This document shows, piece by piece, positions 1 to 64,000 of a DNA stretch of 64,000 nucleotides (positions are counted from its first letter, which is position 1; every line of letters starts with the position of its first letter). The position numbers were made by a program, and so were the translations under genes. Location: positions 4,708,501 to 4,772,500 of the forward strand of contig NZ_CP111079.1 in the NCBI RefSeq assembly GCF_026278245.1. The letters are read 5' to 3'. The notes beneath the pieces were generated by a model. That model searched no databases. It saw nothing but the letters and a program-made list of their open reading frames with translations, and had not been told where the DNA came from. The stretch comes from Pontibacter kalidii. GTDB lineage: Bacteria; Bacteroidota; Bacteroidia; Cytophagales; Hymenobacteraceae.

Positions 1-118
<118 letters not shown>

Positions 119-121
119 TCA

Positions 122-2224
122 ATGGCAAGAGATTTAAGATATACAAGAAATATCGGTATTGCCGCACATATTGATGCTGGTAAAACCACTACTACGGAAC
201 GTATTCTTTACTATACGGGTAAATCACACAAGTTAGGTGAGGTACACGAAGGTGGTGCTACTACAGACTGGATGGAGCAGGAGCAGGAGAGAGGTATTAC
301 CATTACTTCAGCCGCTGTAACTGTAAACTGGCCATACAGAGGTAATGATTACCATATCAACATCATTGATACGCCTGGACACGTGGACTTTACCGTAGAG
401 GTGAACCGTTCCCTGCGTGTACTGGATGGTCTGGTATTCCTATTTAGTGCAGTAGATGGTGTAGAACCACAGTCTGAAACGAACTGGCGACTGGCAGACA
501 ACTATAAAGTAGCCCGTATCGGTTTCGTAAATAAAATGGACCGTTCAGGCGCTGATTTTCTAGCCGTTTGTAAGCAAGTAAAAGAAATGCTTGGCAGCAA
601 TGCTGTAGCACTTCAGTTGCCAATTGGATCAGAAGATAACTTCAAAGGTGTAGTTGACCTGGTGAACTTCCGTGGTATAGTTTGGAATGAATCAGATAAG
701 GGTATGACCTTTACTGAAGTGCCTATTCCTGATGATATGATGGAAGAAGCTGAAGAATACAGAGAGAAGCTGCTGGAAGCTGTAGCTGAGTACGATGAGT
801 CGTTGATGGAAAAATACTTTGACGATCCAAACTCTATAACAGAGGATGAAATTCTTGCTGCGCTTCGAGCTGCTACCATTGACCTGGCAATTGTGCCGAT
901 GCTCTGCGGTTCTTCATTCAAGAACAAAGGGGTTCAGACAATGCTGGATTATGTGATGGCGCTTTGTCCATCTCCATTAGATAAAGAAAGCATCAAAGGT
1001 ACAAATCCTGATACTGGTGAAGAAATAGCTCGCAAACCAAGTGTTAATGAGCCATTTGCTGGTCTTGGATTCAAGATCGCAACAGATCCATATGTAGGGC
1101 GTCTTTGCTTTGTTAGAGCTTATTCAGGGGTTCTTGAGTCAGGTTCTTATGTGTTTAATACACGTTCGAACAACAAGGAGCGTATCTCCCGTATTTTCCA
1201 GATGCATGCCAATAAGCAGAACCAGATTGAAAGGCTGGAGGCTGGAGATATCGGTGCAGTAGTAGGCTTTAAGGACATCAAAACCGGTGACACGCTGTGC
1301 GATCAGAATGCTAAAATCGTACTGGAGTCTATGGAATTCCCTGAGCCGGTTATTGGATATGCCATTGAGCCTAAGTCTCAGGCTGACTCAGATAAAATGG
1401 GTATGGCTATTGCCAAACTTATTGAAGAGGATCCGACGCTGCAGGTTAACACAGACGAGGAAACTGGTCAGACGATCCTGCGTGGTATGGGTGAACTTCA
1501 CCTGGAGATCATCATTGACCGTATGAAGCGTGAGTTCAAGGTAGAACTGAACCAGGGTGCGCCGCAGGTGGCTTACAAAGAGACTATCACGAAAAGCGTT
1601 GAGCACCGTGAGGTATTCAAGAAGCAGTCGGGTGGTCGTGGTAAGTTTGCCGACATCGTGTTCGAAATGGGACCACGTGAGGACGGCAAGCAAGGCCTGG
1701 AGTTCGTTAACGGTATCGTGGGTGGTGTGATTCCAAGAGAATTCATCCCAGCTGTGCAGAAAGGCTTCGAAGATGCTATGAAGAACGGCATTCTGGCTGG
1801 CTTCCCGATAGACTCCATGAAGGTGCGTCTGTTCCATGGTTCTTTCCACGATGTGGACTCTGATTCACTATCATTTGAATTAGCTGCTCGTCAAGGTTTC
1901 AAAGAGGCTGGTAAGCAGTGTGCCCCTAAACTTCTGGAGCCAATTATGGCCGTTGACGTTGTTACACCAGACGAGTACACTGGTCCGGTAACAGGCGACT
2001 TGAACAGAAGAAGAGGTATCATGAAAGGTATGGACACAAAAGGTACCGCTTCGGTGGTTAAGGCTGACGTTCCACTTTCAGAACTGTTTGGTTATGTAAC
2101 TGACCTTCGTACCATTACTTCTGGTAGAGCTACTGCCTCGCTTACTTTCTCACACTATGAGCAAGTACCGCAGAACTTAGCAGATGCTATCATTGCCAAA
2201 ATAAAGGGAACAGCAGCAAAATAG
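122..2224 (+). CDS. fusA: Elongation factor G
   Basis: This translational GTPase drives tRNA-mRNA translocation and, with RRF, ribosome recycling. At 700 aa it is full length. The G domain shows the P-loop AHIDAGKT (residues 15-22), the G3 motif DTPGH (83-87) and the G4 motif NKMD (from about 137). The C-terminal domains contain the expected EF-G blocks, such as GMGELHLEI and the GDLNRRRG stretch. It lies 3 bp after rpsG and 9 bp before rpsJ. Confidence 0.98.
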
Positions 2225-2233
2225 TAGTATAAG

Positions 2234-2539
2234 ATGAATCAGAAAATCAGAATAAAGCTTAAGTCTTACGATCACAATCTGGTAGACAAATCTTCCGAGA
2301 AGATTGTGAAAGCAGTAAAGGCTACCGGTGCCATCGTTAGCGGCCCAATTCCTCTTCCAACCGAGAAGGATAAATTTACAGTTCTTCGTTCACCACACGT
2401 GAACAAGAAATCTCGCGAGCAGTTTCAACTTTGCACTTACAAGAGATTAGTAGATATCTATTCTACAAGCTCTAAAACTGTAGATGCGCTGATGAAGCTT
2501 GAATTGCCAAGCGGCGTGGATGTTGAGATCAAGGTTTGA
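2234..2539 (+). CDS. rpsJ: 30S ribosomal protein S10
   Basis: This 101-aa protein matches S10, with N-terminal [16 protein letters not shown] and C-terminal [12 protein letters not shown]10 is a 30S head protein and, in other bacteria, also the antitermination factor NusE. Here it is the last gene before a strong terminator, so it is separated from the rplC block that it normally heads. Confidence 0.98.
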
Positions 2540-2557
2540 TAACAGCATATATAGCAG

Positions 2558-2591
2558 AAAAAGAGGAGAGCCCCGGCTCTCCTCTTTTTTT
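2558..2591 (+). terminator. Rho-independent terminator after rpsJ
   Basis: A perfect 15-bp stem (left arm 2558-2572, CC loop, right arm 2575-2589) is followed by a T-run. It ends the rpsG-fusA-rpsJ transcript inside what is usually one continuous ribosomal cluster. Confidence 0.9.
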
Positions 2592-2625
2592 ATACCTGCT
2601 TGAGAATAAATATTTTAGAGAAAGT

Positions 2626-2657
2626 TTGAAAAGAAGCCTAAAAAATTATTAACTTTG
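2626..2657 (+). promoter_or_regulatory. Promoter of the rplC ribosomal block
   Basis: A Bacteroidetes-type promoter: -33 TTG at 2626-2628 (within TTTG) and a -7 box TAACTTTG at 2650-2657, spaced 21 bp. It lies 62 bp before the rplC start and just after the rpsJ terminator. The long leader could carry ribosomal autoregulation, but I cannot identify a structure. Confidence 0.75.
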
Positions 2658-2718
2658 CACTCCCTTAGCGAAAATAGGGGGCAATGAATTATTGTATCCA
2701 TCTCTAAACAAAAGTTGA

Positions 2719-3336
2719 ATGCCTGGAATTATCGGTAAAAAAATCGGAATGACAAGCCTCTTCACAGCAGATGGTAAATACACACCAGTGACGCTTATTC
2801 AAGCAGGCCCGTGTGTAGTTACTCAGGTGAAGACGGTTGAGAATGACGGCTACGCTGCAGTGCAGATTGGCTATGGTGACAAGAAACTCAAAAGAGTTAC
2901 AAAAGCGGAAGCTGGTCACTATCAGAAAGCTAACACTGCTCCTAAGAAGAAGGTAGCTGAGTTTGATGTAGAAGGAGTTTCTTACAACCTGGGCGACACA
3001 GTTGACGCTACCCTGTTTGAGGAAGGCGAATTCGTGGATGTAGTAGGTACATCGAAAGGTAAAGGTTTTCAGGGTGTTGTAAAACGCCACAACTTTGCTG
3101 GTGTTGGCGGTCAGACTCACGGCCAGCACAACAGAGCAAGACACCCAGGTTCAATCGGTGCATGTTCTTGGCCATCAAGAGTATTCAAAGGTATGCGCAT
3201 GGCAGGCAGAATGGGCGGTAACAGAGTGAAGGTTCAGAACCTTACTGTGCTGCGCATCATCGCTGAAAGAAACCTTATTGTAGTTAGTGGCTCTGTTCCT
3301 GGTGCCAGAAATTCTTACGTGTTAATTGAGAAATAA
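2719..3336 (+). CDS. rplC: 50S ribosomal protein L3
   Basis: This 205-aa protein starts with the L3 signature [11 protein letters not shown]. The central loop that reaches toward the peptidyl transferase centre is present ([17 protein letters not shown], then GRMGG). It is the first gene of the second ribosomal transcript, and its stop lies 1 bp before the rplD start codon. Confidence 0.98.
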
Positions 3337-3337
3337 A

Positions 3338-3967
3338 ATGGAGCTCTCTGTATTAAATATTAAAGGTGAAGATACAGGCAGAAAGGTTACTCTTTCTGAT
3401 GCTATTTTTGGACTTGAGCCAAATGAGCATGCCATGTATCTTGACGTGAAGCAGTACTTGGCTAACCAAAGACAAGGTACGCACAAGTCAAAGGAGCGTA
3501 ACGAGGTTGCTGGCTCAACTAAAAAGATCAAGAAGCAGAAAGGTACCGGCGGTGCCCGTGCCGGTAGCATCAAGTCGCCTGTGTTTGTTGGTGGTGGCCG
3601 CGTGTTTGGTCCAAAGCCAAGAAACTATAGCTTCAAACTGAACAAAAAGCTGAAGCGCGTAGCCCGTCTTTCAGCTCTTTCTCTGTTAGCACGTGACAAC
3701 CGTGTGGCTCTGGTAGAGTCCTTCTCTATGGAGGCTCCAAAGGCGAAAGAATTCAGAGGTATTTTGGACAACCTGAAGTCAACTGGCAAAACGCTGGTAG
3801 TGCTTCCTGCTGCTGATAAGAACATTGTTCTGTCCGGCAGAAATCTTCCAAAGGTAAAAGTATCAACTGTAAAGGATGTGAATACTTATGACCTGCTGAA
3901 CACAGAGAAGCTGCTTCTTGTCGAGCAATCAGTAAATGAATTAGAAAACCTCCTTAGCGCGAAATAA
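3338..3967 (+). CDS. rplD: 50S ribosomal protein L4
   Basis: The ATG at 3338, directly after the rplC stop, is chosen over an in-frame TTG at 3326 inside rplC, giving 209 aa. The exit-tunnel loop region is visible as [16 protein letters not shown] followed by the VFGPKPRNY motif. The stop overlaps the rplW start by 1 bp (TAATG), which suggests translational coupling. Confidence 0.97.
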
Positions 3968-4254
3968 TGAACGTTCTGAAAAGACCAATTATTACTGAGA
4001 AGTACGCTGCCTTGAACGAGGTTGGTAAATATGCTTTTGAGGTAGAGAGAAATGCCAACAAAGTAGAGATCAAGAAGGCAGTTGAAAAGATGTATGGTGT
4101 AACTGTTGACAAAGTGTCCACAATGCGCTCTATCGGTAAGAAGAAGACGAAATATACAAAGTCTGGAGCTGTAACTGGCCGTACCTCTCTGATCAAGAAA
4201 GCAATAGTAACCCTGAAAGAGGGTGAAGTAATAGACTTTTACAGCGGCATATAA
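3967..4254 (+). CDS. rplW: 50S ribosomal protein L23
   Basis: This 95-aa protein begins with the typical NVLKRPIITEK and has the KVEIKKAVEKMYGV helix. L23 sits at the tunnel exit and docks trigger factor and SRP. It overlaps the rplD stop codon by one base. Confidence 0.97.
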   Translation: MNVLKRPIITEKYAALNEVGKYAFEVERNANKVEIKKAVEKMYGVTVDKVSTMRSIGKKKTKYTKSGAVTGRTSLIKKAIVTLKEGEVIDFYSGI

Positions 4255-4264
4255 TTAAGTTAAA

Positions 4265-5092
4265 ATGGCTTTAAAAAAGTTAAGACCAATAACACCAGGT
4301 CAAAGATTTAGAGTAGCCCCTGCTTTTGATGAAATCACAGCAACTACTCCTGAGAAATCTTTGTTGGCACCCCTATCAAAATCTGGTGGACGTAACAACT
4401 CAGGTAGAATGACCATGCGCTATATGGGCGGTGGTCACAAGAGAAAGTACAGAGTGATTGACTTCAAGCGCACCAAGCATGGTGTTCCCGCTACAGTGAA
4501 GACAATCGAGTACGATCCGAACAGAACAGCCCGTATTGCGCTGCTTCACTACGCTGATGGAGAGAAGACATATATCATCGCTCCTGCAGGACTACAGGTG
4601 GGAACCGTGGTAACCTCAGGCCCTGGTGTAGCTCCGGAGGTAGGTAACTGCTTACCGCTTTCTGACATTCCTCTAGGTACTATCATTCACAACATCGAAT
4701 TGCAGCCAGGTGCTGGTGCCACGCTTGCAAGAAGCGCTGGTTCTTATGCACAGCTGGTAGCACGTGAAGGACGTTATGCAACGATCAAGCTTCCTTCTGG
4801 CGAGTTGAGAATGGTTCTTGTTAACTGCTCTGCAACTGTAGGTACAGTATCCAACGGCGAACACATGAACGTGAAGCTTGGTAAAGCTGGCCGTAAGAGA
4901 TGGTTGGGCAGACGTCCAAGAGTACGTGGTGTTGCCATGAACCCTGTCGATCACCCTATGGGTGGTGGTGAAGGTAAGTCTTCAGGCGGTCACCCACGTT
5001 CACGTAAAGGCCTGTATGCGAAAGGTCTTAAGACGAGAAACAAGAATAAATATTCTGAGAAGCTTATAGTTAATAGAGGAAAGAAAAAGTAA
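4265..5092 (+). CDS. rplB: 50S ribosomal protein L2
   Basis: At 275 aa it has the normal length. It shows the N-terminal LRPITPGQR, the GGGHKRKYR stretch and the conserved C-terminal [13 protein letters not shown] segment that contacts the peptidyl transferase region of 23S rRNA. Its stop codon directly abuts the rpsS start at 5093. Confidence 0.98.
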
Positions 5093-5371
5093 ATGGCTAG
5101 ATCATTAAAAAAAGGGCCTTATATTGACTTTAGGCTCGAGAAGAAAGTAACTGTAATGAACGAGGCTGGCAAGAAGTCTGTTATCAAGACTTGGTCTCGT
5201 AGATCCATGATTTCTCCGGATTTCGTAGGGCATACTTTTGCAGTTCATAATGGAAATAAATTCATCCCTGTTTATGTTACCGAAAACATGGTAGGCCACA
5301 AGCTGGGTGAGTTTGCTCCGACTAGAAACTTTAGAGGTCATATTGCTAAGAAAGATAAAGGCAAGCGTTAA
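5093..5371 (+). CDS. rpsS: 30S ribosomal protein S19
   Basis: This 92-aa S19 protein begins ARSLKKGPY and has the conserved [17 protein letters not shown] block. S19 pairs with S13 in the 30S head. It directly follows rplB and is 2 bp before rplV. Confidence 0.98.
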
Positions 5372-5373
5372 TA

Positions 5374-5769
5374 ATGGAAGCAGTAGCAAAACTTAAAAAT
5401 GTCCCTACCTCTCCTCGCAAGATGAGAATGGTAGCCGACTTGGTGCGCGGGAAAAGCGTATCGAAAGCTCTTGGTATTCTGAAATTTGAAGCCAATGCTG
5501 GTGCAGCCAAAGTTGAGAAGCTTGTTCTTTCGGCATTAGCAAACTGGCAGCAGAAGAATGAGGATGCTAGAATCGAGGATGCAAACCTTTACATCAAGAC
5601 AATTTTTGTTGATGAAGGTAAAATGCTGAAGCGTCTTCGTCCTGCTCCACAGGGACGTGGGTACAGAATCAGAAAGAGATCTAACCACGTTACGCTGGTA
5701 ATCGACAGCATGACAGAGGAGCAGCTAGAGCAGCAGCAGTCTAAGAAATCTAAAAAAGCCAACAAGTAA
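5374..5769 (+). CDS. rplV: 50S ribosomal protein L22
   Basis: This 131-aa protein has [16 protein letters not shown] near the N-terminus and the tunnel-lining beta-hairpin region [15 protein letters not shown]. It has a short Gln/Lys-rich C-terminal tail. The spacing to rpsC is 5 bp. Confidence 0.97.
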
Positions 5770-5774
5770 GAATT

Positions 5775-6530
5775 ATGGGACAGAAAGTTAATCCGATAGG
5801 TTTTCGACTAGGTGTTATCAAAGGTTGGGATTCTAACTGGTATGGCGGCAAAGATTTCGCTGAGAAGCTGATCGAAGACGAGAAAATCAGAAAATACATA
5901 CTCGCTCGTATTCCTAAAGGCGGTATTTCTAAAATTATAATTGAGAGAACGCTTAAGCGCATCACCATCACAATCAACACGGCTAGACCAGGTGTTGTGA
6001 TCGGTAAAGGCGGCCAGGAAGTAGATAAGATCAAAGAAGAGCTTAAGAAGCTTACGAACAAAGATATCCAAATCAATATCTTTGAAATTAAGCGTCCGGA
6101 GCTCGATGCCAAGCTGGTAGGTGAGTCAATCGCTCAGCAGTTGCAGGCTCGTATCTCTTTCCGCCGTGCCATGAAGCAGGCTATTGCTTCTGCGCTACGT
6201 GTAGGTGCCGAAGGTATAAAAGTACAGGTTTCTGGTCGTCTGGGTGGTGCTGAAATGGCAAGAACAGAGCACTACAAAGAGGGCAGAACCCCACTTCATA
6301 CTTTACGTGCAGATATTGACTACGCATTATCTGAGGCACAGACAGTATATGGCAAACTGGGTATCAAAGTTTGGATCTTCAAAGGTGAGGTATACGGTAA
6401 GAAAGATCTTACTCCAAATGCCGGCCTGGAGAGCAAAGGACCTGGTTCAGCCTCTGGCGACAGACGTGGTGGAGGACCTCGCAACAAGAAAAGTGGTGAA
6501 GGTGCACCGAAGCGCAAGCGTCGTCAATAA
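5775..6530 (+). CDS. rpsC: 30S ribosomal protein S3
   Basis: This 251-aa protein starts with [12 protein letters not shown] and contains a KH RNA-binding domain with the GKGG loop ([13 protein letters not shown]). S3 forms part of the mRNA entry tunnel. The C-terminus is extended by a Gly/Lys/Arg-rich tail, making it longer than the E. coli protein. Confidence 0.97.
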
Positions 6531-6559
6531 TCAAGTGTTAACATTATAAGTTTTAGAAA

Positions 6560-6982
6560 ATGTTACAGCCTAGAAGGACTAAATATAGAAAAATGCAGAA
6601 AGGCCGCGTAAAGGGTCTGGCTCACAGAGGCAGCTCTATTGCGTTTGGTTCTTTCGCTATCAAGTCTCTTGAGTCAACTTGGATCACGTCGCGCCAGATT
6701 GAGGCAGCCCGTATCGCCATGACCAGAGCAATGAAACGTGAGGGTCAAGTTTGGATCCGTATTTTCCCTGACAAGCCTATCACGAAGAAGCCTGCAGAGG
6801 TTCGTATGGGTAAGGGTAAAGGTTCTCCTGAATATTGGGTAGCAGTGGTTAAGCCGGGTACAATCATGTTTGAATCTGATGGTGTACCTCTGGAAGTAGC
6901 AAAGGAGTCGTTGAGACTTGCTGCTCAGAAACTGCCAGTTAAAACAAAGTTTGTAGTACGTAGAGATTACGTTGAGAAATAA
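6560..6982 (+). CDS. rplP: 50S ribosomal protein L16
   Basis: This 140-aa protein begins [16 protein letters not shown] and contains the [18 protein letters not shown] motif characteristic of L16, which lies near the A-site tRNA elbow. Its stop is 1 bp before the rpmC start. Confidence 0.98.
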
Positions 6983-6983
6983 G

Positions 6984-7184
6984 ATGAAAAATTCAGAGAT
7001 AACGGCTTTATCTGCGGAAGAACTGCAAGAGAAGCTTAACACTGAGAAAGCTAACCTGCAAACCATGCGTTTTGCACATGCTATATCTCCACTGGAGAAC
7101 CCAATGAAAATCCGCGAGACGAAGCGACTTGTCGCCAGACTGAGTACTGAAGTTCGTCGTCGTGAAATAGAAGCTAACTCTTAA
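6984..7184 (+). CDS. rpmC: 50S ribosomal protein L29
   Basis: The start is the ATG at 6984, just after the rplP stop; an upstream TTG at 6972 would overlap rplP. The protein is 66 aa and contains the L29 helix signature [24 protein letters not shown]. It lies between rplP and rpsQ, as in most bacteria. Confidence 0.96.
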
Positions 7185-7186
7185 TA

Positions 7187-7453
7187 ATGATTAAGATCAT
7201 GGAGAGAAACCTAAGAAAAGAAAGAAGCGGTAAGGTTGTTAGCAATAAAATGGACAAGTCGATTACTGTATTGGTGGAGAGCAGAATGAAGCACCCGATG
7301 TATGGTAAATTTGTTAGCAAATCGACCAAGTTCATGGCTCACGACGAGAACAACGACTGCAACATCGGTGATGTGGTACGCATTCAGGAGACGCGTCCGC
7401 TCAGCAAGAACAAGAAATGGCGTTTAGTAGAAATTATAGAAAGGGCTAAATAA
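7187..7453 (+). CDS. rpsQ: 30S ribosomal protein S17
   Basis: This OB-fold protein is 88 aa from the ATG at 7187. A second ATG at 7199 (MERNLRKER) is an equally plausible start, since family members often begin there. The [14 protein letters not shown] and HPMYGKFV blocks identify S17. Confidence 0.96.
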
Positions 7454-7454
7454 G

Positions 7455-7823
7455 ATGATACAGCAGGAATCAAGACTAAGTGTAGCTGATAACAGCGGTG
7501 CCAAAGAAGTTCTTTGCATCCGTGTGTTGGGCGGTACTGGTAAGAAGTATGCATCTGTTGGCGACAGAATTGTTGTAACAGTGAAGTCTGCCCTTTCTTC
7601 TGGTAACGTTAAAAAAGGTACTGTCTCTAAGGCAGTGATAGTAAGAACTAAGAAAGAGATTAGAAGAAAAGACGGTTCCTATATTCGTTTTGACGATAAT
7701 GCGGCCGTTCTTCTGAATGCCAATAACGAACCACGCGGGACGCGTATTTTCGGACCGGTAGCCCGTGAACTTCGTGAAAAGCAATTCATGAAAATTGTTT
7801 CGTTAGCTCCTGAAGTTCTATAA
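7455..7823 (+). CDS. rplN: 50S ribosomal protein L14
   Basis: This 122-aa protein starts [27 protein letters not shown], the highly conserved L14 N-terminus, and ends in [13 protein letters not shown]14 lies at the subunit interface and binds the silencing factor RsfS. It lies 1 bp after the rpsQ stop. Confidence 0.98.
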
Positions 7824-7841
7824 CTACAAATTCAGATTAAA

Positions 7842-8165
7842 ATGAATAAGAAAAAACTTCATGTAAAGACTGGCGATACAGTTAAAGTAATAGCCGGTGA
7901 CGAGCGCGGTAAGACTGGCCGCATTATCGCTGTAAACGCTGAGAAGCAGAGAGTAACTATTGAGGGCCTGAACATGGTAACCAAGCACCAGAAACCTAGT
8001 GCTCAGAATCCACAAGGCGGCATCAACAAAGTAGAAGCTCCTATTCATGCTAGCAACGTGGCGCTTGTTGACCCTAAATCAGGGGAGACAACTAAGGCTG
8101 CTAGAAGAAAGAACAGCGAAGGTAAAACAGAGCGTTATTCTAAAAAGACAGGAGAGGTAATCTAA
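7842..8165 (+). CDS. rplX: 50S ribosomal protein L24
   Basis: This 107-aa protein has a KOW motif ([21 protein letters not shown]) at the N-terminus and the conserved EGLNMVTKH block. L24 initiates 50S assembly. It is 1 bp before rplE. Confidence 0.97.
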
Positions 8166-8166
8166 G

Positions 8167-8721
8167 ATGGCAACTGCAAGATTAAAAGAGAAATATCAGA
8201 ACGAGGTAGTGCCTGCCTTGAAAGAGAAGTTCCAGTATAAGAACGTCATGCAGGTGCCTAAGATCACAAAGATCTCCATCAACAAAGGTATCGGCGCTGC
8301 CGTTGCCGACAAGAAGTTGGTAGACATTGGCGTGGAGGAACTTACCACGATCACTGGCCAGAAAGCTGTTCCTACGATTGCAAAGAAGTCGGTTTCGAAC
8401 TTCAAATTGCGCGAAGGAATGCCAATCGGCGCCCGTGTTACCCTGAGAGGGGAGAAAATGTATGAATTCCTGGATCGTCTGCTTACTGTGGCCTTGCCAC
8501 GAGTTCGTGACTTCAGAGGTGTAAATGACAAAGGCTTCGACGGCCGTGGTAACTATACGCTGGGTGTTAAAGAGCAGATTATCTTCCCAGAGATCAGCAT
8601 CGATAAGATCAAAGCGATCTCTGGTATGGACATTACATTTGTAACTACAGCTAAAACAGACGAAGAGAGCTACGAACTGCTGAGAGCATTCGGTATGCCA
8701 TTCGCCAATATCAAGAAATAA
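8167..8721 (+). CDS. rplE: 50S ribosomal protein L5
   Basis: This 184-aa 5S rRNA-binding protein has the [14 protein letters not shown] signature, [21 protein letters not shown] and the C-terminal [15 protein letters not shown] block. It sits 2 bp before rpsN. Confidence 0.98.
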
Positions 8722-8723
8722 CC

Positions 8724-8993
8724 ATGGCAAGAGAATCAGTAAAAGCCAGAGAGCTTAAAAGAGAAAAGCTTGTAGCTAAGTATGCTGCAAAAAGAGCTGA
8801 GCTAAAAGCCAAAGGTGACTACGAGGCACTTGATAAGCTGCCCCGTAACGCCTCTCCTGTAAGACTACATAACCGTTGCAAATTGTCAGGAAGACCAAGA
8901 GGATATATGAGAAAATTCGGTATTTCTCGTGTGGTTTTCAGAGAGCTGGCGGTTATGGGTAAAATTCCTGGTGTTACAAAAGCGAGCTGGTAA
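8724..8993 (+). CDS. rpsN: 30S ribosomal protein S14, zinc-independent form
   Basis: This 89-aa protein has the S14 C-terminus [14 protein letters not shown] and ends PGVTKASW. The CXXC pairs of the zinc-binding S14 form are absent (only one Cys, in HNRCKLSG), so it is the long zinc-free type. It is the last gene before a 90-bp gap with a new promoter. Confidence 0.96.
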
Positions 8994-9033
8994 TTTTTTA
9001 GGATTCATACTAAGAATCTTAAAAAGATATTAC

Positions 9034-9041
9034 TATCTTTG
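9034..9041 (+). promoter_or_regulatory. Probable -7 box upstream of rpsH
   Basis: TATCTTTG matches TAnnTTTG. It lies 42 bp before the rpsH start in the 90-bp gap after rpsN. A clear TTG at the -33 position is not visible. The gap suggests a separate spc-like transcript or an internal boost of distal genes. Confidence 0.5.
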
Positions 9042-9083
9042 CCCCTCGCTTAGATAAAGCATTCATTATTACATTCATTCATA

Positions 9084-9482
9084 ATGAACACAGATCCAAT
9101 AGCAGATTATTTAACTAGAGTGCGTAACGCTATAAAAGCTAACCACAGAATAGTTGAGATACCATCTAGCAAGATTAAACAAGAGATCACAAAAGTATTG
9201 TACGACAAAGGGTATATCCAAAGTTATAAATTTGATGACTCTGGCGTACAAGGCACGATTAAGATAGCTCTGAAGTATAACCCTAACACTAAGCAATCTG
9301 CTATTGTGAAACTGGAGAGGGTAAGTAAGCCAGGGCTTCGTAAGTATACTGGCACAGAGAACCTGCCAAGAGTACTGAACGGACTTGGTGTAGCCATTTT
9401 GTCTACATCTAAGGGTGTGATGACAGAGAAAGAGGCTAAGTCACTGAATGTAGGTGGCGAGGTGTTATGTTATGTATATTAA
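9084..9482 (+). CDS. rpsH: 30S ribosomal protein S8
   Basis: This 132-aa protein begins TDPIADYLTRVRNA and ends with GGEVLCYVY. The motif ISTSKGVMTEKEAK appears in its usual form ILSTSKGVMTEKEAK. In E. coli S8 is the translational repressor of the spc operon; here it heads the third block, consistent with a new transcription start just upstream. Confidence 0.98.
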   Translation: MNTDPIADYLTRVRNAIKANHRIVEIPSSKIKQEITKVLYDKGYIQSYKFDDSGVQGTIKIALKYNPNTKQSAIVKLERVSKPGLRKYTGTENLPRVLNGLGVAILSTSKGVMTEKEAKSLNVGGEVLCYVY

Positions 9483-9483
9483 T

Positions 9484-9490
9484 AGGAGGA
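9484..9490 (+). promoter_or_regulatory. Strong Shine-Dalgarno sequence before rplF
   Basis: AGGAGGA lies 6 bp before the rplF ATG. Most genes here have no recognisable Shine-Dalgarno sequence, as is usual in Bacteroidetes, so this site is exceptional within the cluster. Confidence 0.7.
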
Positions 9491-9496
9491 TAGACA

Positions 9497-10051
9497 ATGT
9501 CACGTATAGGAAAATTGCCAATCACCCTGCCTAACAATACACAAGTTACCATCGGTGATAACAATGTAGTAACAGTGAAAGGCCCTAAAGGCGAGCTTTC
9601 TACTACTATTGATAAGGACATGATTGTAAAGCAGGACGAAAGTGCTATTATTGTAGAGCGTCCAACCGAGCAGAAGCGTCATAGAGCTATGCACGGTCTT
9701 TACAGATCCCTGATCAATAATATGGTAGTTGGTGTTAGCGAAGGCTACAAAGAGCAGCTTGAGCTGGTGGGTGTAGGTTATAAAGCTTCAGTTCAGGGCA
9801 AAGTGCTTGAACTGGCTCTTGGTTACTCACACAACATCTACATGAGCATGCCTGACGAAGTAACTGCTACGGCTGTTACTGAGAAAGGTAAAAACCCGAT
9901 TGTAACGCTGGAGAGCAACGACAAGCAATTGATTGGTCAGGTTGCTGCTAAAATCAGATCACTGCGTAAGGTTGAGCCATACAAAGGTAAGGGTATCCGT
10001 TTCGTAGGAGAAGTTGTTAGAAGAAAAGCTGGTAAGACAGCGTCTAAATAA
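9497..10051 (+). CDS. rplF: 50S ribosomal protein L6
   Basis: This 184-aa protein begins [11 protein letters not shown] and contains two L6 domains, with the C-terminal [21 protein letters not shown] signature. It supports the factor-binding site of the 50S subunit. It is preceded by an unusually strong ribosome-binding site. Confidence 0.98.
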
Positions 10052-10059
10052 TCGTCATC

Positions 10060-10407
10060 ATGTCTACTAATAAAATAAGCAGAAGACTAAGAATTAAAAA
10101 AGGTATCAGAAATAAAATTTCTGGTACTTCTGAAAGGCCGAGACTGACTGTGTTCCGTAGCAACAAAGCTATTTATGCGCAGCTAGTTGACGATACTACT
10201 GGTGTGACACTAGCGGCAGCCTCTTCAGTTAAACTTGATGATGCAAAAGCTAACATCGAAACTGCAGGAAAGGTTGGAACGACTATCGCTGAGCAAGCGT
10301 TGGCGAAGGGAATCTCAGAAGTAGTGTTCGATCGTAACGGTTACCTTTATCACGGTAAAGTAAAATCATTGGCAGAAGGCGCTCGTCAAGCAGGCCTTAA
10401 ATTCTAA
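10060..10407 (+). CDS. rplR: 50S ribosomal protein L18
   Basis: This 115-aa 5S rRNA-binding protein has the [15 protein letters not shown] start, the [16 protein letters not shown] strand and the C-terminal [20 protein letters not shown] motif. It lies 8 bp after rplF and 5 bp before rpsE. Confidence 0.98.
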
Positions 10408-10412
10408 AGAAT

Positions 10413-10931
10413 ATGTTGAAGAATAATATACGTAGCGTAAAGGCAAGCGAAATCGAGCTTAAAGAGAGAGTAGTAGCCATTAACCGTGTAGCCAAGGTTG
10501 TTAAAGGTGGTAGAAGATTTAGCTTCGCCGCTATCGTGGTAGTTGGTGATGGAAATGGTGTTGTTGGTTATGGTCTTGGCAAAGCCAATGAGGTAACAGA
10601 CGCTATTGCCAAAGGCATTGATGATGCAAAGAAGAACCTTGTAAAGGTTCCTGTTTACCATAGCACGGTGCCTCACGCGATGGAAGGCAAATACTCTGGT
10701 GGTTTTGTTCTGGTTAAGCCAGCTGCTCCAGGTACTGGTGTAATCGCCGGTGGTGCAATGCGTGCTGTGCTGGAGAGTGCTGGTATCAAAGATGTACTTT
10801 GCAAGTCTAAAGGATCTTCTAACCCGCACAACGTGGTTAAAGCTACTTTCGATGCTCTTGCTAAAATGCGTGATCCTTTAGCGGTAGCGCAGCAACGCGG
10901 TGTTAATTTACAGAAAGTATTTAACGGGTAA
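10413..10931 (+). CDS. rpsE: 30S ribosomal protein S5
   Basis: This 172-aa protein has the N-terminal double-stranded RNA-binding domain ([18 protein letters not shown]) and the C-terminal ribosomal fold with [17 protein letters not shown]5 is involved in decoding fidelity and in lining the mRNA entry channel. Confidence 0.98.
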
Positions 10932-10936
10932 TTGAA

Positions 10937-11116
10937 ATGGCTAAAGTAACGATCACTCAAGTTAAGAGCATTATCGACCGACCAAAGACTCAAAAGCTGA
11001 CTATCAAAGCGCTGGGTCTTGGCAAGATAAGCAAATCAGTGTCTGTTGAGTATACTCCACAGATTGCTGGTATGGTAAAGAAAGTCCACAATTTGGTAGA
11101 AGTAAAAGAACAATAA
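10937..11116 (+). CDS. rpmD: 50S ribosomal protein L30
   Basis: A small 59-aa gene between rpsE and rplO. The ATG at 10937 opens MAKVTITQVKSIIDRP and the frame closes with the TAA at 11114-11116. The LKALGLGK-type motif of L30 is seen as IKALGLGKISKSV. Position and length both fit L30. Confidence 0.95.
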   Translation: MAKVTITQVKSIIDRPKTQKLTIKALGLGKISKSVSVEYTPQIAGMVKKVHNLVEVKEQ

Positions 11117-11118
11117 TC

Positions 11119-11565
11119 ATGTACTTACATTCTTTAAAACCTGCAGAAGGTTCTGTTAAAACCAGAAAGAGAATTGGTAGAGGTGCTGGTTCAGGTAGAG
11201 GTGGAACTTCTACACGTGGACACAAAGGTGCTAAGTCCCGCTCTGGTTACTCACAGAAGGCTGGCTTTGAAGGTGGCCAGATGCCACTTCAGAGACGTGT
11301 GCCTAAGTTCGGCTTTAAAAACATCAACCGCGTTGAGTATAAAGCCATAAACTTAGATGTTATTCAGGCTCTTGCTGAGTCAACAAATGAGACTGTGATG
11401 AACTTTGATTTCTTCAAAGCACATGGTCTTGTTCAGAAGAAGGACAAGGTTAAGGTATTGGGCAGAGGAGAGATTAGCAAAGCCATTGAGATACATGCTC
11501 ATGCTTTCTCCGGAACTGCTGCATCATCAATAGAAAAAGCAGGCGGTAAAACAGTTGCTCTTTAA
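11119..11565 (+). CDS. rplO: 50S ribosomal protein L15
   Basis: This 148-aa protein has the Gly/Arg-rich N-terminal extension (RIGRGAGSGRGGTSTRGHKG) that threads into 23S rRNA, followed by FEGGQMPLQRRVPKFGF. It is 2 bp after rpmD and 12 bp before secY. Confidence 0.98.
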   Translation: MYLHSLKPAEGSVKTRKRIGRGAGSGRGGTSTRGHKGAKSRSGYSQKAGFEGGQMPLQRRVPKFGFKNINRVEYKAINLDVIQALAESTNETVMNFDFFKAHGLVQKKDKVKVLGRGEISKAIEIHAHAFSGTAASSIEKAGGKTVAL

Positions 11566-11570
11566 TCAGT

Positions 11571-11576
11571 AGGAGG
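11571..11576 (+). promoter_or_regulatory. Shine-Dalgarno-like AGGAGG abutting the secY start
   Basis: AGGAGG ends one base before the secY ATG at 11578. This spacing is too short for standard initiation. It may act by another route, or the functional start may lie further inside the gene. Confidence 0.45.
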
Positions 11577-11577
11577 T

Positions 11578-12894
11578 ATGAAGAAGTTTATAACAACGTT
11601 AAAGAACATTTTTGCTATAGAGGATTTAAGGGTGAGAATCCTTAATACCCTTTTCTTTATAGCTATTTTCAGACTTGGTTCTTTTGTTGTTTTACCCGGC
11701 GTTGATCCTGGTCAACTACAAGCTAACACCTCCGGAATTTTCGGGTTGTTAGATACCTTTTTAGGTGGAGCATTTAGCAATGCCTCCATCTTTGCATTGG
11801 GTATCATGCCGTATATTTCAGCTTCTATCGTACTGCAACTGCTTACCATAGCTGTTCCTTATTTCCAAAAAATGCAGAAAGAGGGTGAATCTGGAAGAAA
11901 GAAAATCAACCAGATCACTCGCGTTCTGACAATTGTTATTACACTTGCCCAGGCCGTTGGCTTCGTGGCTACTATCAATGCCGAAGCGATTGTGATCAAC
12001 CAGACTTTGTTCACAATTACGTCCATGATCGTGCTCACCTCCGGAACTGTGTTCTGTATGTGGCTGGGAGAGAAAATTACTGATAAAGGTATAGGGAATG
12101 GTATTTCGATGCTGATCATGATCGGTATTATCAGCCGCTTTCCCGGAGCTATACTTTTCGAGGCAACCTCGAAGCAACTGGATGGCGCACTGCTCTTCAT
12201 CTTTGAGTTAGTAGTTCTGTTCTTGGTTGTAATGTCAGTAGTGATGTTAACACAGGCAGTAAGAAGAATACCAGTACAGTATGCCAAGCAGGTTGGCGCA
12301 AGCTCGCTTTATAGCGGTCAGCGCCAGTTTATACCGCTAAAGGTAAACGCAGCCGGTGTAATGCCCATTATCTTTGCACAGTCCCTGATGTTCCTGCCTT
12401 CCATGATAGCTTCTATCTGGGCAGAGTCAAATGAGACTGCCAATTACATCGGTGCTACCTTCTCTGATTTTACATCCTGGCAGTACAATGTGGTTTTTGG
12501 TCTGCTTATTCTCGTGTTTACTTATTTCTACACGGCTATTAGTGTTAACCCGAATCAGATAGCGGATGACTTGAAGCGTAGCGGCGGTTTTATACCTGGT
12601 GTTAAACCTGGTCGCTCTACCTCTGAGTATATTGATGCTATCTTAACCAAGATAACTTTACCTGGTGCTATTTATCTTGCACTCGTAGCGATATTCCCGG
12701 CTATTGCCATGTTGTTTGGCGTCACCAGAGAGTTCTCTCAGTTTTTCGGAGGTACCTCTTTGCTAATCATGGTTGGCGTTGTGCTTGATACCCTGAAGCA
12801 AGTAGAAAGCTACCTGCTGATGCGCCACTACGATGGCATGATGAAATCAGGAAAGCTGCGCGGCAGGACTGAGAATATTGCCATGGTATCCTAA
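11578..12894 (+). CDS. secY: Protein translocase subunit SecY
   Basis: This is the channel subunit of the inner-membrane Sec translocon, driven by SecA (encoded at 32417). The 438-aa protein has ten expected hydrophobic helices; the N-terminus reads RVRILNTLFFIAIFRLGSF and the plug/TM2 region LGIMPYISASIVLQLL. The conserved cytoplasmic loop MQKEGESGRKKINQ and the loop PNQIADDLKRSGGFIPGVKPG, which contacts SecA and the ribosome, are both present. It lies within the ribosomal block as in most bacteria. Confidence 0.98.
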   Translation: MKKFITTLKNIFAIEDLRVRILNTLFFIAIFRLGSFVVLPGVDPGQLQANTSGIFGLLDTFLGGAFSNASIFALGIMPYISASIVLQLLTIAVPYFQKMQKEGESGRKKINQITRVLTIVITLAQAVGFVATINAEAIVINQTLFTITSMIVLTSGTVFCMWLGEKITDKGIGNGISMLIMIGIISRFPGAILFEATSKQLDGALLFIFELVVLFLVVMSVVMLTQAVRRIPVQYAKQVGASSLYSGQRQFIPLKVNAAGVMPIIFAQSLMFLPSMIASIWAESNETANYIGATFSDFTSWQYNVVFGLLILVFTYFYTAISVNPNQIADDLKRSGGFIPGVKPGRSTSEYIDAILTKITLPGAIYLALVAIFPAIAMLFGVTREFSQFFGGTSLLIMVGVVLDTLKQVESYLLMRHYDGMMKSGKLRGRTENIAMVS

Positions 12895-12897
12895 TCC

Positions 12898-13671
12898 ATG
12901 ATTGTATATAAAACTGAAGAAGATATTGAGCTGATTCGCCAAAGTGCTTTGATCTTAAGCAAAGCACATGGCGAAATTGCTCGTGTAATAAAACCGGGTA
13001 TCAGCACTCTTCAACTGGATAAACTAGCTGAAGAGTTTATACTTGATAACGGCGGCAAGCCCTCCTTCAAGAACTATAATGGCTTTCCTTATAGTTTGTG
13101 TATCTCTGTTAACTCCGTAGTTGTGCATGGATTTCCGGGCAACTATGTTTTGAACGATGGGGATATAATTTCTGTTGATGGAGGTGTTTATAAAAATGGT
13201 TTCCATAGCGACTGTGCCTACACCCATGCGGTTGGAGAGGTTTCTCCTGAAGTGCAAAAGTTGCTTGAGGTTACTAAACAATCACTGTATTTGGGCTTGG
13301 AGAAGGCTATAGCTGGAAACAGGTTAGGAGACGTGAGTTACACGATACAGGAGTATGTGGAAGCTAACGGCTTCACGGTGGTTCGCGAATTAGTGGGCCA
13401 CGGGATAGGCAGGAACCTGCATGAGTCCCCGGAGGTCCCTAACTATGGAAAGCGAGGTCAGGGAGTTAAGTTACAGAACGGCCTTGTTATTGCTGTTGAG
13501 CCGATGGTCAATTTAGGGGGGAGGCACATTGTGCAGGAAGAGGATGGATGGACGATCCGCACCAAGGACAATAAACCCTCCGCGCATTTTGAGCATACAA
13601 TTGTGATCCGTAAGGATAAACCGGAGATATTAACAACTTTCGATTATATAGAACAAGCTAAAAAATCATAA
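12898..13671 (+). CDS. map: Methionine aminopeptidase, type I
   Basis: This enzyme removes the N-terminal Met from nascent proteins. The 257-aa protein has the pita-bread fold motifs and the metal ligands expected for the family: D in ISVDGG, D in FHSDCAYTH, H in GHGIGRNLHE, E in AVEPMV, and the C-terminal FEHTIVI glutamate. No N-terminal zinc-finger extension is present. It is 3 bp after secY and its stop abuts infA. Confidence 0.97.
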   Translation: MIVYKTEEDIELIRQSALILSKAHGEIARVIKPGISTLQLDKLAEEFILDNGGKPSFKNYNGFPYSLCISVNSVVVHGFPGNYVLNDGDIISVDGGVYKNGFHSDCAYTHAVGEVSPEVQKLLEVTKQSLYLGLEKAIAGNRLGDVSYTIQEYVEANGFTVVRELVGHGIGRNLHESPEVPNYGKRGQGVKLQNGLVIAVEPMVNLGGRHIVQEEDGWTIRTKDNKPSAHFEHTIVIRKDKPEILTTFDYIEQAKKS

Positions 13672-13890
13672 ATGGCAAAACAGTCGTCCATAGAGCAAGA
13701 CGGAACTATTGTAGAAGCTTTGTCTAATGCCATGTTTCGGGTGGAGCTTGAAAATGGTCATCAGGTAGTAGCTCATATTTCTGGTAAGATGCGCATGAAT
13801 TACATCAAGATACTTCCAGGTGACAGGGTTAAGTTGGAGATGTCTCCTTATGATCTAACTAAAGGCAGAATTGTTTACCGATATAAATAA
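13672..13890 (+). CDS. infA: Translation initiation factor IF-1
   Basis: This 72-aa OB-fold (S1-like) protein has [28 protein letters not shown] and ends VYRYK. IF-1 occupies the A site during initiation. It sits directly after map and 5 bp before rpmJ. Confidence 0.98.
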
Positions 13891-13895
13891 ATCCA

Positions 13896-14012
13896 ATGAA
13901 AGTTAAAGCATCAGTTAAAAAGAGAAGTGTTGACTGTAAGATTATCCGCCGCAAGGGGAAGCTTTACGTCATCAACAAGAAGAATCCAAGATATAAACAA
14001 AGACAAGGTTAA
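13896..14012 (+). CDS. rpmJ: 50S ribosomal protein L36, zinc-ligand-poor form
   Basis: A 38-aa gene starting at ATG 13896, with stop 14010-14012. It begins [11 protein letters not shown] and ends RYKQRQG, clearly L36. Of the usual C-C-C-H zinc ligands only one Cys remains (VDCKII): the first is Ser, the third is in NKKN, and the His position is Tyr. The protein probably does not bind zinc. It lies between infA and rpsM, as expected. Confidence 0.95.
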
Positions 14013-14022
14013 TTAATTATTT

Positions 14023-14400
14023 ATGGCTAGAATAGCAGGAGTAGATATTCCGGATAATAAGAGAGGAGAGATTGCGCTGACCTATATTTTTGGTATCGGA
14101 CGCAGCCTTTCAAAGCAGATCTTGAGCAAAGCCGGGGTGGATCTTGACAAAAAGGTAAAAGACTGGACTGAGGACGAAGCCGGTGAGATTAGAAATGTAA
14201 TTGCTGCTGACATTAAAACGGAGGGTGTATTAAGATCCGAAGTACAGCTGCACATTAAGCGTCTTCTTGACATTGGTTGCTACCGTGGGTTAAGACACCG
14301 TAAAGGTTTGCCAGTTCGTGGTCAGAGAACTAAGAACAACTCTCGCACGAGAAAAGGTAAGCGTAAGACAGTAGCTAACAAGAAGAAAGCATCTAAATAA
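14023..14400 (+). CDS. rpsM: 30S ribosomal protein S13
   Basis: This 125-aa protein begins [25 protein letters not shown] and ends in a basic tail following [19 protein letters not shown]13 contacts the P-site tRNA and L5 across the subunit bridge. It starts the rpsM-rpsK-rpsD-rpoA-rplQ part of the cluster. Confidence 0.98.
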
Positions 14401-14410
14401 TCTCTAGATC

Positions 14411-14803
14411 ATGGCTCAGAAAAGAAAAGATAAAGCTAAAAAGCGTGTTGTAGTTGTTGAACCTACTGGCCAAGTACACATCAAAGCTTCTTTCAACAAC
14501 ATTATTATATCAGTAACCAATAACGCAGGACAAGTTATTTCTTGGGCTTCTGCTGGTAAGATGGGCTTTAAGGGTTCTAAAAAGAACACTCCTTATGCTG
14601 CACAAATGGCCGCTGCTGACTGCGCAAAGGTTGCTTATGACCTTGGTATGCGTAAAGCAGAAGTTTTTGTTAAAGGTCCAGGTGCAGGTAGAGAGTCTGC
14701 TATCCGTACTGTGCAAAACACAGGTATCGAAGTAACGATCATCAAAGACGTTACACCACTGCCGCACAACGGTTGCCGTCCTCCAAAACGCAGAAGAGTT
14801 TAA
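14411..14803 (+). CDS. rpsK: 30S ribosomal protein S11
   Basis: This 130-aa protein has [15 protein letters not shown], the [17 protein letters not shown] block and the C-terminus [15 protein letters not shown], all diagnostic of S11. It forms the platform of the 30S subunit near the E site. Confidence 0.98.
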
Positions 14804-14824
14804 TTCCAAAATAGAGAACAAGAA

Positions 14825-15430
14825 ATGGCAAGATATACAGGTCCTAAGAGTAAAATCTCTAGACGTTTCAACGAGGAAATATTTGGCCCAAGTAAGGCGC
14901 TGAAGAAGAAAAGCTATCCTCCAGGGCAGCACGGACGTGGCCGCCGCAAGAAGCAGTCGGAGTATGCGATTCAGCTTGCTGAAAAGCAAAAAGCAAAATA
15001 TATATATGGTGTTCTAGAGAAGCAGTTTGCTAACCTGTTCGAGAAGGCACAAAGAAAAGGCGGCATTGCAGGTGAGAACCTTCTTGCCCTGCTGGAGGCT
15101 AGACTGGATAACACTGTTTACCGTTTAGGTATCGCCCCAACCAGAAGAGCTGCACGCCAGCTTGTGCTACATAAGCACGTTTTAGTTAACGGTGAAATTG
15201 TGAACATCCCTTCTTATTCTCTTAAGGTAGGTGATGTTGTGGCTGTACGTGAGAAGTCGAAATCTCTTGAGGCTATCACTACCAGTTTGACTGTGCGTAA
15301 TGCGCGTCAGTTTAACTGGTTAGAGTGGGATGCTAGCGAGATGGCTGGTAAGTTTGTGTCTACTCCGGAGAGAGACCAAATTCCTGAGAAAATTCAGGAG
15401 CAGCTGATCGTTGAGCTTTACTCTAAGTAA
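14825..15430 (+). CDS. rpsD: 30S ribosomal protein S4
   Basis: This 201-aa protein starts [17 protein letters not shown], followed by the [16 protein letters not shown] block. The S4 RNA-binding domain follows ([30 protein letters not shown]). The N-terminal zinc-binding cysteines are absent (zinc-free type). S4 is a primary 16S binder and an autogenous repressor in other bacteria. Confidence 0.97.
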
Positions 15431-15467
15431 GCCGCATAATCAATTTATAACCTTTAACACTGCAAGT

Positions 15468-16457
15468 ATGTCAATATTAGCATTTCAAATGCCAGAGAAA
15501 GTTGTAATGGAAAAAGCCGACGACTTTCATGGTTTATTTGAATTCAAGCCGCTTGAAAAAGGTTACGGGGTAACCATCGGTAATGCGCTGCGAAGAATCC
15601 TTCTTTCTTCTTTGGAAGGATATGCCATTACCAGCATTCGCTTAGGTGGTGTACTGCATGAGTTCTCGTCTGTTGAAGGGGTGGTTGAGGATGTATCGGA
15701 TATTATTCTGAACCTGAAGATGGTTCGCTTTAAGAAGATAAGCGAAGTGGTGGACGAAAGGATCACTGTCTCTTTCAGTGGCCAGGATACGTTCAGAGCT
15801 GGTGATATCAATAAGTTCACTTCAAGCTTCGAGGTGCTGAACCCAGAGTTGGTGATCTGCCACCTGGACTCCAGCGTGAACTTCGAGTTGGAGATGACAA
15901 TTCAGAAAGGCCGTGGATACGTGCCTGCTGAAGAGAATAAGCCAGTTGAGCAGGTGTTTGGTCAGATTTCTATCGACGCCATCTACACTCCGATCAAGAA
16001 CGTGAAGTTTAGTGTAGAGAATACTCGAGTGGAGCAGAAGACTGACTACGAGAAACTTGTTCTTGATATACAGACAGACGGCTCTATTCATCCGGAAGAT
16101 GCCTTGAAGGGTGCAGCTAACATCCTGATCCAGCACTTCATGTTGTTCTCTGACAACACCATGACGTTTGAGACAGCCAAGCCTGAAGAAGAGGAGGCTG
16201 TAGACGAGGAATTACTGCATATGCGCAAGGTTCTGAAGACACCACTGCAGGACATGGACCTTTCTGTTCGTGCTTACAACTGCCTGAAGGCCGCCGATAT
16301 CAAAACACTTGGCGACCTGGTGCAGTTGGACATCGCGGACATGATGAAGTTCAGAAACTTCGGTAAAAAGTCTTTGACAGAACTAGAGAATCTGGTTCAG
16401 GAGAAAGGTCTGACTTTCGGTATGGATCTTTCTAAGTATAAATTAGAGGAAGAATAA
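15468..16457 (+). CDS. rpoA: DNA-directed RNA polymerase alpha subunit
   Basis: The start at ATG 15468 ([12 protein letters not shown]) is chosen because the longer frame from 15411 overlaps rpsD and has no homologous sequence. This gives 329 aa. The N-terminal dimerisation domain has [25 protein letters not shown]; the C-terminal domain has [20 protein letters not shown] and [12 protein letters not shown] 37-bp leader separates it from rpsD. Confidence 0.98.
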
Positions 16458-16530
16458 AATTTAATCCTACGGCATAATTCCCGATCCCGCTTAGGTTGAT
16501 CGACGGTATGCACGTGCACAATTCAAAATA

Positions 16531-17064
16531 ATGAGACACGGTAAAAAAATTAATCACTTAGGAAGAACTGCTTCACACCGTAAGGCAATGTTGTCAAACC
16601 TGGCATCATCCCTTATCCTGCACAAGCGCGTTTCTACTACAGTAGCAAAAGCTAAAGCGCTTCGTAAATACGTGGAGCCGCTGCTTACTAAATCTAAAAG
16701 CGACACAACGCACTCCAGAAGAACAGTATTTGCTTATCTTCAGAACAAAGAGTCTGTTAAGGAGCTTTTTGATGATGTATCGGTGAAGATCGCAAACAGA
16801 CCAGGTGGTTATACACGTATCCTGAAAACTGGCTACAGACTTGGTGACAACGCAGAAATGTGTGTGATCGAGCTGGTAGACTACAACGAGGATATGCTGG
16901 CAACAACTGGTACTGCTGCTGCCGGTGCCAAGAAAACGCGTCGTCGTGGCGGTAAGAAGAAGGCTGAGGACACTGCTGCTGCTGAGGCTAAGGCCCCAGA
17001 GGCCACTGATGCTCCTGCTGCTGAGTCTAACGAAGCTAACGAAGAGACAAAAGATGCTAAATAA
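16531..17064 (+). CDS. rplQ: 50S ribosomal protein L17 with acidic C-terminal tail
   Basis: The first 120 residues are standard L17 ([21 protein letters not shown], then [22 protein letters not shown]). The protein is 177 aa because of a roughly 45-residue tail rich in Ala, Glu and Lys, with a [12 protein letters not shown] patch. Such tails are common in this phylum. It is the last gene of the ribosomal cluster, followed by a terminator. Confidence 0.97.
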
Positions 17065-17084
17065 GCTCTGTTTGTAAATATCTT

Positions 17085-17117
17085 AAAGGGACATGGCGTA
17101 AGTCGTGTCCCTTTTTT
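17085..17117 (+). terminator. Rho-independent terminator after rplQ
   Basis: A 9-bp stem (AAAGGGACA at 17085-17093 with its complement TGTCCCTTT at 17105-17113) is followed by a T-run to 17117. It ends the ribosomal transcript. Its last T is also the first base of a possible carA -7 box. Confidence 0.85.
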
Positions 17118-17124
17118 ATGTTTG
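17117..17124 (+). promoter_or_regulatory. Possible carA -7 box fused to the rplQ terminator
   Basis: TATGTTTG matches TAnnTTTG, 15 bp before the carA ATG. No TTG is seen at the -33 position, so the promoter call is tentative. Confidence 0.4.
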
Positions 17125-17139
17125 TAATAATCCTTTAAC

Positions 17140-18255
17140 ATGAAAAAACATACTTCCTCAGAGGCAATTCTTTTATTAGAAGATGGTACGATGTACAAGG
17201 GCAAGAGCTTAGGACGGATAGGCACGTCTGGCGGAGAGCTTTGCTTCAATACAGGTATGACCGGCTACCAAGAAATATTTACGGACCCATCCTATTACGG
17301 ACAGATTGTGGTAAACACGGTATCACACGTAGGTAACTATGGCGTGCAGCACCAGGAGGTGGAGTCTGACAAGATACAAATCAATGGATTGGTTTGTAAA
17401 GACTTTTCACATCACTTCTCCAGAAAGACAGCTGAAGGGTCCTTGCAGGATTATTTTGAAAAGGCAGGCGTGGTAGGTATCTGCGAGATCGACACCCGTT
17501 CGCTGGTGCGCCACATCCGGGACAAAGGAGCGATGAATGCGATCGTGTCTTCGGAGATAACGGATGTGGAGGAACTGCGTAAGAGGCTGGCAGAGGTGCC
17601 GTCTATGGCAGGCCTGGAGCTGTCCTCGCATGTAAGTACACCGGAGATCTATCATATGGTGCCGGAAGAAGTAAAATATAAAGTGGCTGTGCTCGACCTG
17701 GGAGTGAAGCGCAATAGCCTGAACAACTTTATGCAGCGCGGATGCGAGGTGAAGGTGTATCCGTTTAACACGCCATTTGAGGAAATGGAGAAGTGGAACC
17801 CGGATGGCTACTTTATATCGAATGGACCCGGCGATCCGGCTGCCACAAGAGACGCGGTGAACAGTGTAAAGCAGATCCTGGAGAAGGAGAAGCCTATGTT
17901 CGGTATTTGCATGGGGCACCAGGTGCTGGCGCAGGCAAACGGCATTGCCACTTACAAGATGCACAACGGCCACAGAGGCCTTAACCACCCGGTAAAGAAC
18001 CTACTGACCGGCAGAAGCGAGATAACCAGCCAGAATCACGGCTTTGTGGTGGACATGGAGCAACTCAAGAACCATCCGGAGGTGGAGATTACGCACATCA
18101 ACCTGAACGATAACACCGTGGAAGGGATGCGCATGAGAACCAAGCCGGCTTTCTCCGTGCAATACCACCCGGAATCATCGCCAGGACCACACGACTCTAC
18201 TTACTTGTTCGATGAGTTTGTGGCCCTGCTTGAGAAGAGTAAAAACAAAGTATAA
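17140..18255 (+). CDS. carA: Carbamoyl-phosphate synthase small subunit
   Basis: This glutaminase subunit delivers ammonia to CarB for carbamoyl phosphate, used for arginine and pyrimidines. The 371-aa protein has the CarA N-terminal domain (FNTGMTGYQEIFTDPSY) and a class I glutamine amidotransferase domain. The nucleophile is C257 in GICMGHQ; the catalytic His and Glu are H343 and E345 in YHPESSPGP. CarB is not in the window. Confidence 0.97.
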   Translation: MKKHTSSEAILLLEDGTMYKGKSLGRIGTSGGELCFNTGMTGYQEIFTDPSYYGQIVVNTVSHVGNYGVQHQEVESDKIQINGLVCKDFSHHFSRKTAEGSLQDYFEKAGVVGICEIDTRSLVRHIRDKGAMNAIVSSEITDVEELRKRLAEVPSMAGLELSSHVSTPEIYHMVPEEVKYKVAVLDLGVKRNSLNNFMQRGCEVKVYPFNTPFEEMEKWNPDGYFISNGPGDPAATRDAVNSVKQILEKEKPMFGICMGHQVLAQANGIATYKMHNGHRGLNHPVKNLLTGRSEITSQNHGFVVDMEQLKNHPEVEITHINLNDNTVEGMRMRTKPAFSVQYHPESSPGPHDSTYLFDEFVALLEKSKNKV

Positions 18256-18264
18256 CTATAGTAA

Positions 18265-19554
<1,290 letters not shown>

Positions 19555-19582
19555 AATACCATTTTTAGAAAATATATTTTGT

Positions 19583-19618
19583 AAGGCTGTGGGTTATAAG
19601 ACTCACAGCCTTATTTTT
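19583..19618 (+). terminator. Rho-independent terminator after eno
   Basis: A 9-bp perfect stem (AAGGCTGTG at 19583-19591 with CACAGCCTT at 19604-19612) is followed by A and five T. The sequence TATTTTTG at 19612-19619, which overlaps the T-tract, also fits the -7 box consensus and could serve the next gene. Confidence 0.85.
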
Positions 19619-19642
19619 GTATGCACACCTTAGCCCAATGTT

Positions 19643-19939
19643 ATGATACAGCGCATCCCCAAAATATTCAGGAACTTCTATCTCATTGTTTCCTTTCTGT
19701 TTGTCGTATGGATGCTGTTCTTCGACTCCAACGATTTTGTGACCCAGTACCAGATGCGCCGCCAACTGAGCGAACTGGAGCGTGACAAGGAGCATTACCT
19801 GGAGAAGATGGCGGAGGTGGAGAAAGACCGCAAAGAGTTGATGGGCAACCCGGCGTTGCTGGAGAAATTCGCCCGTGAAAAATACCTGATGAAGCGCCCC
19901 AACGAAGACGTGTTCATTATTGTGCCGAAGGCGGAGTAG
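19643..19939 (+). CDS. Septum formation initiator, FtsB/DivIC family
   Basis: A 98-aa bitopic membrane protein. A short basic N-terminus is followed by one membrane helix (about residues 12-28, NFYLIVSFLFVVWMLFF) and then a coiled coil rich in Glu, Arg and Lys (about 38-70). It ends with the REKYLMKRPNEDVFIIV motif typical of FtsB/DivIC. These proteins form the divisome FtsL-FtsB-FtsQ complex. Its position directly after eno is a widespread arrangement. Confidence 0.85.
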   Translation: MIQRIPKIFRNFYLIVSFLFVVWMLFFDSNDFVTQYQMRRQLSELERDKEHYLEKMAEVEKDRKELMGNPALLEKFAREKYLMKRPNEDVFIIVPKAE

Positions 19940-20066
19940 GAAGTATAGTTAAAAGCAGGCAGCGCTGCTCTAACGTACATCCAGCCCCTTTGTATGGCGC
20001 AGGCGACCGCCGGGCGCCTCAGCTTCCATAGCGGCTATGCTGAAGAGCATTGGTGCCGGAAGCGCT

Positions 20067-20085
20067 AAGTATAAATTTTATACTT
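20067..20085. repeat. 19-bp inverted repeat built from the AAGTATA motif
   Basis: AAGTATAAA and TTTATACTT flank a single central T. It lies 119 bp before the hscA-like start in a 264-bp spacer that otherwise holds only a GC-rich stretch and a -7-like box. It could be an operator, or simply a paired copy of the abundant AAGTATA oligomer. Confidence 0.5.
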
Positions 20086-20144
20086 CAGGTATAAACCGAA
20101 TTAACCTCCCCCTTCTCAAAACAAATCCCTCCCCAAATAATTTG

Positions 20145-20152
20145 TAACTTTG
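20145..20152 (+). promoter_or_regulatory. Probable -7 box of the Hsp70 gene
   Basis: TAACTTTG matches TAnnTTTG and sits 51 bp upstream of the ATG at 20204. A TTG at the -33 position is not evident. Confidence 0.5.
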
Positions 20153-20203
20153 TAGTATAGCGCTGCTGCCAAATGGCGGCGGGCTCACGTAAATATAGAT
20201 ACT

Positions 20204-22069
20204 ATGGCAAAAGTTGCAATAAACCTTTCTACCGGAGCTCTTCAGCAGGAAGAGGTAATAGTAGGTATAGATTTAGGAACGACCAACAGCTTGGTGGCCT
20301 ACATCCATCCTGAAGATAAAAAGCCGATCGCGATCAACGACCAGGGCCGTGGCACGATTGTGCCGTCGGTGGTGCACTTTACGCAGCAGGGCGATACGAT
20401 TGTGGGCACCGAGGCGAAGGAGTACCTGACCACTGACCCGGCGAATACTTTCTACTCCGTAAAGCGCCTGCTGGGCAAGTCGTACAAAGACCTGGGCGAG
20501 CACAAGGATTACTTCGGCTACAAAATCATCGACGATGATTCAGAGGGCCTGGTGAAGATACGGGTGCAGGACACCTTTCACTCCCCAATTGATCTGTCGG
20601 CGGAGATATTGAAAGAACTGCGCGAGCGGGCCGAGCATTCCCTGAAAACCCCGGTGAACCGTGCGGTGATCACGGTGCCGGCCTACTTTAACGACTCTCA
20701 GCGCCAGGCTACCCGTGATGCCGGAAAGCTGGCCGGGCTGGAGGTGCTGCGCATCGTAAATGAGCCCACCGCAGCGGCGCTGGCCTATGGCATCGGCATC
20801 GACCCAAGCGAGGAGAAAACCGTGGCCGTGTATGATCTAGGGGGCGGTACGTTTGATATCTCTATCCTGAGCATCCACCAAGGCATTTTCGAAGTGCTCT
20901 CCACGCACGGCGATACCTACCTGGGCGGCGATGACTTCGACCGTGCCATCATCAACCACTGGATTCAGGAAAACCAGCTGATCGCGGATACGATAAACGA
21001 AGATAAAAACTTGCAGCAGGAGTTACGACTCCGAGCCGAAGAAGCTAAGAGAACCCTCAGTTCCCAGCCAGTCTACACCGGAACCATAAACGGAGCTATA
21101 GATTGCCACATCGAACGCCATACCTTTGAGACGCTGATCGCGCCAACTGTTGCCCGCACCATTGAGAGCTGTAAGCAGGCCATGGCCGATGCCAAGCTGC
21201 AGCCGGAGCAGATCGATGCGGTGATCATGGTAGGCGGTTCCACGCGTGTGCCGATGGTATACGAGGCAGTGTCAGCGTTCTTTGGTAAGCCAGCCAACAA
21301 CCAGCTGAACCCGGATGAGGTAGTGGCCCTGGGCGCAGCGATCCAAGCCGACATCCTGGCGGGCAACCGTAAGGACATCCTGCTGCTGGACGTAACCCCG
21401 CTCACGCTGGGCATCGAAACCATGGGCGGCCTGATGGACCCGATTATCCCCCGAAACTCTAAAATACCGACCAAAGCCGGACGCCAGTATACCACCTCGG
21501 TGGACGGCCAGGTGAACATGAAGATCTCGGTTTACCAAGGCGAGCGCGATGTGGTGAAAGAGAACCGCAAGCTGGCTGAGTTCGACCTGAAGGGCATACC
21601 TGCCATGCCGGCCGGCTTCCCGAAGGTGGACGTAAACTTTATACTGAATGCTGATGGCATCCTTAAAGTAGAGGCCGTGGAGCTGCGCTCGGGCGTGCGC
21701 CAGGAGGTGGAGGTGAAGCCGCAGTATGGCCTGACCGACCAGCAGGTGGAGCAGATGCTGATGGACTCCATCACCCACGCCAAGGACGACGTGGCCACCC
21801 GTATGCAAATTGAGGCGCGCACCACGGCTGAGCAGATGCTCTACCAGGTAGAGCGATTTGTGGAGAAGAACGGCCAGCACCTGACGGAGGAGGAGATCAA
21901 CCTGACGCGCGAGAACCTGCAGAAGCTGCGCGAAGTATTGGCAGCCGGGGGCGATAAAGATGCCATTTACGCAGCCATCGACAGGCTGGAGGAACAGACC
22001 AGCCCGTTTGCCGAGCGCGTGATGCAGATCTCTATCAAGCAGGCCATGGCCGGTAAGAAGATCGAGTAG
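20204..22069 (+). CDS. hscA: Hsp70 family chaperone, HscA-like
   Basis: A 621-aa Hsp70. The ATPase domain has VGIDLGTTNSLVAY (about residues 20-33), the phosphate-2 motif AVYDLGGGTFDIS and the adenosine motif MVGGSTRVPMV. The substrate domain starts with DVTPLTLGIETMGG. It is shorter than DnaK, lacks DnaK's Gly-rich acidic tail and ends FAERVMQISIKQAMAGKKIE, which resembles HscA, the Fe-S scaffold chaperone. No isc genes are nearby, so the Fe-S role is inferred from sequence alone; a second DnaK-like chaperone remains possible. Confidence 0.75.
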   Translation: MAKVAINLSTGALQQEEVIVGIDLGTTNSLVAYIHPEDKKPIAINDQGRGTIVPSVVHFTQQGDTIVGTEAKEYLTTDPANTFYSVKRLLGKSYKDLGEHKDYFGYKIIDDDSEGLVKIRVQDTFHSPIDLSAEILKELRERAEHSLKTPVNRAVITVPAYFNDSQRQATRDAGKLAGLEVLRIVNEPTAAALAYGIGIDPSEEKTVAVYDLGGGTFDISILSIHQGIFEVLSTHGDTYLGGDDFDRAIINHWIQENQLIADTINEDKNLQQELRLRAEEAKRTLSSQPVYTGTINGAIDCHIERHTFETLIAPTVARTIESCKQAMADAKLQPEQIDAVIMVGGSTRVPMVYEAVSAFFGKPANNQLNPDEVVALGAAIQADILAGNRKDILLLDVTPLTLGIETMGGLMDPIIPRNSKIPTKAGRQYTTSVDGQVNMKISVYQGERDVVKENRKLAEFDLKGIPAMPAGFPKVDVNFILNADGILKVEAVELRSGVRQEVEVKPQYGLTDQQVEQMLMDSITHAKDDVATRMQIEARTTAEQMLYQVERFVEKNGQHLTEEEINLTRENLQKLREVLAAGGDKDAIYAAIDRLEEQTSPFAERVMQISIKQAMAGKKIE

Positions 22070-22112
22070 AAGTATAAAGCAGCCTGGGAAGATACAAGCC
22101 CGGAGCTGCGCA

Positions 22113-22167
22113 AAGTATAAAAGAGAAGCGCTGGCTATACTTTAGCCAGCGCTTCTCTTTTATACTT
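22113..22167. terminator. Bidirectional terminator hairpin with a 25-bp perfect stem
   Basis: The left arm (22113-22137) and right arm (22143-22167) are exactly complementary, with a 5-nt loop. Both ends carry T-rich sequence, and the outermost 7 bp of the stem are AAGTATA/TATACTT. It lies between the converging Hsp70 gene (+) and the small membrane protein gene (-), and probably terminates both. Confidence 0.85.
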
Positions 22168-22269
22168 ATAAGTATGATAGACGGTACTTCAGCTTTGGAT
22201 GCTCCCTTTACCTGATGAGGTGCCGAAGCAGTGGAAGCCAGCTCAGCCTAAACCAGGCAATGGCTCTGG

Positions 22270-22620
22270 TTATTGTGCTATGGCTTGGAGCACAAACTGC
22301 AGCAGGCTGAAGTTAAAGTATAGCAGCGTAATGGCCACAATCACCCCGACCATCACGTTGGCGTAGGGCGCATCCTGTTCCTGCACTTCCCGCACACCCC
22401 AGTAGATGTAGCCGATAAGGGCCAGCAGGGCGTAGAGCAGCAGCAGAGCAGGTATGGCCAGCAGCACCTCCACGGAGGCGATGCGCCAGAAGTAGTTCAG
22501 GCCCAGCCAGAACAAGTTCAGCGTCCACGACACGACCAGCATCAGGATGCTGCGCCGCCCTGACACTAAGCCTATACTTCTGAAAAACTTTGCCGCTGCT
22601 GTGCCTTCTCCCGCTGCCAT
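22270..22620 (-). CDS. Small integral membrane protein, unknown function
   Basis: A 116-aa protein of unrecognised family. After a short polar N-terminus there are three or four hydrophobic stretches (about residues 26-44, 50-74 and 87-112), separated by a charged loop (GVREVQEQDAPYA). It lies 9 bp downstream of the Ldh-type oxidoreductase on the same strand and may share its transcript. No catalytic motif is visible. Confidence 0.75.
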   Translation of the reverse strand: MAAGEGTAAAKFFRSIGLVSGRRSILMLVVSWTLNLFWLGLNYFWRIASVEVLLAIPALLLLYALLALIGYIYWGVREVQEQDAPYANVMVGVIVAITLLYFNFSLLQFVLQAIAQ

Positions 22621-22629
22621 ATTTTATCC

Positions 22630-23697
22630 TTACAGTTTAATTCCGAAGCGCTGGCCCAGCGACTCCAGGTCGCGCTCCACGGGTGTCAGCAGCGGAATAC
22701 CCTGAATCATGCGTATCTCTTCCGTTACCCGCTCCGGGTCGCCCGGAATCAAGACGGCACTCTCGCCCGGAACCACGTTTGCGCTCCGGAAGGCTTCGAT
22801 CCAGTTGTCCATGTGCTGCTTGAACTCATCGGCCGGGCGAAAAGCATCCACGCGCATGGCTCCTAAGAAGTGGCCGATTCCTTCGCCGGGCAGGTTGTCT
22901 GCCACCGGCAGGAAGGCCACAAACGGCGGCACCCACGGTCCGTAATTGGCACCGGAAAGCACCGCCGACAAGATATCTACCACAGCGGCCAGAGCATACC
23001 CCTTGTGGCTGCCATGGTCGCGGTCTGAGCCGAGGGGAAGCAGCGCGCCGCCGTCCTTTAGTTCGTTGGGATTTGTAGATTCGTTCCCTTCCTTTGTCTG
23101 GATCCAGCCTGTAGGGGCTTTTTTCTCCTTGCGCTGCAGGATCTCCAGTTTGCCGTTGGCTGCGGCAGCTGTGGCAAGGTCGGCAACAAAAGGTGGCTGG
23201 CGGTTGGCGGGCACGGCTACGGCAATCGGATTGGTGCCCAGCATGCGGTCTGTGGAGAAGGTAGGGGCCACCAGCGGCGAGGCGTTAGTCATGGCAATGC
23301 CAATCATATCACTCTGCAGGGCCATCATGGCATGGTAGCCGGCAATGCCGAAGTGGTTGGAGTTTTTTACCGACACCCAGCCGGTGCCGGCCTGCTCCGC
23401 CTTCTTTTTGGCGATCTCCATGGCGCGCGGCGCCACTACCAGGCCAAGGCCTGCGTCACCATCCACAGTGGCGGTGCTGGGTGTTTCGTGCACCACGCGG
23501 ATGTTTGGTTTCGGGTTGATGCGGCCAGCCTCCCACAGCCTCACATAGCCGCTCAGGCGGGCTACGCCATGGGAGTCTACGCCGCGCAGGTCGGCGGAAA
23601 GCAGTACTTCGGCAGCCAGACGGGCATCGTCCGCCGGGCAGCCCATGTGCAGGAACACCTCCTGCGTAAAATCGAAAAGTTGTCGGTATGGGTACAT
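22630..23697 (-). CDS. Ldh family (malate/L-lactate-type) NAD(P)-dependent oxidoreductase
   Basis: This family reduces 2-oxo acids or related ureidoglycolate- and sulfolactate-type substrates with NAD(P)H. The ATG at 23697 (MYPYRQLFDFTQ) gives 355 aa; an upstream ATG at 23724 would add nine residues. Family blocks include LRGVDSHGVARL with its conserved His, GWVSVKNSNHFGIAGYH and MTNASPLVAPTF followed by LGTNPIAVAVP. The substrate cannot be assigned from sequence. It is divergent from the TPR gene. Confidence 0.88.
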   Translation of the reverse strand: MYPYRQLFDFTQEVFLHMGCPADDARLAAEVLLSADLRGVDSHGVARLSGYVRLWEAGRINPKPNIRVVHETPSTATVDGDAGLGLVVAPRAMEIAKKKAEQAGTGWVSVKNSNHFGIAGYHAMMALQSDMIGIAMTNASPLVAPTFSTDRMLGTNPIAVAVPANRQPPFVADLATAAAANGKLEILQRKEKKAPTGWIQTKEGNESTNPNELKDGGALLPLGSDRDHGSHKGYALAAVVDILSAVLSGANYGPWVPPFVAFLPVADNLPGEGIGHFLGAMRVDAFRPADEFKQHMDNWIEAFRSANVVPGESAVLIPGDPERVTEEIRMIQGIPLLTPVERDLESLGQRFGIKL

Positions 23698-23904
23698 GAG
23701 AGCGTCTTCTGTTAAGGGCGGCAAATTAAGAAATTATCAGGCCAATGCCTTAGCTTATACTTTGTTCCCTTCTCCTCGAACGACTAAAACTATAATTTAT
23801 GGCCTCTTCACCAGCTATATTACTTTTTTTCTATACTTTTCGGGCTGATTTTGCAAAACTGGAACAGGCTTTGCCTTTGCCTCAGAAAGTTAGCCCCTTA
23901 TACT

Positions 23905-26283
23905 ATGAAAAAAGCACTACTACTTTTCACCGCTGCCCTCGCGGCCTTTACTGCCCAGGCGCAGCACAAGCTGCTGTTCGAGGAGAAGACAGCCGAGGCC
24001 TACCTGCTGAAGTATGGAACCGGCTCCGGCGCCAGTCAGGCCCAGCTCAACAGCATCATCAATATACTTAAAGAAAACCAGGTGACCACCCGTAGCGGCA
24101 GGCCGCCCCGCACGCCAGAGTTCACGCTCCGCTTTGAGCAGCAGGCACAGGTGGCGGATGCCGGCGACAAGCTGCAGCTAAAGGTGCAGGTGGCAAAAGT
24201 ACAGGTAAGCGGCAGCACCGACTACAAAGGCTTTGATTTGGGCGATGCCTTGCTGCCGGATAAGTATAAGGCCAAGGTACAACTGCTGAATGCCAAGAAC
24301 GAGGTAGTGCAGGTATACGACCGGACCGTGGCGCTGAAGCCAAACGGCGTGGCGCTGCTGCAGGAGCAGCTGCCTGATACCGCTGCCCACCAGAACTATA
24401 AACTGCAGGTGGTAGAGGAGCAGGTGGAGTACACGGCCGTGGATGTGCAGCAACTGCGGGAGCAACTGAACCTGGTGCGGGCGTATTTTGCCGCCGATGC
24501 CAACGTGCTGCAGGCCCTGAAGGAGGTGGCGCTTATACTTCCGGATGATATTGACCGCCTGCCCCTGCACGACCGCAAACTGCACGAGCTGGAGAAGCAG
24601 TATGAGCTCCTGAAAAAAGAGAACTACACCGAAAAGCTTAACCTGAAACAGCAGGACCCGCAGCGCCTGAAGTATAAAATGGAGCAGCTTGGGCAGGTGC
24701 TGGGGGAGCGCCGCAAGGCTGTTAACTATACGTTAGCCACCATCCATGAGCATTTCTACAACCGGGGTGTGAGCCTGCTGAACAATGGCAATGGCTCGGT
24801 GGCGCAGACCTACTTTGCCAAGTCGGTGGAGGCCAACCCGAACTTTGCCCCGGCGCACGTGCAGCTTGCCCGCATCGACTTGCACAACGGTTACATCCGA
24901 GAGGCTACCAACCGCACCCGCGACGTACTCACCCGCATGCGCGTGGACCCGCAGACAGAGCAAATGGCGCTCACGTTGGCCCATGACATCTATGCCGCTC
25001 ACATCATCGAAGGAAACCGCCTTACCACTCGGGGTGAGTACCACAATGCACTGGAAGCTTACGCCGAAGCGCGCGACCTGTGCAGCACCATTGGCGGTCT
25101 GCGTTGCAGCATGCAGGCCCTGAATGACGGAGAGGCCCGTGCAGCCAGCGGCGTATACAGAAGTATGGTGGATAACGGCAGGCGTCTGCTGGCACGCAAC
25201 GATTTGCAGGAGGCGGAGCGGGTGGCACAGGAGGCGCTGGTTTTCCAGCGGGAGTATGATTACGTGCTGCACAACGCCACTGAGGCCGGCGACCTGCTGA
25301 ACCAGGTGAAGTTCCAGTGTTACCTTAGTTTTATAGATGAGGGCAAGCGCTACCTGGCGCAGCAGAACCATCGGGCGGCCCTGGGGCAGTTTGAAGAGGC
25401 ACTGACGCTGGAACAGCAGTATACGTTCAGGCCGGTGCAGGAACTGCGGTTGCTGTCGCAAAGGGCGGCCAAGCCGGTGCTGCTGGCCATGTTGGGGGAG
25501 GGCTATGAGCAGGCCATGCAGAACAGGCTAAGCAATGCCCGCCAGACCGCCGCCGATGCCACCGCTATGCAGGAGCGCTTTGCGCTGGTGCAGGATGCGG
25601 AGGTGGCCAGCAAGTATAAACTGCTGCGCGAGCGCATCTTTACCCAGGAATGCATCAACACGCAGGCTACGTACGACAAGCACTTCCAGAACGCGCAGGC
25701 GCTGGTGCGGGAGAAGAAGTTCATTGCCGCCGACCAGGCTTATGAGGCGGCAATCGGGGCGGCAGCGGGAATGTCGGAATGTGGTATTGCTTCCTTCACC
25801 GCAAAGGATGGGAAGGCAGCCATTGCCGTAGCCGCTAACTACCAGCGCAAGTTGGAGGAGGCCAACCGCCTGATCAGCAGGAACAAGTATAACGAAGCAA
25901 TTCTGAAGTATGATGAGGCAAGAATATACTACCTGGCGCAGCAGGTAAACAGGTTCGGGCTGGACCACATCTCGCTCTTCAACTTTGGCAAAGATCACCC
26001 CAACCAGCCTTTTACAGCGGCTGTGGCAGGTTATTTCGCTAACCAAGGGGAGGAGCAGGTGTCGATACAACTGCTGTCGATGTTGCTGGAGAAAGGCTAC
26101 CGTAAAGGCAAAACCAAGCAAGTGCAGCAGCAACTGGGCCAGCAACTGGCGCTGAAAGATGTGCAGCAGGGGCAGTTGCTGGATGCTAAAGTACAGTCCG
26201 TAAAGTATAGCCAGAACAACCGGGGGCTGAAGCAGCTGAAGAAAGCATATGAGAAGGAGCGGAAGCGGCTGGGGAAAGGGTAA
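23905..26283 (+). CDS. Secreted TPR-repeat protein, unknown function
   Basis: The start at ATG 23905 gives MKKALLLFTAALAAFTAQAQ, a clear signal peptide with cleavage after AQA, and a 792-aa protein. The longer frame from 23851 adds a non-signal leader and is disfavoured. An N-terminal beta-like region (about residues 30-190) is followed by helical TPR-like units, for example VSLLNNGNGSVAQTYFAKSVEANP, YHNALEAYAEARDL, HRAALGQFEEALTLE and YNEAILKYDEARIYY. It is Gln/Ala/Leu-rich. It probably acts in the periplasm or at the outer membrane as a protein scaffold. Confidence 0.8.
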   Translation: MKKALLLFTAALAAFTAQAQHKLLFEEKTAEAYLLKYGTGSGASQAQLNSIINILKENQVTTRSGRPPRTPEFTLRFEQQAQVADAGDKLQLKVQVAKVQVSGSTDYKGFDLGDALLPDKYKAKVQLLNAKNEVVQVYDRTVALKPNGVALLQEQLPDTAAHQNYKLQVVEEQVEYTAVDVQQLREQLNLVRAYFAADANVLQALKEVALILPDDIDRLPLHDRKLHELEKQYELLKKENYTEKLNLKQQDPQRLKYKMEQLGQVLGERRKAVNYTLATIHEHFYNRGVSLLNNGNGSVAQTYFAKSVEANPNFAPAHVQLARIDLHNGYIREATNRTRDVLTRMRVDPQTEQMALTLAHDIYAAHIIEGNRLTTRGEYHNALEAYAEARDLCSTIGGLRCSMQALNDGEARAASGVYRSMVDNGRRLLARNDLQEAERVAQEALVFQREYDYVLHNATEAGDLLNQVKFQCYLSFIDEGKRYLAQQNHRAALGQFEEALTLEQQYTFRPVQELRLLSQRAAKPVLLAMLGEGYEQAMQNRLSNARQTAADATAMQERFALVQDAEVASKYKLLRERIFTQECINTQATYDKHFQNAQALVREKKFIAADQAYEAAIGAAAGMSECGIASFTAKDGKAAIAVAANYQRKLEEANRLISRNKYNEAILKYDEARIYYLAQQVNRFGLDHISLFNFGKDHPNQPFTAAVAGYFANQGEEQVSIQLLSMLLEKGYRKGKTKQVQQQLGQQLALKDVQQGQLLDAKVQSVKYSQNNRGLKQLKKAYEKERKRLGKG

Positions 26284-27131
26284 AAGTTCAGTAGCCCAGG
26301 GAGTTTATATTTCCGGGGCTATTTTTTGCAATTTGCAGCAAGCTATACTTTTCTAGCGCTAGCATTCGCTTGTACCTTCTCTTAGCCGCTGCTTCCCGCA
26401 ACTGGAAGCAAGCTATACTTGCTAGCTGCTGCTCATCCACGGCTTTACAACCTGCTCGTTTCATAGTATACTTTGGTGCTCTCCAGCCCGGGTGGGCTCG
26501 TGCTTTGGCATCGCGCGGTGTACATTTCCTTTGCTTGACCTGCGGTCTCCGCAATTTCGCTGAAGCGAAACCGGGAATCTACAAGGCGCTCAACCCAAGG
26601 ACTGGGATCAGTTTTCGATAGCCGCTGCCTTTTCTGTCATCTCGAATGGAATGAGAGATCTCTTTAGAATTCTGTTTAGATCTCTCGCGCTGCTCGAGAT
26701 GACAAGGAAGTATAACAAGCACGGAATTCCCTTCTCTGAAGTAGTGGGTTAATCCTTTGTAGGGACAGGTCGCGACCTGTCCGCGTGAAGGCTGTAGAAA
26801 TACTTAGGCATGAGTAACAGCAGGCTCCCCTCCTTGGACAAGGAGGGGTAGGGGTGGTTGGATTTCGAAGCTCTGAGCCTCACCTCCCTTCCCACAAGTT
26901 CCTTTCAGGATGACAGCAAAGTATAGCAACAAGTATAACAACTATGAAACTTATACTTCAGCCAAAGCTATTACGAACTCCCCTCCTTAGAAAAGACTAG
27001 AATCCCGAACTCTTTCCGGCGGTGGGGTGATATAGGTTGGACCTAATGCAGGCAGCCACTCCTAGGAGCTGCGCACGCTGCGAGGTCTTCAGGATACGAT
27101 CTGCAAATCCTGAAGCAGACAAAAGAAAACG
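26284..27131. repeat. 848-bp gene-free spacer with stacked repeat modules
   Basis: No credible gene is present. In order it holds: a dispersed repeat copy (26384-26629); an inverted-repeat module with 10-bp arms GTCATCTCGA/TCGAGATGAC (26636-26703); a 20-bp palindrome GGACAGGTCGCGACCTGTCC (26763-26782); a 41-bp hairpin unit (26821-26861) identical to one at 63136-63176; a segment with three AAGTATA sites (26926-26966); and mini-hairpins at 27033-27045 (TAGGT-TGG-ACCTA) and 27087-27115. Confidence 0.8.
26384..26629 (+). repeat. Dispersed repeat, copy 1
   Basis: About 245 bp, starting AGCCGCTGCTTCCCGCAACTG and ending CGATAGCCGCTGCC. It shares an uninterrupted 22-bp block with copy 3 (26434-26455 and 62741-62762), and a block around GCGCTCAACNNAAGGACTGGG and CGATAGCCGC with copies 2 and 3. 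Short open frames in it are not conserved in length and look fortuitous. Confidence 0.75.
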
Positions 27132-28067
27132 CTACTTCTGCAGCATCTCGTACAGCACGCCCTCTTTCAGCGCATAGGATGATACTCTAATTTCCTGCAG
27201 CTTATACTTCTGCAGCACGAAATCCACGGCTATACTTGCCAGCACGATCATGTCTACGCGCATTTCCAGCATGCCGGGAATGGCAAGGCGCTCGTCGTGG
27301 TTTTTGCGGAGCAGGTCGTGGTGAATGGTATAATAATCTTCTACAGCCAGTGCAGCGGCGGCGGGGATACTTTGCTGGCGCGAAGTGTCGCTTTTGCGAA
27401 GGGCATCCATATCGCAGAGTGTGTCGAAGGTACCGGAGGAGCCTACCAGGATAGTGGGTTTATACTTAGCCACGGCCTCGGTAAGGGACTGCAGACGCTC
27501 GTCCAGGTACGCTTTTTCGGCGGCTATACTTTCGGCAGGGATCGGATCAGCGGTGAAGAACTGGTCCATGAGGCGTTGCGCCCCCAGTTCAAAGCTCTGC
27601 TTCCAGAAGATTTCGTTCTGGTTGCAAAGTATAAACTCCACGCTGCCGCCGCCAATATCCATGATGAGAGCTGTCTGCTCGTCCAGTACGCCGGCGAAGC
27701 GCACGCCGTAGTAGATCAATTCGGCCTCGCGGGCACCGTCTATCACCTCTACCTGTATATCGGTTTGCTTGAAGATGTCCTTTATAAAATCGTCGCCGTT
27801 GCTGGCGTTGCGCACCATGCTGGTGGCCATGGCCCGAACCGTTTTCGCCCCGAATTCATCTATGATTTTACGGAACCCGCGCAGGGTTTTGAGGGCACGC
27901 TCAGAGGCCTCGGGCGTAATGGCTCCGTTACTGATGCCGCCCTGCCCCAGCCGCACGGGCACCTTGGTTTTGTAAAGCTCCGTAAGCTGGCCCTGTTCAT
28001 CCACCTCTGTTACCAGCAGGTGAAAGGTATTGGTGCCCATGTCGATAAGTGCGAGGCGGTTGGTCAT
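27132..28067 (-). CDS. Ppx/GppA family exopolyphosphatase / pppGpp phosphatase-like protein
   Basis: This is an actin-fold phosphatase of the exopolyphosphatase/guanosine pentaphosphatase family. The 311-aa protein is the short form with only the two Ppx core domains. It has LIDMGTNTFHLLV (phosphate 1), GVRFAGVLDEQTALIMDIGGGSVEFIL (phosphate 2) and VGSSGTFDTL. E. coli Ppx and GppA are about 500 aa and carry an HD-like C-terminal domain that is missing here. Substrate preference is not determinable. Confidence 0.88.
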   Translation of the reverse strand: MTNRLALIDMGTNTFHLLVTEVDEQGQLTELYKTKVPVRLGQGGISNGAITPEASERALKTLRGFRKIIDEFGAKTVRAMATSMVRNASNGDDFIKDIFKQTDIQVEVIDGAREAELIYYGVRFAGVLDEQTALIMDIGGGSVEFILCNQNEIFWKQSFELGAQRLMDQFFTADPIPAESIAAEKAYLDERLQSLTEAVAKYKPTILVGSSGTFDTLCDMDALRKSDTSRQQSIPAAAALAVEDYYTIHHDLLRKNHDERLAIPGMLEMRVDMIVLASIAVDFVLQKYKLQEIRVSSYALKEGVLYEMLQK

Positions 28068-28082
28068 GTAGTGATGATTTTA

Positions 28083-29009
28083 TTAGGTTAAATAGTCTTG
28101 TAGCTCTTTAAATACCGCATCAATATCTTCTTTGATTCTTTTGGATGTGAATGTTAAAAGTGAAATACCCAAAGAGGATGCTTTATTTCGCTTGATGCTG
28201 TCGATAGTTTGTTGCTCTCGGCTTTTATGATGTTCAAAGCCATCTAACTCAATAAAGGCAATTTTCTGCCTCGTAAAGTTTGCTACTAAGAAATCATATC
28301 TAAAGTTGATAGGTTTAACTTTCTCTTCCGAATCGTTGTAAGGAATTTCTTGAAGTGTGGTGTAGATTCCGCTGCTATACTTGTAGTAGTAAAATTTTTG
28401 TCTCAAACTACAGACTTCTGGTATTATAGCTGGATTGGTTGGACTATGATGATAGTATTTAATCCAGTGCTTTACAAAAAGTCGCTCAAGGTAACTAGTT
28501 GATAACTGATCAAGGCATTTAACAAGATTTGTGTGATACTTTGTGCGTAATTGTCCATTTACATGCTCAATAGTCCATGGAATGGAACTCAGATCTTCAA
28601 GAGCATTGGTATTGATAAAGTTGTAACCGTCTTTTAGACCGAAGTTTAAGTCATAGTATTTCCGGTCATCCCAATTCAGGCCAAATCTTACTCTTTCTAT
28701 TAATGGGCTTTTGCGATGAGCAACTGGTTTATGTTTACTATACTTATTCTGGAAGCGCTCCATGGCTGCTTTCCTACCATCATTAGAGTTTAGCCACTTA
28801 ATAGCAGGCTCCGAAGACCAAAGTCCAAATTCATTTTGCTCTCTCAGAAACCAGTCGTTAGATATTTCACCTTCCACCTTTTCATAAAAAGCTTCATGCA
28901 TTTGCTCTGGAGTCCAGACCTTGTTCTGTCGGATAAATGCATCCATGAACTGAGCAATCTTCCCATTGATGTGGTTCTTATGTCTATTGTCTAATTCTGA
29001 GCTCTTCAT
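28083..29009 (-). CDS. AT-rich orphan with C-terminal PD-(D/E)XK-like nuclease domain
   Basis: A 308-aa protein of unrecognised overall family. The N-terminal 210 residues are hydrophilic, with many aromatic and charged residues. The last 80 resemble a DUF559/Vsr-like nuclease core: a strand with Asp (RYDFLVANF), then IAFIELDGFEHH (an ExD-type acidic pair followed by His), then a helix with D and K (TIDSIKRNKASSLGI) and a final hydrophobic strand. The gene is clearly richer in AT than its neighbours, which suggests acquisition by transfer. No partner methylase or helicase lies beside it. Nuclease activity is inferred. Confidence 0.6.
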   Translation of the reverse strand: MKSSELDNRHKNHINGKIAQFMDAFIRQNKVWTPEQMHEAFYEKVEGEISNDWFLREQNEFGLWSSEPAIKWLNSNDGRKAAMERFQNKYSKHKPVAHRKSPLIERVRFGLNWDDRKYYDLNFGLKDGYNFINTNALEDLSSIPWTIEHVNGQLRTKYHTNLVKCLDQLSTSYLERLFVKHWIKYYHHSPTNPAIIPEVCSLRQKFYYYKYSSGIYTTLQEIPYNDSEEKVKPINFRYDFLVANFTRQKIAFIELDGFEHHKSREQQTIDSIKRNKASSLGISLLTFTSKRIKEDIDAVFKELQDYLT

Positions 29010-29073
29010 ACCTTCACAAAGGTTAATTCATGCTAATGACCTGCAAAGGCTGATGTAAAGCAAATAAGCTGCT

Positions 29074-29967
29074 CTACCTCCCCACCGAACTAAATCGAAA
29101 GAACGTTCCCAACGGCAGTCTTCTGTCACCACTGTCGTGCAAGTATAACTCGCCCAGTTCTTCATTCTGCACTCGCTCCCCAAATGTATCGCGCATCAGG
29201 TTATCCAGTACCATCGCCGAAAAGCCCATCGAGTAGAGGTTTATCAGCAGGAAATAGTCGGTGCCGTCCAGCATTTCGCGGCAGAGTTTAATCATCTCGT
29301 TCAGCTCGTCTTCCAGCTGCCACTTCTCACCGTTCGGGCCGCGGCCGTAGCTGGGCGGGTCCAGGATGATGCCGTTGTAGGTGTTTCCACGCTTTACTTC
29401 GCGGCGGGCGTACTTCATGGCGTCTTCCACAATCCAACGCACGTTGTCCAGGTTGCTGGCTTCCATGTTGTCGCGGGCCCAGAAGTTCACCTGTTTGATT
29501 GAGTCAAGGTGGGTTACGTCGGCCCCGGCGGCTTTGGCGGCCAGCGTGGCGGCACCGGTGTAGGCAAACATGTTCAGCACCTTCGGCTGCGGCGTTTTCA
29601 GCCTTTTAGTAGTATCATAGATAAACTTCCAGTTGCTGTCTTGCTCCGGAAATAAACCCACGTGCTTAAACGAGGATAGACCTAAGCGGAAACGCAGCTT
29701 CAGGTCGTTATAGGTGTAGTTGATGAACCACTGCTCCGGCATTCCTTTCCTCAGTTTCCACTGGCCTTTCTCCTGGCTGCCTTTGTCGCGGGTGAACACG
29801 GCATTGGCCATGCGCTGCCACTCCTGCTCGGGCAGGTGCTTGTCCCAGATGGCCTGAGGCTCGGGGCGCGCCACATAGTACTGGCCAAATCGCTCCAGTT
29901 TTTCAAAATTCCCGGAATCAACCAACTCATAGTCAGCCCAGTTTTCTGTTGTTAGAAAGGAATACAT
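29074..29967 (-). CDS. Class I SAM-dependent methyltransferase, RlmI/RlmK-type
   Basis: A 297-aa protein of the SAM methyltransferase family that includes 23S rRNA enzymes. It has the SAM-binding stretch LNMFAYTGAATLAAKAAGADVTHLDSI, motif II VRWIVEDAMKYARRE and the catalytic-site motif ILDPPSYGRG. DPPSY is typical of cytosine C5 or guanine N2 RNA methyltransferases of the RlmI/RlmL group. No PUA domain precedes it. It is divergent from dapF. The target base is unknown. Confidence 0.83.
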   Translation of the reverse strand: MYSFLTTENWADYELVDSGNFEKLERFGQYYVARPEPQAIWDKHLPEQEWQRMANAVFTRDKGSQEKGQWKLRKGMPEQWFINYTYNDLKLRFRLGLSSFKHVGLFPEQDSNWKFIYDTTKRLKTPQPKVLNMFAYTGAATLAAKAAGADVTHLDSIKQVNFWARDNMEASNLDNVRWIVEDAMKYARREVKRGNTYNGIILDPPSYGRGPNGEKWQLEDELNEMIKLCREMLDGTDYFLLINLYSMGFSAMVLDNLMRDTFGERVQNEELGELYLHDSGDRRLPLGTFFRFSSVGR

Positions 29968-30073
29968 ATCTTTGTCGTTTATTTCAGGCTCAGCGCCAGT
30001 ATGCGGTAAAATTACGCATTATCCGCTTAACCTTAAAAAGGCACGCAGCCACCGACTTATTTGTTACAGCTAT

Positions 30074-30853
30074 ATGGTAATCACCTTTTATAAATACCAG
30101 GGTACCGGCAACGATTTCGTGATGATCGACAACCGGAAGCTTACTTTTCCTGCACAGGACGAAGCGCTGGTAAAACACCTCTGCGACCGCCGCATGGGTG
30201 TTGGTGCCGACGGGCTTATACTTTTGCAGGACCACCCGGACTACGACTTCGAGATGGTGTACTACAACGCCGATGGCCGCGTGGGCTCCATGTGCGGAAA
30301 CGGCGCGCGCTGCACCGTCCGGTTCGCCAGGCAATTGGGCGTGATAGAAGACGTGGCTTGTTTCCTTGCTGCCGACGGCGAGCACCAGGCCAGCGTGGAG
30401 CGGGACCTCATCCAGCTGAAGATGAACGACGTGAAAGTTGTGGAGAGGATCGGGGAAGATTGCTACCTAAATACCGGATCGCCGCATTACGTGCGATTTG
30501 TAGAGGATGTGGAGAACCTGGATGTGTACGAGGAAGGACGCACCATTCGCTACAACGAGCGCTTCAGGGAAGTGGGCACCAATGCCAACTTCGTACAGCG
30601 CCTGGCCGATGACAAGATCTTTGTGCGCACCTATGAGCGCGGCGTGGAGGACGAGACGCTTTCCTGCGGAACAGGTGTAACAGCTGCAGCGCTGGTGGCA
30701 GGTGGTCTAAAAGACATGCAGAGCCCGGTAAAGGTAAAAGTGCCGGGAGGCGAGTTGCAGGTGGCCTTCGAGAGAAGCGGTGATGGCAGCTTTAAATATA
30801 TCTACCTTATTGGCCCGGCCAAATTAGTCTTTACCGGCAGTATCACTGTCTGA
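30074..30853 (+). CDS. dapF: Diaminopimelate epimerase
   Basis: This enzyme interconverts LL- and meso-diaminopimelate for lysine and peptidoglycan synthesis. The start at ATG 30074 (MVITFYKYQGTGNDFVMIDN) matches the family; a longer frame from 29972 runs into the spacer with non-homologous sequence. The 259-aa protein has the two catalytic cysteines C74 (SMCGNGARC) and C198 (SCGTGVTA), one in each half of the pseudo-symmetric fold. Confidence 0.97.
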   Translation: MVITFYKYQGTGNDFVMIDNRKLTFPAQDEALVKHLCDRRMGVGADGLILLQDHPDYDFEMVYYNADGRVGSMCGNGARCTVRFARQLGVIEDVACFLAADGEHQASVERDLIQLKMNDVKVVERIGEDCYLNTGSPHYVRFVEDVENLDVYEEGRTIRYNERFREVGTNANFVQRLADDKIFVRTYERGVEDETLSCGTGVTAAALVAGGLKDMQSPVKVKVPGGELQVAFERSGDGSFKYIYLIGPAKLVFTGSITV

Positions 30854-30879
30854 GGGAAGTATAAGCCGTTTTAAAGTAT

Positions 30880-30922
30880 AAGACTTTCAGGATGTATAAA
30901 CTGGAAGTCTTTTCTTTTTTTT
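30880..30922 (+). terminator. Rho-independent terminator after dapF
   Basis: An 11-bp stem with one G-U pair (30880-30890 with 30901-30911) is followed by TTCTTTTTTTT. The loop carries a GTATAAA sequence. Confidence 0.75.
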
Positions 30923-30956
30923 GTGTAGCTTGTGTGAAAGTATAAAGTATAAACCC

Positions 30957-31472
30957 GTGTTCCTGAAAGCTGACCAAACCTACCTGCGTGCCCTGGAGCC
31001 CGCCGACCTGGATTTCTTGTACTCACTGGAGAACGACACCTCTGTGTGGCATGTGGGAAACACGCTCACGCCCTACTCTAAATTCGTGCTGGAGGCTTAC
31101 CTCGAAAACGCCGCCCTCGACATCTATACGGTAAAGCAGCTGCGCCTTGTCATCTGCAACAGCAACAACGAAGCCATAGGCGCCATCGACCTATTTGACT
31201 TTGACCCGCTGCACCGCCGCGCCGGCGTAGGCATTGTGGTGATGGCAGAGCACCGGGGCAACGGCCATGCCCGCGAGGCGCTGCAACTGCTGCTGGACTA
31301 CTGCCACAGCAAGCTGCAGCTGCACCAGGTATACTGCTCCGTTACCGCCACCAACCTGCCAAGTATACACCTCTTCACCCAGGCCGGCTTCCAGCAAGTG
31401 GGCGTGCGGAAAGAATGGCTGCGTACCTTAGATGGCTGGGAGGATGTAGTGGAGTTTCAGAAAGTGTTTTAG
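30957..31472 (+). CDS. GNAT family N-acetyltransferase
   Basis: The preferred start is GTG 30957 (MFLKADQTYLRALEPADLDFLY), giving 171 aa. In-frame TTG codons at 30921 and 30930 lie in or next to the dapF terminator T-tract, and no ATG is available. The acetyl-CoA binding region is IVVMAEHRGNGHAREALQLLLDYC (R/Q-x-x-G-x-G/A type). The C-terminal half has the RimJ/RimL-like NLPSIHLFTQAGFQQVGVRKEW. The substrate is unknown. Confidence 0.82.
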   Translation: MFLKADQTYLRALEPADLDFLYSLENDTSVWHVGNTLTPYSKFVLEAYLENAALDIYTVKQLRLVICNSNNEAIGAIDLFDFDPLHRRAGVGIVVMAEHRGNGHAREALQLLLDYCHSKLQLHQVYCSVTATNLPSIHLFTQAGFQQVGVRKEWLRTLDGWEDVVEFQKVF

Positions 31473-31645
31473 GTTGGGAGTTATTTGTTGTTCATAGGGG
31501 CTATAGGCTGCCTCGGCGCCAACTACTTTCACCCCACCCAGCCCTCCCCTAAAAACAGGGGAGGGAGTTCTGGTAACGATTACACCCCTATTGACCTATG
31601 GTCGCAAGTTTCGAACTCTCGTTCTCACTTGTCCTCAAGGGGACA

Positions 31646-31894
31646 GTTGCAGGAGGCAGCGGCTATCGAATATGATCCCAGTCTTTCTGTTGAGCGCCTT
31701 GTGAGATCCGGTGCTCAACTTGTTGAGCAGCCGTAGCGCAGCGGAGGCAGGAGGGAACACAGCGCGATGCGGGAAGACGAGCCCTCTCGGGCTTGAGAGC
31801 AGAATGCATGAGATGAAACGGTAGGTATGTGGGAACTAGAGGATCAGCGGAAGTTAGCAAAGATAGCTTGGCTCAGGTTGCAGGAGGCAGCGGC
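31646..31894 (-). repeat. Dispersed repeat, copy 2 (reverse), with 18-bp terminal direct repeats
   Basis: The copy is bounded by two identical GTTGCAGGAGGCAGCGGC sequences at 31646-31663 and 31877-31894. Read on the minus strand, it shares GGGCTCGTCTTCCCGCATCG (31765-31784) with copy 3 (62802-62821), and the AGGCGCTCAAC/GACTGGGATC/CGATAGCCGC end with copy 1. Confidence 0.75.
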
Positions 31895-31933
31895 CAGGAA
31901 AGTATAAGTCAGCAAGTATGAAATATGGCTTAC

Positions 31934-32136
31934 GCGGACTAGGAAATCCGCAGCAGGCAGAGTTCCGGACAAGGATGTCCGGAACAGCAAGTATATAAGT
32001 ATGGCTCTATGAGCCAGTCGGGTTGGAAACCCAACGAATAAAAAGACACGGGCTGCAAGCCCGCGCCAGCGGAAGTAAGTTATGAAAGTATAAAGTATAG
32101 CCAAAGTATAAAAAGGCACAAGCGGACCCTTGCGCC
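31934..32136. repeat. Array of six mini-hairpins
   Basis: Short palindromes with 3-6 nt loops: 31934-31951 (GCGGA/TCCGC); 31962-31985 (perfect 10-bp arms GTTCCGGACA/TGTCCGGAAC, loop AGGA); 32003-32015 (GGCTC/GAGCC); 32020-32032 (GGGTT/AACCC); 32049-32063 (CGGGCT/AGCCCG); 32115-32136 (8-bp arms, one mismatch). AAGTATA copies lie between them. Confidence 0.75.
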
Positions 32137-32363
32137 AGCAGGAGCTATGAAGTATAAACTGGCAAGTATAAAGTATAACCTCAGCTCCAAAACGAACTTC
32201 TGCCACACTGCCACATGTTACCTATTATGGCATAGCGAATTAGCCCCTGAAGAAGTAAATAGTAAAACCGCTATACCTTATCGGTAAATATGGCAGAAGG
32301 GCAAAGTGCCGTTTGTTCTGGTATTGTTTTAGTACAGAACATTAGAAATATCGGAAAAACAGC

Positions 32364-32371
32364 TATTTTTG
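32364..32371 (+). promoter_or_regulatory. Possible secA -7 box
   Basis: TATTTTTG fits TAnnTTTG, 46 bp before the secA ATG. A TTG at the right distance upstream is not seen. Confidence 0.35.
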
Positions 32372-32416
32372 ACGATATTGCGAACAGAAGAATTCATTTA
32401 AGAACAACATATACAG

Positions 32417-35400
32417 ATGTTTGATTTTTTCGGTAAAACCGTTGCAAAACTATTCGGCACCAAGTCTGACAGAGATATAAAGGAAGTACTACCCTATGTA
32501 TCTAAAGTTAACGAGGAATACGCCAAGCTAACCACACTTACAGACGACGAGCTCCGTCAGAAGACCTTCGAGATAAAGGGCATTATTGATGAGCGCCTGA
32601 AGGCGATCGACGACAAGATCGCGGCGTTGCACAAGCGGGTGGCTGAAGAAACGGAGCTTAATATTGTGCAGAAGGAGAACATCTTTTCGGAAATTGACGA
32701 GCTGGAGAAGCAACGCAACAAAGACCTGGAAGTAGTGCTGATGGAGGTGCTGCCAACAGGTTTTGCCGTTGTAAAAGAAACCGCCCGCCGCTGGAAGGAG
32801 AATGGCCAGCTGGTGGTAACTGCCACCGACCACGACCACATGATCGCGGCCCGCAAGCCAAACGTGCAGATCGAGGGAGACAAAGCCACTTGGGCCAATA
32901 AATGGATGGCTGCCGGCAACGAGATTACCTGGGACATGCTGCACTACGACGTACAGCTGATAGGCGGTATCGTGCTGCACCGTGGCAAGATTGCCGAGAT
33001 GGCCACAGGTGAGGGTAAAACGCTGGTGGCAACGCTGCCTGCCTACCTCAACGCCCTGGCCAAGCGCGGCGTGCATGTGGTAACCGTAAACGACTACCTG
33101 GCCAAACGTGACTCCGAGTGGATGGCGCCCTTGTTTGAGTTCCACGGCCTCACGATCGACTGTATCGACAAGCACCAGCCCAACTCAGAGGCCCGTCGCA
33201 ACGCCTATAAAGCAGACATCACCTACGGCACGAACAACGAGTTCGGCTTCGATTACCTGCGCGACAACATGGCCCGCGAGCCACAGGACCTGGTGCAGCG
33301 CAAGCACCACTACGCCATGGTGGACGAAGTGGACTCCGTGTTGATCGATGATGCCCGTACGCCGCTGATTATTTCCGGCCCTGTGCCGCGAGGCGATGAG
33401 CACGAGTTTTACCAGCTGAAGCCACGCATCTCTATGCTGGTGGAGGCGCAGCGTAAGGTAGTGCAGAACTTCCTGACAGAGGCCAAGCGCCTGATCAAAG
33501 AAGGAAACACGCAGGACGGTGGCCTGGCCCTGTTCCGCGCCTACCGTGGTCTGCCGAAGAGCAAGCCGCTGATCAAGTTCCTGAGCGAGACGGGTAACCG
33601 GGCGATCATGCAGAAAACGGAGAACTTCTATCTGCAGGATAACTCACGCCAAATGCCGGAGGCCGACGAGCCGCTCTACTTTACCATCGATGAGAAGCAT
33701 AACCAGATCGAACTCACCGAGAAAGGCATCGACCTGATCACAGGCCAGGGCGAGGATCCGAACTTCTTCATCATGCCGGACATCGGTACGGAGATCGCCG
33801 AGATTGAGCATAACAACGCGCTTTCGCATGAGGAGCAGCTGCATGCCAAAGAGAAACTGATCGCCGATTTCCAGGAGAAGTCGAAGCGTATCCACACCAT
33901 CAACCAATTGCTGAAGGCTTATACGTTGTTCGAGAAGGATACGGAGTATATCGTAACGCCGGATAACAAGGTGAAGATAGTGGATGAGCAGACTGGCCGT
34001 GTGATGGAAGGCCGCCGCTACTCCGATGGCCTGCACCAAGCCATTGAGGCGAAAGAAAACGTGAAGGTAGAGGACGCCACACAAACCTACGCCACCGTTA
34101 CGCTGCAGAACTACTTCCGCATGTACCACAAGCTAGCCGGTATGACGGGTACTGCCGAGACAGAGGCGGGTGAGTTCTGGGACATCTATAAACTGGACGT
34201 GGTGGTGATCCCAACCAACCGCCCAATATCAAGAAAAGATGAGCACGATAAGGTATATAAAACCGTTCGCGAGAAGTATAACGCTGTTGCCGACGAGATA
34301 GTGCAGCTCACAGAGCAAGGCCGTCCGGTGCTGGTAGGTACTACTTCGGTAGAGATCTCGGAGCTCCTGAGCCGCATGCTGAAGCTGCGCAACATCAAGC
34401 ACCAGGTACTGAATGCTAAGATGCACCAGAAAGAGGCGGAGGTTGTAGCCGAAGCCGGTAAGCCTAGCACGGTAACCATTGCTACGAACATGGCCGGTCG
34501 TGGTACCGACATCAAGCTGACGCCGGAGTCTAAGGCTGCGGGTGGTCTGGCCATTATCGGTACGGAGCGCCACGAGTCCCGCCGCGTAGACCGCCAGTTG
34601 CGTGGCCGTGCCGGCCGCCAGGGAGACCCGGGCTCTTCCCAGTTCTTCGTGTCTCTTGAGGATAACCTAATGCGCCTGTTTGGCTCTGATAGAATTGCCC
34701 GCCTGATGGACCGTATGGGCCTGGAAGAAGGCGAGGTGATCCAGCACTCGATGATCACCAACTCCATTGAGCGTGCCCAGAAGAAAGTGGAGGAAAACAA
34801 CTTTGGCATGCGTAAGCGCCTGCTGGAGTATGACGACGTGATGAACGCCCAGCGCGAAGTGGTGTACAAGCGCCGCAGAAACGCCCTGTACGGCGAGCGT
34901 CTGGAGCTGGACATCTGGAACATGATCTACGACATCAGCGAGGATGTGATCGTGAGCTACAAGAACACCAGCGATTACGAGAATTTCCAGCTGCACGTGC
35001 TGCGCGTGTTCGGCATTGAGTCCGCCATCACCGAAGAAGAGTTCAAGTCTTCACCGGCGAACCAGCTGGCAGAGCGCCTGTACAACGAGGCCCTGAACCA
35101 TTACCTGAACCGCAACAAGCAAATAGGGGAACAGGCTTACCCGATCATCACAGACATCCACCAGAACCGCGGTCCGATGATCGAGAACATAGCCGTGCCG
35201 TTTACAGATGGCAAGCGCCAGCTGGCTGCCGTGGCGAACCTGACCAAGGCCTACGAGACGCATGGCTTGGAGCTGATCCGTTCCATGGAGAAGATCATCA
35301 CGCTGGGCACTATCGACCAGGCCTGGACCGACCACCTGCGTGAGATGGATAACCTGAAGCAGAGTGTGCAGAACGCCGTGTACGAGCAGAAAGACCCACT

Positions 35401-35791
35401 GTTGATTTACAAGTTCGAGTCGTTTGAGTTGTTTAAGCGCATGATCGGAAAAGTGAACGAGCAGACAATTGAATTCCTGTTCCGTGCGTTTATACCTGTG
35501 CAGGCGCCACAGCAGATGCAGCAGCCGATAAAGCCGCCGATGGCTCCTAAGCCGCCGGTACTAAAGGAGCAGAAGCAGGAGGTGCATTCCTCTCTGGAGG
35601 ATGAAGCTGGCCATACTTCGGCGCCAGCAGCCGAGCCGGAGCGCATTATGCCGGCCCACTCCCAGAAGGTAGCCGGGCGTAACGAGCGCGTAAGCGTGCA
35701 GTATACCGATGGCCGTGTGCTGAAGGACGTGAAGTTTAAGAGTGTGGAAGACGATCTGCATAATAACCGCTGCGTACTTATAGAAGATTAA
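32417..35791 (+). CDS. secA: Preprotein translocase ATPase SecA, without the C-terminal zinc motif
   Basis: This motor drives proteins through SecYEG. The 1124-aa protein is longer than the roughly 900-aa E. coli form; the extra length includes inserts in the first nucleotide-binding domain (for example around residues 40-80 and 330-400). It has [20 protein letters not shown] (Walker A, about 195-205), [22 protein letters not shown] (Walker B), [16 protein letters not shown] [12 protein letters not shown] and [14 protein letters not shown]. The C-terminus has a Pro-rich linker and ends NNRCVLIED; the usual CxC-x8-CH zinc site that binds SecB is absent. Confidence 0.97.
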
Positions 35792-35800
35792 AAGAATACG

Positions 35801-35828
35801 GCAGCCACTAAGTATACTTAGTGGCTGC
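35801..35828 (+). terminator. Perfect 28-bp palindrome after secA, centred on AAGTATACTT
   Basis: The two 14-nt halves are exact complements, with GCAGCCACT outer arms and AAGTATACTT at the centre. It lies 10 bp after the secA stop. The T-tract behind it is weak (TTCATGTTT), so it may be a terminator or a transcript-stabilising hairpin. Confidence 0.7.
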
Positions 35829-35904
35829 TTCATGTTTGTTCTGGGCAGAGGATGTAGGAGAAAGTTTACTTTCCTCTTATGTCCTTTGTCTTTTATCCAA
35901 CGTT

Positions 35905-36567
35905 ATGGCAGGAGAAGACATCGCTTCTTATATAGACCACACGCTGCTGCGCCCCGAGGCTACCGCAGACCAGGTAATGCAGCTCTGCGACGAGGCTCGC
36001 AGCTATGGCTTCGCGGCCGTTTGCGTACCGCCCTGCTACGTGCAGCAGGCCAAAGAGCGGCTGGGCGTGGGCACGCTGGTTAAGATCGCCACCGTGGTTG
36101 GCTTTCCGCTGGGCTACCAGCACCCCAAGGTGAAGTTCCTGGAAACGCACCAGGCCATAGAGGACGGCGCCAACGAGATAGACGTGGTGATGAACATCTC
36201 CTACTTTAAGTCGGGCAAGTATAAGGAGGTGGAGAACGAGCTGAGTGATTTAGCCAAGTTCTGCCACCTAAAGGAGGCAGAGCTGAAGGTAATCATCGAA
36301 ACCGCCCTACTAACGGAGGAGGAGATCGTGAAAGCCTGCAGCATCTGTACCAGTGCCGGCGTGGACTTCGTGAAAACCTCCACGGGCTTTGCCTCCAAGG
36401 GGGCTACCGTAGAGCACATCAAGCTGATGCGCCGCGTGCTGCCCAGCAAAATGAAGATAAAGGCAGCCGGCGGTGTACGGACAAAAGCAGAAGCAGAAGC
36501 ATTCATAAAGGCTGGCGCCGACAGGTTAGGCTGCTCGGCCAGCATTCAAATAGTTTCCCATGAATAG
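35905..36567 (+). CDS. deoC: Deoxyribose-phosphate aldolase
   Basis: This class I aldolase cleaves 2-deoxyribose 5-phosphate to acetaldehyde and glyceraldehyde 3-phosphate in deoxynucleoside catabolism. The ATG at 35905 (MAGEDIASYIDHTLLRPEAT) gives 220 aa; upstream in-frame codons run into the secA hairpin. The Schiff-base lysine is in DFVKTSTGF, and the proton-relay lysine in KIKAAGGVRT. The stop overlaps the next gene by 8 bp. Confidence 0.96.
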   Translation: MAGEDIASYIDHTLLRPEATADQVMQLCDEARSYGFAAVCVPPCYVQQAKERLGVGTLVKIATVVGFPLGYQHPKVKFLETHQAIEDGANEIDVVMNISYFKSGKYKEVENELSDLAKFCHLKEAELKVIIETALLTEEEIVKACSICTSAGVDFVKTSTGFASKGATVEHIKLMRRVLPSKMKIKAAGGVRTKAEAEAFIKAGADRLGCSASIQIVSHE

Positions 36568-37075
36568 AATTCTTAGTTTTTCGCTCGTTTTGCTCCTTGT
36601 GGCGGGCTCGTCCTGCGCCCCCTCCAAAGGTGGTGGCCGCGTGGGCAGCGAGGCAAAAGTAGGCACAGGTAAGTCAGAGCGAGTGATGGAGGACCTGAGC
36701 CAGTACCGCCCAAGGTATGAGGTGGCAGAGCCGGGGCCGGTGGCCCGCATAGAGCCTACAAAGCATAACAACGACCAGGTAGCGGTGCTGATGGATACTG
36801 TGGCCAGTGTGAACAAGAACATCAAGTATGCGCAGGGCTACCGCATTCTGGCCTACAACGGGTCGCAGCGCCAGACGGTGATGGACCTGCGCAAGGCCAT
36901 TATCTCCAGGGTGCCCGATGTGCAGGATTACCTCACGTACCAGCAACCCAATTTCCGCCTGGTAGTGGGCGATTTCTTTAGCCGGGTGGAGGCGCAGCAG
37001 GTGCTCAACCAAATCTCAGACCTGATCCCGAATGCGCAGATCGTGCCGGATAAGATCAACCTCCGTAAGAACTAG
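36560..37075 (+). CDS. Lipoprotein with SPOR-like domain
   Basis: A 171-aa protein. The N-terminus RILSFSLVLLLVAGSSC is a lipoprotein signal with the lipobox Cys at about residue 19. The C-terminal 75 residues (GYRILAYNGSQRQTVMDLRKAI ... FRLVVGDFFSRVEAQQVLNQI) resemble a SPOR domain, which binds denuded peptidoglycan glycans at division sites. It overlaps deoC by 8 bp, so it is translationally coupled to it, although no functional link is obvious. Confidence 0.78.
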   Translation: MNRILSFSLVLLLVAGSSCAPSKGGGRVGSEAKVGTGKSERVMEDLSQYRPRYEVAEPGPVARIEPTKHNNDQVAVLMDTVASVNKNIKYAQGYRILAYNGSQRQTVMDLRKAIISRVPDVQDYLTYQQPNFRLVVGDFFSRVEAQQVLNQISDLIPNAQIVPDKINLRKN

Positions 37076-37097
37076 GGGGCGTAAGGCAAAAGGCTTT

Positions 37098-37132
37098 AAA
37101 AGCGTTGTGGCGGAAATGCTGCAACGCTTTTT
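37098..37132 (+). terminator. Terminator after the SPOR-like lipoprotein gene
   Basis: A 10-bp stem (AAAAGCGTTG at 37098-37107 with CAACGCTTTT at 37122-37131) has T residues in its right arm. It is followed directly by TATGTTTG (37132-37139), another TAnnTTTG match at the end of a T-tract. Confidence 0.8.
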
Positions 37133-37227
37133 ATGTTTGATGCCATAAAGTATAATTGTTACCTTGTTTTACAGTTATTGTGTGCCAGGCCAATGTATAA
37201 ACAGCCTGCTTTTCAGAAATAAGTACC

Positions 37228-38418
37228 ATGCCGATATCCATAGACAGTATAAAGAAACTTGCCAATGCCTATGCGCCGGAAACGGTGCAGGTGCGCCGCC
37301 ACATCCATGCCAACCCCGAGCTCTCGTTTGAGGAGCACAACACCGCCGCCTATGTAGAGCAGCTGCTGGCGCAGTACGGCATAGAGGCCCAGCGTATGGC
37401 CAACACCGGGGTAGTAGCCCTAATAAAAGGCCGCAACCCCGAAAAGAAAACCGTTGCCCTGCGCGCCGACATGGATGCCCTGCCGATAGTGGAGGCGAAC
37501 GAGGTGGCGTATAAGTCGAAGAACGAAGGCGTGATGCATGCCTGCGGCCACGATGTGCACACGGCCTCGGTGCTGGGCACGGCGCGTATATTGCAGGAGC
37601 TGCGCAGTGAATTTGAGGGGACGGTGAAGCTAATCTTCCAGCCGGGGGAGGAGAAATTTCCGGGAGGCGCTTCCATTCTGATTAAAGAAGGCGTGCTGCA
37701 GAACCCAGCCCCTGAAAGTATCATCGGCCAGCACGTGTTTCCGCTGTTGCCTGCCGGCAAGGTGGGCTTTAAGTCTGGTATGTACATGGCCAGTGCCGAC
37801 GAGATCTACATCACGGTAAAAGGAAAGGGAGGACATGCAGCCTTGCCAGAGATGAACGTTGACCCGGTGCTGATCTCAGCGCACCTGCTAGTGGCGCTGC
37901 AGCAGATCGTGAGCCGCCATGCCAGCCCGAAAGTGCCGACGGTGCTCTCCTTTGGCAAGGTGGAGGCCAAAGGTGCTACCAACGTTATCCCGAACGAGGT
38001 GAAGCTGGAGGGCACTTTCCGGACCATGAACGAGGCGTGGCGCCGGGAGGCACACCAGAAAATAAAGAAGCTGGCCGAGAGCCTCTGCGAAAGTATGGGC
38101 GGTAGCTGCGACATCGACATTAAGTTCGGTTATCCCTTCCTGCAAAACGACCCGGAGGTAACAAGGATAGCCCGTGCAGCCGCAGAGGCATACTTGGGCG
38201 CCGAGAACGTGGTGGATCTGGACCTGTGGATGGGGGCCGAGGATTTTGCCTACTACACCCAGCAGGTACCGGCCTGCTTCTACCGCCTCGGCACCCGCAA
38301 CGAGAAGCGGGGCATTACCTCCGGCGTACACACGCCAACCTTTGATGTGGAGGAGGCAGCCCTGGAAACAGGCATCGGCCTGATGGCATGGGTGGCGCTG
38401 CAGGAGCTGGAGGGATGA
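37228..38418 (+). CDS. M20 family metallopeptidase / N-acyl amino acid amidohydrolase
   Basis: This zinc or manganese hydrolase belongs to the M20D group (hippurate hydrolase, IAA-amino acid hydrolase, AmhX-like), which cleaves N-acyl amino acids. The 396-aa protein has LRADMDALPI, the metal site HACGHDVHTA, FQPGEEKFPGG, the inserted dimerisation domain beginning GKGGHAALPEM, and a C-terminal H in GVHTPTFDV. No signal peptide is present, so it is cytoplasmic. The exact substrate is unknown. Confidence 0.9.
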   Translation: MPISIDSIKKLANAYAPETVQVRRHIHANPELSFEEHNTAAYVEQLLAQYGIEAQRMANTGVVALIKGRNPEKKTVALRADMDALPIVEANEVAYKSKNEGVMHACGHDVHTASVLGTARILQELRSEFEGTVKLIFQPGEEKFPGGASILIKEGVLQNPAPESIIGQHVFPLLPAGKVGFKSGMYMASADEIYITVKGKGGHAALPEMNVDPVLISAHLLVALQQIVSRHASPKVPTVLSFGKVEAKGATNVIPNEVKLEGTFRTMNEAWRREAHQKIKKLAESLCESMGGSCDIDIKFGYPFLQNDPEVTRIARAAAEAYLGAENVVDLDLWMGAEDFAYYTQQVPACFYRLGTRNEKRGITSGVHTPTFDVEEAALETGIGLMAWVALQELEG

Positions 38419-38447
38419 TGCCCTACAAGAGGACTTAATGAACACGT

Positions 38448-39242
38448 ATGAAAAAACTATACTTTCTGGTGCTGCTTCTCCTGCCCGTACTGGCGCAGGC
38501 ACAGAGCAAAGTGACTGCCCCCACCTCCATCTGGCCGGAACTGCAGGTAAGTTATGGCCTGGGCGAAGAGGGACTGCTGTTTCTTCGCAACGGCTACCGT
38601 ATCAATACCGACAGCGATTTTAACGACCTGAAGGATTCCGGCATCCTGAGCAGTTTTGAGCGGGTGGAACTGAGCCTGGGCTATGAGCATACTTTATCAG
38701 ATCATTGGCGGGGAGGGGCCATGCTTCGCTATGCCGCCGAGGACTTCCCGAAAACCATGTTCTATTCGTTGTTCCTGCGCCACAACGGGCAGGTGAAGGG
38801 TTTATACTTTAACAAGCAGCTGCTATTTGAGTATGTGGATCAGGAGAGCCAGGACGCGTCCGGCCGCTTCCGGTTGTCGGCGGAGCTGGGCAAGCGCCTG
38901 CCGTTGGGCAGCACATTTATCACCCCAAGTATACGTTACGAAGCCATGCTGCGCTCCAGCCTGGGCAAAGAGAAGGAGGGCAACATACAGCAACGCACGA
39001 TCGACCGCACGCGCCTGCGCCTCAGCCTCAACTATGAGCTGACGGAGAAGCTGCGCCTCAACCCATACTTCATGCGCCAGACGGACTACTACTACGTGCT
39101 CATCCCGCCAGTGTACAGTGAGCTGGGGCAGCTGCAGGAGGAAGGCTATACCACTAAGCGCAACCGCATCACCCCGGTGGTGGGCCTGGAGTTGAAGTAT
39201 ACCCTAAGCCGAACCCCCGACACTGCCAGTATTACTTACTAA
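38448..39242 (+). CDS. DUF2490-like secreted beta-barrel protein
   Basis: A 264-aa protein with the signal peptide MKKLYFLVLLLLPVLAQAQ. The mature part has alternating hydrophobic and aromatic strands (WPELQVSYGLGEEGLLFLRNGYRI; LSLGYEHTLSDHWRGGAML; LRLSLNYELTEKLRLNPYF) typical of small outer-membrane barrels of the DUF2490 type. It is 29 bp after the amidohydrolase. Its function is unknown. Confidence 0.72.
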   Translation: MKKLYFLVLLLLPVLAQAQSKVTAPTSIWPELQVSYGLGEEGLLFLRNGYRINTDSDFNDLKDSGILSSFERVELSLGYEHTLSDHWRGGAMLRYAAEDFPKTMFYSLFLRHNGQVKGLYFNKQLLFEYVDQESQDASGRFRLSAELGKRLPLGSTFITPSIRYEAMLRSSLGKEKEGNIQQRTIDRTRLRLSLNYELTEKLRLNPYFMRQTDYYYVLIPPVYSELGQLQEEGYTTKRNRITPVVGLELKYTLSRTPDTASITY

Positions 39243-39385
39243 AGGAAAGCGTAACTGTAAAATAGTCAGTGTTTTACCTCGTATTTATGTTTTTAAAATG
39301 ACATTATTTCATGTTTTTGCATGATAATTCGATTGGTATGCTTTTTCCTGTATTCTTTTTGAAAATGAGTTTCAGGACTTAAAAA

Positions 39386-39392
39386 AAGGAGG
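39386..39392 (+). promoter_or_regulatory. Strong Shine-Dalgarno sequence before hsp20
   Basis: AAGGAGG lies 5 bp before the ATG at 39398. It is one of only three clear Shine-Dalgarno sequences seen before genes in this window. Confidence 0.75.
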
Positions 39393-39397
39393 TAAAA

Positions 39398-39901
39398 ATG
39401 GCACTTACAAGATACAGCGGCATGCAGGAGAACATGCCGAATACGTTCAGCGCGATGTTGGACAGGTTCTTTAACGAGTCTGTCAACTCCAGGGGCTTCT
39501 CAGGTTTTACCCCACATGTGGATGCCTGTGAGACAGAGCACGGCTATGAGATTGAGGCTGCCTTGCCGGGTGTGAAGAAAGAGGATATCTCCATTGACTT
39601 TCAGGAAGGAAGGCTAACGATCACCGGTGAGCGCAAACTCGAGAAGAACGAGGAGAATCGCCGCTATCACATGCTGGAAACCCAGTATGGCGCCTTCAGC
39701 AGGACCTTCTATCTGCCAGATAACGTGAACCCGGATAAGATCTCAGCCGAGTTCAGGGATGGTATTTTGTTGGTGAACGTACCAAAGGATGAGAAGAAGA
39801 CAATGAAGCGCCAGATCAACATCGCATCCGGAGAGACCAGAGAAGTAAAATCTGAGAAGAAAAAAGAAAAAACACTCTCAGAGAATGGTGCGACTAAATA
39901 A
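39398..39901 (+). CDS. Hsp20 family small heat-shock protein
   Basis: This ATP-independent holdase chaperone has 167 aa. The alpha-crystallin domain (about residues 42-140) has FTPHVDACETEHGYEIEAALPGVKKEDISIDFQEGRLTI-type strands and ends in the conserved AEFRDGILLVNVPKDEKK (A-x-x-x-n-G-v-L). The tail is Lys/Glu-rich. It is a single gene with its own terminator. Confidence 0.93.
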   Translation: MALTRYSGMQENMPNTFSAMLDRFFNESVNSRGFSGFTPHVDACETEHGYEIEAALPGVKKEDISIDFQEGRLTITGERKLEKNEENRRYHMLETQYGAFSRTFYLPDNVNPDKISAEFRDGILLVNVPKDEKKTMKRQINIASGETREVKSEKKKEKTLSENGATK

Positions 39902-39918
39902 AGAGCATGTATAAACTT

Positions 39919-39951
39919 AAAAAGAGGCCATCAAAATTGGCCTCTTTTTTG
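39919..39951 (+). terminator. Terminator after hsp20
   Basis: An 11-bp stem (AAAAGAGGCCA ending at 39930 with TGGCCTCTTTT from 39938) with a 7-nt loop, followed by T-run. Confidence 0.88.
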
Positions 39952-40078
39952 TTTATCAAGAGAAGTGCACGAAATATCTATCAGGTAGTAACATACTACC
40001 GTATAAAGCTATGGCGTTCATAATAAGGGGATATATCCCATTCAAGATATTATATATAGTAAAGTTTAAAATCACCAT

Positions 40079-41572
40079 ATGAAGACGAAACAGTTTATAC
40101 TTGGCGTTGCGCTCTCGGCTGTAGTAGGCGGTGGCGTGGCTGTTGGAAGCTACAAACTGCTGGAGGATGATCATAACGTTGTTCAGACAGAGCAGCAGTA
40201 CCCCACTGTCCGCTACACCAGCGACATGCGCAGCAGCAACGTGGTAGTGCCGGAAGGCCTTAATTTTATAAAAGCCGCGCAGGTGTCCACACCCGCTGTC
40301 GTGCATGTTATGACGGAGTACAGCGTGCGCTCCTCCGACCGCTACAGCAGCCCCATGGATCCGTTCCTGCGTGAGTTCTTTGGCGATGGCTTTGGCCGGA
40401 GCGTGCCGCGTGGCCCGCAGGTGGGCTCGGGCTCCGGGGTTATTGTGGCCTCTAACGGTTATATTGTGACCAACAACCACGTGATCGACAGAGCCGATAA
40501 GATAGAGGTGGTGCTGGACGATAAGCGCAAGTTTGAGGCTACGCTTGTGGGCTCCGACCCAACCACCGACATCGCGCTGTTAAAGATCAACTCCGAGAAC
40601 CTGCCAACCGTCCGCTACGGGAACTCCGATGACCTGCAGGTAGGCGAGTGGGTGCTGGCCGTGGGTAACCCCATGAACCTGACCTCTACCGTTACAGCCG
40701 GTATCGTAAGTGCCAAAGGACGTAACATCAACATCCTGCGCACCAGCGCCACCCAGGATATGAGCATCGAGTCGTTCATTCAGACGGATGCTGCCGTGAA
40801 CCCGGGCAACTCAGGTGGTGCCTTGGTAAACCTGAACGGTGACCTGGTAGGTATCAACACTGCCATCGCCTCACAAACAGGCTCTTTTGCCGGTTACTCT
40901 TTTGCCGTTCCGTCGGCTATTGTGAGCAAGGTGGTAGATGACCTGCTCAAGTATGGCGAAGTGCAACGCGCGCTGCTAGGAGCTTCTATCCAGGAGATTG
41001 ACGCGGCCTTTGCGAAAGAAAAAGGTATCAAAACCCTGAATGGGGTGTACGTGGCGGCAGTGCAGGAAAGAAGCGGTGCCGAGGAGGCTGGCCTGAAGGC
41101 CGGTGACGTGATTACAGCCGTAAACGATGTGAAAGTGGGTAAGTCGTCCCAGCTGCTGGAGCAGATTGCCCGCTACCGCCCAGGCGATAAGGTGAAAATT
41201 GCCTACCTCCGGGACGGAAAGAGCAAAACTGCCAATGTGACGCTCAAGAACCTGGACAACAGCACCGAGCTGGTGAAGCGTAGCAACGCCAAGTCTGTTA
41301 CGTTTGATGGGGCTACCTTTGAGCCGGTAACACGGCAGGAGATGAGCAAACTGGGTATTACGGGGGGAGCCAAGATCAAAGATGTGGCCGACAGCAAATT
41401 CCGCGACACAGGTATGAAGGATGGCTTCATCATTACCCGCATCGACAAGTATGAAGTGAACGAGCCAGCCGACGTGGAGAAGCACCTGAAGAATTTTGAC
41501 AGTGGTGTGGTGTACATTGAGGGTGTCTATCCGGATGGCCTGAAGGCATACTACCCGATCGGGAAAGGTTAA
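40079..41572 (+). CDS. HtrA/DegP-type periplasmic serine protease
   Basis: This envelope quality-control protease and chaperone has 497 aa. The N-terminus (KQFILGVALSAVVGGGVAVG) is a signal or membrane anchor. The trypsin-like domain has the triad H134 (NNHVID), D164 (TTDIALLKI) and S245 (NPGNSGGAL). Two PDZ domains follow, at about residues 310-380 (GAEEAGLKAGDVITAVNDV) and 410-495. It is a single gene, bounded by a terminator. Confidence 0.95.
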   Translation: MKTKQFILGVALSAVVGGGVAVGSYKLLEDDHNVVQTEQQYPTVRYTSDMRSSNVVVPEGLNFIKAAQVSTPAVVHVMTEYSVRSSDRYSSPMDPFLREFFGDGFGRSVPRGPQVGSGSGVIVASNGYIVTNNHVIDRADKIEVVLDDKRKFEATLVGSDPTTDIALLKINSENLPTVRYGNSDDLQVGEWVLAVGNPMNLTSTVTAGIVSAKGRNINILRTSATQDMSIESFIQTDAAVNPGNSGGALVNLNGDLVGINTAIASQTGSFAGYSFAVPSAIVSKVVDDLLKYGEVQRALLGASIQEIDAAFAKEKGIKTLNGVYVAAVQERSGAEEAGLKAGDVITAVNDVKVGKSSQLLEQIARYRPGDKVKIAYLRDGKSKTANVTLKNLDNSTELVKRSNAKSVTFDGATFEPVTRQEMSKLGITGGAKIKDVADSKFRDTGMKDGFIITRIDKYEVNEPADVEKHLKNFDSGVVYIEGVYPDGLKAYYPIGKG

Positions 41573-41594
41573 CAAACCCTAGCGAATAACAGAG

Positions 41595-41632
41595 AAAGCT
41601 TCTGCAGCCTTGCAGAAGCTTTTTTATTTTTT
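41595..41632 (+). terminator. Terminator after the htrA-like gene
   Basis: A 12-bp perfect stem (AAAGCTTCTGCA at 41595-41606 with TGCAGAAGCTTT at 41611-41622) with a 4-nt loop, followed by TTTTATTTTTT. It overlaps the promoter of the next gene. Confidence 0.88.
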
Positions 41633-41639
41633 AGCTTTG
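41610..41639 (+). promoter_or_regulatory. Promoter of the aldehyde dehydrogenase gene, inside the terminator
   Basis: -33 TTG at 41610-41612 (spanning the hairpin loop and right arm) and a -7 box TAGCTTTG at 41632-41639, spaced 19 bp. This is a full match to the Bacteroidetes promoter consensus, 39 bp before the gene start. Confidence 0.65.
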
Positions 41640-41678
41640 TATAAGAGCATGTTAAAAGAGATTTAAAGCGATAAAACC

Positions 41679-43256
41679 ATGAAGCAAACCATAGACGCAG
41701 CACCACTGGTAAAGGAGATTTCCGACGTACTGCACCAACTGGGCATTAAAGAAGTGAACCCGGCCTATAGCACCGGCCTTTCGTGGGGCGGCCACGAAGG
41801 GCGTACTACCCGCACCATCAACTCACCGGCAGACGGCAACACCATTGCCACCGTGAACATGGCTACCGCCGAAGATTACGACAAGGTGGTGGTGCAGGCC
41901 GAGGAAGCTTTTAAAGTATGGCGCAAGGTGCCCGCCCCGAAGCGCGGCGAGGTAGTGCGCCAGATCGGCGATAAGCTGCGCCAGCACAAAGAAGCACTGG
42001 GTAAGCTGGTGAGCTACGAAATGGGCAAAATATACCAGGAAGGCCTGGGCGAGGTGCAGGAGATGATCGACATCTGCGACTTTGCCGTTGGCCTCTCACG
42101 CCAGCTGCACGGCTACACGATGCACTCGGAGCGACCGCAGCACCGCATGTACGAGCAGTACCACCCGCTGGGCATCGTGGGTGTGATCTCAGCTTTCAAC
42201 TTCCCGGTGGCGGTTTGGAGCTGGAACGCGATGCTGGCTGCCGTTTGCGGCGATGTGGTGATCTGGAAGCCATCAGAGAAAACGCCGCTGACGGGCGTGG
42301 CCTGCCAGCATATCATCAAGGAGGTACTGGCTGAGAACGAGCTGCCGGAGGGAATCTTTAACCTGATCATCGGCGATGCCGAGATCGGCAGCCTGATGAG
42401 CCACGACAAGCGCGTGCCGTTGGTATCGGCTACGGGCTCTACACGCATGGGCAAGAAGGTAGGCGAGGCCGTTGGTGCCCGTCTGGGTAAATCCCTGCTG
42501 GAGCTGGGCGGTAACAACGCCATTATACTTACCGAGAGTGCTGACATGGAAATGGCCCTGCGCGCTATCGTGTTCGGTGCCGTGGGTACCTGCGGACAAC
42601 GCTGTACCTCCACCCGTCGCCTCATCATTCATGAGAACATCTACGAGCAGGTAAAAGAGCGCTTGCTGAAAGTATACCCGAATCTGCCTATCGGTCATCC
42701 GCTGGACAGCACGACGCTGGTGGGCCCACTTATCGACAAAGATGCCGTTGACGCTTTTACCAGTGCGCTGGAGAAGGTGCAGCAGGAGGGAGGCACCCTG
42801 CTGACGGGTGGCGACATCCTGAGCGGCGAAGGCTATGAAACCGGCACCTATGTGAAACCAGCCATCGTGGAGGCCGAAAACCACTATGAGATGGTGCAGG
42901 AAGAGACATTTGCCCCGATCTTATACCTGATCAAGTATAGCGGCGATGTGGAGAATGCCATTGAGTTGCAGAACGGCGTGCGCCAGGGCCTGTCCTCGGC
43001 TATCTTCTCTACTAACCTGCTCGAGACCGAGGCCTTCCTGGGCCACTGGGGTTCTGACTGCGGCATTGCCAACGTGAACATCGGTACATCGGGTGCCGAG
43101 ATCGGCGGTGCCTTTGGTGGCGAGAAAGACACAGGTGGTGGCCGTGAGTCGGGTTCCGATGCCTGGAGAATATACATGCGCCGCCAGACCAATACCATCA
43201 ACTACAGCCGTGAGCTGCCGCTCGCACAAGGCATCCGGTTCGACATCATGGACTAA
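41679..43256 (+). CDS. ALDH7-type aldehyde dehydrogenase (aminoadipate-semialdehyde dehydrogenase-like)
   Basis: This NAD-dependent dehydrogenase has 525 aa. It has the NAD-binding stretch GVISAFNFPVAVWSWN, WKPSEKTPLT, ATGSTRMGK, the general base E275 (LLELGGNNAI) and the nucleophile C309 (GQRCTSTRRL). ELGGNNA and QRCTSTRRL are hallmarks of ALDH7A1/AmaB, which oxidises alpha-aminoadipate semialdehyde in lysine breakdown. The substrate is inferred from family similarity; no lysine-degradation genes are nearby. Confidence 0.87.
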   Translation: MKQTIDAAPLVKEISDVLHQLGIKEVNPAYSTGLSWGGHEGRTTRTINSPADGNTIATVNMATAEDYDKVVVQAEEAFKVWRKVPAPKRGEVVRQIGDKLRQHKEALGKLVSYEMGKIYQEGLGEVQEMIDICDFAVGLSRQLHGYTMHSERPQHRMYEQYHPLGIVGVISAFNFPVAVWSWNAMLAAVCGDVVIWKPSEKTPLTGVACQHIIKEVLAENELPEGIFNLIIGDAEIGSLMSHDKRVPLVSATGSTRMGKKVGEAVGARLGKSLLELGGNNAIILTESADMEMALRAIVFGAVGTCGQRCTSTRRLIIHENIYEQVKERLLKVYPNLPIGHPLDSTTLVGPLIDKDAVDAFTSALEKVQQEGGTLLTGGDILSGEGYETGTYVKPAIVEAENHYEMVQEETFAPILYLIKYSGDVENAIELQNGVRQGLSSAIFSTNLLETEAFLGHWGSDCGIANVNIGTSGAEIGGAFGGEKDTGGGRESGSDAWRIYMRRQTNTINYSRELPLAQGIRFDIMD

Positions 43257-43309
43257 GGCAAAGGCACAAACCTTGCAGCTCCTGCGAGCGTTTTGTTAGC
43301 TACAAGTAT

Positions 43310-43344
43310 AAAACGCCAGCTCTACCATGGGGCTGGCGTTTTTT
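43310..43344 (+). terminator. Terminator after the aldehyde dehydrogenase gene
   Basis: An 11-bp stem (AAAACGCCAGC ending at 43320 with GCTGGCGTTTT from 43332), followed by T residues. An AAGTATA copy overlaps its upstream side. Confidence 0.85.
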
Positions 43345-43869
43345 ATGCACGCCTGTGGATAAGGTAAGTTTGTGTCAGCGGCAGGGGATTCTATACAACT
43401 CCTACCCATTTATACTTCTGTAATCTCACTTGTTTTACACAAATTTCCCGGAATTGCTTCTTGTCATGCTATGTTTACCCATACTTATACTTTATAGCGC
43501 TCTCCTCTAGAAAGGTGTGAACCTTACTTATCCACAATTGTGGACAAGCCGCCTGTGGATATGTGGATAACCTGTGCCTATACTTGCCTAGAGGCAGTTG
43601 GGAGAGCTTCCTAAGAAGCAACCTTTTCCTATGTTATCGCACCTTTTAAAGTATAACATGAAGAAGATGAAGATGATAAGGCGTTTTAGCTTTTCCACAC
43701 AGGGCTGTGGATAATGTGGATAAAGAAGCCTAACGAAAAAAATCTGAAAATATTTGTAACCTATATGCAACTTCGGATAGATAAGCATGTCTTTAGGGCA
43801 GAGATTAGGAAAGGCGGATGGGAAGACACTAAGGTGAGTGAGTGCGATTAACCGGTTAAGCATTAAACT
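43345..43869. other. Intergenic DnaA-box cluster, candidate replication origin or DnaA-binding locus
   Basis: Nine-mers matching TTATCCACA (either strand): perfect at 43354-43362 (-), 43528-43536 (+), 43562-43570 (-), 43706-43714 (-) and 43715-43723 (-); one mismatch at 43539-43547 (-), 43554-43562 (-) and 43691-43699 (+). The last two perfect boxes are adjacent. An A/T-rich stretch (43735-43768) follows, as an unwinding element would. Eight boxes in 370 bp far exceeds chance. No gene is visible in the spacer. Confidence 0.72.
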
Positions 43870-44427
43870 TTGGAAAAAATTGGCTACCAGGATGTGAACC
43901 AGCAGGTGGTGCAGCGCTGCAAAAGCGGTGAACACCGGGCGCAGTATGAACTGTACAAACTCTACTCCAAAGCTATGTTTAACGTGAGCATGCGCATCAC
44001 CAACGATTACGCCGAGGCCGAGGATGTGCTGCAGGAGGCTTTTCTGAGTGCCTTCAGGAACATGCACCACTATAAGGGCGAGGCGAGCTTCGGCAGTTGG
44101 CTGAAGAAGATCGTGATCAACGCGGCCATCAACGCGGTGCGCAAACGTCGCTCGGAACTGGTGCCGATGGATGACCGCACCGTGGCCGAGGTGCCGGATG
44201 AGGTAACGGAGGACGACTCGGAGTGGCAGGTGGAGCAGGTGCGGCGTGCCATCCAGAAGCTACCCGATGGTTATCGGGTGGTGCTGAGTTTATACTTGCT
44301 GGAGGGATACGACCATGCTGAGATAGGCGAGGTGCTGGGCATCTCGGAGTCTACCTCTAAATCGCAGTACAGCAGGGCACGCAAAAAGCTATTGGAGATA
44401 ATGAAGGAGCCGCAGTTTATGGCATAA
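43870..44427 (+). CDS. ECF-type RNA polymerase sigma factor
   Basis: A 185-aa sigma-70 family protein with only regions 2 and 4. Region 2 has ELYKLYSKAMFNVSMRITNDYAEAEDVLQEAFLSAF; region 4 has LPDGYRVVLSLYLLEGYDHAEIGEVLGISESTSKSQYSRARKKL. The most upstream start is TTG 43870 (MEKIGYQDVN); a GTG at 43894 is an alternative. It heads an operon with an anti-sigma-like membrane protein and a secreted protein, and lies just after the DnaA-box cluster. Confidence 0.92.
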   Translation: MEKIGYQDVNQQVVQRCKSGEHRAQYELYKLYSKAMFNVSMRITNDYAEAEDVLQEAFLSAFRNMHHYKGEASFGSWLKKIVINAAINAVRKRRSELVPMDDRTVAEVPDEVTEDDSEWQVEQVRRAIQKLPDGYRVVLSLYLLEGYDHAEIGEVLGISESTSKSQYSRARKKLLEIMKEPQFMA

Positions 44428-44468
44428 GTGAAAGTATAAGATTGGCTGAACTATGACAGAAATTTACC

Positions 44469-45122
44469 ATGAAAGATAGATTAGAAAAGTTTGTACAGAA
44501 TAACCGGGAGGAGTTCGACGTGTTCGAGCCTCGGCCGGAACTGTGGCAGCACATATGCCAGGAGCTGCCCCAAAAATCACCCGAAAAAGAGACCAAAGTT
44601 ATTAAGTTCAACTTTGGCGAGCGCGCCAGCTTCAGTGCAGATTTCTTCTTTATGCGCGTGGCGGCGGCCATTGTATTGCTGCTGGGTTGCGGCCTCACCA
44701 TCTTCCTGATGAAGCAGCAGACCCCTGATACCGCCAACACGTTGGCATCCACACAAAGTATAAATGCCCCTGCTTCTGACGTAAGCACTATTGCGCCGGA
44801 GCTACCAGAAATCGAGGCCTACTATGCCAGCCAGATAGAAGCCAAGAAATCGGAGCTGAGCGAGTATGACCTGAAAGTGCTGGGCCTGGACGAGCAGCAG
44901 GTGATAGACCAAGAACTGGCCCGCCTCGACAGCAGCTATGTCTCCCTCAAAAACCAACTCTATACTTCTCCCAATACCAATGAGATAGTAGGTGCCCTGA
45001 TCCAGAACCTGCAGATACGGATCAAGGTGCTGAATCGTCAGCTGGAAGTACTCCAGAAACTGGAGCCAAACAAACAACAACCTATTCAAGAACCACAAAA
45101 CGATGATACCACAAATGTATAA
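44469..45122 (+). CDS. Single-pass membrane protein, probable anti-sigma factor
   Basis: A 217-aa protein of no recognised family. The cytoplasmic N-terminus (about 1-65) begins KDRLEKFVQNNREEFDVFEP and contains a WQHI segment, typical of Bacteroidetes anti-sigma-like proteins. One membrane helix follows (about 62-80, RVAAAIVLLLGCGLTIFLM), then an extracytoplasmic part with a coiled-coil tail (about 120-205). Position after the sigma gene supports an anti-sigma role, but no zinc-binding HxxxCxxC is seen. Confidence 0.68.
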   Translation: MKDRLEKFVQNNREEFDVFEPRPELWQHICQELPQKSPEKETKVIKFNFGERASFSADFFFMRVAAAIVLLLGCGLTIFLMKQQTPDTANTLASTQSINAPASDVSTIAPELPEIEAYYASQIEAKKSELSEYDLKVLGLDEQQVIDQELARLDSSYVSLKNQLYTSPNTNEIVGALIQNLQIRIKVLNRQLEVLQKLEPNKQQPIQEPQNDDTTNV

Positions 45123-46272
45123 CGCTCTACGCCTTATGCTGGTGCTGCTACTGGCACCTATGCTGGCCATGGCACAGGCCAAAGACAGCGCGCCTTGTCC
45201 GGATGTAACAGTGGACCTGTCCGGACTACGTGTGCTGGAAGATATGAAGCTGGAGAACCTGGCTGACCTGAAGGAGCTGAAGAGCCTGGCCGCGCTGGAA
45301 AGCCTGTCGGAACTGAAGCACCTGGCAGAGATGAAACACCTGGTAATAATTGACCAGACCGGAAACATGGGTGCAGAAGCTGCTTTTGATGCCGAGAAGC
45401 GCAAAACCATCGACAAGACCTTTAAGGTGAGTAGCAAAGATGCCCTGAACATCGAGAACCAGTGGGGCAAAGTGCACGTGAACACCTGGGACAAGAATGA
45501 AATCAGGGTAAAGGTGGATGTAATTGCCCGCGCTGCCACCGAGGATAGAGCCCAGATGATGCTGGACAACGTTACTATCAAGGAAAGCCGCGAAGGCAGT
45601 ACCTACTCTTTCCGCACCGAGAAGAGCCCGATGCGCATCAACGGGCACAACAACAACAGAAGCCTGGAGATAAACTATACCATCTACATGCCAGCCGAGA
45701 ATGCCCTTGCCGTAAAGAACAAATTCGGCGATGTGTACCTGGCCTCTATGAAAGGTAAGGTGGATGTAGACATGCAGTACGGAAACCTGAAATGCGACCG
45801 ATTGGCAAACTCCAGCAACAACGTAAAACTGACGTACGGCTCTGGGAACTGTGCCTATATTAACGGCGGTGTTATTAGTGTGGCTTATGCAGACATGAAA
45901 GTGGAGGAAGCCGGCGGCCTGCAAGGTTCTTCTCAGTATGGTGACTTTAGTGTGGGCAGCCTACAGGAGACAATGGACATGAAGGTACAGTACGGCTCTT
46001 TCCGGATCGACAACATCAGCAACAACATCCGCAAGATATCCCTGGATAGCGGATTCACCCCGCTTAACCTGAACTTCGCGGACAACACGAACTTCAACTT
46101 CGATGTGAATGTGCAGTTCGGCAACTTTAACGTTGATAAGTCGTTGGTTACAATAACATCGCTCGAAAAGGACTATACCTCAGCCGAATACAAAGGCAGG
46201 TTCGGTGGCCCGTCGCCGCAAGGGATGGTAAGCATCACCTCCAGGTATGGCGATGTGAAGTTCACAAAGTAA
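45103..46272 (+). CDS. Secreted DUF4097-like beta-helix protein with short leucine repeats
   Basis: A 389-aa protein overlapping the previous gene by 20 bp. ATG 45103 or 45115 can serve as start; both keep the signal peptide (LRLMLVLLLAPMLAMAQA). Residues about 42-85 form short tandem L-x-x-L units (LENLADLKELKSLAALESL, SELKHLAEMKHL). The rest (about 115-389) is a repeating beta structure with SSKDALNIENQWGKVHVNTWD, FGDVYLASMKG and QYGNLKCD units, as in putative adhesins of the DUF4097 type. It is probably the output or signal partner of the ECF operon. Confidence 0.7.
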   Translation: MIPQMYNALRLMLVLLLAPMLAMAQAKDSAPCPDVTVDLSGLRVLEDMKLENLADLKELKSLAALESLSELKHLAEMKHLVIIDQTGNMGAEAAFDAEKRKTIDKTFKVSSKDALNIENQWGKVHVNTWDKNEIRVKVDVIARAATEDRAQMMLDNVTIKESREGSTYSFRTEKSPMRINGHNNNRSLEINYTIYMPAENALAVKNKFGDVYLASMKGKVDVDMQYGNLKCDRLANSSNNVKLTYGSGNCAYINGGVISVAYADMKVEEAGGLQGSSQYGDFSVGSLQETMDMKVQYGSFRIDNISNNIRKISLDSGFTPLNLNFADNTNFNFDVNVQFGNFNVDKSLVTITSLEKDYTSAEYKGRFGGPSPQGMVSITSRYGDVKFTK

Positions 46273-46306
46273 TAAAAAGCATTTATAATAGTTTGTTTAA
46301 GGTGAT

Positions 46307-46340
46307 GGAAGAGCTGGCAACCGCCGGCTCTTCCTGTTTT
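46307..46340 (+). terminator. Terminator of the sigma-factor operon
   Basis: A 12-bp stem with one G-U pair (46307-46318 with 46323-46334) and a 4-nt loop, followed by TGTTTT. Confidence 0.75.
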
Positions 46341-46372
46341 GGGGCGTACCTGAGAATCACTCTTTATTTATG

Positions 46373-46380
46373 TATATTTG
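46373..46380 (+). promoter_or_regulatory. -7 box immediately upstream of the RidA-like gene
   Basis: TATATTTG fits TAnnTTTG and ends 3 bp before the ATG at 46384. If used, transcription would start at or next to the start codon, giving a leaderless mRNA. No -33 TTG is seen. Confidence 0.4.
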
Positions 46381-46383
46381 GCT

Positions 46384-46809
46384 ATGGCAACTAACAAAGA
46401 GCTACTCAACTCGAGTAAGGCACCGGAGCCGGTGGGCCTGTACCCGCACGCGCGGCGCGTAGGCAACCTGCTGTTTCTGTCGGGCGTGGGGCCACGGGAG
46501 CGCGGCACCAAGAAGATACCCGGCGTGGAGCTGGACGAGCAGGGCAACATCCTGCGCTACGACATAGAGGCGCAGTGCCGCTCGGTGTTTCAGAACGTGC
46601 GCTACATTCTGGAGGACGCCGGTTCCAGCTGGGAGAGCCTGGTGGACGTGACGGTTTTCCTGACGAACATGAAGGATGACTTTGCCACTTACAACCGCCT
46701 GTATGCCGAGTATTTTAAGGACAACCAGCCGTGCCGCACCACCGTGGAGGTAAACAAGCTGCCCACGCCCATTGCCATCGAACTGAAGTGTATCGCTATG
46801 ATTGACTAA
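46384..46809 (+). CDS. RidA/YjgF family enamine/imine deaminase
   Basis: This family hydrolyses reactive 2-aminoacrylate-type enamines or related imines. The protein is 141 aa from ATG 46384; a TTG at 46378 would add two residues and overlap the -7 box. It has GNLLFLSGVGPRER, IEAQCRSVFQNVRYILEDAGSSWE and the C-terminal block with the catalytic Arg (CRTTVEVNKLP). The insert GVELDEQGNILRYD places it nearer the aminomuconate-deaminase-like subgroup than classical RidA. Confidence 0.87.
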   Translation: MATNKELLNSSKAPEPVGLYPHARRVGNLLFLSGVGPRERGTKKIPGVELDEQGNILRYDIEAQCRSVFQNVRYILEDAGSSWESLVDVTVFLTNMKDDFATYNRLYAEYFKDNQPCRTTVEVNKLPTPIAIELKCIAMID

Positions 46810-46839
46810 GAAGTATAGGTAGCGTTAAAAAGTATATTT

Positions 46840-48654
46840 GTGAGCGAAAACAGAGAAAGTTTATACTTAGACAGGGCTTCGGCCTTTGCCGGACAGGAAA
46901 AAAAAGCGGCCGCTACCTCCAGTGCCGTTTCGTGGCTGCGGGTGGGCGTGTTTGTGGCCGGTGCTGTGCTGGCGTATCTTCTCTTTAAGAGCGGTAACAA
47001 CAACGCCGGTGCCCTGGCCATACTTGGCTTCTACTCCCTTTTTATACTTGTAATGCGCTGGCACAGTCGCCTAAACTTTCGGTATCAGCAACTGCGCCTG
47101 CTGCGGCAGGTAAACGAGCAGGAGGTGGAGCGGCTGCAGGGCAAGCTAAGCAAGTTCGACGGCGGTCAGGAATTCGTGGATGATCACCACCCTTATACTT
47201 CTGATCTTGACATTTTTGGGCAAAGTTCGCTTTTCCAGCTGCTCAATCGCTCCGTTACCAGCATTGGCAAGTATAAACTGGCCCTGTGGCTGCGCAAGGC
47301 CGCATTACCGGAGCAGGTGCTGCGGCGGCAGGAGGCTGTTTCCGAATTGGCCTCGCCTTTAAGGCTGGAGTGGCTGCAGGAATTCCTGGCGCTGCCCATG
47401 CACTACAAACACGATGCGGAGTCGGCCGCAGGATTTATCCATTGGTTTAAGAACAAGGCCTTTTTCCGGCAGCATGGCTGGCTGAAACCGCTGTTGTTTA
47501 TACTTCCGGTACTTACGCTGGCGGCCATTGCGGCTTGGTTTTATGGCTTTACCGGTTGGATAGCAGTCGGCTTGCTGCTGGTGCAGTTCTTTCTGGCTTA
47601 CAAGTTCCGGGTGGAGCGCGACGAGTATTACGAAAAGAGCATCGGCATTTACGAGGCTATGCGCAGCTACACCAAACAGCTACAGCACCTGGAGCAGCAC
47701 CAGTTCAGCTCGCCTGTACTTCAGGAAATGCAGCAGAAGCTAATCAAATCCGGCACCAGGTCCTCGGTAAGTATAAACAGGCTCGCCAACATCATCGATT
47801 TCTTTTCCTGGCGCCTGAGCACCCTGATGGCTTTTTTCCTAAACAACATCTTGCTGTGGGATTTTGTGTGGATGTACCGCCTGGAGAGCTGGAAGGAACA
47901 GCACCTGCAGCAGCTGGAGCAGAGCCTGGAGGTATTGGCGGAGTTTGAGGCGCTGGCAAGTATGGCAGCCTTTCAGCACGCGCACCCGCACTTCGCCGTG
48001 CCGCGCCTCAGCCAGTCGCCTTTCCTTTACCAGGCCTCGGCGCTGGCGCACCCGCTCATCTTCTCGGTTAAGCCTGTTGCCAACGATTTCGAGATGCAGG
48101 GGATTGGCCATACCATCGTCATCACGGGCTCCAACATGTCGGGCAAGACTACTTTTTTGCGAACGGTAGGCATTAACATGGTACTGGCGCTGATGGGCGC
48201 TCCGGTGTGTGCCAAAAGTATGACCGTGGCCCCGGCGCAAGTATACACAGCCATGCGTACCGCCGATAATTTGTCTGAGAACACCTCCTCTTTCTACGCC
48301 GAACTCAAGCGCCTGCGCGTGCTGCTGGAGCTGACGGAGCAGGGGCAGCCGGTTTTCTACCTCCTCGACGAGATCCTGAAGGGCACCAACTCCCGCGACC
48401 GTCACATCGGGGCCATGTCGCTGATACGGCAGCTGCACAAACGCAACGCCTCCGGCCTCATCTCCACCCACGACCTGGAGCTGGGCGCGATGGAACAGGA
48501 ACTGCGGGGCAGCGTAGAAAACTACAGCTTCAACAGCGACATCATCGGCAACGAGATCAACTTCGACTATAAACTGACGCCCGGCCTCTGTCGCAGCTTT
48601 AACGCCAGTAAATTGATGCAGCTGATGGGCATTGAAATTGAGGAAGAAGCCTGA
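46840..48654 (+). CDS. Membrane-associated MutS-like ATPase
   Basis: A 604-aa protein from GTG 46840, 30 bp after the RidA gene. The N-terminal part has hydrophobic helices (about 31-50, 58-70, 218-255), then a coiled MutS core-like region, then a MutS ATPase domain: Walker A GSNMSGKT (430-437), VCAKSMTVAPAQVYTAMRTADNL, Walker B YLLDE (about 507-511) and STHDLELG. The mismatch-recognition domain is missing. It is a family found in Bacteroidetes; function is unknown, and it is not expected to perform standard mismatch repair. Confidence 0.85.
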   Translation: MSENRESLYLDRASAFAGQEKKAAATSSAVSWLRVGVFVAGAVLAYLLFKSGNNNAGALAILGFYSLFILVMRWHSRLNFRYQQLRLLRQVNEQEVERLQGKLSKFDGGQEFVDDHHPYTSDLDIFGQSSLFQLLNRSVTSIGKYKLALWLRKAALPEQVLRRQEAVSELASPLRLEWLQEFLALPMHYKHDAESAAGFIHWFKNKAFFRQHGWLKPLLFILPVLTLAAIAAWFYGFTGWIAVGLLLVQFFLAYKFRVERDEYYEKSIGIYEAMRSYTKQLQHLEQHQFSSPVLQEMQQKLIKSGTRSSVSINRLANIIDFFSWRLSTLMAFFLNNILLWDFVWMYRLESWKEQHLQQLEQSLEVLAEFEALASMAAFQHAHPHFAVPRLSQSPFLYQASALAHPLIFSVKPVANDFEMQGIGHTIVITGSNMSGKTTFLRTVGINMVLALMGAPVCAKSMTVAPAQVYTAMRTADNLSENTSSFYAELKRLRVLLELTEQGQPVFYLLDEILKGTNSRDRHIGAMSLIRQLHKRNASGLISTHDLELGAMEQELRGSVENYSFNSDIIGNEINFDYKLTPGLCRSFNASKLMQLMGIEIEEEA

Positions 48655-48875
48655 TTGTATGACATAGGAATTTTAGAAAAAGGACAAAAGACTACACTGC
48701 AAATTCCCATACTCGGAAGGGCAGGTTAAGTCTGTGCTTTTCTGTTCTGTCATCCTGAAAGGATCATGTGAGCCAGTAGTGATAGCTTTTCACCCATCCA
48801 AGAAGATTCTTAACAGAATGACAAAATCTGTTACATTAGATACTTTAACCAATTCACAAGCCAACACCATAAACT
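48655..48875. repeat. Spacer with a GTCATCCTGA-type imperfect inverted repeat
   Basis: A 221-bp spacer. GTCATCCTGAAAGGATC (48749-48765) and CAGAATGAC (48814-48822) form the ends of an imperfect inverted-repeat module resembling the GTCATCTCGA module of 26636-26703. The oligomer AAAGGACAAAAGAC, seen in other spacers, lies at 48679-48692. No gene is visible. Confidence 0.55.
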
Positions 48876-49118
48876 ATGAGAGTAGTAGCCGACATACCAA
48901 ATCCGCACGTGAAGATCACGCTGCATTCCTATAACGGCAAGTATATCCTGAAGCTGGAGAAAGCCAACCTGGAGCAGATCTATAAAATTGAAGAAACCGA
49001 AGTAATGGGAGACGAAGGAGCGAAAGCTCTTATCGATGAAGAATTTATAGAGGCAGTTGTAAACCGTTTCGTGGATATGCGCGATGCTTTTGTAAGTACG
49101 GTGAGGCGGAATGGGTGA
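48876..49118 (+). CDS. Small conserved-looking protein, unknown function
   Basis: An 80-aa acidic protein with a regular beta then alpha pattern (MRVVADIPNPHVKITLHSYN, then KYILKLEKANLEQIYKIEETEV, then a helix AKALIDEEFIEAVVNRFVDMRDAF). It has no signal peptide or recognised motif. The codon use and clean start support a real gene. It is 33 bp before the lipoprotein gene on the same strand. Confidence 0.68.
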   Translation: MRVVADIPNPHVKITLHSYNGKYILKLEKANLEQIYKIEETEVMGDEGAKALIDEEFIEAVVNRFVDMRDAFVSTVRRNG

Positions 49119-49151
49119 GGGGAAACTTTATGTGGTAGTTGGCAAAAATAG

Positions 49152-49757
49152 ATGAAAAATAACCTCCTACTCGCATTGCTGCTCTTGGCTGGTTGCTCCC
49201 AATCTCGAATAGAATGTGAGCATAAGTCTTTGGAGAACGCTTCTCTTGTAGAGTACACATACAGAGAAAACGAAGAAAGGAATGGGTATGATTTTTATCT
49301 GGCCAACTTTCACCAACTATCATCGGATGGTAGTATTACACTCGTCAGAAGAGGCATGTTAAATGCTCCGCTCCGCACCTACACGTCAACTGCCAAAAAC
49401 CTGACCGAGCCTCTGTCTGAGTTAATTCAAAGATTTCCCTCTGACACATCGTTGTTGGTGTTGAACGTAGAAAGCAGAGAGTTAAGCCATGGGTTTATGT
49501 ACATGCTGCTTCTGACAGATACCAAGGGAAAAGAAACAGTAGTCAGCTTCTCCCCAAGAAAAGCTGAGGGAGCATTAAGAGTTATCTCAGATTCTTTGCT
49601 ACTGTACCAAGTAAAAGAAGGGATGAGGGCAAAGAGAGTAGACTCAGTCTCCTTGATAGCTACTTATGATAGTGTAGTAAGGAAGCATGTGCTGTCATGG
49701 CACCCCTTGCCACCTAATTCTCTGCCACCACCATTATTAAACAGTCAACTGGAGTAG
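49152..49757 (+). CDS. Predicted lipoprotein, unknown function
   Basis: A 201-aa protein with the lipoprotein signal MKNNLLLALLLLAGCSQS (lipobox Cys at residue 15). The rest is a soluble domain with no family I recognise. The gene looks somewhat more AT-rich than its neighbours. It ends 62 bp before the converging tsf gene. Confidence 0.68.
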   Translation: MKNNLLLALLLLAGCSQSRIECEHKSLENASLVEYTYRENEERNGYDFYLANFHQLSSDGSITLVRRGMLNAPLRTYTSTAKNLTEPLSELIQRFPSDTSLLVLNVESRELSHGFMYMLLLTDTKGKETVVSFSPRKAEGALRVISDSLLLYQVKEGMRAKRVDSVSLIATYDSVVRKHVLSWHPLPPNSLPPPLLNSQLE

Positions 49758-49772
49758 ACGTCATCCCATAAA

Positions 49773-49798
49773 AAAAGCCCACCTTACGGCGGGCTTTT
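49773..49798. terminator. Bidirectional terminator between the lipoprotein gene and tsf
   Basis: Stem AAAAGCCC-A-CC with GG-C-GGGCTTTT (11 positions, one mismatch), loop TTAC, A-run on the left and T-run on the right. It can serve both converging genes. Confidence 0.8.
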
Positions 49799-49819
49799 CC
49801 TTTATACTTTCAGCTGTAA

Positions 49820-50653
49820 TTAACCGATAGCTACACGCTTGAACTCCGTTACAGTCATACCTTTGCTTGTGTTGTCAAGTAGCTTGGCTACAGAAACAGA
49901 AGGATCTTTCACGAAGTCCTGGTTCAACAGGGTGTTGTCTTTGTAGAACTTGTTCAGCTTGCCCATCGCGATTTTCTCCAGCATTTGCTCTGGCTTGCCT
50001 TCGGCACGCGCCTGCTCTTTACCAACCTCGATCTCGCGCTCCACAGTAGCAGAGTCAACGCCGTCTTTGTCAACCGCGATTGGGTTCATAGCAGCAATCT
50101 GCATCGCCACGTCTTTACCTACTTCCTCTACCTCAGCACCGCCAGTGTTCGTAAGGCCTACCAATACACCTAGTTTGCCGTTAGAGTGGTTGTAGTTCAC
50201 CACTTTCTCAGCAGCTACAGTCTGGTAAGAAACAACGTCGATTTTCTCACCGATTTTACCCATCAGATCCGTGATGTGGTCCTGCAGTGAGCGGCCATCA
50301 GCCTGAGGAGCAGCAAGCAGTTCTTCTTTTGTGGCGGCGTTTGTAGAAACGGCAGTTTCCATAGCAGCTTTAGCCAGGTTCTGGAAGTCAGCTACCTTCG
50401 ATACCGGTTCCGTTTCGCAAGCCAGGGCAATTACTTTACCGTTTTTGCCGTCTTCGCTTACGTGTGTCAGCACGATACCCTCAGAGGTAGCGTTATCAGC
50501 ACGCTTGCTGGCAATCTTTTGGCCTTGCTTACGCAGAATATCTTTAGCTGCCTCAAAGTCGCCGTTAGCTTCAGTAAGTGCTTTCTTGCAGTCCATCATA
50601 CCGGCTCCGGTTTCCTGACGGAGTTTATTAACGTCTTGTGCTGTAATAGCCAT
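49820..50653 (-). CDS. tsf: Elongation factor Ts
   Basis: This guanine nucleotide exchange factor for EF-Tu has 277 aa. It begins MAITAQDVNKLRQETGAGMMDCKKALTEANGD (UBA-like domain, with the TGAGMMDCKKAL signature) and has the CETEPVSKVADFQNLAKA region and the HVSEDGKNG segment. It is the distal gene of the rplM-rpsI-rpsB-tsf cluster, 205 bp after rpsB. Confidence 0.98.
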   Translation of the reverse strand: MAITAQDVNKLRQETGAGMMDCKKALTEANGDFEAAKDILRKQGQKIASKRADNATSEGIVLTHVSEDGKNGKVIALACETEPVSKVADFQNLAKAAMETAVSTNAATKEELLAAPQADGRSLQDHITDLMGKIGEKIDVVSYQTVAAEKVVNYNHSNGKLGVLVGLTNTGGAEVEEVGKDVAMQIAAMNPIAVDKDGVDSATVEREIEVGKEQARAEGKPEQMLEKIAMGKLNKFYKDNTLLNQDFVKDPSVSVAKLLDNTSKGMTVTEFKRVAIG

Positions 50654-50793
50654 GATTTTATAATTATGAATTACGAAATTAATAATTAAGATTTTCTAGT
50701 GGTGGTTTTCAGAAAGAGATGCAGGACTGGTTGTAAATCCTTCTTTTGTCCTTTGTCAAAATCTCTTTTGTCTCTTTCCTGTTCCCCTAAAAC

Positions 50794-50833
50794 AAACTGA
50801 ACATTGAAGCGCCGTTTGCCCAATGTTCAGTTT
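50794..50833 (-). terminator. Hairpin between rpsB and tsf
   Basis: A perfect 13-bp stem (50794-50806 with 50821-50833) with a 14-nt loop, followed on the minus strand by a moderately T-rich sequence. It lies 26 bp after the rpsB stop and probably reduces read-through into tsf. Confidence 0.7.
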
Positions 50834-50858
50834 GATATAGTGCAATATAAATTACTTC

Positions 50859-51626
50859 TTATTGCTCGTCAGCTTCCTGCTTCTCCTTGATGCCTTCTTC
50901 TTCAGAACGCTTGCGCTCAGTTTCCTCTTTGTCCACTTTACGCTCAGACAGACCTTCTTCGATAGCCTTGCCTACGATCGATACGATCAGGGCTACAGAC
51001 TTAGAAGCGTCGTCGTTTGCCGGGATTGGGAAGTCTACCTGCTCTGGGTTAGAGTTCGTATCGCAGATAGCGAATACTGGCAGGTTCAGTTTATGAGCCT
51101 CTTTCACCGCGATGTGCTCACGCTTCACGTCTACCACGAACAGAGCCGCTGGCAGGCGAGACAGGTCGTTGATACCACCTAGTACACGGTCCAGTTTCTC
51201 ACGCTCACGAGACAGCATCAGCTTCTCACGCTTCGCCAGTGCCTTAGACTGCTCCGGGTCTTTCATCATTTTGTCGATGGTAGACATTTTCTTCAGAGAC
51301 TTACGCACAGTGGCGAAGTTTGTCAGCATACCACCCAGCCAACGCTCGGTTACGTAAGGCATCTTCAGGCGACGGGCCTCTTCAGCCACGATTTCCTGCG
51401 CTTGCTTCTTGGTTGCTACAAAAAGTATCTTACGACCAGACTTTGCGATGTTCTTGATAGCGGCCGTAGCCTCATCCAGCGCAACCAAAGTTTTGTTCAG
51501 GTCAATAATGTGGATACCGTTCTTCTCCATGAAGATGTATGGAGCCATCTTCGGGTCCCACTTGCGGGTAAGGTGGCCAAAGTGAACACCTGCCTCAAGT
51601 AATTCTTTATAATTAGTACTTGCCAT
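50859..51626 (-). CDS. rpsB: 30S ribosomal protein S2
   Basis: This 255-aa protein has YKELLEAGVHFGHLTRKWDPKMAPYIF, RWLGGMLTNFATVRKS and FAICDTNSNPEQVDFPIPANDDA, all S2 signatures. It ends in a Glu/Lys-rich tail of about 30 residues. It is 21 bp after rpsI on the same strand. Confidence 0.98.
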   Translation of the reverse strand: MASTNYKELLEAGVHFGHLTRKWDPKMAPYIFMEKNGIHIIDLNKTLVALDEATAAIKNIAKSGRKILFVATKKQAQEIVAEEARRLKMPYVTERWLGGMLTNFATVRKSLKKMSTIDKMMKDPEQSKALAKREKLMLSREREKLDRVLGGINDLSRLPAALFVVDVKREHIAVKEAHKLNLPVFAICDTNSNPEQVDFPIPANDDASKSVALIVSIVGKAIEEGLSERKVDKEETERKRSEEEGIKEKQEADEQ

Positions 51627-51647
51627 GTTGTTGATACACCTTTAATA

Positions 51648-52034
51648 TTAACGTTTGCTGAACTGGAATGAACGACGCGCTTTACGCTTACCGAACTTCT
51701 TACGCTCTACCATGCGTGGGTCACGCGTGATGAAGCCCTCTTTCTTAAGAGCTGATTTAGTCTCGGCGTTTTCTACTACCAGTGCTTTAGAGATAGCAAG
51801 TCTAAGTGCTTCAGCCTGGCCGCTTACACCACCCCCTTTAAGATTGGCTTTCACATCGTACTTGCCAATTGCTTCTAAGGTTCTGAACGGCTGATTCACA
51901 ATAGTTTGAAGTACTTCGCTAGGGAAGTATTCCTTGATATCTCTACCGTTAATAGTGATATTCCCTTGCCCGGCCGTCATGTAGATACGAGCCACCGAGG
52001 TTTTTCTTCTACCAGATGTATTGATAACTTCCAT
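51648..52034 (-). CDS. rpsI: 30S ribosomal protein S9
   Basis: This 128-aa protein has NTSGRRKTSVARIYM, the GGGVSGQAEALRLAISKAL block and the C-terminal RKKFGKRKARRSFQFSKR, whose terminal Lys-Arg reaches the P-site tRNA. It is 4 bp after rplM. Confidence 0.98.
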   Translation of the reverse strand: MEVINTSGRRKTSVARIYMTAGQGNITINGRDIKEYFPSEVLQTIVNQPFRTLEAIGKYDVKANLKGGGVSGQAEALRLAISKALVVENAETKSALKKEGFITRDPRMVERKKFGKRKARRSFQFSKR

Positions 52035-52038
52035 TAAA

Positions 52039-52488
52039 TTAGATATTGAGGGTTAATTCTTTTGGCTGCTGAGCGGCGAACGGATGCTCGCTTCCTGCAA
52101 AAACATGAAGATTACGGAACAGCTCGCGGCCCAGTCTGTTTTTAGGCAACATGCCACGAACAGCGCGCTCTACAAGCAGCGTAGATGATTTAGCCTTAAG
52201 CTCACGTGGAGAAGTTCTCTTCTGGCCGCCTGGGTAACCCGTATGCGTCAGGTAGTACTTCTGATCCCACTTACGGCCTGTGAAACGTGTGTCATCAGCG
52301 TTGATAATGATCACGTTGTCGCCGCAGTCAGCGAAAGGAGTATACGAAGGCTTGTGCTTGCCTTTCAGGATCTTGGCAACTTCAGATGCCACACGACCCA
52401 AGCTTCCTTGCCCTGCATCAACAATCACCCAGCCTTTGTTGGCTGTCTTCTTGCTGACAGTAAGGGTCTTATAACTTAAATGATCCAT
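52039..52488 (-). CDS. rplM: 50S ribosomal protein L13
   Basis: This 149-aa protein has WVIVDAGQGSLGRVASEVAKILKGKHKPSY and the AVRGMLPKNRLGRELFRNLHVFAGSEHPF block. It is the first gene of the rplM-rpsI-rpsB-tsf cluster, with a full promoter just upstream. Confidence 0.98.
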   Translation of the reverse strand: MDHLSYKTLTVSKKTANKGWVIVDAGQGSLGRVASEVAKILKGKHKPSYTPFADCGDNVIIINADDTRFTGRKWDQKYYLTHTGYPGGQKRTSPRELKAKSSTLLVERAVRGMLPKNRLGRELFRNLHVFAGSEHPFAAQQPKELTLNI

Positions 52489-52552
52489 TTTTAGTGGTTG
52501 TAAGCGATTTATTTATTTGAATTATGAACTTTCGGTCTATCGAAAATGGACA

Positions 52553-52583
52553 CAAAGATAGAAGCTATTTATTTGATATGCAA
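52553..52583 (-). promoter_or_regulatory. Promoter of the rplM-rpsI-rpsB-tsf cluster
   Basis: On the minus strand: -33 TTG at 52583-52581 and a -7 box TATCTTTG at 52560-52553, spaced 20 bp. It lies 64 bp upstream of the rplM ATG. This is one of the best promoter matches in the window. Confidence 0.8.
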
Positions 52584-52764
52584 TAGATAGTGGGAAATAT
52601 GCTGGAATACAGGTAAATAGTATGAAATTACTCCGATTGTTCCGGGGCTATGCTTTTTGCTGGTGCTGTAGGTGTCAGGTGCTGGCTTTGATAGGGGAGA
52701 GCGTAGGTACAAAGTATAACTGCCTGGCAGCTTCATGTTACCAGGCAGTTATGCTTTACCAATG

Positions 52765-54573
52765 CTACTCGTTCGCTTTTGCAGGCGGTGGCGGTGGAGG
52801 CAGTTGAGGCAGCTGGCCATACTTGGCTTCTGCGGCTGGTATGCGCGGGTTCCCGTTGTAAGCATAGGTCTCCACTTTGCCGCTCTTCAGGAAGAGAACG
52901 AGAGATTCCAGGTTGTACTCTCTCCTGTTGCTAAACTTCCAGCCTACCTTTTCTACAGTTGGGTTCCTCTTTAAGAACGCTTTATAATCCGTAGGCCAGT
53001 TCGACCTGTCCTTGTAATAAGGCACCTCGTCAAGTATAAACACAAAGGCTTCATCTGCATTCTCCTCTTGCGACGGCGGTGGCGGAGTTCCTGGGTTTGC
53101 TATAGTCTGTGCAGAAAGCCTCTTGCTAAATTCTTTCACTCCGGGAGAGTTCTGGTTTTCCTTGGTTATGATGGAAATCAATCCATTGGACGCTTTGCTG
53201 CCAAATTCTTTCGTGGCAGCCTCTCCTTTAAGTACATTGATACTGTGGATCTCCTTCGGGTCTAACTTCTTTGCAGCCTCACTTGATGCCTCCACCCCAT
53301 CAATGTAATATAAGGCTGATTCTGGCAAGCCTGCCTTTGCCTCAGTTTTCTCCTGAGCAGGGGGAGGTGGAGCTGGCAGGGCCTCGTTTGCTGGTACTGG
53401 TGGGGGTGGAGCCGGTAACTCCGGTGCATCTGGGGCCTCTGGTGCTGGTGGTGGTGGCGGAGGGAGCGCAGGCAGGTTATACTTGCGCTCGAGCTCGGCT
53501 ACGCTTTTGGCATCATCCAGGTAGTACACTTCCGTGCCGCCGCCTTTCAGGCTAAGTACTATGGCGCTCCGGTTGTTAACCTTTCTGCCGCGCACGCTCT
53601 TTACACTGGGGTTTTGCTTTAGCTGTTTTACAAACTCTTCCGGTAGCGGGATGTCTCCACTTTGTTGCGGAGCCTCTGCTTCAGTGCCGGCTATTACTTC
53701 AGTGTCAGGCACAGCGCTTCTGAAAGCAAAAAGCAAAACAGTAACAAGCGGCAGCACGATCAGCAACCTGAGCCGGCTGACCTTATGGGTAGGCATTTTG
53801 TTCATCATGGCAATTCTTCTTTTTAGGGATGGGAAATTGAATTGATTGGCAATCTGAGGTTGTGTGGCGCCTACAACTTTCAGTAAAAGGTATTGATATT
53901 CTTTCCGGTCTATGCCGGCGTTCACTACGTTGTGGTCGGCAATGAACTCCAGGTTTTCCTTCATGACTTTTTTCATGAGCCAGGCCCCTGGGTTAAACCA
54001 ATAAAATACCACGCTCAACTCTGCCAGCAGCACATCCAAGGTGTGCCAGCCGGTTACGTGGATCAGCTCGTGCCGCAGTATGGACTCCAGTTCTTCCGGC
54101 TTGTGCTGCGAGGGGTTCAGGTAGATGGTTTGCCAGAAGGAGAAGGCCTGGGTGATGCTTTTTACTTTCCGGAAAGGCACAGCTTTATACGTTACGGGCT
54201 CCGAAGCGGCATGTATCCGGTAGAGTGAAGCCAGCTGAAGTATAAACCGCACAAGCATCACACTTACTCCAGCCCAGAACACATACACCGGCAGCTGCCA
54301 ATAATCAAAGGCTGCGGGTGCAGGGGTGGCAGTTGGTGTGGCATAGGCCCACGCAGGCATGGTTACCAGGTAGGCCGCCGCCATCTGCTGCTTATTGGCA
54401 AATAGGGTCGATAGATCTATAAAAGGGTATACTGTGGAAAACACAATGCCGAACACCAGGAACAGGCGGTTGAGTTGGTAAAACGTGAGCCGTCGGAGTG
54501 CCACATGGTACGCCAGGTAAAACAGCACCAGCGCCACGTTCACTTTTAGCAGGTATAGGAGCAATTCAGGCAT
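52765..54573 (-). CDS. BlaR1-like M56 family metallopeptidase with duplicated Pro-rich domains
   Basis: A 602-aa membrane protein. The N-terminal half has four hydrophobic helices (about 5-25, 34-52, 94-115, 268-285), and the M56 zinc site HELIH (168-172) with ENLEFIADH downstream. After the last helix come two copies of one unit, about 305-375 and 515-600, each ending in a run of prolines. Between them is a TonB-plug-like segment (ALYYIDGVEASSEAAKKLDPKEI ... NVLKGEAATKEFGSKASNGLISIIT). It is paired with the BlaI-like repressor and probably senses an envelope signal. Confidence 0.87.
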   Translation of the reverse strand: MPELLLYLLKVNVALVLFYLAYHVALRRLTFYQLNRLFLVFGIVFSTVYPFIDLSTLFANKQQMAAAYLVTMPAWAYATPTATPAPAAFDYWQLPVYVFWAGVSVMLVRFILQLASLYRIHAASEPVTYKAVPFRKVKSITQAFSFWQTIYLNPSQHKPEELESILRHELIHVTGWHTLDVLLAELSVVFYWFNPGAWLMKKVMKENLEFIADHNVVNAGIDRKEYQYLLLKVVGATQPQIANQFNFPSLKRRIAMMNKMPTHKVSRLRLLIVLPLVTVLLFAFRSAVPDTEVIAGTEAEAPQQSGDIPLPEEFVKQLKQNPSVKSVRGRKVNNRSAIVLSLKGGGTEVYYLDDAKSVAELERKYNLPALPPPPPPAPEAPDAPELPAPPPPVPANEALPAPPPPAQEKTEAKAGLPESALYYIDGVEASSEAAKKLDPKEIHSINVLKGEAATKEFGSKASNGLISIITKENQNSPGVKEFSKRLSAQTIANPGTPPPPSQEENADEAFVFILDEVPYYKDRSNWPTDYKAFLKRNPTVEKVGWKFSNRREYNLESLVLFLKSGKVETYAYNGNPRIPAAEAKYGQLPQLPPPPPPAKANE

Positions 54574-54574
54574 G

Positions 54575-54940
54575 TTAGTTCGATTTTTTGTTCTCGATCA
54601 TGTCGATAATCTCTTTCAGTTCTTCGGCGCTGATCTTCTGGTCCTTGGCAAAAAAAGCCACCAGCTCTTTGTAGGAGTTTTTGAAATAGTCTCCCACAAA
54701 CCCCTTCATAAAGCGTTTCTTGTAGTCCTCTTGCTTTATCAGGGGCAGGTAACGGTACGAGTTGCCCAGCTTCTCGCCCTGCACGTAGCCCTTCTTCTCC
54801 AGGTTTTTCACCGTGGAGGCCAGCGTCGTGTAAGGGGGCTTCGGCTCCGGCAGCTTTTCCAGGAACTCCTTGATAAACCCTCCCTCTGTAGCCCATATTA
54901 CCTGCATGGCCTCTTCCTCCTGTTGTGTTAGCTTCTCCAT
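54575..54940 (-). CDS. BlaI/MecI/CopY family transcriptional repressor
   Basis: A 121-aa winged-helix repressor. It has LTQQEEEAMQVIWATEGGFIKEFLEKL, PPYTTLASTVKNLEKKGYVQGEKLGN (recognition helix and wing) and a C-terminal dimerisation helix region. In this family the repressor is inactivated when the M56 partner is activated. Its stop is 1 bp from the M56 start, so the two form an operon. Confidence 0.93.
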   Translation of the reverse strand: MEKLTQQEEEAMQVIWATEGGFIKEFLEKLPEPKPPYTTLASTVKNLEKKGYVQGEKLGNSYRYLPLIKQEDYKKRFMKGFVGDYFKNSYKELVAFFAKDQKISAEELKEIIDMIENKKSN

Positions 54941-54945
54941 AGTAT

Positions 54946-54980
54946 TACGATGTTTTCGTATAGTTACGAAACTTTCGTAA
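54946..54980 (-). promoter_or_regulatory. Probable BlaI-type operators
   Basis: Just upstream of the repressor gene there is a 17-bp palindrome TTACGAAACTTTCGTAA (54964-54980), and a second dyad TACGA-N5-TCGTA (54946-54960). Paired TACGA-type dyads near the start codon suggest autoregulation. The sequence differs from the staphylococcal TACA/TGTA sites. Confidence 0.7.
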
Positions 54981-55126
54981 TAAAGTAAAGGTGTTCCGCA
55001 ATTATTTTCAGACTATTTTTCTGACCCCGTTGAAAAATGGGTTGTAGATGCTCTTCAGAACAGGCGGTAACTTCCTGGGCAGAGCAGCGTCTAAAGTATA
55101 ACCTACATTAAAAACTTTGTTCTGTT

Positions 55127-56107
55127 ATGAAAGCCATACTTGTGAAACAGCCGGGCGGCCCCGAGCAGCTTATACTCGGGGAGTACGAGCAGCCCCTGCC
55201 CAGTCCTACCGAACTGCTGGTAAAAGTGCACGCCACCGCCCTTAACCGCGCCGATACGCTACAGCGCCAGGGCAAGTACCCACCACCCAAAGGGGCCAGC
55301 CCTATACTTGGACTTGAGATTGCCGGCGAGGTGGTGGAGGCAGGTATAAACTGCACTAAGTATAAAAAAGGGGATAAAGTGTTCGGCCTGCTGCCGGGTG
55401 GGGGCTACGCTGAGTATGCCGTGATAGATGAGGCCATGGCCATGCCGGTGCCGGAGAATCTAAGTATGGGAGAGGCCGCCGCCATACCCGAGGTGTTCTT
55501 AACGGCGTGGCAGGCGCTGGCCTGGCTGGCGAAACTGCAGGCGGGGGAGCGGGCGCTCATCCATGCGGGGGCAAGTGGCGTGGGCACGGCAGCCATACAG
55601 CTGGCGCGCGCCTTAAAGGCCGAGGTGCTGGTAACGGCGTCGGCACAGAAAGTGCAAGCCTGTCTTGACCTTGGGGCACACAAAGCCATTAACTATAAAG
55701 AAGTGCCTTTTGAGGACGAGGTGCTGGCGCATACAAACAGCGAGGGCGTGGACGTGATCGTGGACTTTATAGCCGGGCCATACTTTAACCAGAACCTCGA
55801 CTGCCTGCGCCTGGACGGGCGCCTGGTTATACTTGCCAGCCTGGGTGGCGGTAAGGTAGGGGAGGTAGACCTGCGCAAGATACTCTCCAAGCGCCTGCAG
55901 GTGATCGGCTCCACGCTCCGCTCTCGCTCCAAAGATTACCAGATTAAGCTTACGGAGGATATGAGCCGTTTTGCCCTGCCACTCTTTAAGGCAGGAAAGC
56001 TAAAGCCGGTGGTAGATTCTGTGTATGATTGGGAAGATGTGGCCGAGGCACACCGCTACATGGAGCAGAACAGGAATATCGGCAAGATCGTGCTGCGGGT
56101 GGGCTAA
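55127..56107 (+). CDS. NAD(P)H quinone oxidoreductase, zinc-free MDR family (PIG3-like)
   Basis: A 326-aa medium-chain dehydrogenase/reductase without zinc ligands. It has the GroES-like N-terminal domain (VKVHATALNRADTLQRQGKYPPP, GLEIAGEVVEAG) and a Rossmann domain with HAGASGVGTAAIQLARAL (about residues 148-165). The NRADTLQRQGKYPPP motif is typical of the TP53I3/PIG3 quinone oxidoreductase group. It is a single gene. Confidence 0.9.
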   Translation: MKAILVKQPGGPEQLILGEYEQPLPSPTELLVKVHATALNRADTLQRQGKYPPPKGASPILGLEIAGEVVEAGINCTKYKKGDKVFGLLPGGGYAEYAVIDEAMAMPVPENLSMGEAAAIPEVFLTAWQALAWLAKLQAGERALIHAGASGVGTAAIQLARALKAEVLVTASAQKVQACLDLGAHKAINYKEVPFEDEVLAHTNSEGVDVIVDFIAGPYFNQNLDCLRLDGRLVILASLGGGKVGEVDLRKILSKRLQVIGSTLRSRSKDYQIKLTEDMSRFALPLFKAGKLKPVVDSVYDWEDVAEAHRYMEQNRNIGKIVLRVG

Positions 56108-56340
56108 GTATAGACAAAGGAATTTTTGACAAAAGACAAAGGAGAAAGCATCATACTTCTGAAGAGTTAGCTTTATACTTTGGCGAAGTATAAGAGTATG
56201 CAGGCGGGTTTGGAGCTATGCATGCCTTTGAAAGCATAGGTGCACATGCCTTATACTTGGGTTCTAAAGTATGAAAGGACAAAAGAAGCAGCCAATCCAT
56301 ACTTCCTTTGTCCTTTGTCTAACAGTCTTTTGTCAAGGTT
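56108..56340. other. Spacer with inverted copies of a GACAAAGGA oligomer
   Basis: A 233-bp spacer with no gene between converging genes. Its ends carry GACAAAAGACAAAGGA (56127-56142) and, inverted, TCCTTTGTCTAACAGTCTTTTGTC (within 56310-56335). Between them are four AAGTATA sites. No clear terminator hairpin is seen apart from the possible pairing of these ends. Confidence 0.5.
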
Positions 56341-57051
56341 TTAATGTGCCCGCAGCTGCTTTACCAGCACGCCGAAGTCTTTGGGGTAAGGCGCCTCTAT
56401 TTTAATAGGCTCCTCGTTGAGTAGCGTAAAGCCGATGTTGAAGGAGTGCAGCGCAAACCGCTTGATCAGGGGCAGTTCCTCGGTGTCCTTTTTTAGGTTA
56501 TACCCGCGCTTCAGGTTGCTCAGGTACACATTCTCGCCGCCATACAACGCATCGCCCACGATCGGGGCATTCAAGAACGCCAGGTGCACCCGTATCTGGT
56601 GCAGACGGCCGGTTACCGGTACGCACTCCACCAAGGTATGGCGGGCAAAACTCTCCAGCGTGGTGAAGTAGGTCTCGGCCGGTTTCCCTTTCGGGTTCAG
56701 GTGTGCCACACCCTTTGCGTTGGGCAGTATAGCCCTGTTTACCAGCTCATCCTCAAATTTATGCACGCCCCAGGCCACGGCATGGTATACTTTGTACACC
56801 TGGCGGTGCTCAAACTGCATCGACAGGTGGCGGTAGGCCTCCGCATTTTTGGCGAAAACCAGGCAGCCTGAGGTGTCCTTGTCCAGGCGGTGGCAGGCCT
56901 GCAGGTCCGGGTTGTACTGGCGCGCTATCTTAAGCAAATTGGTCGTGTTAGGCGTACGGTCTTCCAGCGTGGCCAGAAACGGCGGCTTGTTCACCACCAC
57001 GTAATCCTCATTCTCGAATATGATCAGGTCCTTAAAAACCGGGTACTTCAT
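56341..57051 (-). CDS. RluA family pseudouridine synthase
   Basis: This enzyme isomerises uridine in rRNA or tRNA. The ATG at 57051 (MKYPVFKDLIIFENEDYVVVNKP) gives 236 aa; an upstream frame to 57213 lies in AT-rich spacer and is not homologous. The catalytic Asp is D57 in ACHRLDKDTSG. Downstream are TGRLHQIRVHLAFLNAPIVGDALYGG and the C-terminal LHSFNIGF. There is no S4 domain. The target position is unknown. Confidence 0.9.
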   Translation of the reverse strand: MKYPVFKDLIIFENEDYVVVNKPPFLATLEDRTPNTTNLLKIARQYNPDLQACHRLDKDTSGCLVFAKNAEAYRHLSMQFEHRQVYKVYHAVAWGVHKFEDELVNRAILPNAKGVAHLNPKGKPAETYFTTLESFARHTLVECVPVTGRLHQIRVHLAFLNAPIVGDALYGGENVYLSNLKRGYNLKKDTEELPLIKRFALHSFNIGFTLLNEEPIKIEAPYPKDFGVLVKQLRAH

Positions 57052-57269
57052 GTGATTTATACTTTGTTTAGGCCCAGCCATACTTGTAGCCGGGCGTCCT
57101 GCAAAGATACGGATTATAGTTATTGGTTGATCGTTATCGGTTATTAGTAGGAAAGGCGTGAGTAAGACAGGTATAAAATAAGGCCTCCGGAAGTATGGCC
57201 AGGGATGCAGCAAGTTTAAACCGAGCTATATCATACTATAACCAACAACCAACAGCTAATAACTAAAAA

Positions 57270-58298
57270 CTATTTTGCCTTCAGCAGCTTAAAGCGGAGG
57301 GTAGTGCCTTTGCCTATCTCACTTTTAATAGCGATGAAGGAGCGGTGCGCCTCTATGATGTGCTTGCAAATGGAGAGGCCCAGGCCGGTGCTGGTGTTGT
57401 CGCGGGCGCGGCTCTTGTCGATGCGGTAAAAGCGCTCGAAGATGCGGTTGATGTGCTCTTCGGCTATGCCGGTGCCGTCGTCCTTAACGGTGATGGTGTA
57501 CTTGCGCTTGCCCTCGTCGAACGTGATCCAGACGTTGCCGCCCTTGCGCCCATACTTGATGGCATTGTCGATCAGGTTGATCAAGACCTGGCGGATGCGG
57601 TTTGGGTCTGCGTAAAGCATCACCGGCTCCTCAGTCTCCACGTGCAGGGTCATCTGCTGCTCGGCGGCCTTTTGCTCCAGCTGCTCGGCTACTTCGTGCA
57701 CAAGCTGCACCACGTTAAAGTTGCGCTTGGCCAACTCTACCACGCCTTTTTCAAACTGCGAAATGCTGATCAGGTCCTGCACCAGCGCGTCGAGTCCGTC
57801 AAGGCTTCTGGCTGCCTTCTGCAGAAACTTATCGCGCACTACAGGGTCGTCCATAGCACCGTCCAGCAAGGTGTGAATAAAGCCCTGGGCCGCAAATATC
57901 GGTGTTTTCAGCTCATGCGATACGTCGGCCAGAAACTCGCGGCGCATGACCTGCAGGCGCTTCAGTTCATCAATCTCCTGCTGCTTCCCCTCCGCAATCA
58001 TGTAGATTTCGTCCTTTATCTTTTTGAGCGGGTCAGCCGCGAAGGTGGAGCGGCTTTCCACCTTCTTAAAATCCTGCCGCTTCAGCTTCTCCAGGCTGGA
58101 GTAGACGTTCTTCACCTCGCGGAACACGAGCGCCTCGTACGAGAAATGCAGCAGCACAAAGCAGCAGACAAACACGATCACCAGCGCCGCCACAAACCCA
58201 CGGGAGGAGAAAGAGCTGGCTAAAGCAAGAAAGGCGGTGAGCACAACTGCTACCGCCAATGAGGTTATAAGGGCAAGCGTACGGGAGTTTAAATTCAT
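57270..58298 (-). CDS. Sensor histidine kinase, PhoR-like
   Basis: A 342-aa membrane kinase. Two hydrophobic helices (about 8-28 and 36-52) with almost no periplasmic loop are followed by a linker, the HisKA domain with H128 (FLADVSHELKTP), and the HATPase domain (NLIDNAIKYGRKGG, VKDDGTGIAEEH, TGLGLSICKHIIEAH). The very short loop and gene pairing resemble PhoR of phosphate regulation. It starts 3 bp after the response regulator. Confidence 0.92.
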   Translation of the reverse strand: MNLNSRTLALITSLAVAVVLTAFLALASSFSSRGFVAALVIVFVCCFVLLHFSYEALVFREVKNVYSSLEKLKRQDFKKVESRSTFAADPLKKIKDEIYMIAEGKQQEIDELKRLQVMRREFLADVSHELKTPIFAAQGFIHTLLDGAMDDPVVRDKFLQKAARSLDGLDALVQDLISISQFEKGVVELAKRNFNVVQLVHEVAEQLEQKAAEQQMTLHVETEEPVMLYADPNRIRQVLINLIDNAIKYGRKGGNVWITFDEGKRKYTITVKDDGTGIAEEHINRIFERFYRIDKSRARDNTSTGLGLSICKHIIEAHRSFIAIKSEIGKGTTLRFKLLKAK

Positions 58299-58301
58299 GT
58301 A

Positions 58302-58991
58302 TTAGTCGGTGTTAAACTTGTAGCCAACACCTTTAATGGTTTTAATGTTCTCTTCGCCCACTTTCTCACGCACCTTGCGCACATGTACGTCCACTGTCCG
58401 GGCTATCACGTATACGTCGTTGCCCCAGATGTTGCTTAGCAGCTCCTCGCGCGTGTATACTTTATTGGGCGTGGCGGCCAGAAAGGCCAGCAACTCAAAC
58501 TCTTTCTTCGGCAGCGTTATTTTCTCGTCGCCTTTATACACGGCAAAGCTGGTGCGGTCTATCTTCAGGTCGCCGGCCTCGATCACCTGGTCCTGCTCTT
58601 CCTGGTGCGCATCACGGCGGGCAAAAGCTGTGAGGCGGCTCAGCAGTGCGCGTGGTTTTATGGGCTTGGTGATGTAATCGTCGGCGCCAGCCTCAAAAGC
58701 GGCCACCTCGGAGAATTCCTCAGAGCGGGCAGTCAGGAAAATGATGTGCGTCTGGCGGAACTCTTCCAGTTCGCGCAGCTGCCGGCAGGCGGCAATGCCG
58801 TCCATTACCGGCATCATCACGTCCATGAGAATCACCTCCGGCTTTATTTGCTTGGCCACCTCAATGGCCTTCCTGCCGTTGTCGGCGGTTTCTACCTCGT
58901 ATCCCTCGCGGGTCAGATTGTACTGTAGCAGCTCTACGATATCCGGATCGTCATCTACCACAAGGATTTTGTAATGTGATGCTGTTTGCAC
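58302..58991 (-). CDS. Response regulator, OmpR/PhoB type
   Basis: A 229-aa DNA-binding regulator. The receiver domain has the acidic pair in VVDDDPDIVELLQ, phospho-acceptor D57 (VILMDVMMPVMDG), T in FLTARSE and K in YITKPIKPR. The C-terminal winged helix has TLPKKEFELLAFLAATPNKVYTREELLSNIWG and RTVDVHVRKVREKVG. It is the first gene of a two-gene operon with the kinase. Confidence 0.94.
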   Translation of the reverse strand: MQTASHYKILVVDDDPDIVELLQYNLTREGYEVETADNGRKAIEVAKQIKPEVILMDVMMPVMDGIAACRQLRELEEFRQTHIIFLTARSEEFSEVAAFEAGADDYITKPIKPRALLSRLTAFARRDAHQEEQDQVIEAGDLKIDRTSFAVYKGDEKITLPKKEFELLAFLAATPNKVYTREELLSNIWGNDVYVIARTVDVHVRKVREKVGEENIKTIKGVGYKFNTD

Positions 58992-59185
58992 GGTATAGGG
59001 AGTTATGTTTAGTGATTTTAGATTACACCTGCGCTAATCAATGCGCTGTGTCAGGCTGGGCGGGCTGTGCCTGCCAGGCCTTGTCTCCTCTGTAAAGATA
59101 CCACACATTACAGCATTCCGGGGCAGCATCATCAAATCATAACGGTTTGTTAACAAATCCTTAAAGTGGCCGGGGCAGTCGGCAA

Positions 59186-59214
59186 GAAAAAAGCCAGCTG
59201 CTGTAGCTGGCTTT
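59186..59214 (-). terminator. Terminator after the DUF3108 gene
   Basis: A 10-bp stem (AAAGCCAGCT at 59190-59199 with AGCTGGCTTT at 59205-59214) with a T-run on the minus strand. Confidence 0.82.
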
Positions 59215-59218
59215 GGTA

Positions 59219-60031
59219 TCAGTTTCTGGCAAACAAGAGCTCGTTCTTAAGGTTCTTGTAATCATATAGGTTTACTTTCACAGAGCCCACAAACATCTCT
59301 GCCTGTATCAGCACCGGTATCTTGTTCTTGTCGTCAGAGAGGTAAACGGTAATGGAGTTCTCGCCCTTAAACATCTCGTTTTTTGGCATGCGCGGCACCA
59401 GCTTGATGGCTTTGATGTTGCCGGCCTTGGTGCTAACCACCTCACGGCCGCGGTACTCCACCTCCATGTTAAAGTTCTCCTCATCAAAGAAGCCCTGCAC
59501 GGTGGTTTTATCGCCCACACGCATGTTGTCGAAGTTGAGGGTGCGCAGGTAGTAAAAGCCGCTCACAATATCCTGCACGTTGTCGGTCACCTTGTACGTC
59601 TTCTTCTCTACCTTCTTCGACTTCTTCTTTTTCTCCACATGCGCCTTGTTGGCGTAATGGTCAAAATCCACGGTTTCGCGTTTTCGGTAATTGCCCTCCT
59701 CTATGTTGCGGAACGAGCGTTGCGGCACAATGGCGGCCGTATCGATGTAGGACTGCCAGGTATCGCGTATCCTGATGAAAAGGTCGAAGGAGCTATTGGT
59801 CTTGCCGTAAACGGTTGCCTTGTAGCAGGCGCGGTTGTTTATCGTGTGTATTTCCGGGGATATGTCGATCACAGCCTCGGCAGCCGTGATGGGACCATAG
59901 TGTACCTTATACTTCAGCACCTCACCGGTGCTAAAGCTGTCGTTTGGCAGCTGGCGCATCCTGTCTTTGGTGGCAAAGCCAAAAATTACGAGCGAAAGAA
60001 GTATGAGTACAGGGAAAAACTTTTTCATCAT
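59219..60031 (-). CDS. DUF3108 domain secreted protein
   Basis: A 270-aa protein with an N-terminal signal (KKFFPVLILLSLVIFGFA). The mature domain is beta-rich and matches DUF3108: GEVLKYKVHYGPITAAEAVIDI near the start, then VSGFYYLRTLNFDNMRVGDKTTV, and KAGNIKAIKLVPRM followed by ITVYLSDDKNKIPVLIQ. It is predicted to be periplasmic or outer-membrane associated. Its function is unknown. Confidence 0.8.
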   Translation of the reverse strand: MMKKFFPVLILLSLVIFGFATKDRMRQLPNDSFSTGEVLKYKVHYGPITAAEAVIDISPEIHTINNRACYKATVYGKTNSSFDLFIRIRDTWQSYIDTAAIVPQRSFRNIEEGNYRKRETVDFDHYANKAHVEKKKKSKKVEKKTYKVTDNVQDIVSGFYYLRTLNFDNMRVGDKTTVQGFFDEENFNMEVEYRGREVVSTKAGNIKAIKLVPRMPKNEMFKGENSITVYLSDDKNKIPVLIQAEMFVGSVKVNLYDYKNLKNELLFARN

Positions 60032-60146
60032 GAGTGCCTTCCTTTAGGTGTTAGAGTCAATACCTGTCATCAATCAAGTTTTGTACCAACTGTTTCTCAA
60101 GGCTTAAGTTATAGAATCTCCTTTTGCTATTCAACTGATTTTAAAC

Positions 60147-60179
60147 AAAAAAGGTGCTACCAAAGTAGCACCTTTTTTT
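60147..60179 (-). terminator. Terminator after recA
   Basis: A 14-bp perfect stem (60147-60160 with 60165-60178) with a CAAA loop. On the minus strand it has a T-run. Because both sides are A/T tracts it can work in either direction. Confidence 0.9.
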
Positions 60180-60201
60180 ATTTCAGGTCGGGAAATAGAG
60201 T

Positions 60202-61251
60202 TCACTCGGCTGATGATGCAGCGGCATCGTCCAGTGCGGCGGCTACTTTTTCCGGCTCGCCTTTCACGATCGCTCTGATCTTGTTCTCGATCTCATCCAT
60301 GAGTTCGGGGTTGTCCAGCAGGATCTGCTTCACACCGTCACGGCCCTGGCCCAGCTTGTCACCGTTGTAGGAGAACCAGGAGCCTGATTTCTGCACGATG
60401 CCCAGTTCAACGCCCAGGTCGAGCACTTCGCCTACTTTAGAAATGCCCTCGCCATACATGATGTCAAACTCTACTACCTTGAACGGAGGCGCCACTTTGT
60501 TCTTCACTACCTTCACGCGGGTGCGGTTACCGGTAATGTTATCGGCGCTCTCCTTAATCTGGCCCACACGGCGGATATCCAGGCGTACAGAGGCGTAGAA
60601 CTTCAGGGCGTTACCGCCAGTGGTCGTCTCCGGGTTACCGAACATTACCCCGATCTTCTCGCGCAGCTGGTTGATGAAGATACAGGTACAGCCGGTTTTG
60701 TTGATCGTACCGGTCAGCTTACGCAGTGCCTGCGACATCAGACGCGCCTGCAGGCCCATCTTGCTGTCACCCATGTCGCCTTCCAGCTCGCCTTTCGGCA
60801 CGAGGGCAGCCACGGAGTCAATTACAATAATGTCGATAGCGCCGGAGCGGATCAGGTGGTCGGCGATCTCAAGCGCCTGCTCACCATTATCCGGCTGCGA
60901 TATCAGAAGGTTTTCAGTATCGATGCCTAATTTCTGGGCGTATATTCGGTCGAATGCGTGCTCAGCGTCAATGAATGCTGCCAGGCCGCCTTTTTTCTGT
61001 GCTTCTGCGATACAGTGCAAAGTAAGCGTGGTTTTACCAGAGGATTCAGGACCGTAGATCTCTACGACACGGCCGCGTGGCAAACCGCCGATACCCAACG
61101 CTATATCCAGACCCAGCGAACCAGTGGAGATGGCCGGAATGTCCTCAACCTTGTTGTCGCTCAGCTTCATGACGGTGCCTTTACCGTATGTTTTGTCGAG
61201 CTTGTCCATGGTCAGCTGCAGGGCCTTCAGTTTTTCGTTGCTTACGCTCAT
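60202..61251 (-). CDS. recA: Recombinase RecA
   Basis: This ATP-dependent strand-exchange protein also triggers SOS repressor cleavage. The start at ATG 61251 ([20 protein letters not shown]) matches the family; a frame open to 61368 lies in AT-rich spacer. The 349-aa protein has Walker [10 protein letters not shown] (67-75), the Walker B region [14 protein letters not shown], loop L2 with [16 protein letters not shown] and a short acidic/Ala-rich tail. No clear LexA-type box is seen upstream. Confidence 0.98.
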
Positions 61252-61411
61252 GTGTGTTTTGTTAAATAGCTTTATATTGAAGGTGAAATTACTAAATCGG
61301 CACCAATCTACAAAATAGTTTTCAAGTATTTTGCTAATTATTTTAGTTGTTTGGCGCCGTCTGATCATAACATAGCTGCACCTCTTTTTGTGCCATACCT
61401 AGCCCTTTTTT

Positions 61412-62563
61412 ATGCGCTTTCCGAAAGTTTTTTTTCTGTTGATTTTGCTGATTGTAAGCCATATTGCGAAGGCGCAGCTAAATAACCGCGTCCTGCTGCA
61501 GCCAGTACGGGTGCAGGAGCAAAATGCTAATGATATTAGGATCGCGGTGCAGGCGCTGGGCTTTCTCAGGAACAACGAGTACTTCAACAAAATCGCCGAC
61601 GGTTATACATTATTCGGCTACCAGCTTAACCCCCGAATCACCTACCAGCCCACTAAAGATGTAGTAATAGAAGCGGGGGCCTTGCTTTGGAAAGACTTCG
61701 GCGCCTCGGGCTATGAGGAGATCGCACCGACTTTTACGGTAAAGGTGCAGCGGGAGCGCTGGGCCTTGCTGTTCGGGACGCTGGAGGGCCATCTGAACCA
61801 CGGCTACATAGAGCCCCTCTACGATTTTGAGCGCCTCATACTTAACCGGCTGGAGAATGGCATACAGTATAAACTGAACACGCCCCGCCTGCGCCTCGAT
61901 GCCTGGGCCGACTGGGCGAACATGCTCTACCGGGGTGAGGACGACCAGGAGCAGGTAAACGGCGGCGCGGCCGTGGCCATACTTCTACTGGAGCGGGAGG
62001 GGCGCGGCAACCTGGCCGACAGCTTATACCTGACGCTGCCCGTGCAGTTTACCGCCCAGCATAAAGGCGGGCAGATAGATGCCTCCGACCTGCCGCTAAC
62101 CACCGTAGCTAACGTAGCCATAGGCCTGGAGTTGGAGAAGAAGTATAACCGGCGCGTGTTACACAGGTTGTACACCAAGAATTATATGGTTGGCTTCAAG
62201 GATTTCTCTAACGAGCTGCAGCTGCCCTATGAGCAGGGACACGGGGTATACTTTAACGTTGGCGCCGATACCAAATACCAGGATGTGATGCTGAGCTACT
62301 GGCGCGGTGATGGGTACATATCTGAGTTGGGTGGCAAGCTTTACCAGTCGGCCTCCACCACCTTCAAGCACCCCGATCACCTGGAGGAGGAGCGGGAGCT
62401 GCTTATTCTACGGCTGATGAAGGACGTTGAGCTAGAAGAAGGCCTGACCCTGACCCTGCGCCTCGAGCCGCTCTGGGACTTCAACGACCCAAAGCTAGAA
62501 TTCTCCAGTGGCTTCTACCTCAGCTTCAATACAGACTTTTTCCTGGCCAAGGCAAAGCGATAA
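61412..62563 (+). CDS. Secreted outer-membrane beta-barrel-like protein, unknown function
   Basis: A 383-aa protein with the signal peptide MRFPKVFFLLILLIVSHIAKAQ. The mature protein has many strands with alternating aromatics (PRITYQPTKDVVIEAGALLW, FTVKVQRERWALLFGTLEG, YKLNTPRLRLDAWADWANM, LRLEPLWDFNDPKLEFSSGFYLSF), and it ends in a strand with FYLSFNTDFFLAKAKR. This suggests a porin-like barrel. It is divergent from recA. No family is recognised. Confidence 0.72.
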   Translation: MRFPKVFFLLILLIVSHIAKAQLNNRVLLQPVRVQEQNANDIRIAVQALGFLRNNEYFNKIADGYTLFGYQLNPRITYQPTKDVVIEAGALLWKDFGASGYEEIAPTFTVKVQRERWALLFGTLEGHLNHGYIEPLYDFERLILNRLENGIQYKLNTPRLRLDAWADWANMLYRGEDDQEQVNGGAAVAILLLEREGRGNLADSLYLTLPVQFTAQHKGGQIDASDLPLTTVANVAIGLELEKKYNRRVLHRLYTKNYMVGFKDFSNELQLPYEQGHGVYFNVGADTKYQDVMLSYWRGDGYISELGGKLYQSASTTFKHPDHLEEERELLILRLMKDVELEEGLTLTLRLEPLWDFNDPKLEFSSGFYLSFNTDFFLAKAKR

Positions 62564-62691
62564 GTATGAGAAGGCGGAGTTGATTGATAAGGTGCTTTGT
62601 CCTAAGCTGGCGTAGCTGCAGTTTGTCATCGGTTTATACTTCGGCTATACTTTATACTTCCATGGTGCAAGCGTCCGCTTGTGGCTTTGCT

Positions 62692-62932
62692 GCCGCTGTT
62701 TCCCGTGAATTGAGACAAGCTATCCTTACTAGCTACAGTTCATCCACGGCTTTACAACCTGCATTGTTTCACCTCTGACTTTGGCTCGCTCAAGCCCGCG
62801 AGGGCTCGTCTTCCCGCATCGCGCTGCTTTCGCTTCCTGCCCTCGTGCCTCGGGCTGCCTCGCTGCCGCTCGTCACAGGAACCTCTCGAGGCGCTCAACG
62901 GAAAGACTGGGACCAGATTCTATAGCCACCGC
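62692..62932 (+). repeat. Dispersed repeat, copy 3
   Basis: About 240 bp, same orientation as copy 1. It shares CATCCACGGCTTTACAACCT (first 20 bases of a 22-bp identical block at 62741-62762) with copy 1, and the block 62802-62821 with copy 2. It ends near TATAGCCACCGC, a diverged form of the CGATAGCCGCTG end. Confidence 0.75.
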
Positions 62933-63135
62933 TATTTGTCATCTCGACCTTTGGGAGAGATCACTTTAGAATTCCCGATAGATCCTCTCGCACTGCTCGA
63001 GAGGACAGGGAGTGTGGCAAGTATGATTCCCCTCCTTGGAGGGGTTAGGGGTGGGTTCATACTTTGTAGGGACAGATCGCGACCTGTCCGCTTTCGGCAG
63101 CAACTATGAAACTTGTACTTCAGCTAAAGCAATGA

Positions 63136-63176
63136 CAGGCTCCCCTCCTTGGACAAGGAGGGGTAGGGGTGGTTGG
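63136..63176 (+). repeat. 41-bp hairpin unit, identical to 26821-26861
   Basis: The unit contains CTCCCCTCCTTGGACAAGG and its complement, followed by AGGGGTAGGGGTGGTTGG. The two copies match at all 41 positions although they lie 36 kb apart. A variant lies at about 63029-63055. Confidence 0.8.
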
Positions 63177-63201
63177 CCCCGGTACTTTAAACCAAGATTT
63201 A

Positions 63202-63870
63202 CTACACTATAGCCGTCGAGCTGGCTTTCTCCTGCTGCTGTACTTTCTCGAAGTCCTGGCGGGTGAAGCCGTAATAGCTTAGATCCAACAGTTTGTCGGA
63301 GTCGGCGCCGCGGTAGTCGCTGCGCAGTACACCCTCTTTCACAAATCCGCAGCCCTGGGCCAGCGAGCCGTAACTCTCGTTGGCACTGGTGCAGCGCAGG
63401 TATATTTTATTCAGTCCCAGCGGCCCGAAGGCAAACCGGATCACCTCCTGCAGTGCCTCCTGTGCCAGTTGCCGGGTGGCAGGCCAGGCAGCAAAGTATA
63501 AACCCAGCTCAGCCTTAGGGATAGTGCGGTCCAGGTTCTTGAGGGCGATGTCGCCGATGTAATGGTTGTCCTCTTTCTGCCAGACGCCAAAGTCGAAGAT
63601 GCGCCGATTCTCCCAGTCGGTGCGTAGTTGCTGCACCTGCGAGCGGGCATCGTCCAGCATGCGCACCCGCGCCAGGCGGCCAGAGAAAGCAGGTTTCAGG
63701 TATGCCATGTTCTCCTGCAGCAGGCGCATAAAATCCTGCTCGTCTCCCTCCTGGTAAGGCCGCAGAAGCAGGTGTTCTGTCTCTAACTGCTCATCAAAGT
63801 CCTCAGCAATAGTATTGTATAAAAAGCTCATGTAGTCTGATGTATATGTGTGATGCTGTTGTTCCGTCAT
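63202..63870 (-). CDS. GNAT family N-acetyltransferase, RimJ/RimL-like
   Basis: A 222-aa acetyltransferase. It has the N-terminal TEHLLLRPYQEGDEQDFMRLLQ, IGDIALKNLDRTIPKAELGLYFA, the acetyl-CoA region TRQLAQEALQEVIRFAFGPLGLNKIYLRCTSANESYGSLAQGCGF and KEGVLRSDYRG, all typical of the RimJ/RimL/SpeG-like group. The possible targets are protein N-termini or small amines. It has no obvious operon partner. Confidence 0.85.
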   Translation of the reverse strand: MTEQQHHTYTSDYMSFLYNTIAEDFDEQLETEHLLLRPYQEGDEQDFMRLLQENMAYLKPAFSGRLARVRMLDDARSQVQQLRTDWENRRIFDFGVWQKEDNHYIGDIALKNLDRTIPKAELGLYFAAWPATRQLAQEALQEVIRFAFGPLGLNKIYLRCTSANESYGSLAQGCGFVKEGVLRSDYRGADSDKLLDLSYYGFTRQDFEKVQQQEKASSTAIV

Positions 63871-64000
63871 ACGCTAATCACTATAAAACGTGCTGCTAGG
63901 CTGGTATGTTTATACTTCTTTAACTGTAACTATACTTATGCCGTTAAAAAATACAATCTAATTGTTCAGCAAATTATTTAAAGCAAATGGGAAACAGACT

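What the first reader, a model, noticed from the sequence alone, without database searches (positions are those of the whole stretch)
43354..43723. Dense cluster of DnaA boxes: candidate oriC or DnaA-titration locus
Five perfect TTATCCACA boxes and three with one mismatch lie in 370 bp, two of them directly adjacent, followed by an A/T-rich stretch at 43735-43768. By chance one would expect about half a perfect box in the whole 64 kb. No dnaA gene is nearby. The main evidence against an origin is gene direction: the large ribosomal cluster (left) and rplM-tsf (right) both point toward this site, so they would be replicated head-on. It could instead be a datA- or DARS-like DnaA reservoir, or regulate the sigma-factor gene at 43870.
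Basis: partly seen in the sequence, partly recalled or inferred. Interest (0 to 1): 0.85.

Follow-up and report, generated by a model that had tools for sequence, protein, structure and literature searches.

The report
DnaA-box array upstream of sigma gene
The cluster of DnaA boxes is real but is very probably not the replication origin: it is a precisely spaced, conserved array in front of a sigma-factor gene in some Pontibacter species, which suggests that the replication starter protein DnaA controls that gene or is held there.

Summary
Observation confirmed: five perfect and three one-mismatch TTATCCACA boxes at 43354-43723, the densest perfect-box cluster in the genome. It is very probably not the origin. 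GC skew switches near 4.22-4.23 Mb, about 0.52 Mb away; a region 8-17 kb from that switch, near mnmG, has weak boxes and an AT-rich stretch and matches in 24 of 24 other Pontibacter genomes. The cluster precedes an ECF sigma gene found in 50 of 50 same-genus genomes; its module A is in 18 of 50. Box columns are better conserved than the rest (0.85 vs 0.48; 0 of 569 shifts). Module A to module B is 162-165 bp in 17 of 18 genomes, module B to a conserved ECF-promoter-like element 74-76 bp in 18 of 18. Best reading: a clade-specific DnaA-binding control region of the sigma operon, which would also hold DnaA. A datA/DARS-like role is not excluded, but DARS spacing is not met and the 0.5-Mb distance from oriC is shared by an array-less genome. 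DnaA binding and regulation are untested.

The parts
43354..43362 (-). Distal DnaA box (TTATCCACA); position and sequence vary between species
   Evidence: column identity 0.67
43528..43570 (.). Module A: + box 43528, - boxes 43539, 43554, 43562 (head-to-head, 2 bp between the first two)
   Evidence: (up to 3 mismatches): 18 of 50 same-genus genomes, 0 of 100 genomes of other genera drawn from the family
43571..43690 (.). Spacer between the modules: sequence poorly kept (10-base blocks 0.30-0.64), length kept (A start to B start 162-165 bp in 17 of 18)
43691..43723 (.). Module B: + box 43691, - boxes 43706 and 43715 (topology of a DARS core, spacing 15 and 9)
43735..43768 (.). A/T-rich stretch between module B and the promoter-like element
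   Evidence: 10-base blocks 0.58-0.72 identity
43766..43795 (+). ECF-promoter-like element TGCAAC-N17-GTCTTTA of the sigma gene (function inferred)
   Evidence: (30 of 30 loci, with or without array)
43870..44427 (+). ECF sigma-70 factor gene (185 aa)
44469..45122 (+). Probable anti-sigma factor gene (position; very weak family match)
   Evidence: NF052375, E 0.00037, 20.6 bits against a cut-off of 100; no Pfam match
41679..43256 (+). Aldehyde dehydrogenase gene (L-piperidine-6-carboxylate dehydrogenase), upstream neighbour in 30 of 30 loci

Best explanation
The array is a DnaA-binding control region of the ECF sigma/anti-sigma operon, present in one part of the genus Pontibacter. DnaA would bind module A (four boxes) and module B (three boxes) cooperatively; the two modules sit at a fixed distance on the DNA and could form one complex. 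Module B ends 43 bp before a conserved ECF-promoter-like element, so the complex would modulate RNA polymerase there without covering it, tying the sigma factor to DnaA level or nucleotide state and so to the replication cycle. While it does so it also holds several DnaA molecules. Shown: the boxes, their conservation, the fixed spacings, the promoter-like element, the distribution in the genus, and that the skew switch lies elsewhere. Inferred: DnaA binding, co-operation of the modules, the direction of regulation, that the element is a promoter, and that the sigma factor uses it.
For: Box columns average 0.850 identity against 0.477 elsewhere in the intergenic region (18 genomes; 0 of 569 shifts of the mask reach it). 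A-to-B distance is 162-165 bp in 17 of 18 genomes although the spacer sequence is poorly kept, and B-to-element distance is 74-76 bp in 18 of 18 (module B was taken as the best fit within a 30-bp range; positions of boxes found without that template agree in 15 loci). By contrast, the element's distance to the sigma start varies 98-115 bp in the 16 array-bearing loci and the whole gap to the upstream gene 582-717 bp. Module A lies before the same sigma gene in 18 of 18 genomes that have it (places). Two other box groups in this genome that I looked at also stand before genes, nrdB and mraZ; further pairs of perfect boxes were not looked at. DnaA here has an intact DNA-binding domain with GGRDHSTVIHS. 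Precedent: DnaA represses the sigma gene rpoH and controls nrdAB in E. coli (PMC8203912, passages).
Against: The sigma gene and its promoter-like element are kept in 14 of 14 examined loci that have no array, so the array is not needed for the operon. No binding or expression data exist. G040 has 354 bp between the modules and a module B with 8 of 27 mismatches. The promoter search pattern was made after seeing the alignments and had no shuffled control upstream of the gene; the strict pattern is not enriched in the genome (2 matches, 3 for the reversed control). So promoter and autoregulation rest on position and conservation only. Seven to eight boxes are more than a simple operator needs.
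Confidence: 0.52

Rival explanations
1. The array is mainly a non-origin DnaA-handling locus like datA, DARS or the B. subtilis DnaA-box clusters: it titrates DnaA or changes its nucleotide state, and its place before the sigma gene is secondary.
For: Densest perfect-box cluster in the genome. Strong boxes here, weak ones at the putative oriC. Both modules begin head-to-head, and module B has the order + - - of DARS1 and DARS2. Fixed spacing between modules. It lies 501-552 kb from the putative oriC, on the same side, in five genomes; E. coli datA is about 467 kb from oriC (own arithmetic, coordinates from two record versions). Genomes with the array have more perfect boxes per Mb (10.5 vs 8.0; the array's own boxes not subtracted).
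Against: DARS cores read + 14 - 12 -; module B reads + 15 - 9 -. The sigma gene lies 537 kb from oriC in array-less G110, so the distance can follow from gene order. Module A not found in 32 of 50 same-genus genomes. The fixed spacing to the promoter-like element is not explained. The box-density difference is confounded by kinship.
Confidence: 0.27
2. Another DNA-binding protein, not DnaA, reads the repeated TGTGGA-type sites in this array.
For: No binding experiment exists. The closest tandem boxes here are 0 or -1 bp apart, whereas E. coli DnaA prefers 2 or 3 bp (PMC11317965, passages).
Against: Several sites equal the exact DnaA consensus, in an organism whose DnaA has the usual DNA-binding domain. 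No candidate regulator was looked for.
Confidence: 0.13
3. It is a chromosomal origin, main or secondary.
For: Many strong boxes next to an A/T-rich stretch.
Against: Skew switch elsewhere; at the array the skew falls from positive to about zero, the wrong way for an origin; another conserved origin-like region by mnmG; module A not found in 32 of 50 genomes.
Confidence: 0.03
4. Chance cluster or decaying relic without function.
For: Module A not found in 32 of 50 genomes; decayed in G040.
Against: Conserved boxes and spacings; random placement does not give such density.
Confidence: 0.02

Closest known systems
DnaA-bound or DnaA-regulated promoters (E. coli nrdAB, rpoH, polA, purH; B. subtilis sda)
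   Same: DnaA boxes beside a promoter; rpoH shows that a sigma-factor gene can be a DnaA target (PMC8203912; PMC11317965; PMC4447404; passages)
   Different: Here seven boxes in two rigidly spaced modules before an ECF-promoter-like element; binding and regulation untested
E. coli DARS1/DARS2
   Same: Head-to-head + - - core of three boxes with fixed spacing, intergenic
   Different: Spacing 15 and 9 instead of 14 and 12; IHF and Fis sites not tested; found in only part of one genus
E. coli datA
   Same: Cluster of about five boxes roughly one tenth of the chromosome from oriC
   Different: Box order and spacing differ; the distance here can be explained by gene order; IHF site not tested
B. 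subtilis DnaA-box clusters outside oriC
   Same: Dense box clusters away from the origin, several beside genes (passages)
   Different: Different phylum; gene context not compared; effect on initiation here untested. The review itself says that clusters with a significant role were not identified in B. subtilis, although deleting six gave early initiation

Membership tests
bacterial chromosomal origin (oriC) | Lies at the GC-skew minimum | tested here: not met
   Sign change at about 4.22-4.23 Mb; array at 4.752 Mb
bacterial chromosomal origin (oriC) | Kept throughout close relatives | tested here: not met
   Module A in 18 of 50 same-genus genomes; the rival region matches in 24 of 24 relatives, weakest match 44 bases
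bacterial chromosomal origin (oriC) | Replication starts there | not testable with these tools
   needs read depth or marker frequency
DARS | Core of three boxes, box I opposite to II and III | tested here: met
   Module B + - -; E. coli cores + - - (text; boxes located by me)
DARS | Core spacing as in DARS1 and DARS2 (14 and 12) | tested here: not met
   15 and 9
DARS | Promotes ADP release from DnaA | not testable with these tools
   needs biochemistry
datA | DnaA boxes plus an IHF site at set spacing | not tested
   No search for an IHF or HU site was made; the box layout differs from datA
datA | Conserved relative distance from oriC | tested here: inconclusive
   501-552 kb in five genomes with the array, but 537 kb for the sigma gene in array-less G110 and 719 kb on the other side in G002
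B. subtilis-type DnaA-box cluster | Several DnaA boxes close together outside the origin | tested here: met
B. subtilis-type DnaA-box cluster | Joint deletion gives early initiation | not testable with these tools
   needs mutants
DnaA-regulated promoter | Boxes at fixed place near a promoter | tested here: met
   74-76 bp in 18 of 18; that the element is a promoter is inferred
DnaA-regulated promoter | DnaA occupies the site and expression depends on it | not testable with these tools
   needs ChIP-seq and reporter assays

The most novel reading that the evidence does not exclude
A two-module DnaA nucleoprotein switch in Bacteroidota (I know of none there, by recall and the listed searches) that either resets DnaA, as a DARS/datA analogue with its own spacing rule, or couples replication directly to an ECF sigma factor. 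It would be gained or lost as a unit within one genus, so that close relatives with and without it give a natural experiment.
Probability: 0.3. Interest if true: 0.72.

Novelty: new variant of a known kind. Interest (0 to 1): 0.52.

Why it matters
DnaA handling outside the origin is, as far as I recall, known mainly from E. coli and B. subtilis. The one search that paired Pontibacter with oriC and DnaA found no paper. Four others named Bacteroidetes, Bacteroidota or Bacteroides among their terms; judged by titles and abstract starts, none of the papers listed is about such a locus: 20 of 56,459 (where 'datA' also matched the word 'data'), 12 of 12, 8 of 8, 10 of 15. A conserved, rigidly spaced DnaA array in front of an ECF sigma gene, present in some species and missing from others in the same gene slot, would let one ask directly what a non-origin DnaA cluster does. 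The work also gives a likely oriC for the genus, half a megabase from the cluster and about 0.74 Mb from dnaA.

Tried and rejected
Origin at the array: rejected on skew, conservation and a better candidate. Origin at dnaA: dnaA starts at C1:1 within a stretch of positive skew, and no box with up to one mismatch lies in the 1.5 kb before it or in the first 400 bases. Conserved distance from oriC as proof of a datA-like role: weakened, because the sigma gene sits 537 kb from oriC in array-less G110. The mraZ site also keeps its side and rough distance (1.46-1.81 Mb) in four genomes (own arithmetic), so gene order is broadly kept. DARS membership: spacing not met. Structured RNA: two weak matches only, 23.4 and 22.2 bits against a gathering score of 55. 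Sigma-70-type promoters: 2 found, shuffles 1.1 with sd 1.2. Box counting took loci on the minus strand the wrong way round and was replaced. Alignment A1 held one locus (L034) the wrong way round; it was used only for a first look. Single gain of the array: on a tree of 32 sigma regions, 17 of 18 array genomes group together (93/82) and G119 falls elsewhere on weak support (86/31), so one gain with losses and two gains are both possible. Box density against array presence is not corrected for kinship, used rounded genome sizes and included the array's own boxes. The skew of G001, G002, G040 and G110 was not sampled. The region upstream of the sigma gene was read in 32 of 50 genomes (30 loci, two); the other 18 were judged only by the module A pattern with up to 3 mismatches, which could miss a diverged array.

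Full report
WHAT IS THERE. Five perfect TTATCCACA boxes and three with one mismatch lie at 43354-43723. They fall into a distal box (43354), module A (43528+, 43539-, 43554-, 43562-) and module B (43691+, 43706-, 43715-). The window is C1:4708501-4772500 of a 5.05-Mb genome with 61 perfect boxes; nowhere else do more than three stand close together. With random placement of 61 boxes, 7 of 20,000 trials gave three or more within 370 bp.

NOT THE ORIGIN. C1 is taken as circular. Sampled GC skew is positive from about 4.23 Mb through the contig end to about 1.56 Mb and negative over the rest. Exceptions are short stretches on the terminus side (1.59, 1.70, 1.92 Mb) and the two 8-kb pieces right of the array, which are about zero (-0.001, -0.003). 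Contiguous sequence from 4.00 to 4.27 Mb puts the minimum at 4.22-4.23 Mb, about 0.52 Mb left of the array. In relatives G021 and G020 the sign changes between 1.395 and 1.65 Mb and between 3.52 and 4.25 Mb (the two G020 samples between are +0.011 and -0.017), while their arrays lie at 2.01 and 4.53 Mb. A weighted scan of 1.25 Mb of sampled sequence, with a box matrix recalled from E. coli, ranks the array first (48.0), a site before nrdB second (35.5) and C1:4236905-4237250 third (25.0); the mraZ site was not in that sample. The third site lies 8-17 kb right of the skew minimum, holds twelve weak box-like sites, is 3.2 kb from mnmG/gidA, and is followed by 60 bp of 80% A+T. It matches in 24 of 24 other Pontibacter genomes (E up to 0.001; some matches short, the weakest 44 bases) and in 0 of 14 genomes of other families. 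Ten of its twelve box-like sites, tested over 8 genomes, average 0.858 identity against 0.694 elsewhere. I take it as the likely oriC. dnaA lies elsewhere, at C1:1.

THE ARRAY IS CONSERVED AND RIGID. The downstream ECF sigma gene is in 50 of 50 same-genus genomes (E up to 1e-60). Module A, with up to 3 mismatches, is found once each in 18 of 50, and in 0 of 100 genomes of other genera drawn from the family. Of 30 sigma loci examined, 15 have 6-9 boxes (up to one mismatch) within 600 bp upstream, one (G040) has 3, and 14 have none; the downstream control averages 0.08 per 600 bp. The upstream aldehyde dehydrogenase gene is the same in 30 of 30; the gap is 582-717 bp in the 16 loci with an array and 276-663 bp in the 14 without, 11 of these at most 426 bp. 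In 18 aligned array regions box columns average 0.850 identity and the rest 0.477; no circular shift of the box mask (0 of 569) reaches this. Module A start to module B start is 162-165 bp in 17 of 18 (354 in G040, where module B has 8 of 27 mismatches), although the spacer is poorly conserved.

THE PROMOTER-LIKE ELEMENT. GCAAC(C/T)-N-GTCT, like an ECF promoter (consensus recalled), stands before the sigma gene in 30 of 30 loci, 16 with and 14 without the array; the pattern was made after seeing the alignments and no shuffled control was run. Module B start to this element is 74-76 bp in 18 of 18, while the element's distance to the sigma start is 98-115 bp in the 16 array loci and 102-131 bp in the 14 others. 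So modules and element form one spaced unit. The strict pattern occurs twice in the genome (three times reversed), so a regulon cannot be read from it.

HOW IT MAY WORK. DnaA has the usual domains and HTH motif. I propose that DnaA binds both modules, which cooperate, and modulates the promoter that begins 43 bp after the last box. The direction is unknown; the boxes do not overlap the element, which argues against simple blocking. E. coli DnaA controls nrdAB and represses the sigma gene rpoH (PMC8203912, passages). In this genome nrdB and mraZ also have box groups.

RIVALS. A DnaA reservoir is not excluded. Both modules start head-to-head, a feature named for DARS cores (PMC5742627), and E. 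coli DARS1 and DARS2 both read + 14 - 12 - where I located them. Module B reads + 15 - 9 -, and the closest tandem boxes here are 0 or -1 bp apart, where E. coli DnaA prefers 2 or 3 bp (PMC11317965, passages). The array lies 515, 501, 503, 552 and 518 kb from the putative oriC in G000, G021, G020, G001 and G040 (own arithmetic). E. coli keeps datA and DARS at set relative distances (PMC4585315, PMC5010248, passages). But array-less G110 has its sigma gene at 537 kb, and G002 at 719 kb on the other side, so gene order alone can explain the distance. Genomes with the array have more perfect boxes per Mb (10.52 vs 8.04 mean, 18 vs 32 genomes, p 8e-6; control pattern 5.68 vs 6.47, p 0.15). This is not corrected for kinship, and the array's own boxes are included.

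HISTORY. On a tree of the sigma region (32 rows), 17 of 18 array genomes group together and G119 falls apart on weak support.

NOVELTY. DnaA-box clusters and DnaA-controlled promoters are known kinds; this layout, with an ECF-promoter-like element, was not met in the titles, abstract starts and passages seen. I rate it a new variant of a known kind. All steps that involve protein binding or regulation are inference.

Noticed in passing
G000:C1:4236900-4237320 (L097:16900-17320): Likely oriC of the genus: weak DnaA-like boxes, AT-rich stretch, near mnmG and the GC-skew switch; matches in 24 of 24 same-genus relatives.
   Followed up: yes
L092:14348-14726 (C1:4134348-4134726): About ten DnaA-like boxes in front of nrdB (ribonucleotide reductase small chain), as in E. 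coli nrdAB.
   Followed up: partly
L022:1501-1547 (C1:2522876-2522922): Three perfect DnaA boxes (-, +29, +38) in front of mraZ and rsmH; the same spacing is listed in eight same-genus genomes, also array-less G110 and G002. The gene was identified only in the own genome.
   Followed up: partly
G020:C1:4387004, G001:C1:4429705, G021:C1:1862888, G110:C1:1173516: A pair of perfect boxes (- then +, 15 bp apart) recurs in four genomes; neighbouring gene not looked at.
   Followed up: no
G000:C1:4253445 and 4254402; G001, G021, G110 likewise: Two perfect boxes 957 bp apart, 14-20 kb from the putative oriC, recur in four genomes.
   Followed up: no
50 same-genus genomes: Genomes with the array have more perfect DnaA boxes per Mb than those without (10.5 vs 8.0); control pattern not clearly different; kinship not corrected, array boxes included.
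   Followed up: partly
L342:1501-1530 (C1:858343-858372): The only other exact copy of the strict promoter pattern, 48 bp before an ORF whose start looks like a signal peptide; possible target of the sigma factor.
   Followed up: no
window 43850-43859: AACCGGTTAA palindrome just before the sigma gene, seen in 9 of 16 array loci and 0 of 14 others in the 140 bases printed; possible further regulator site.
   Followed up: no
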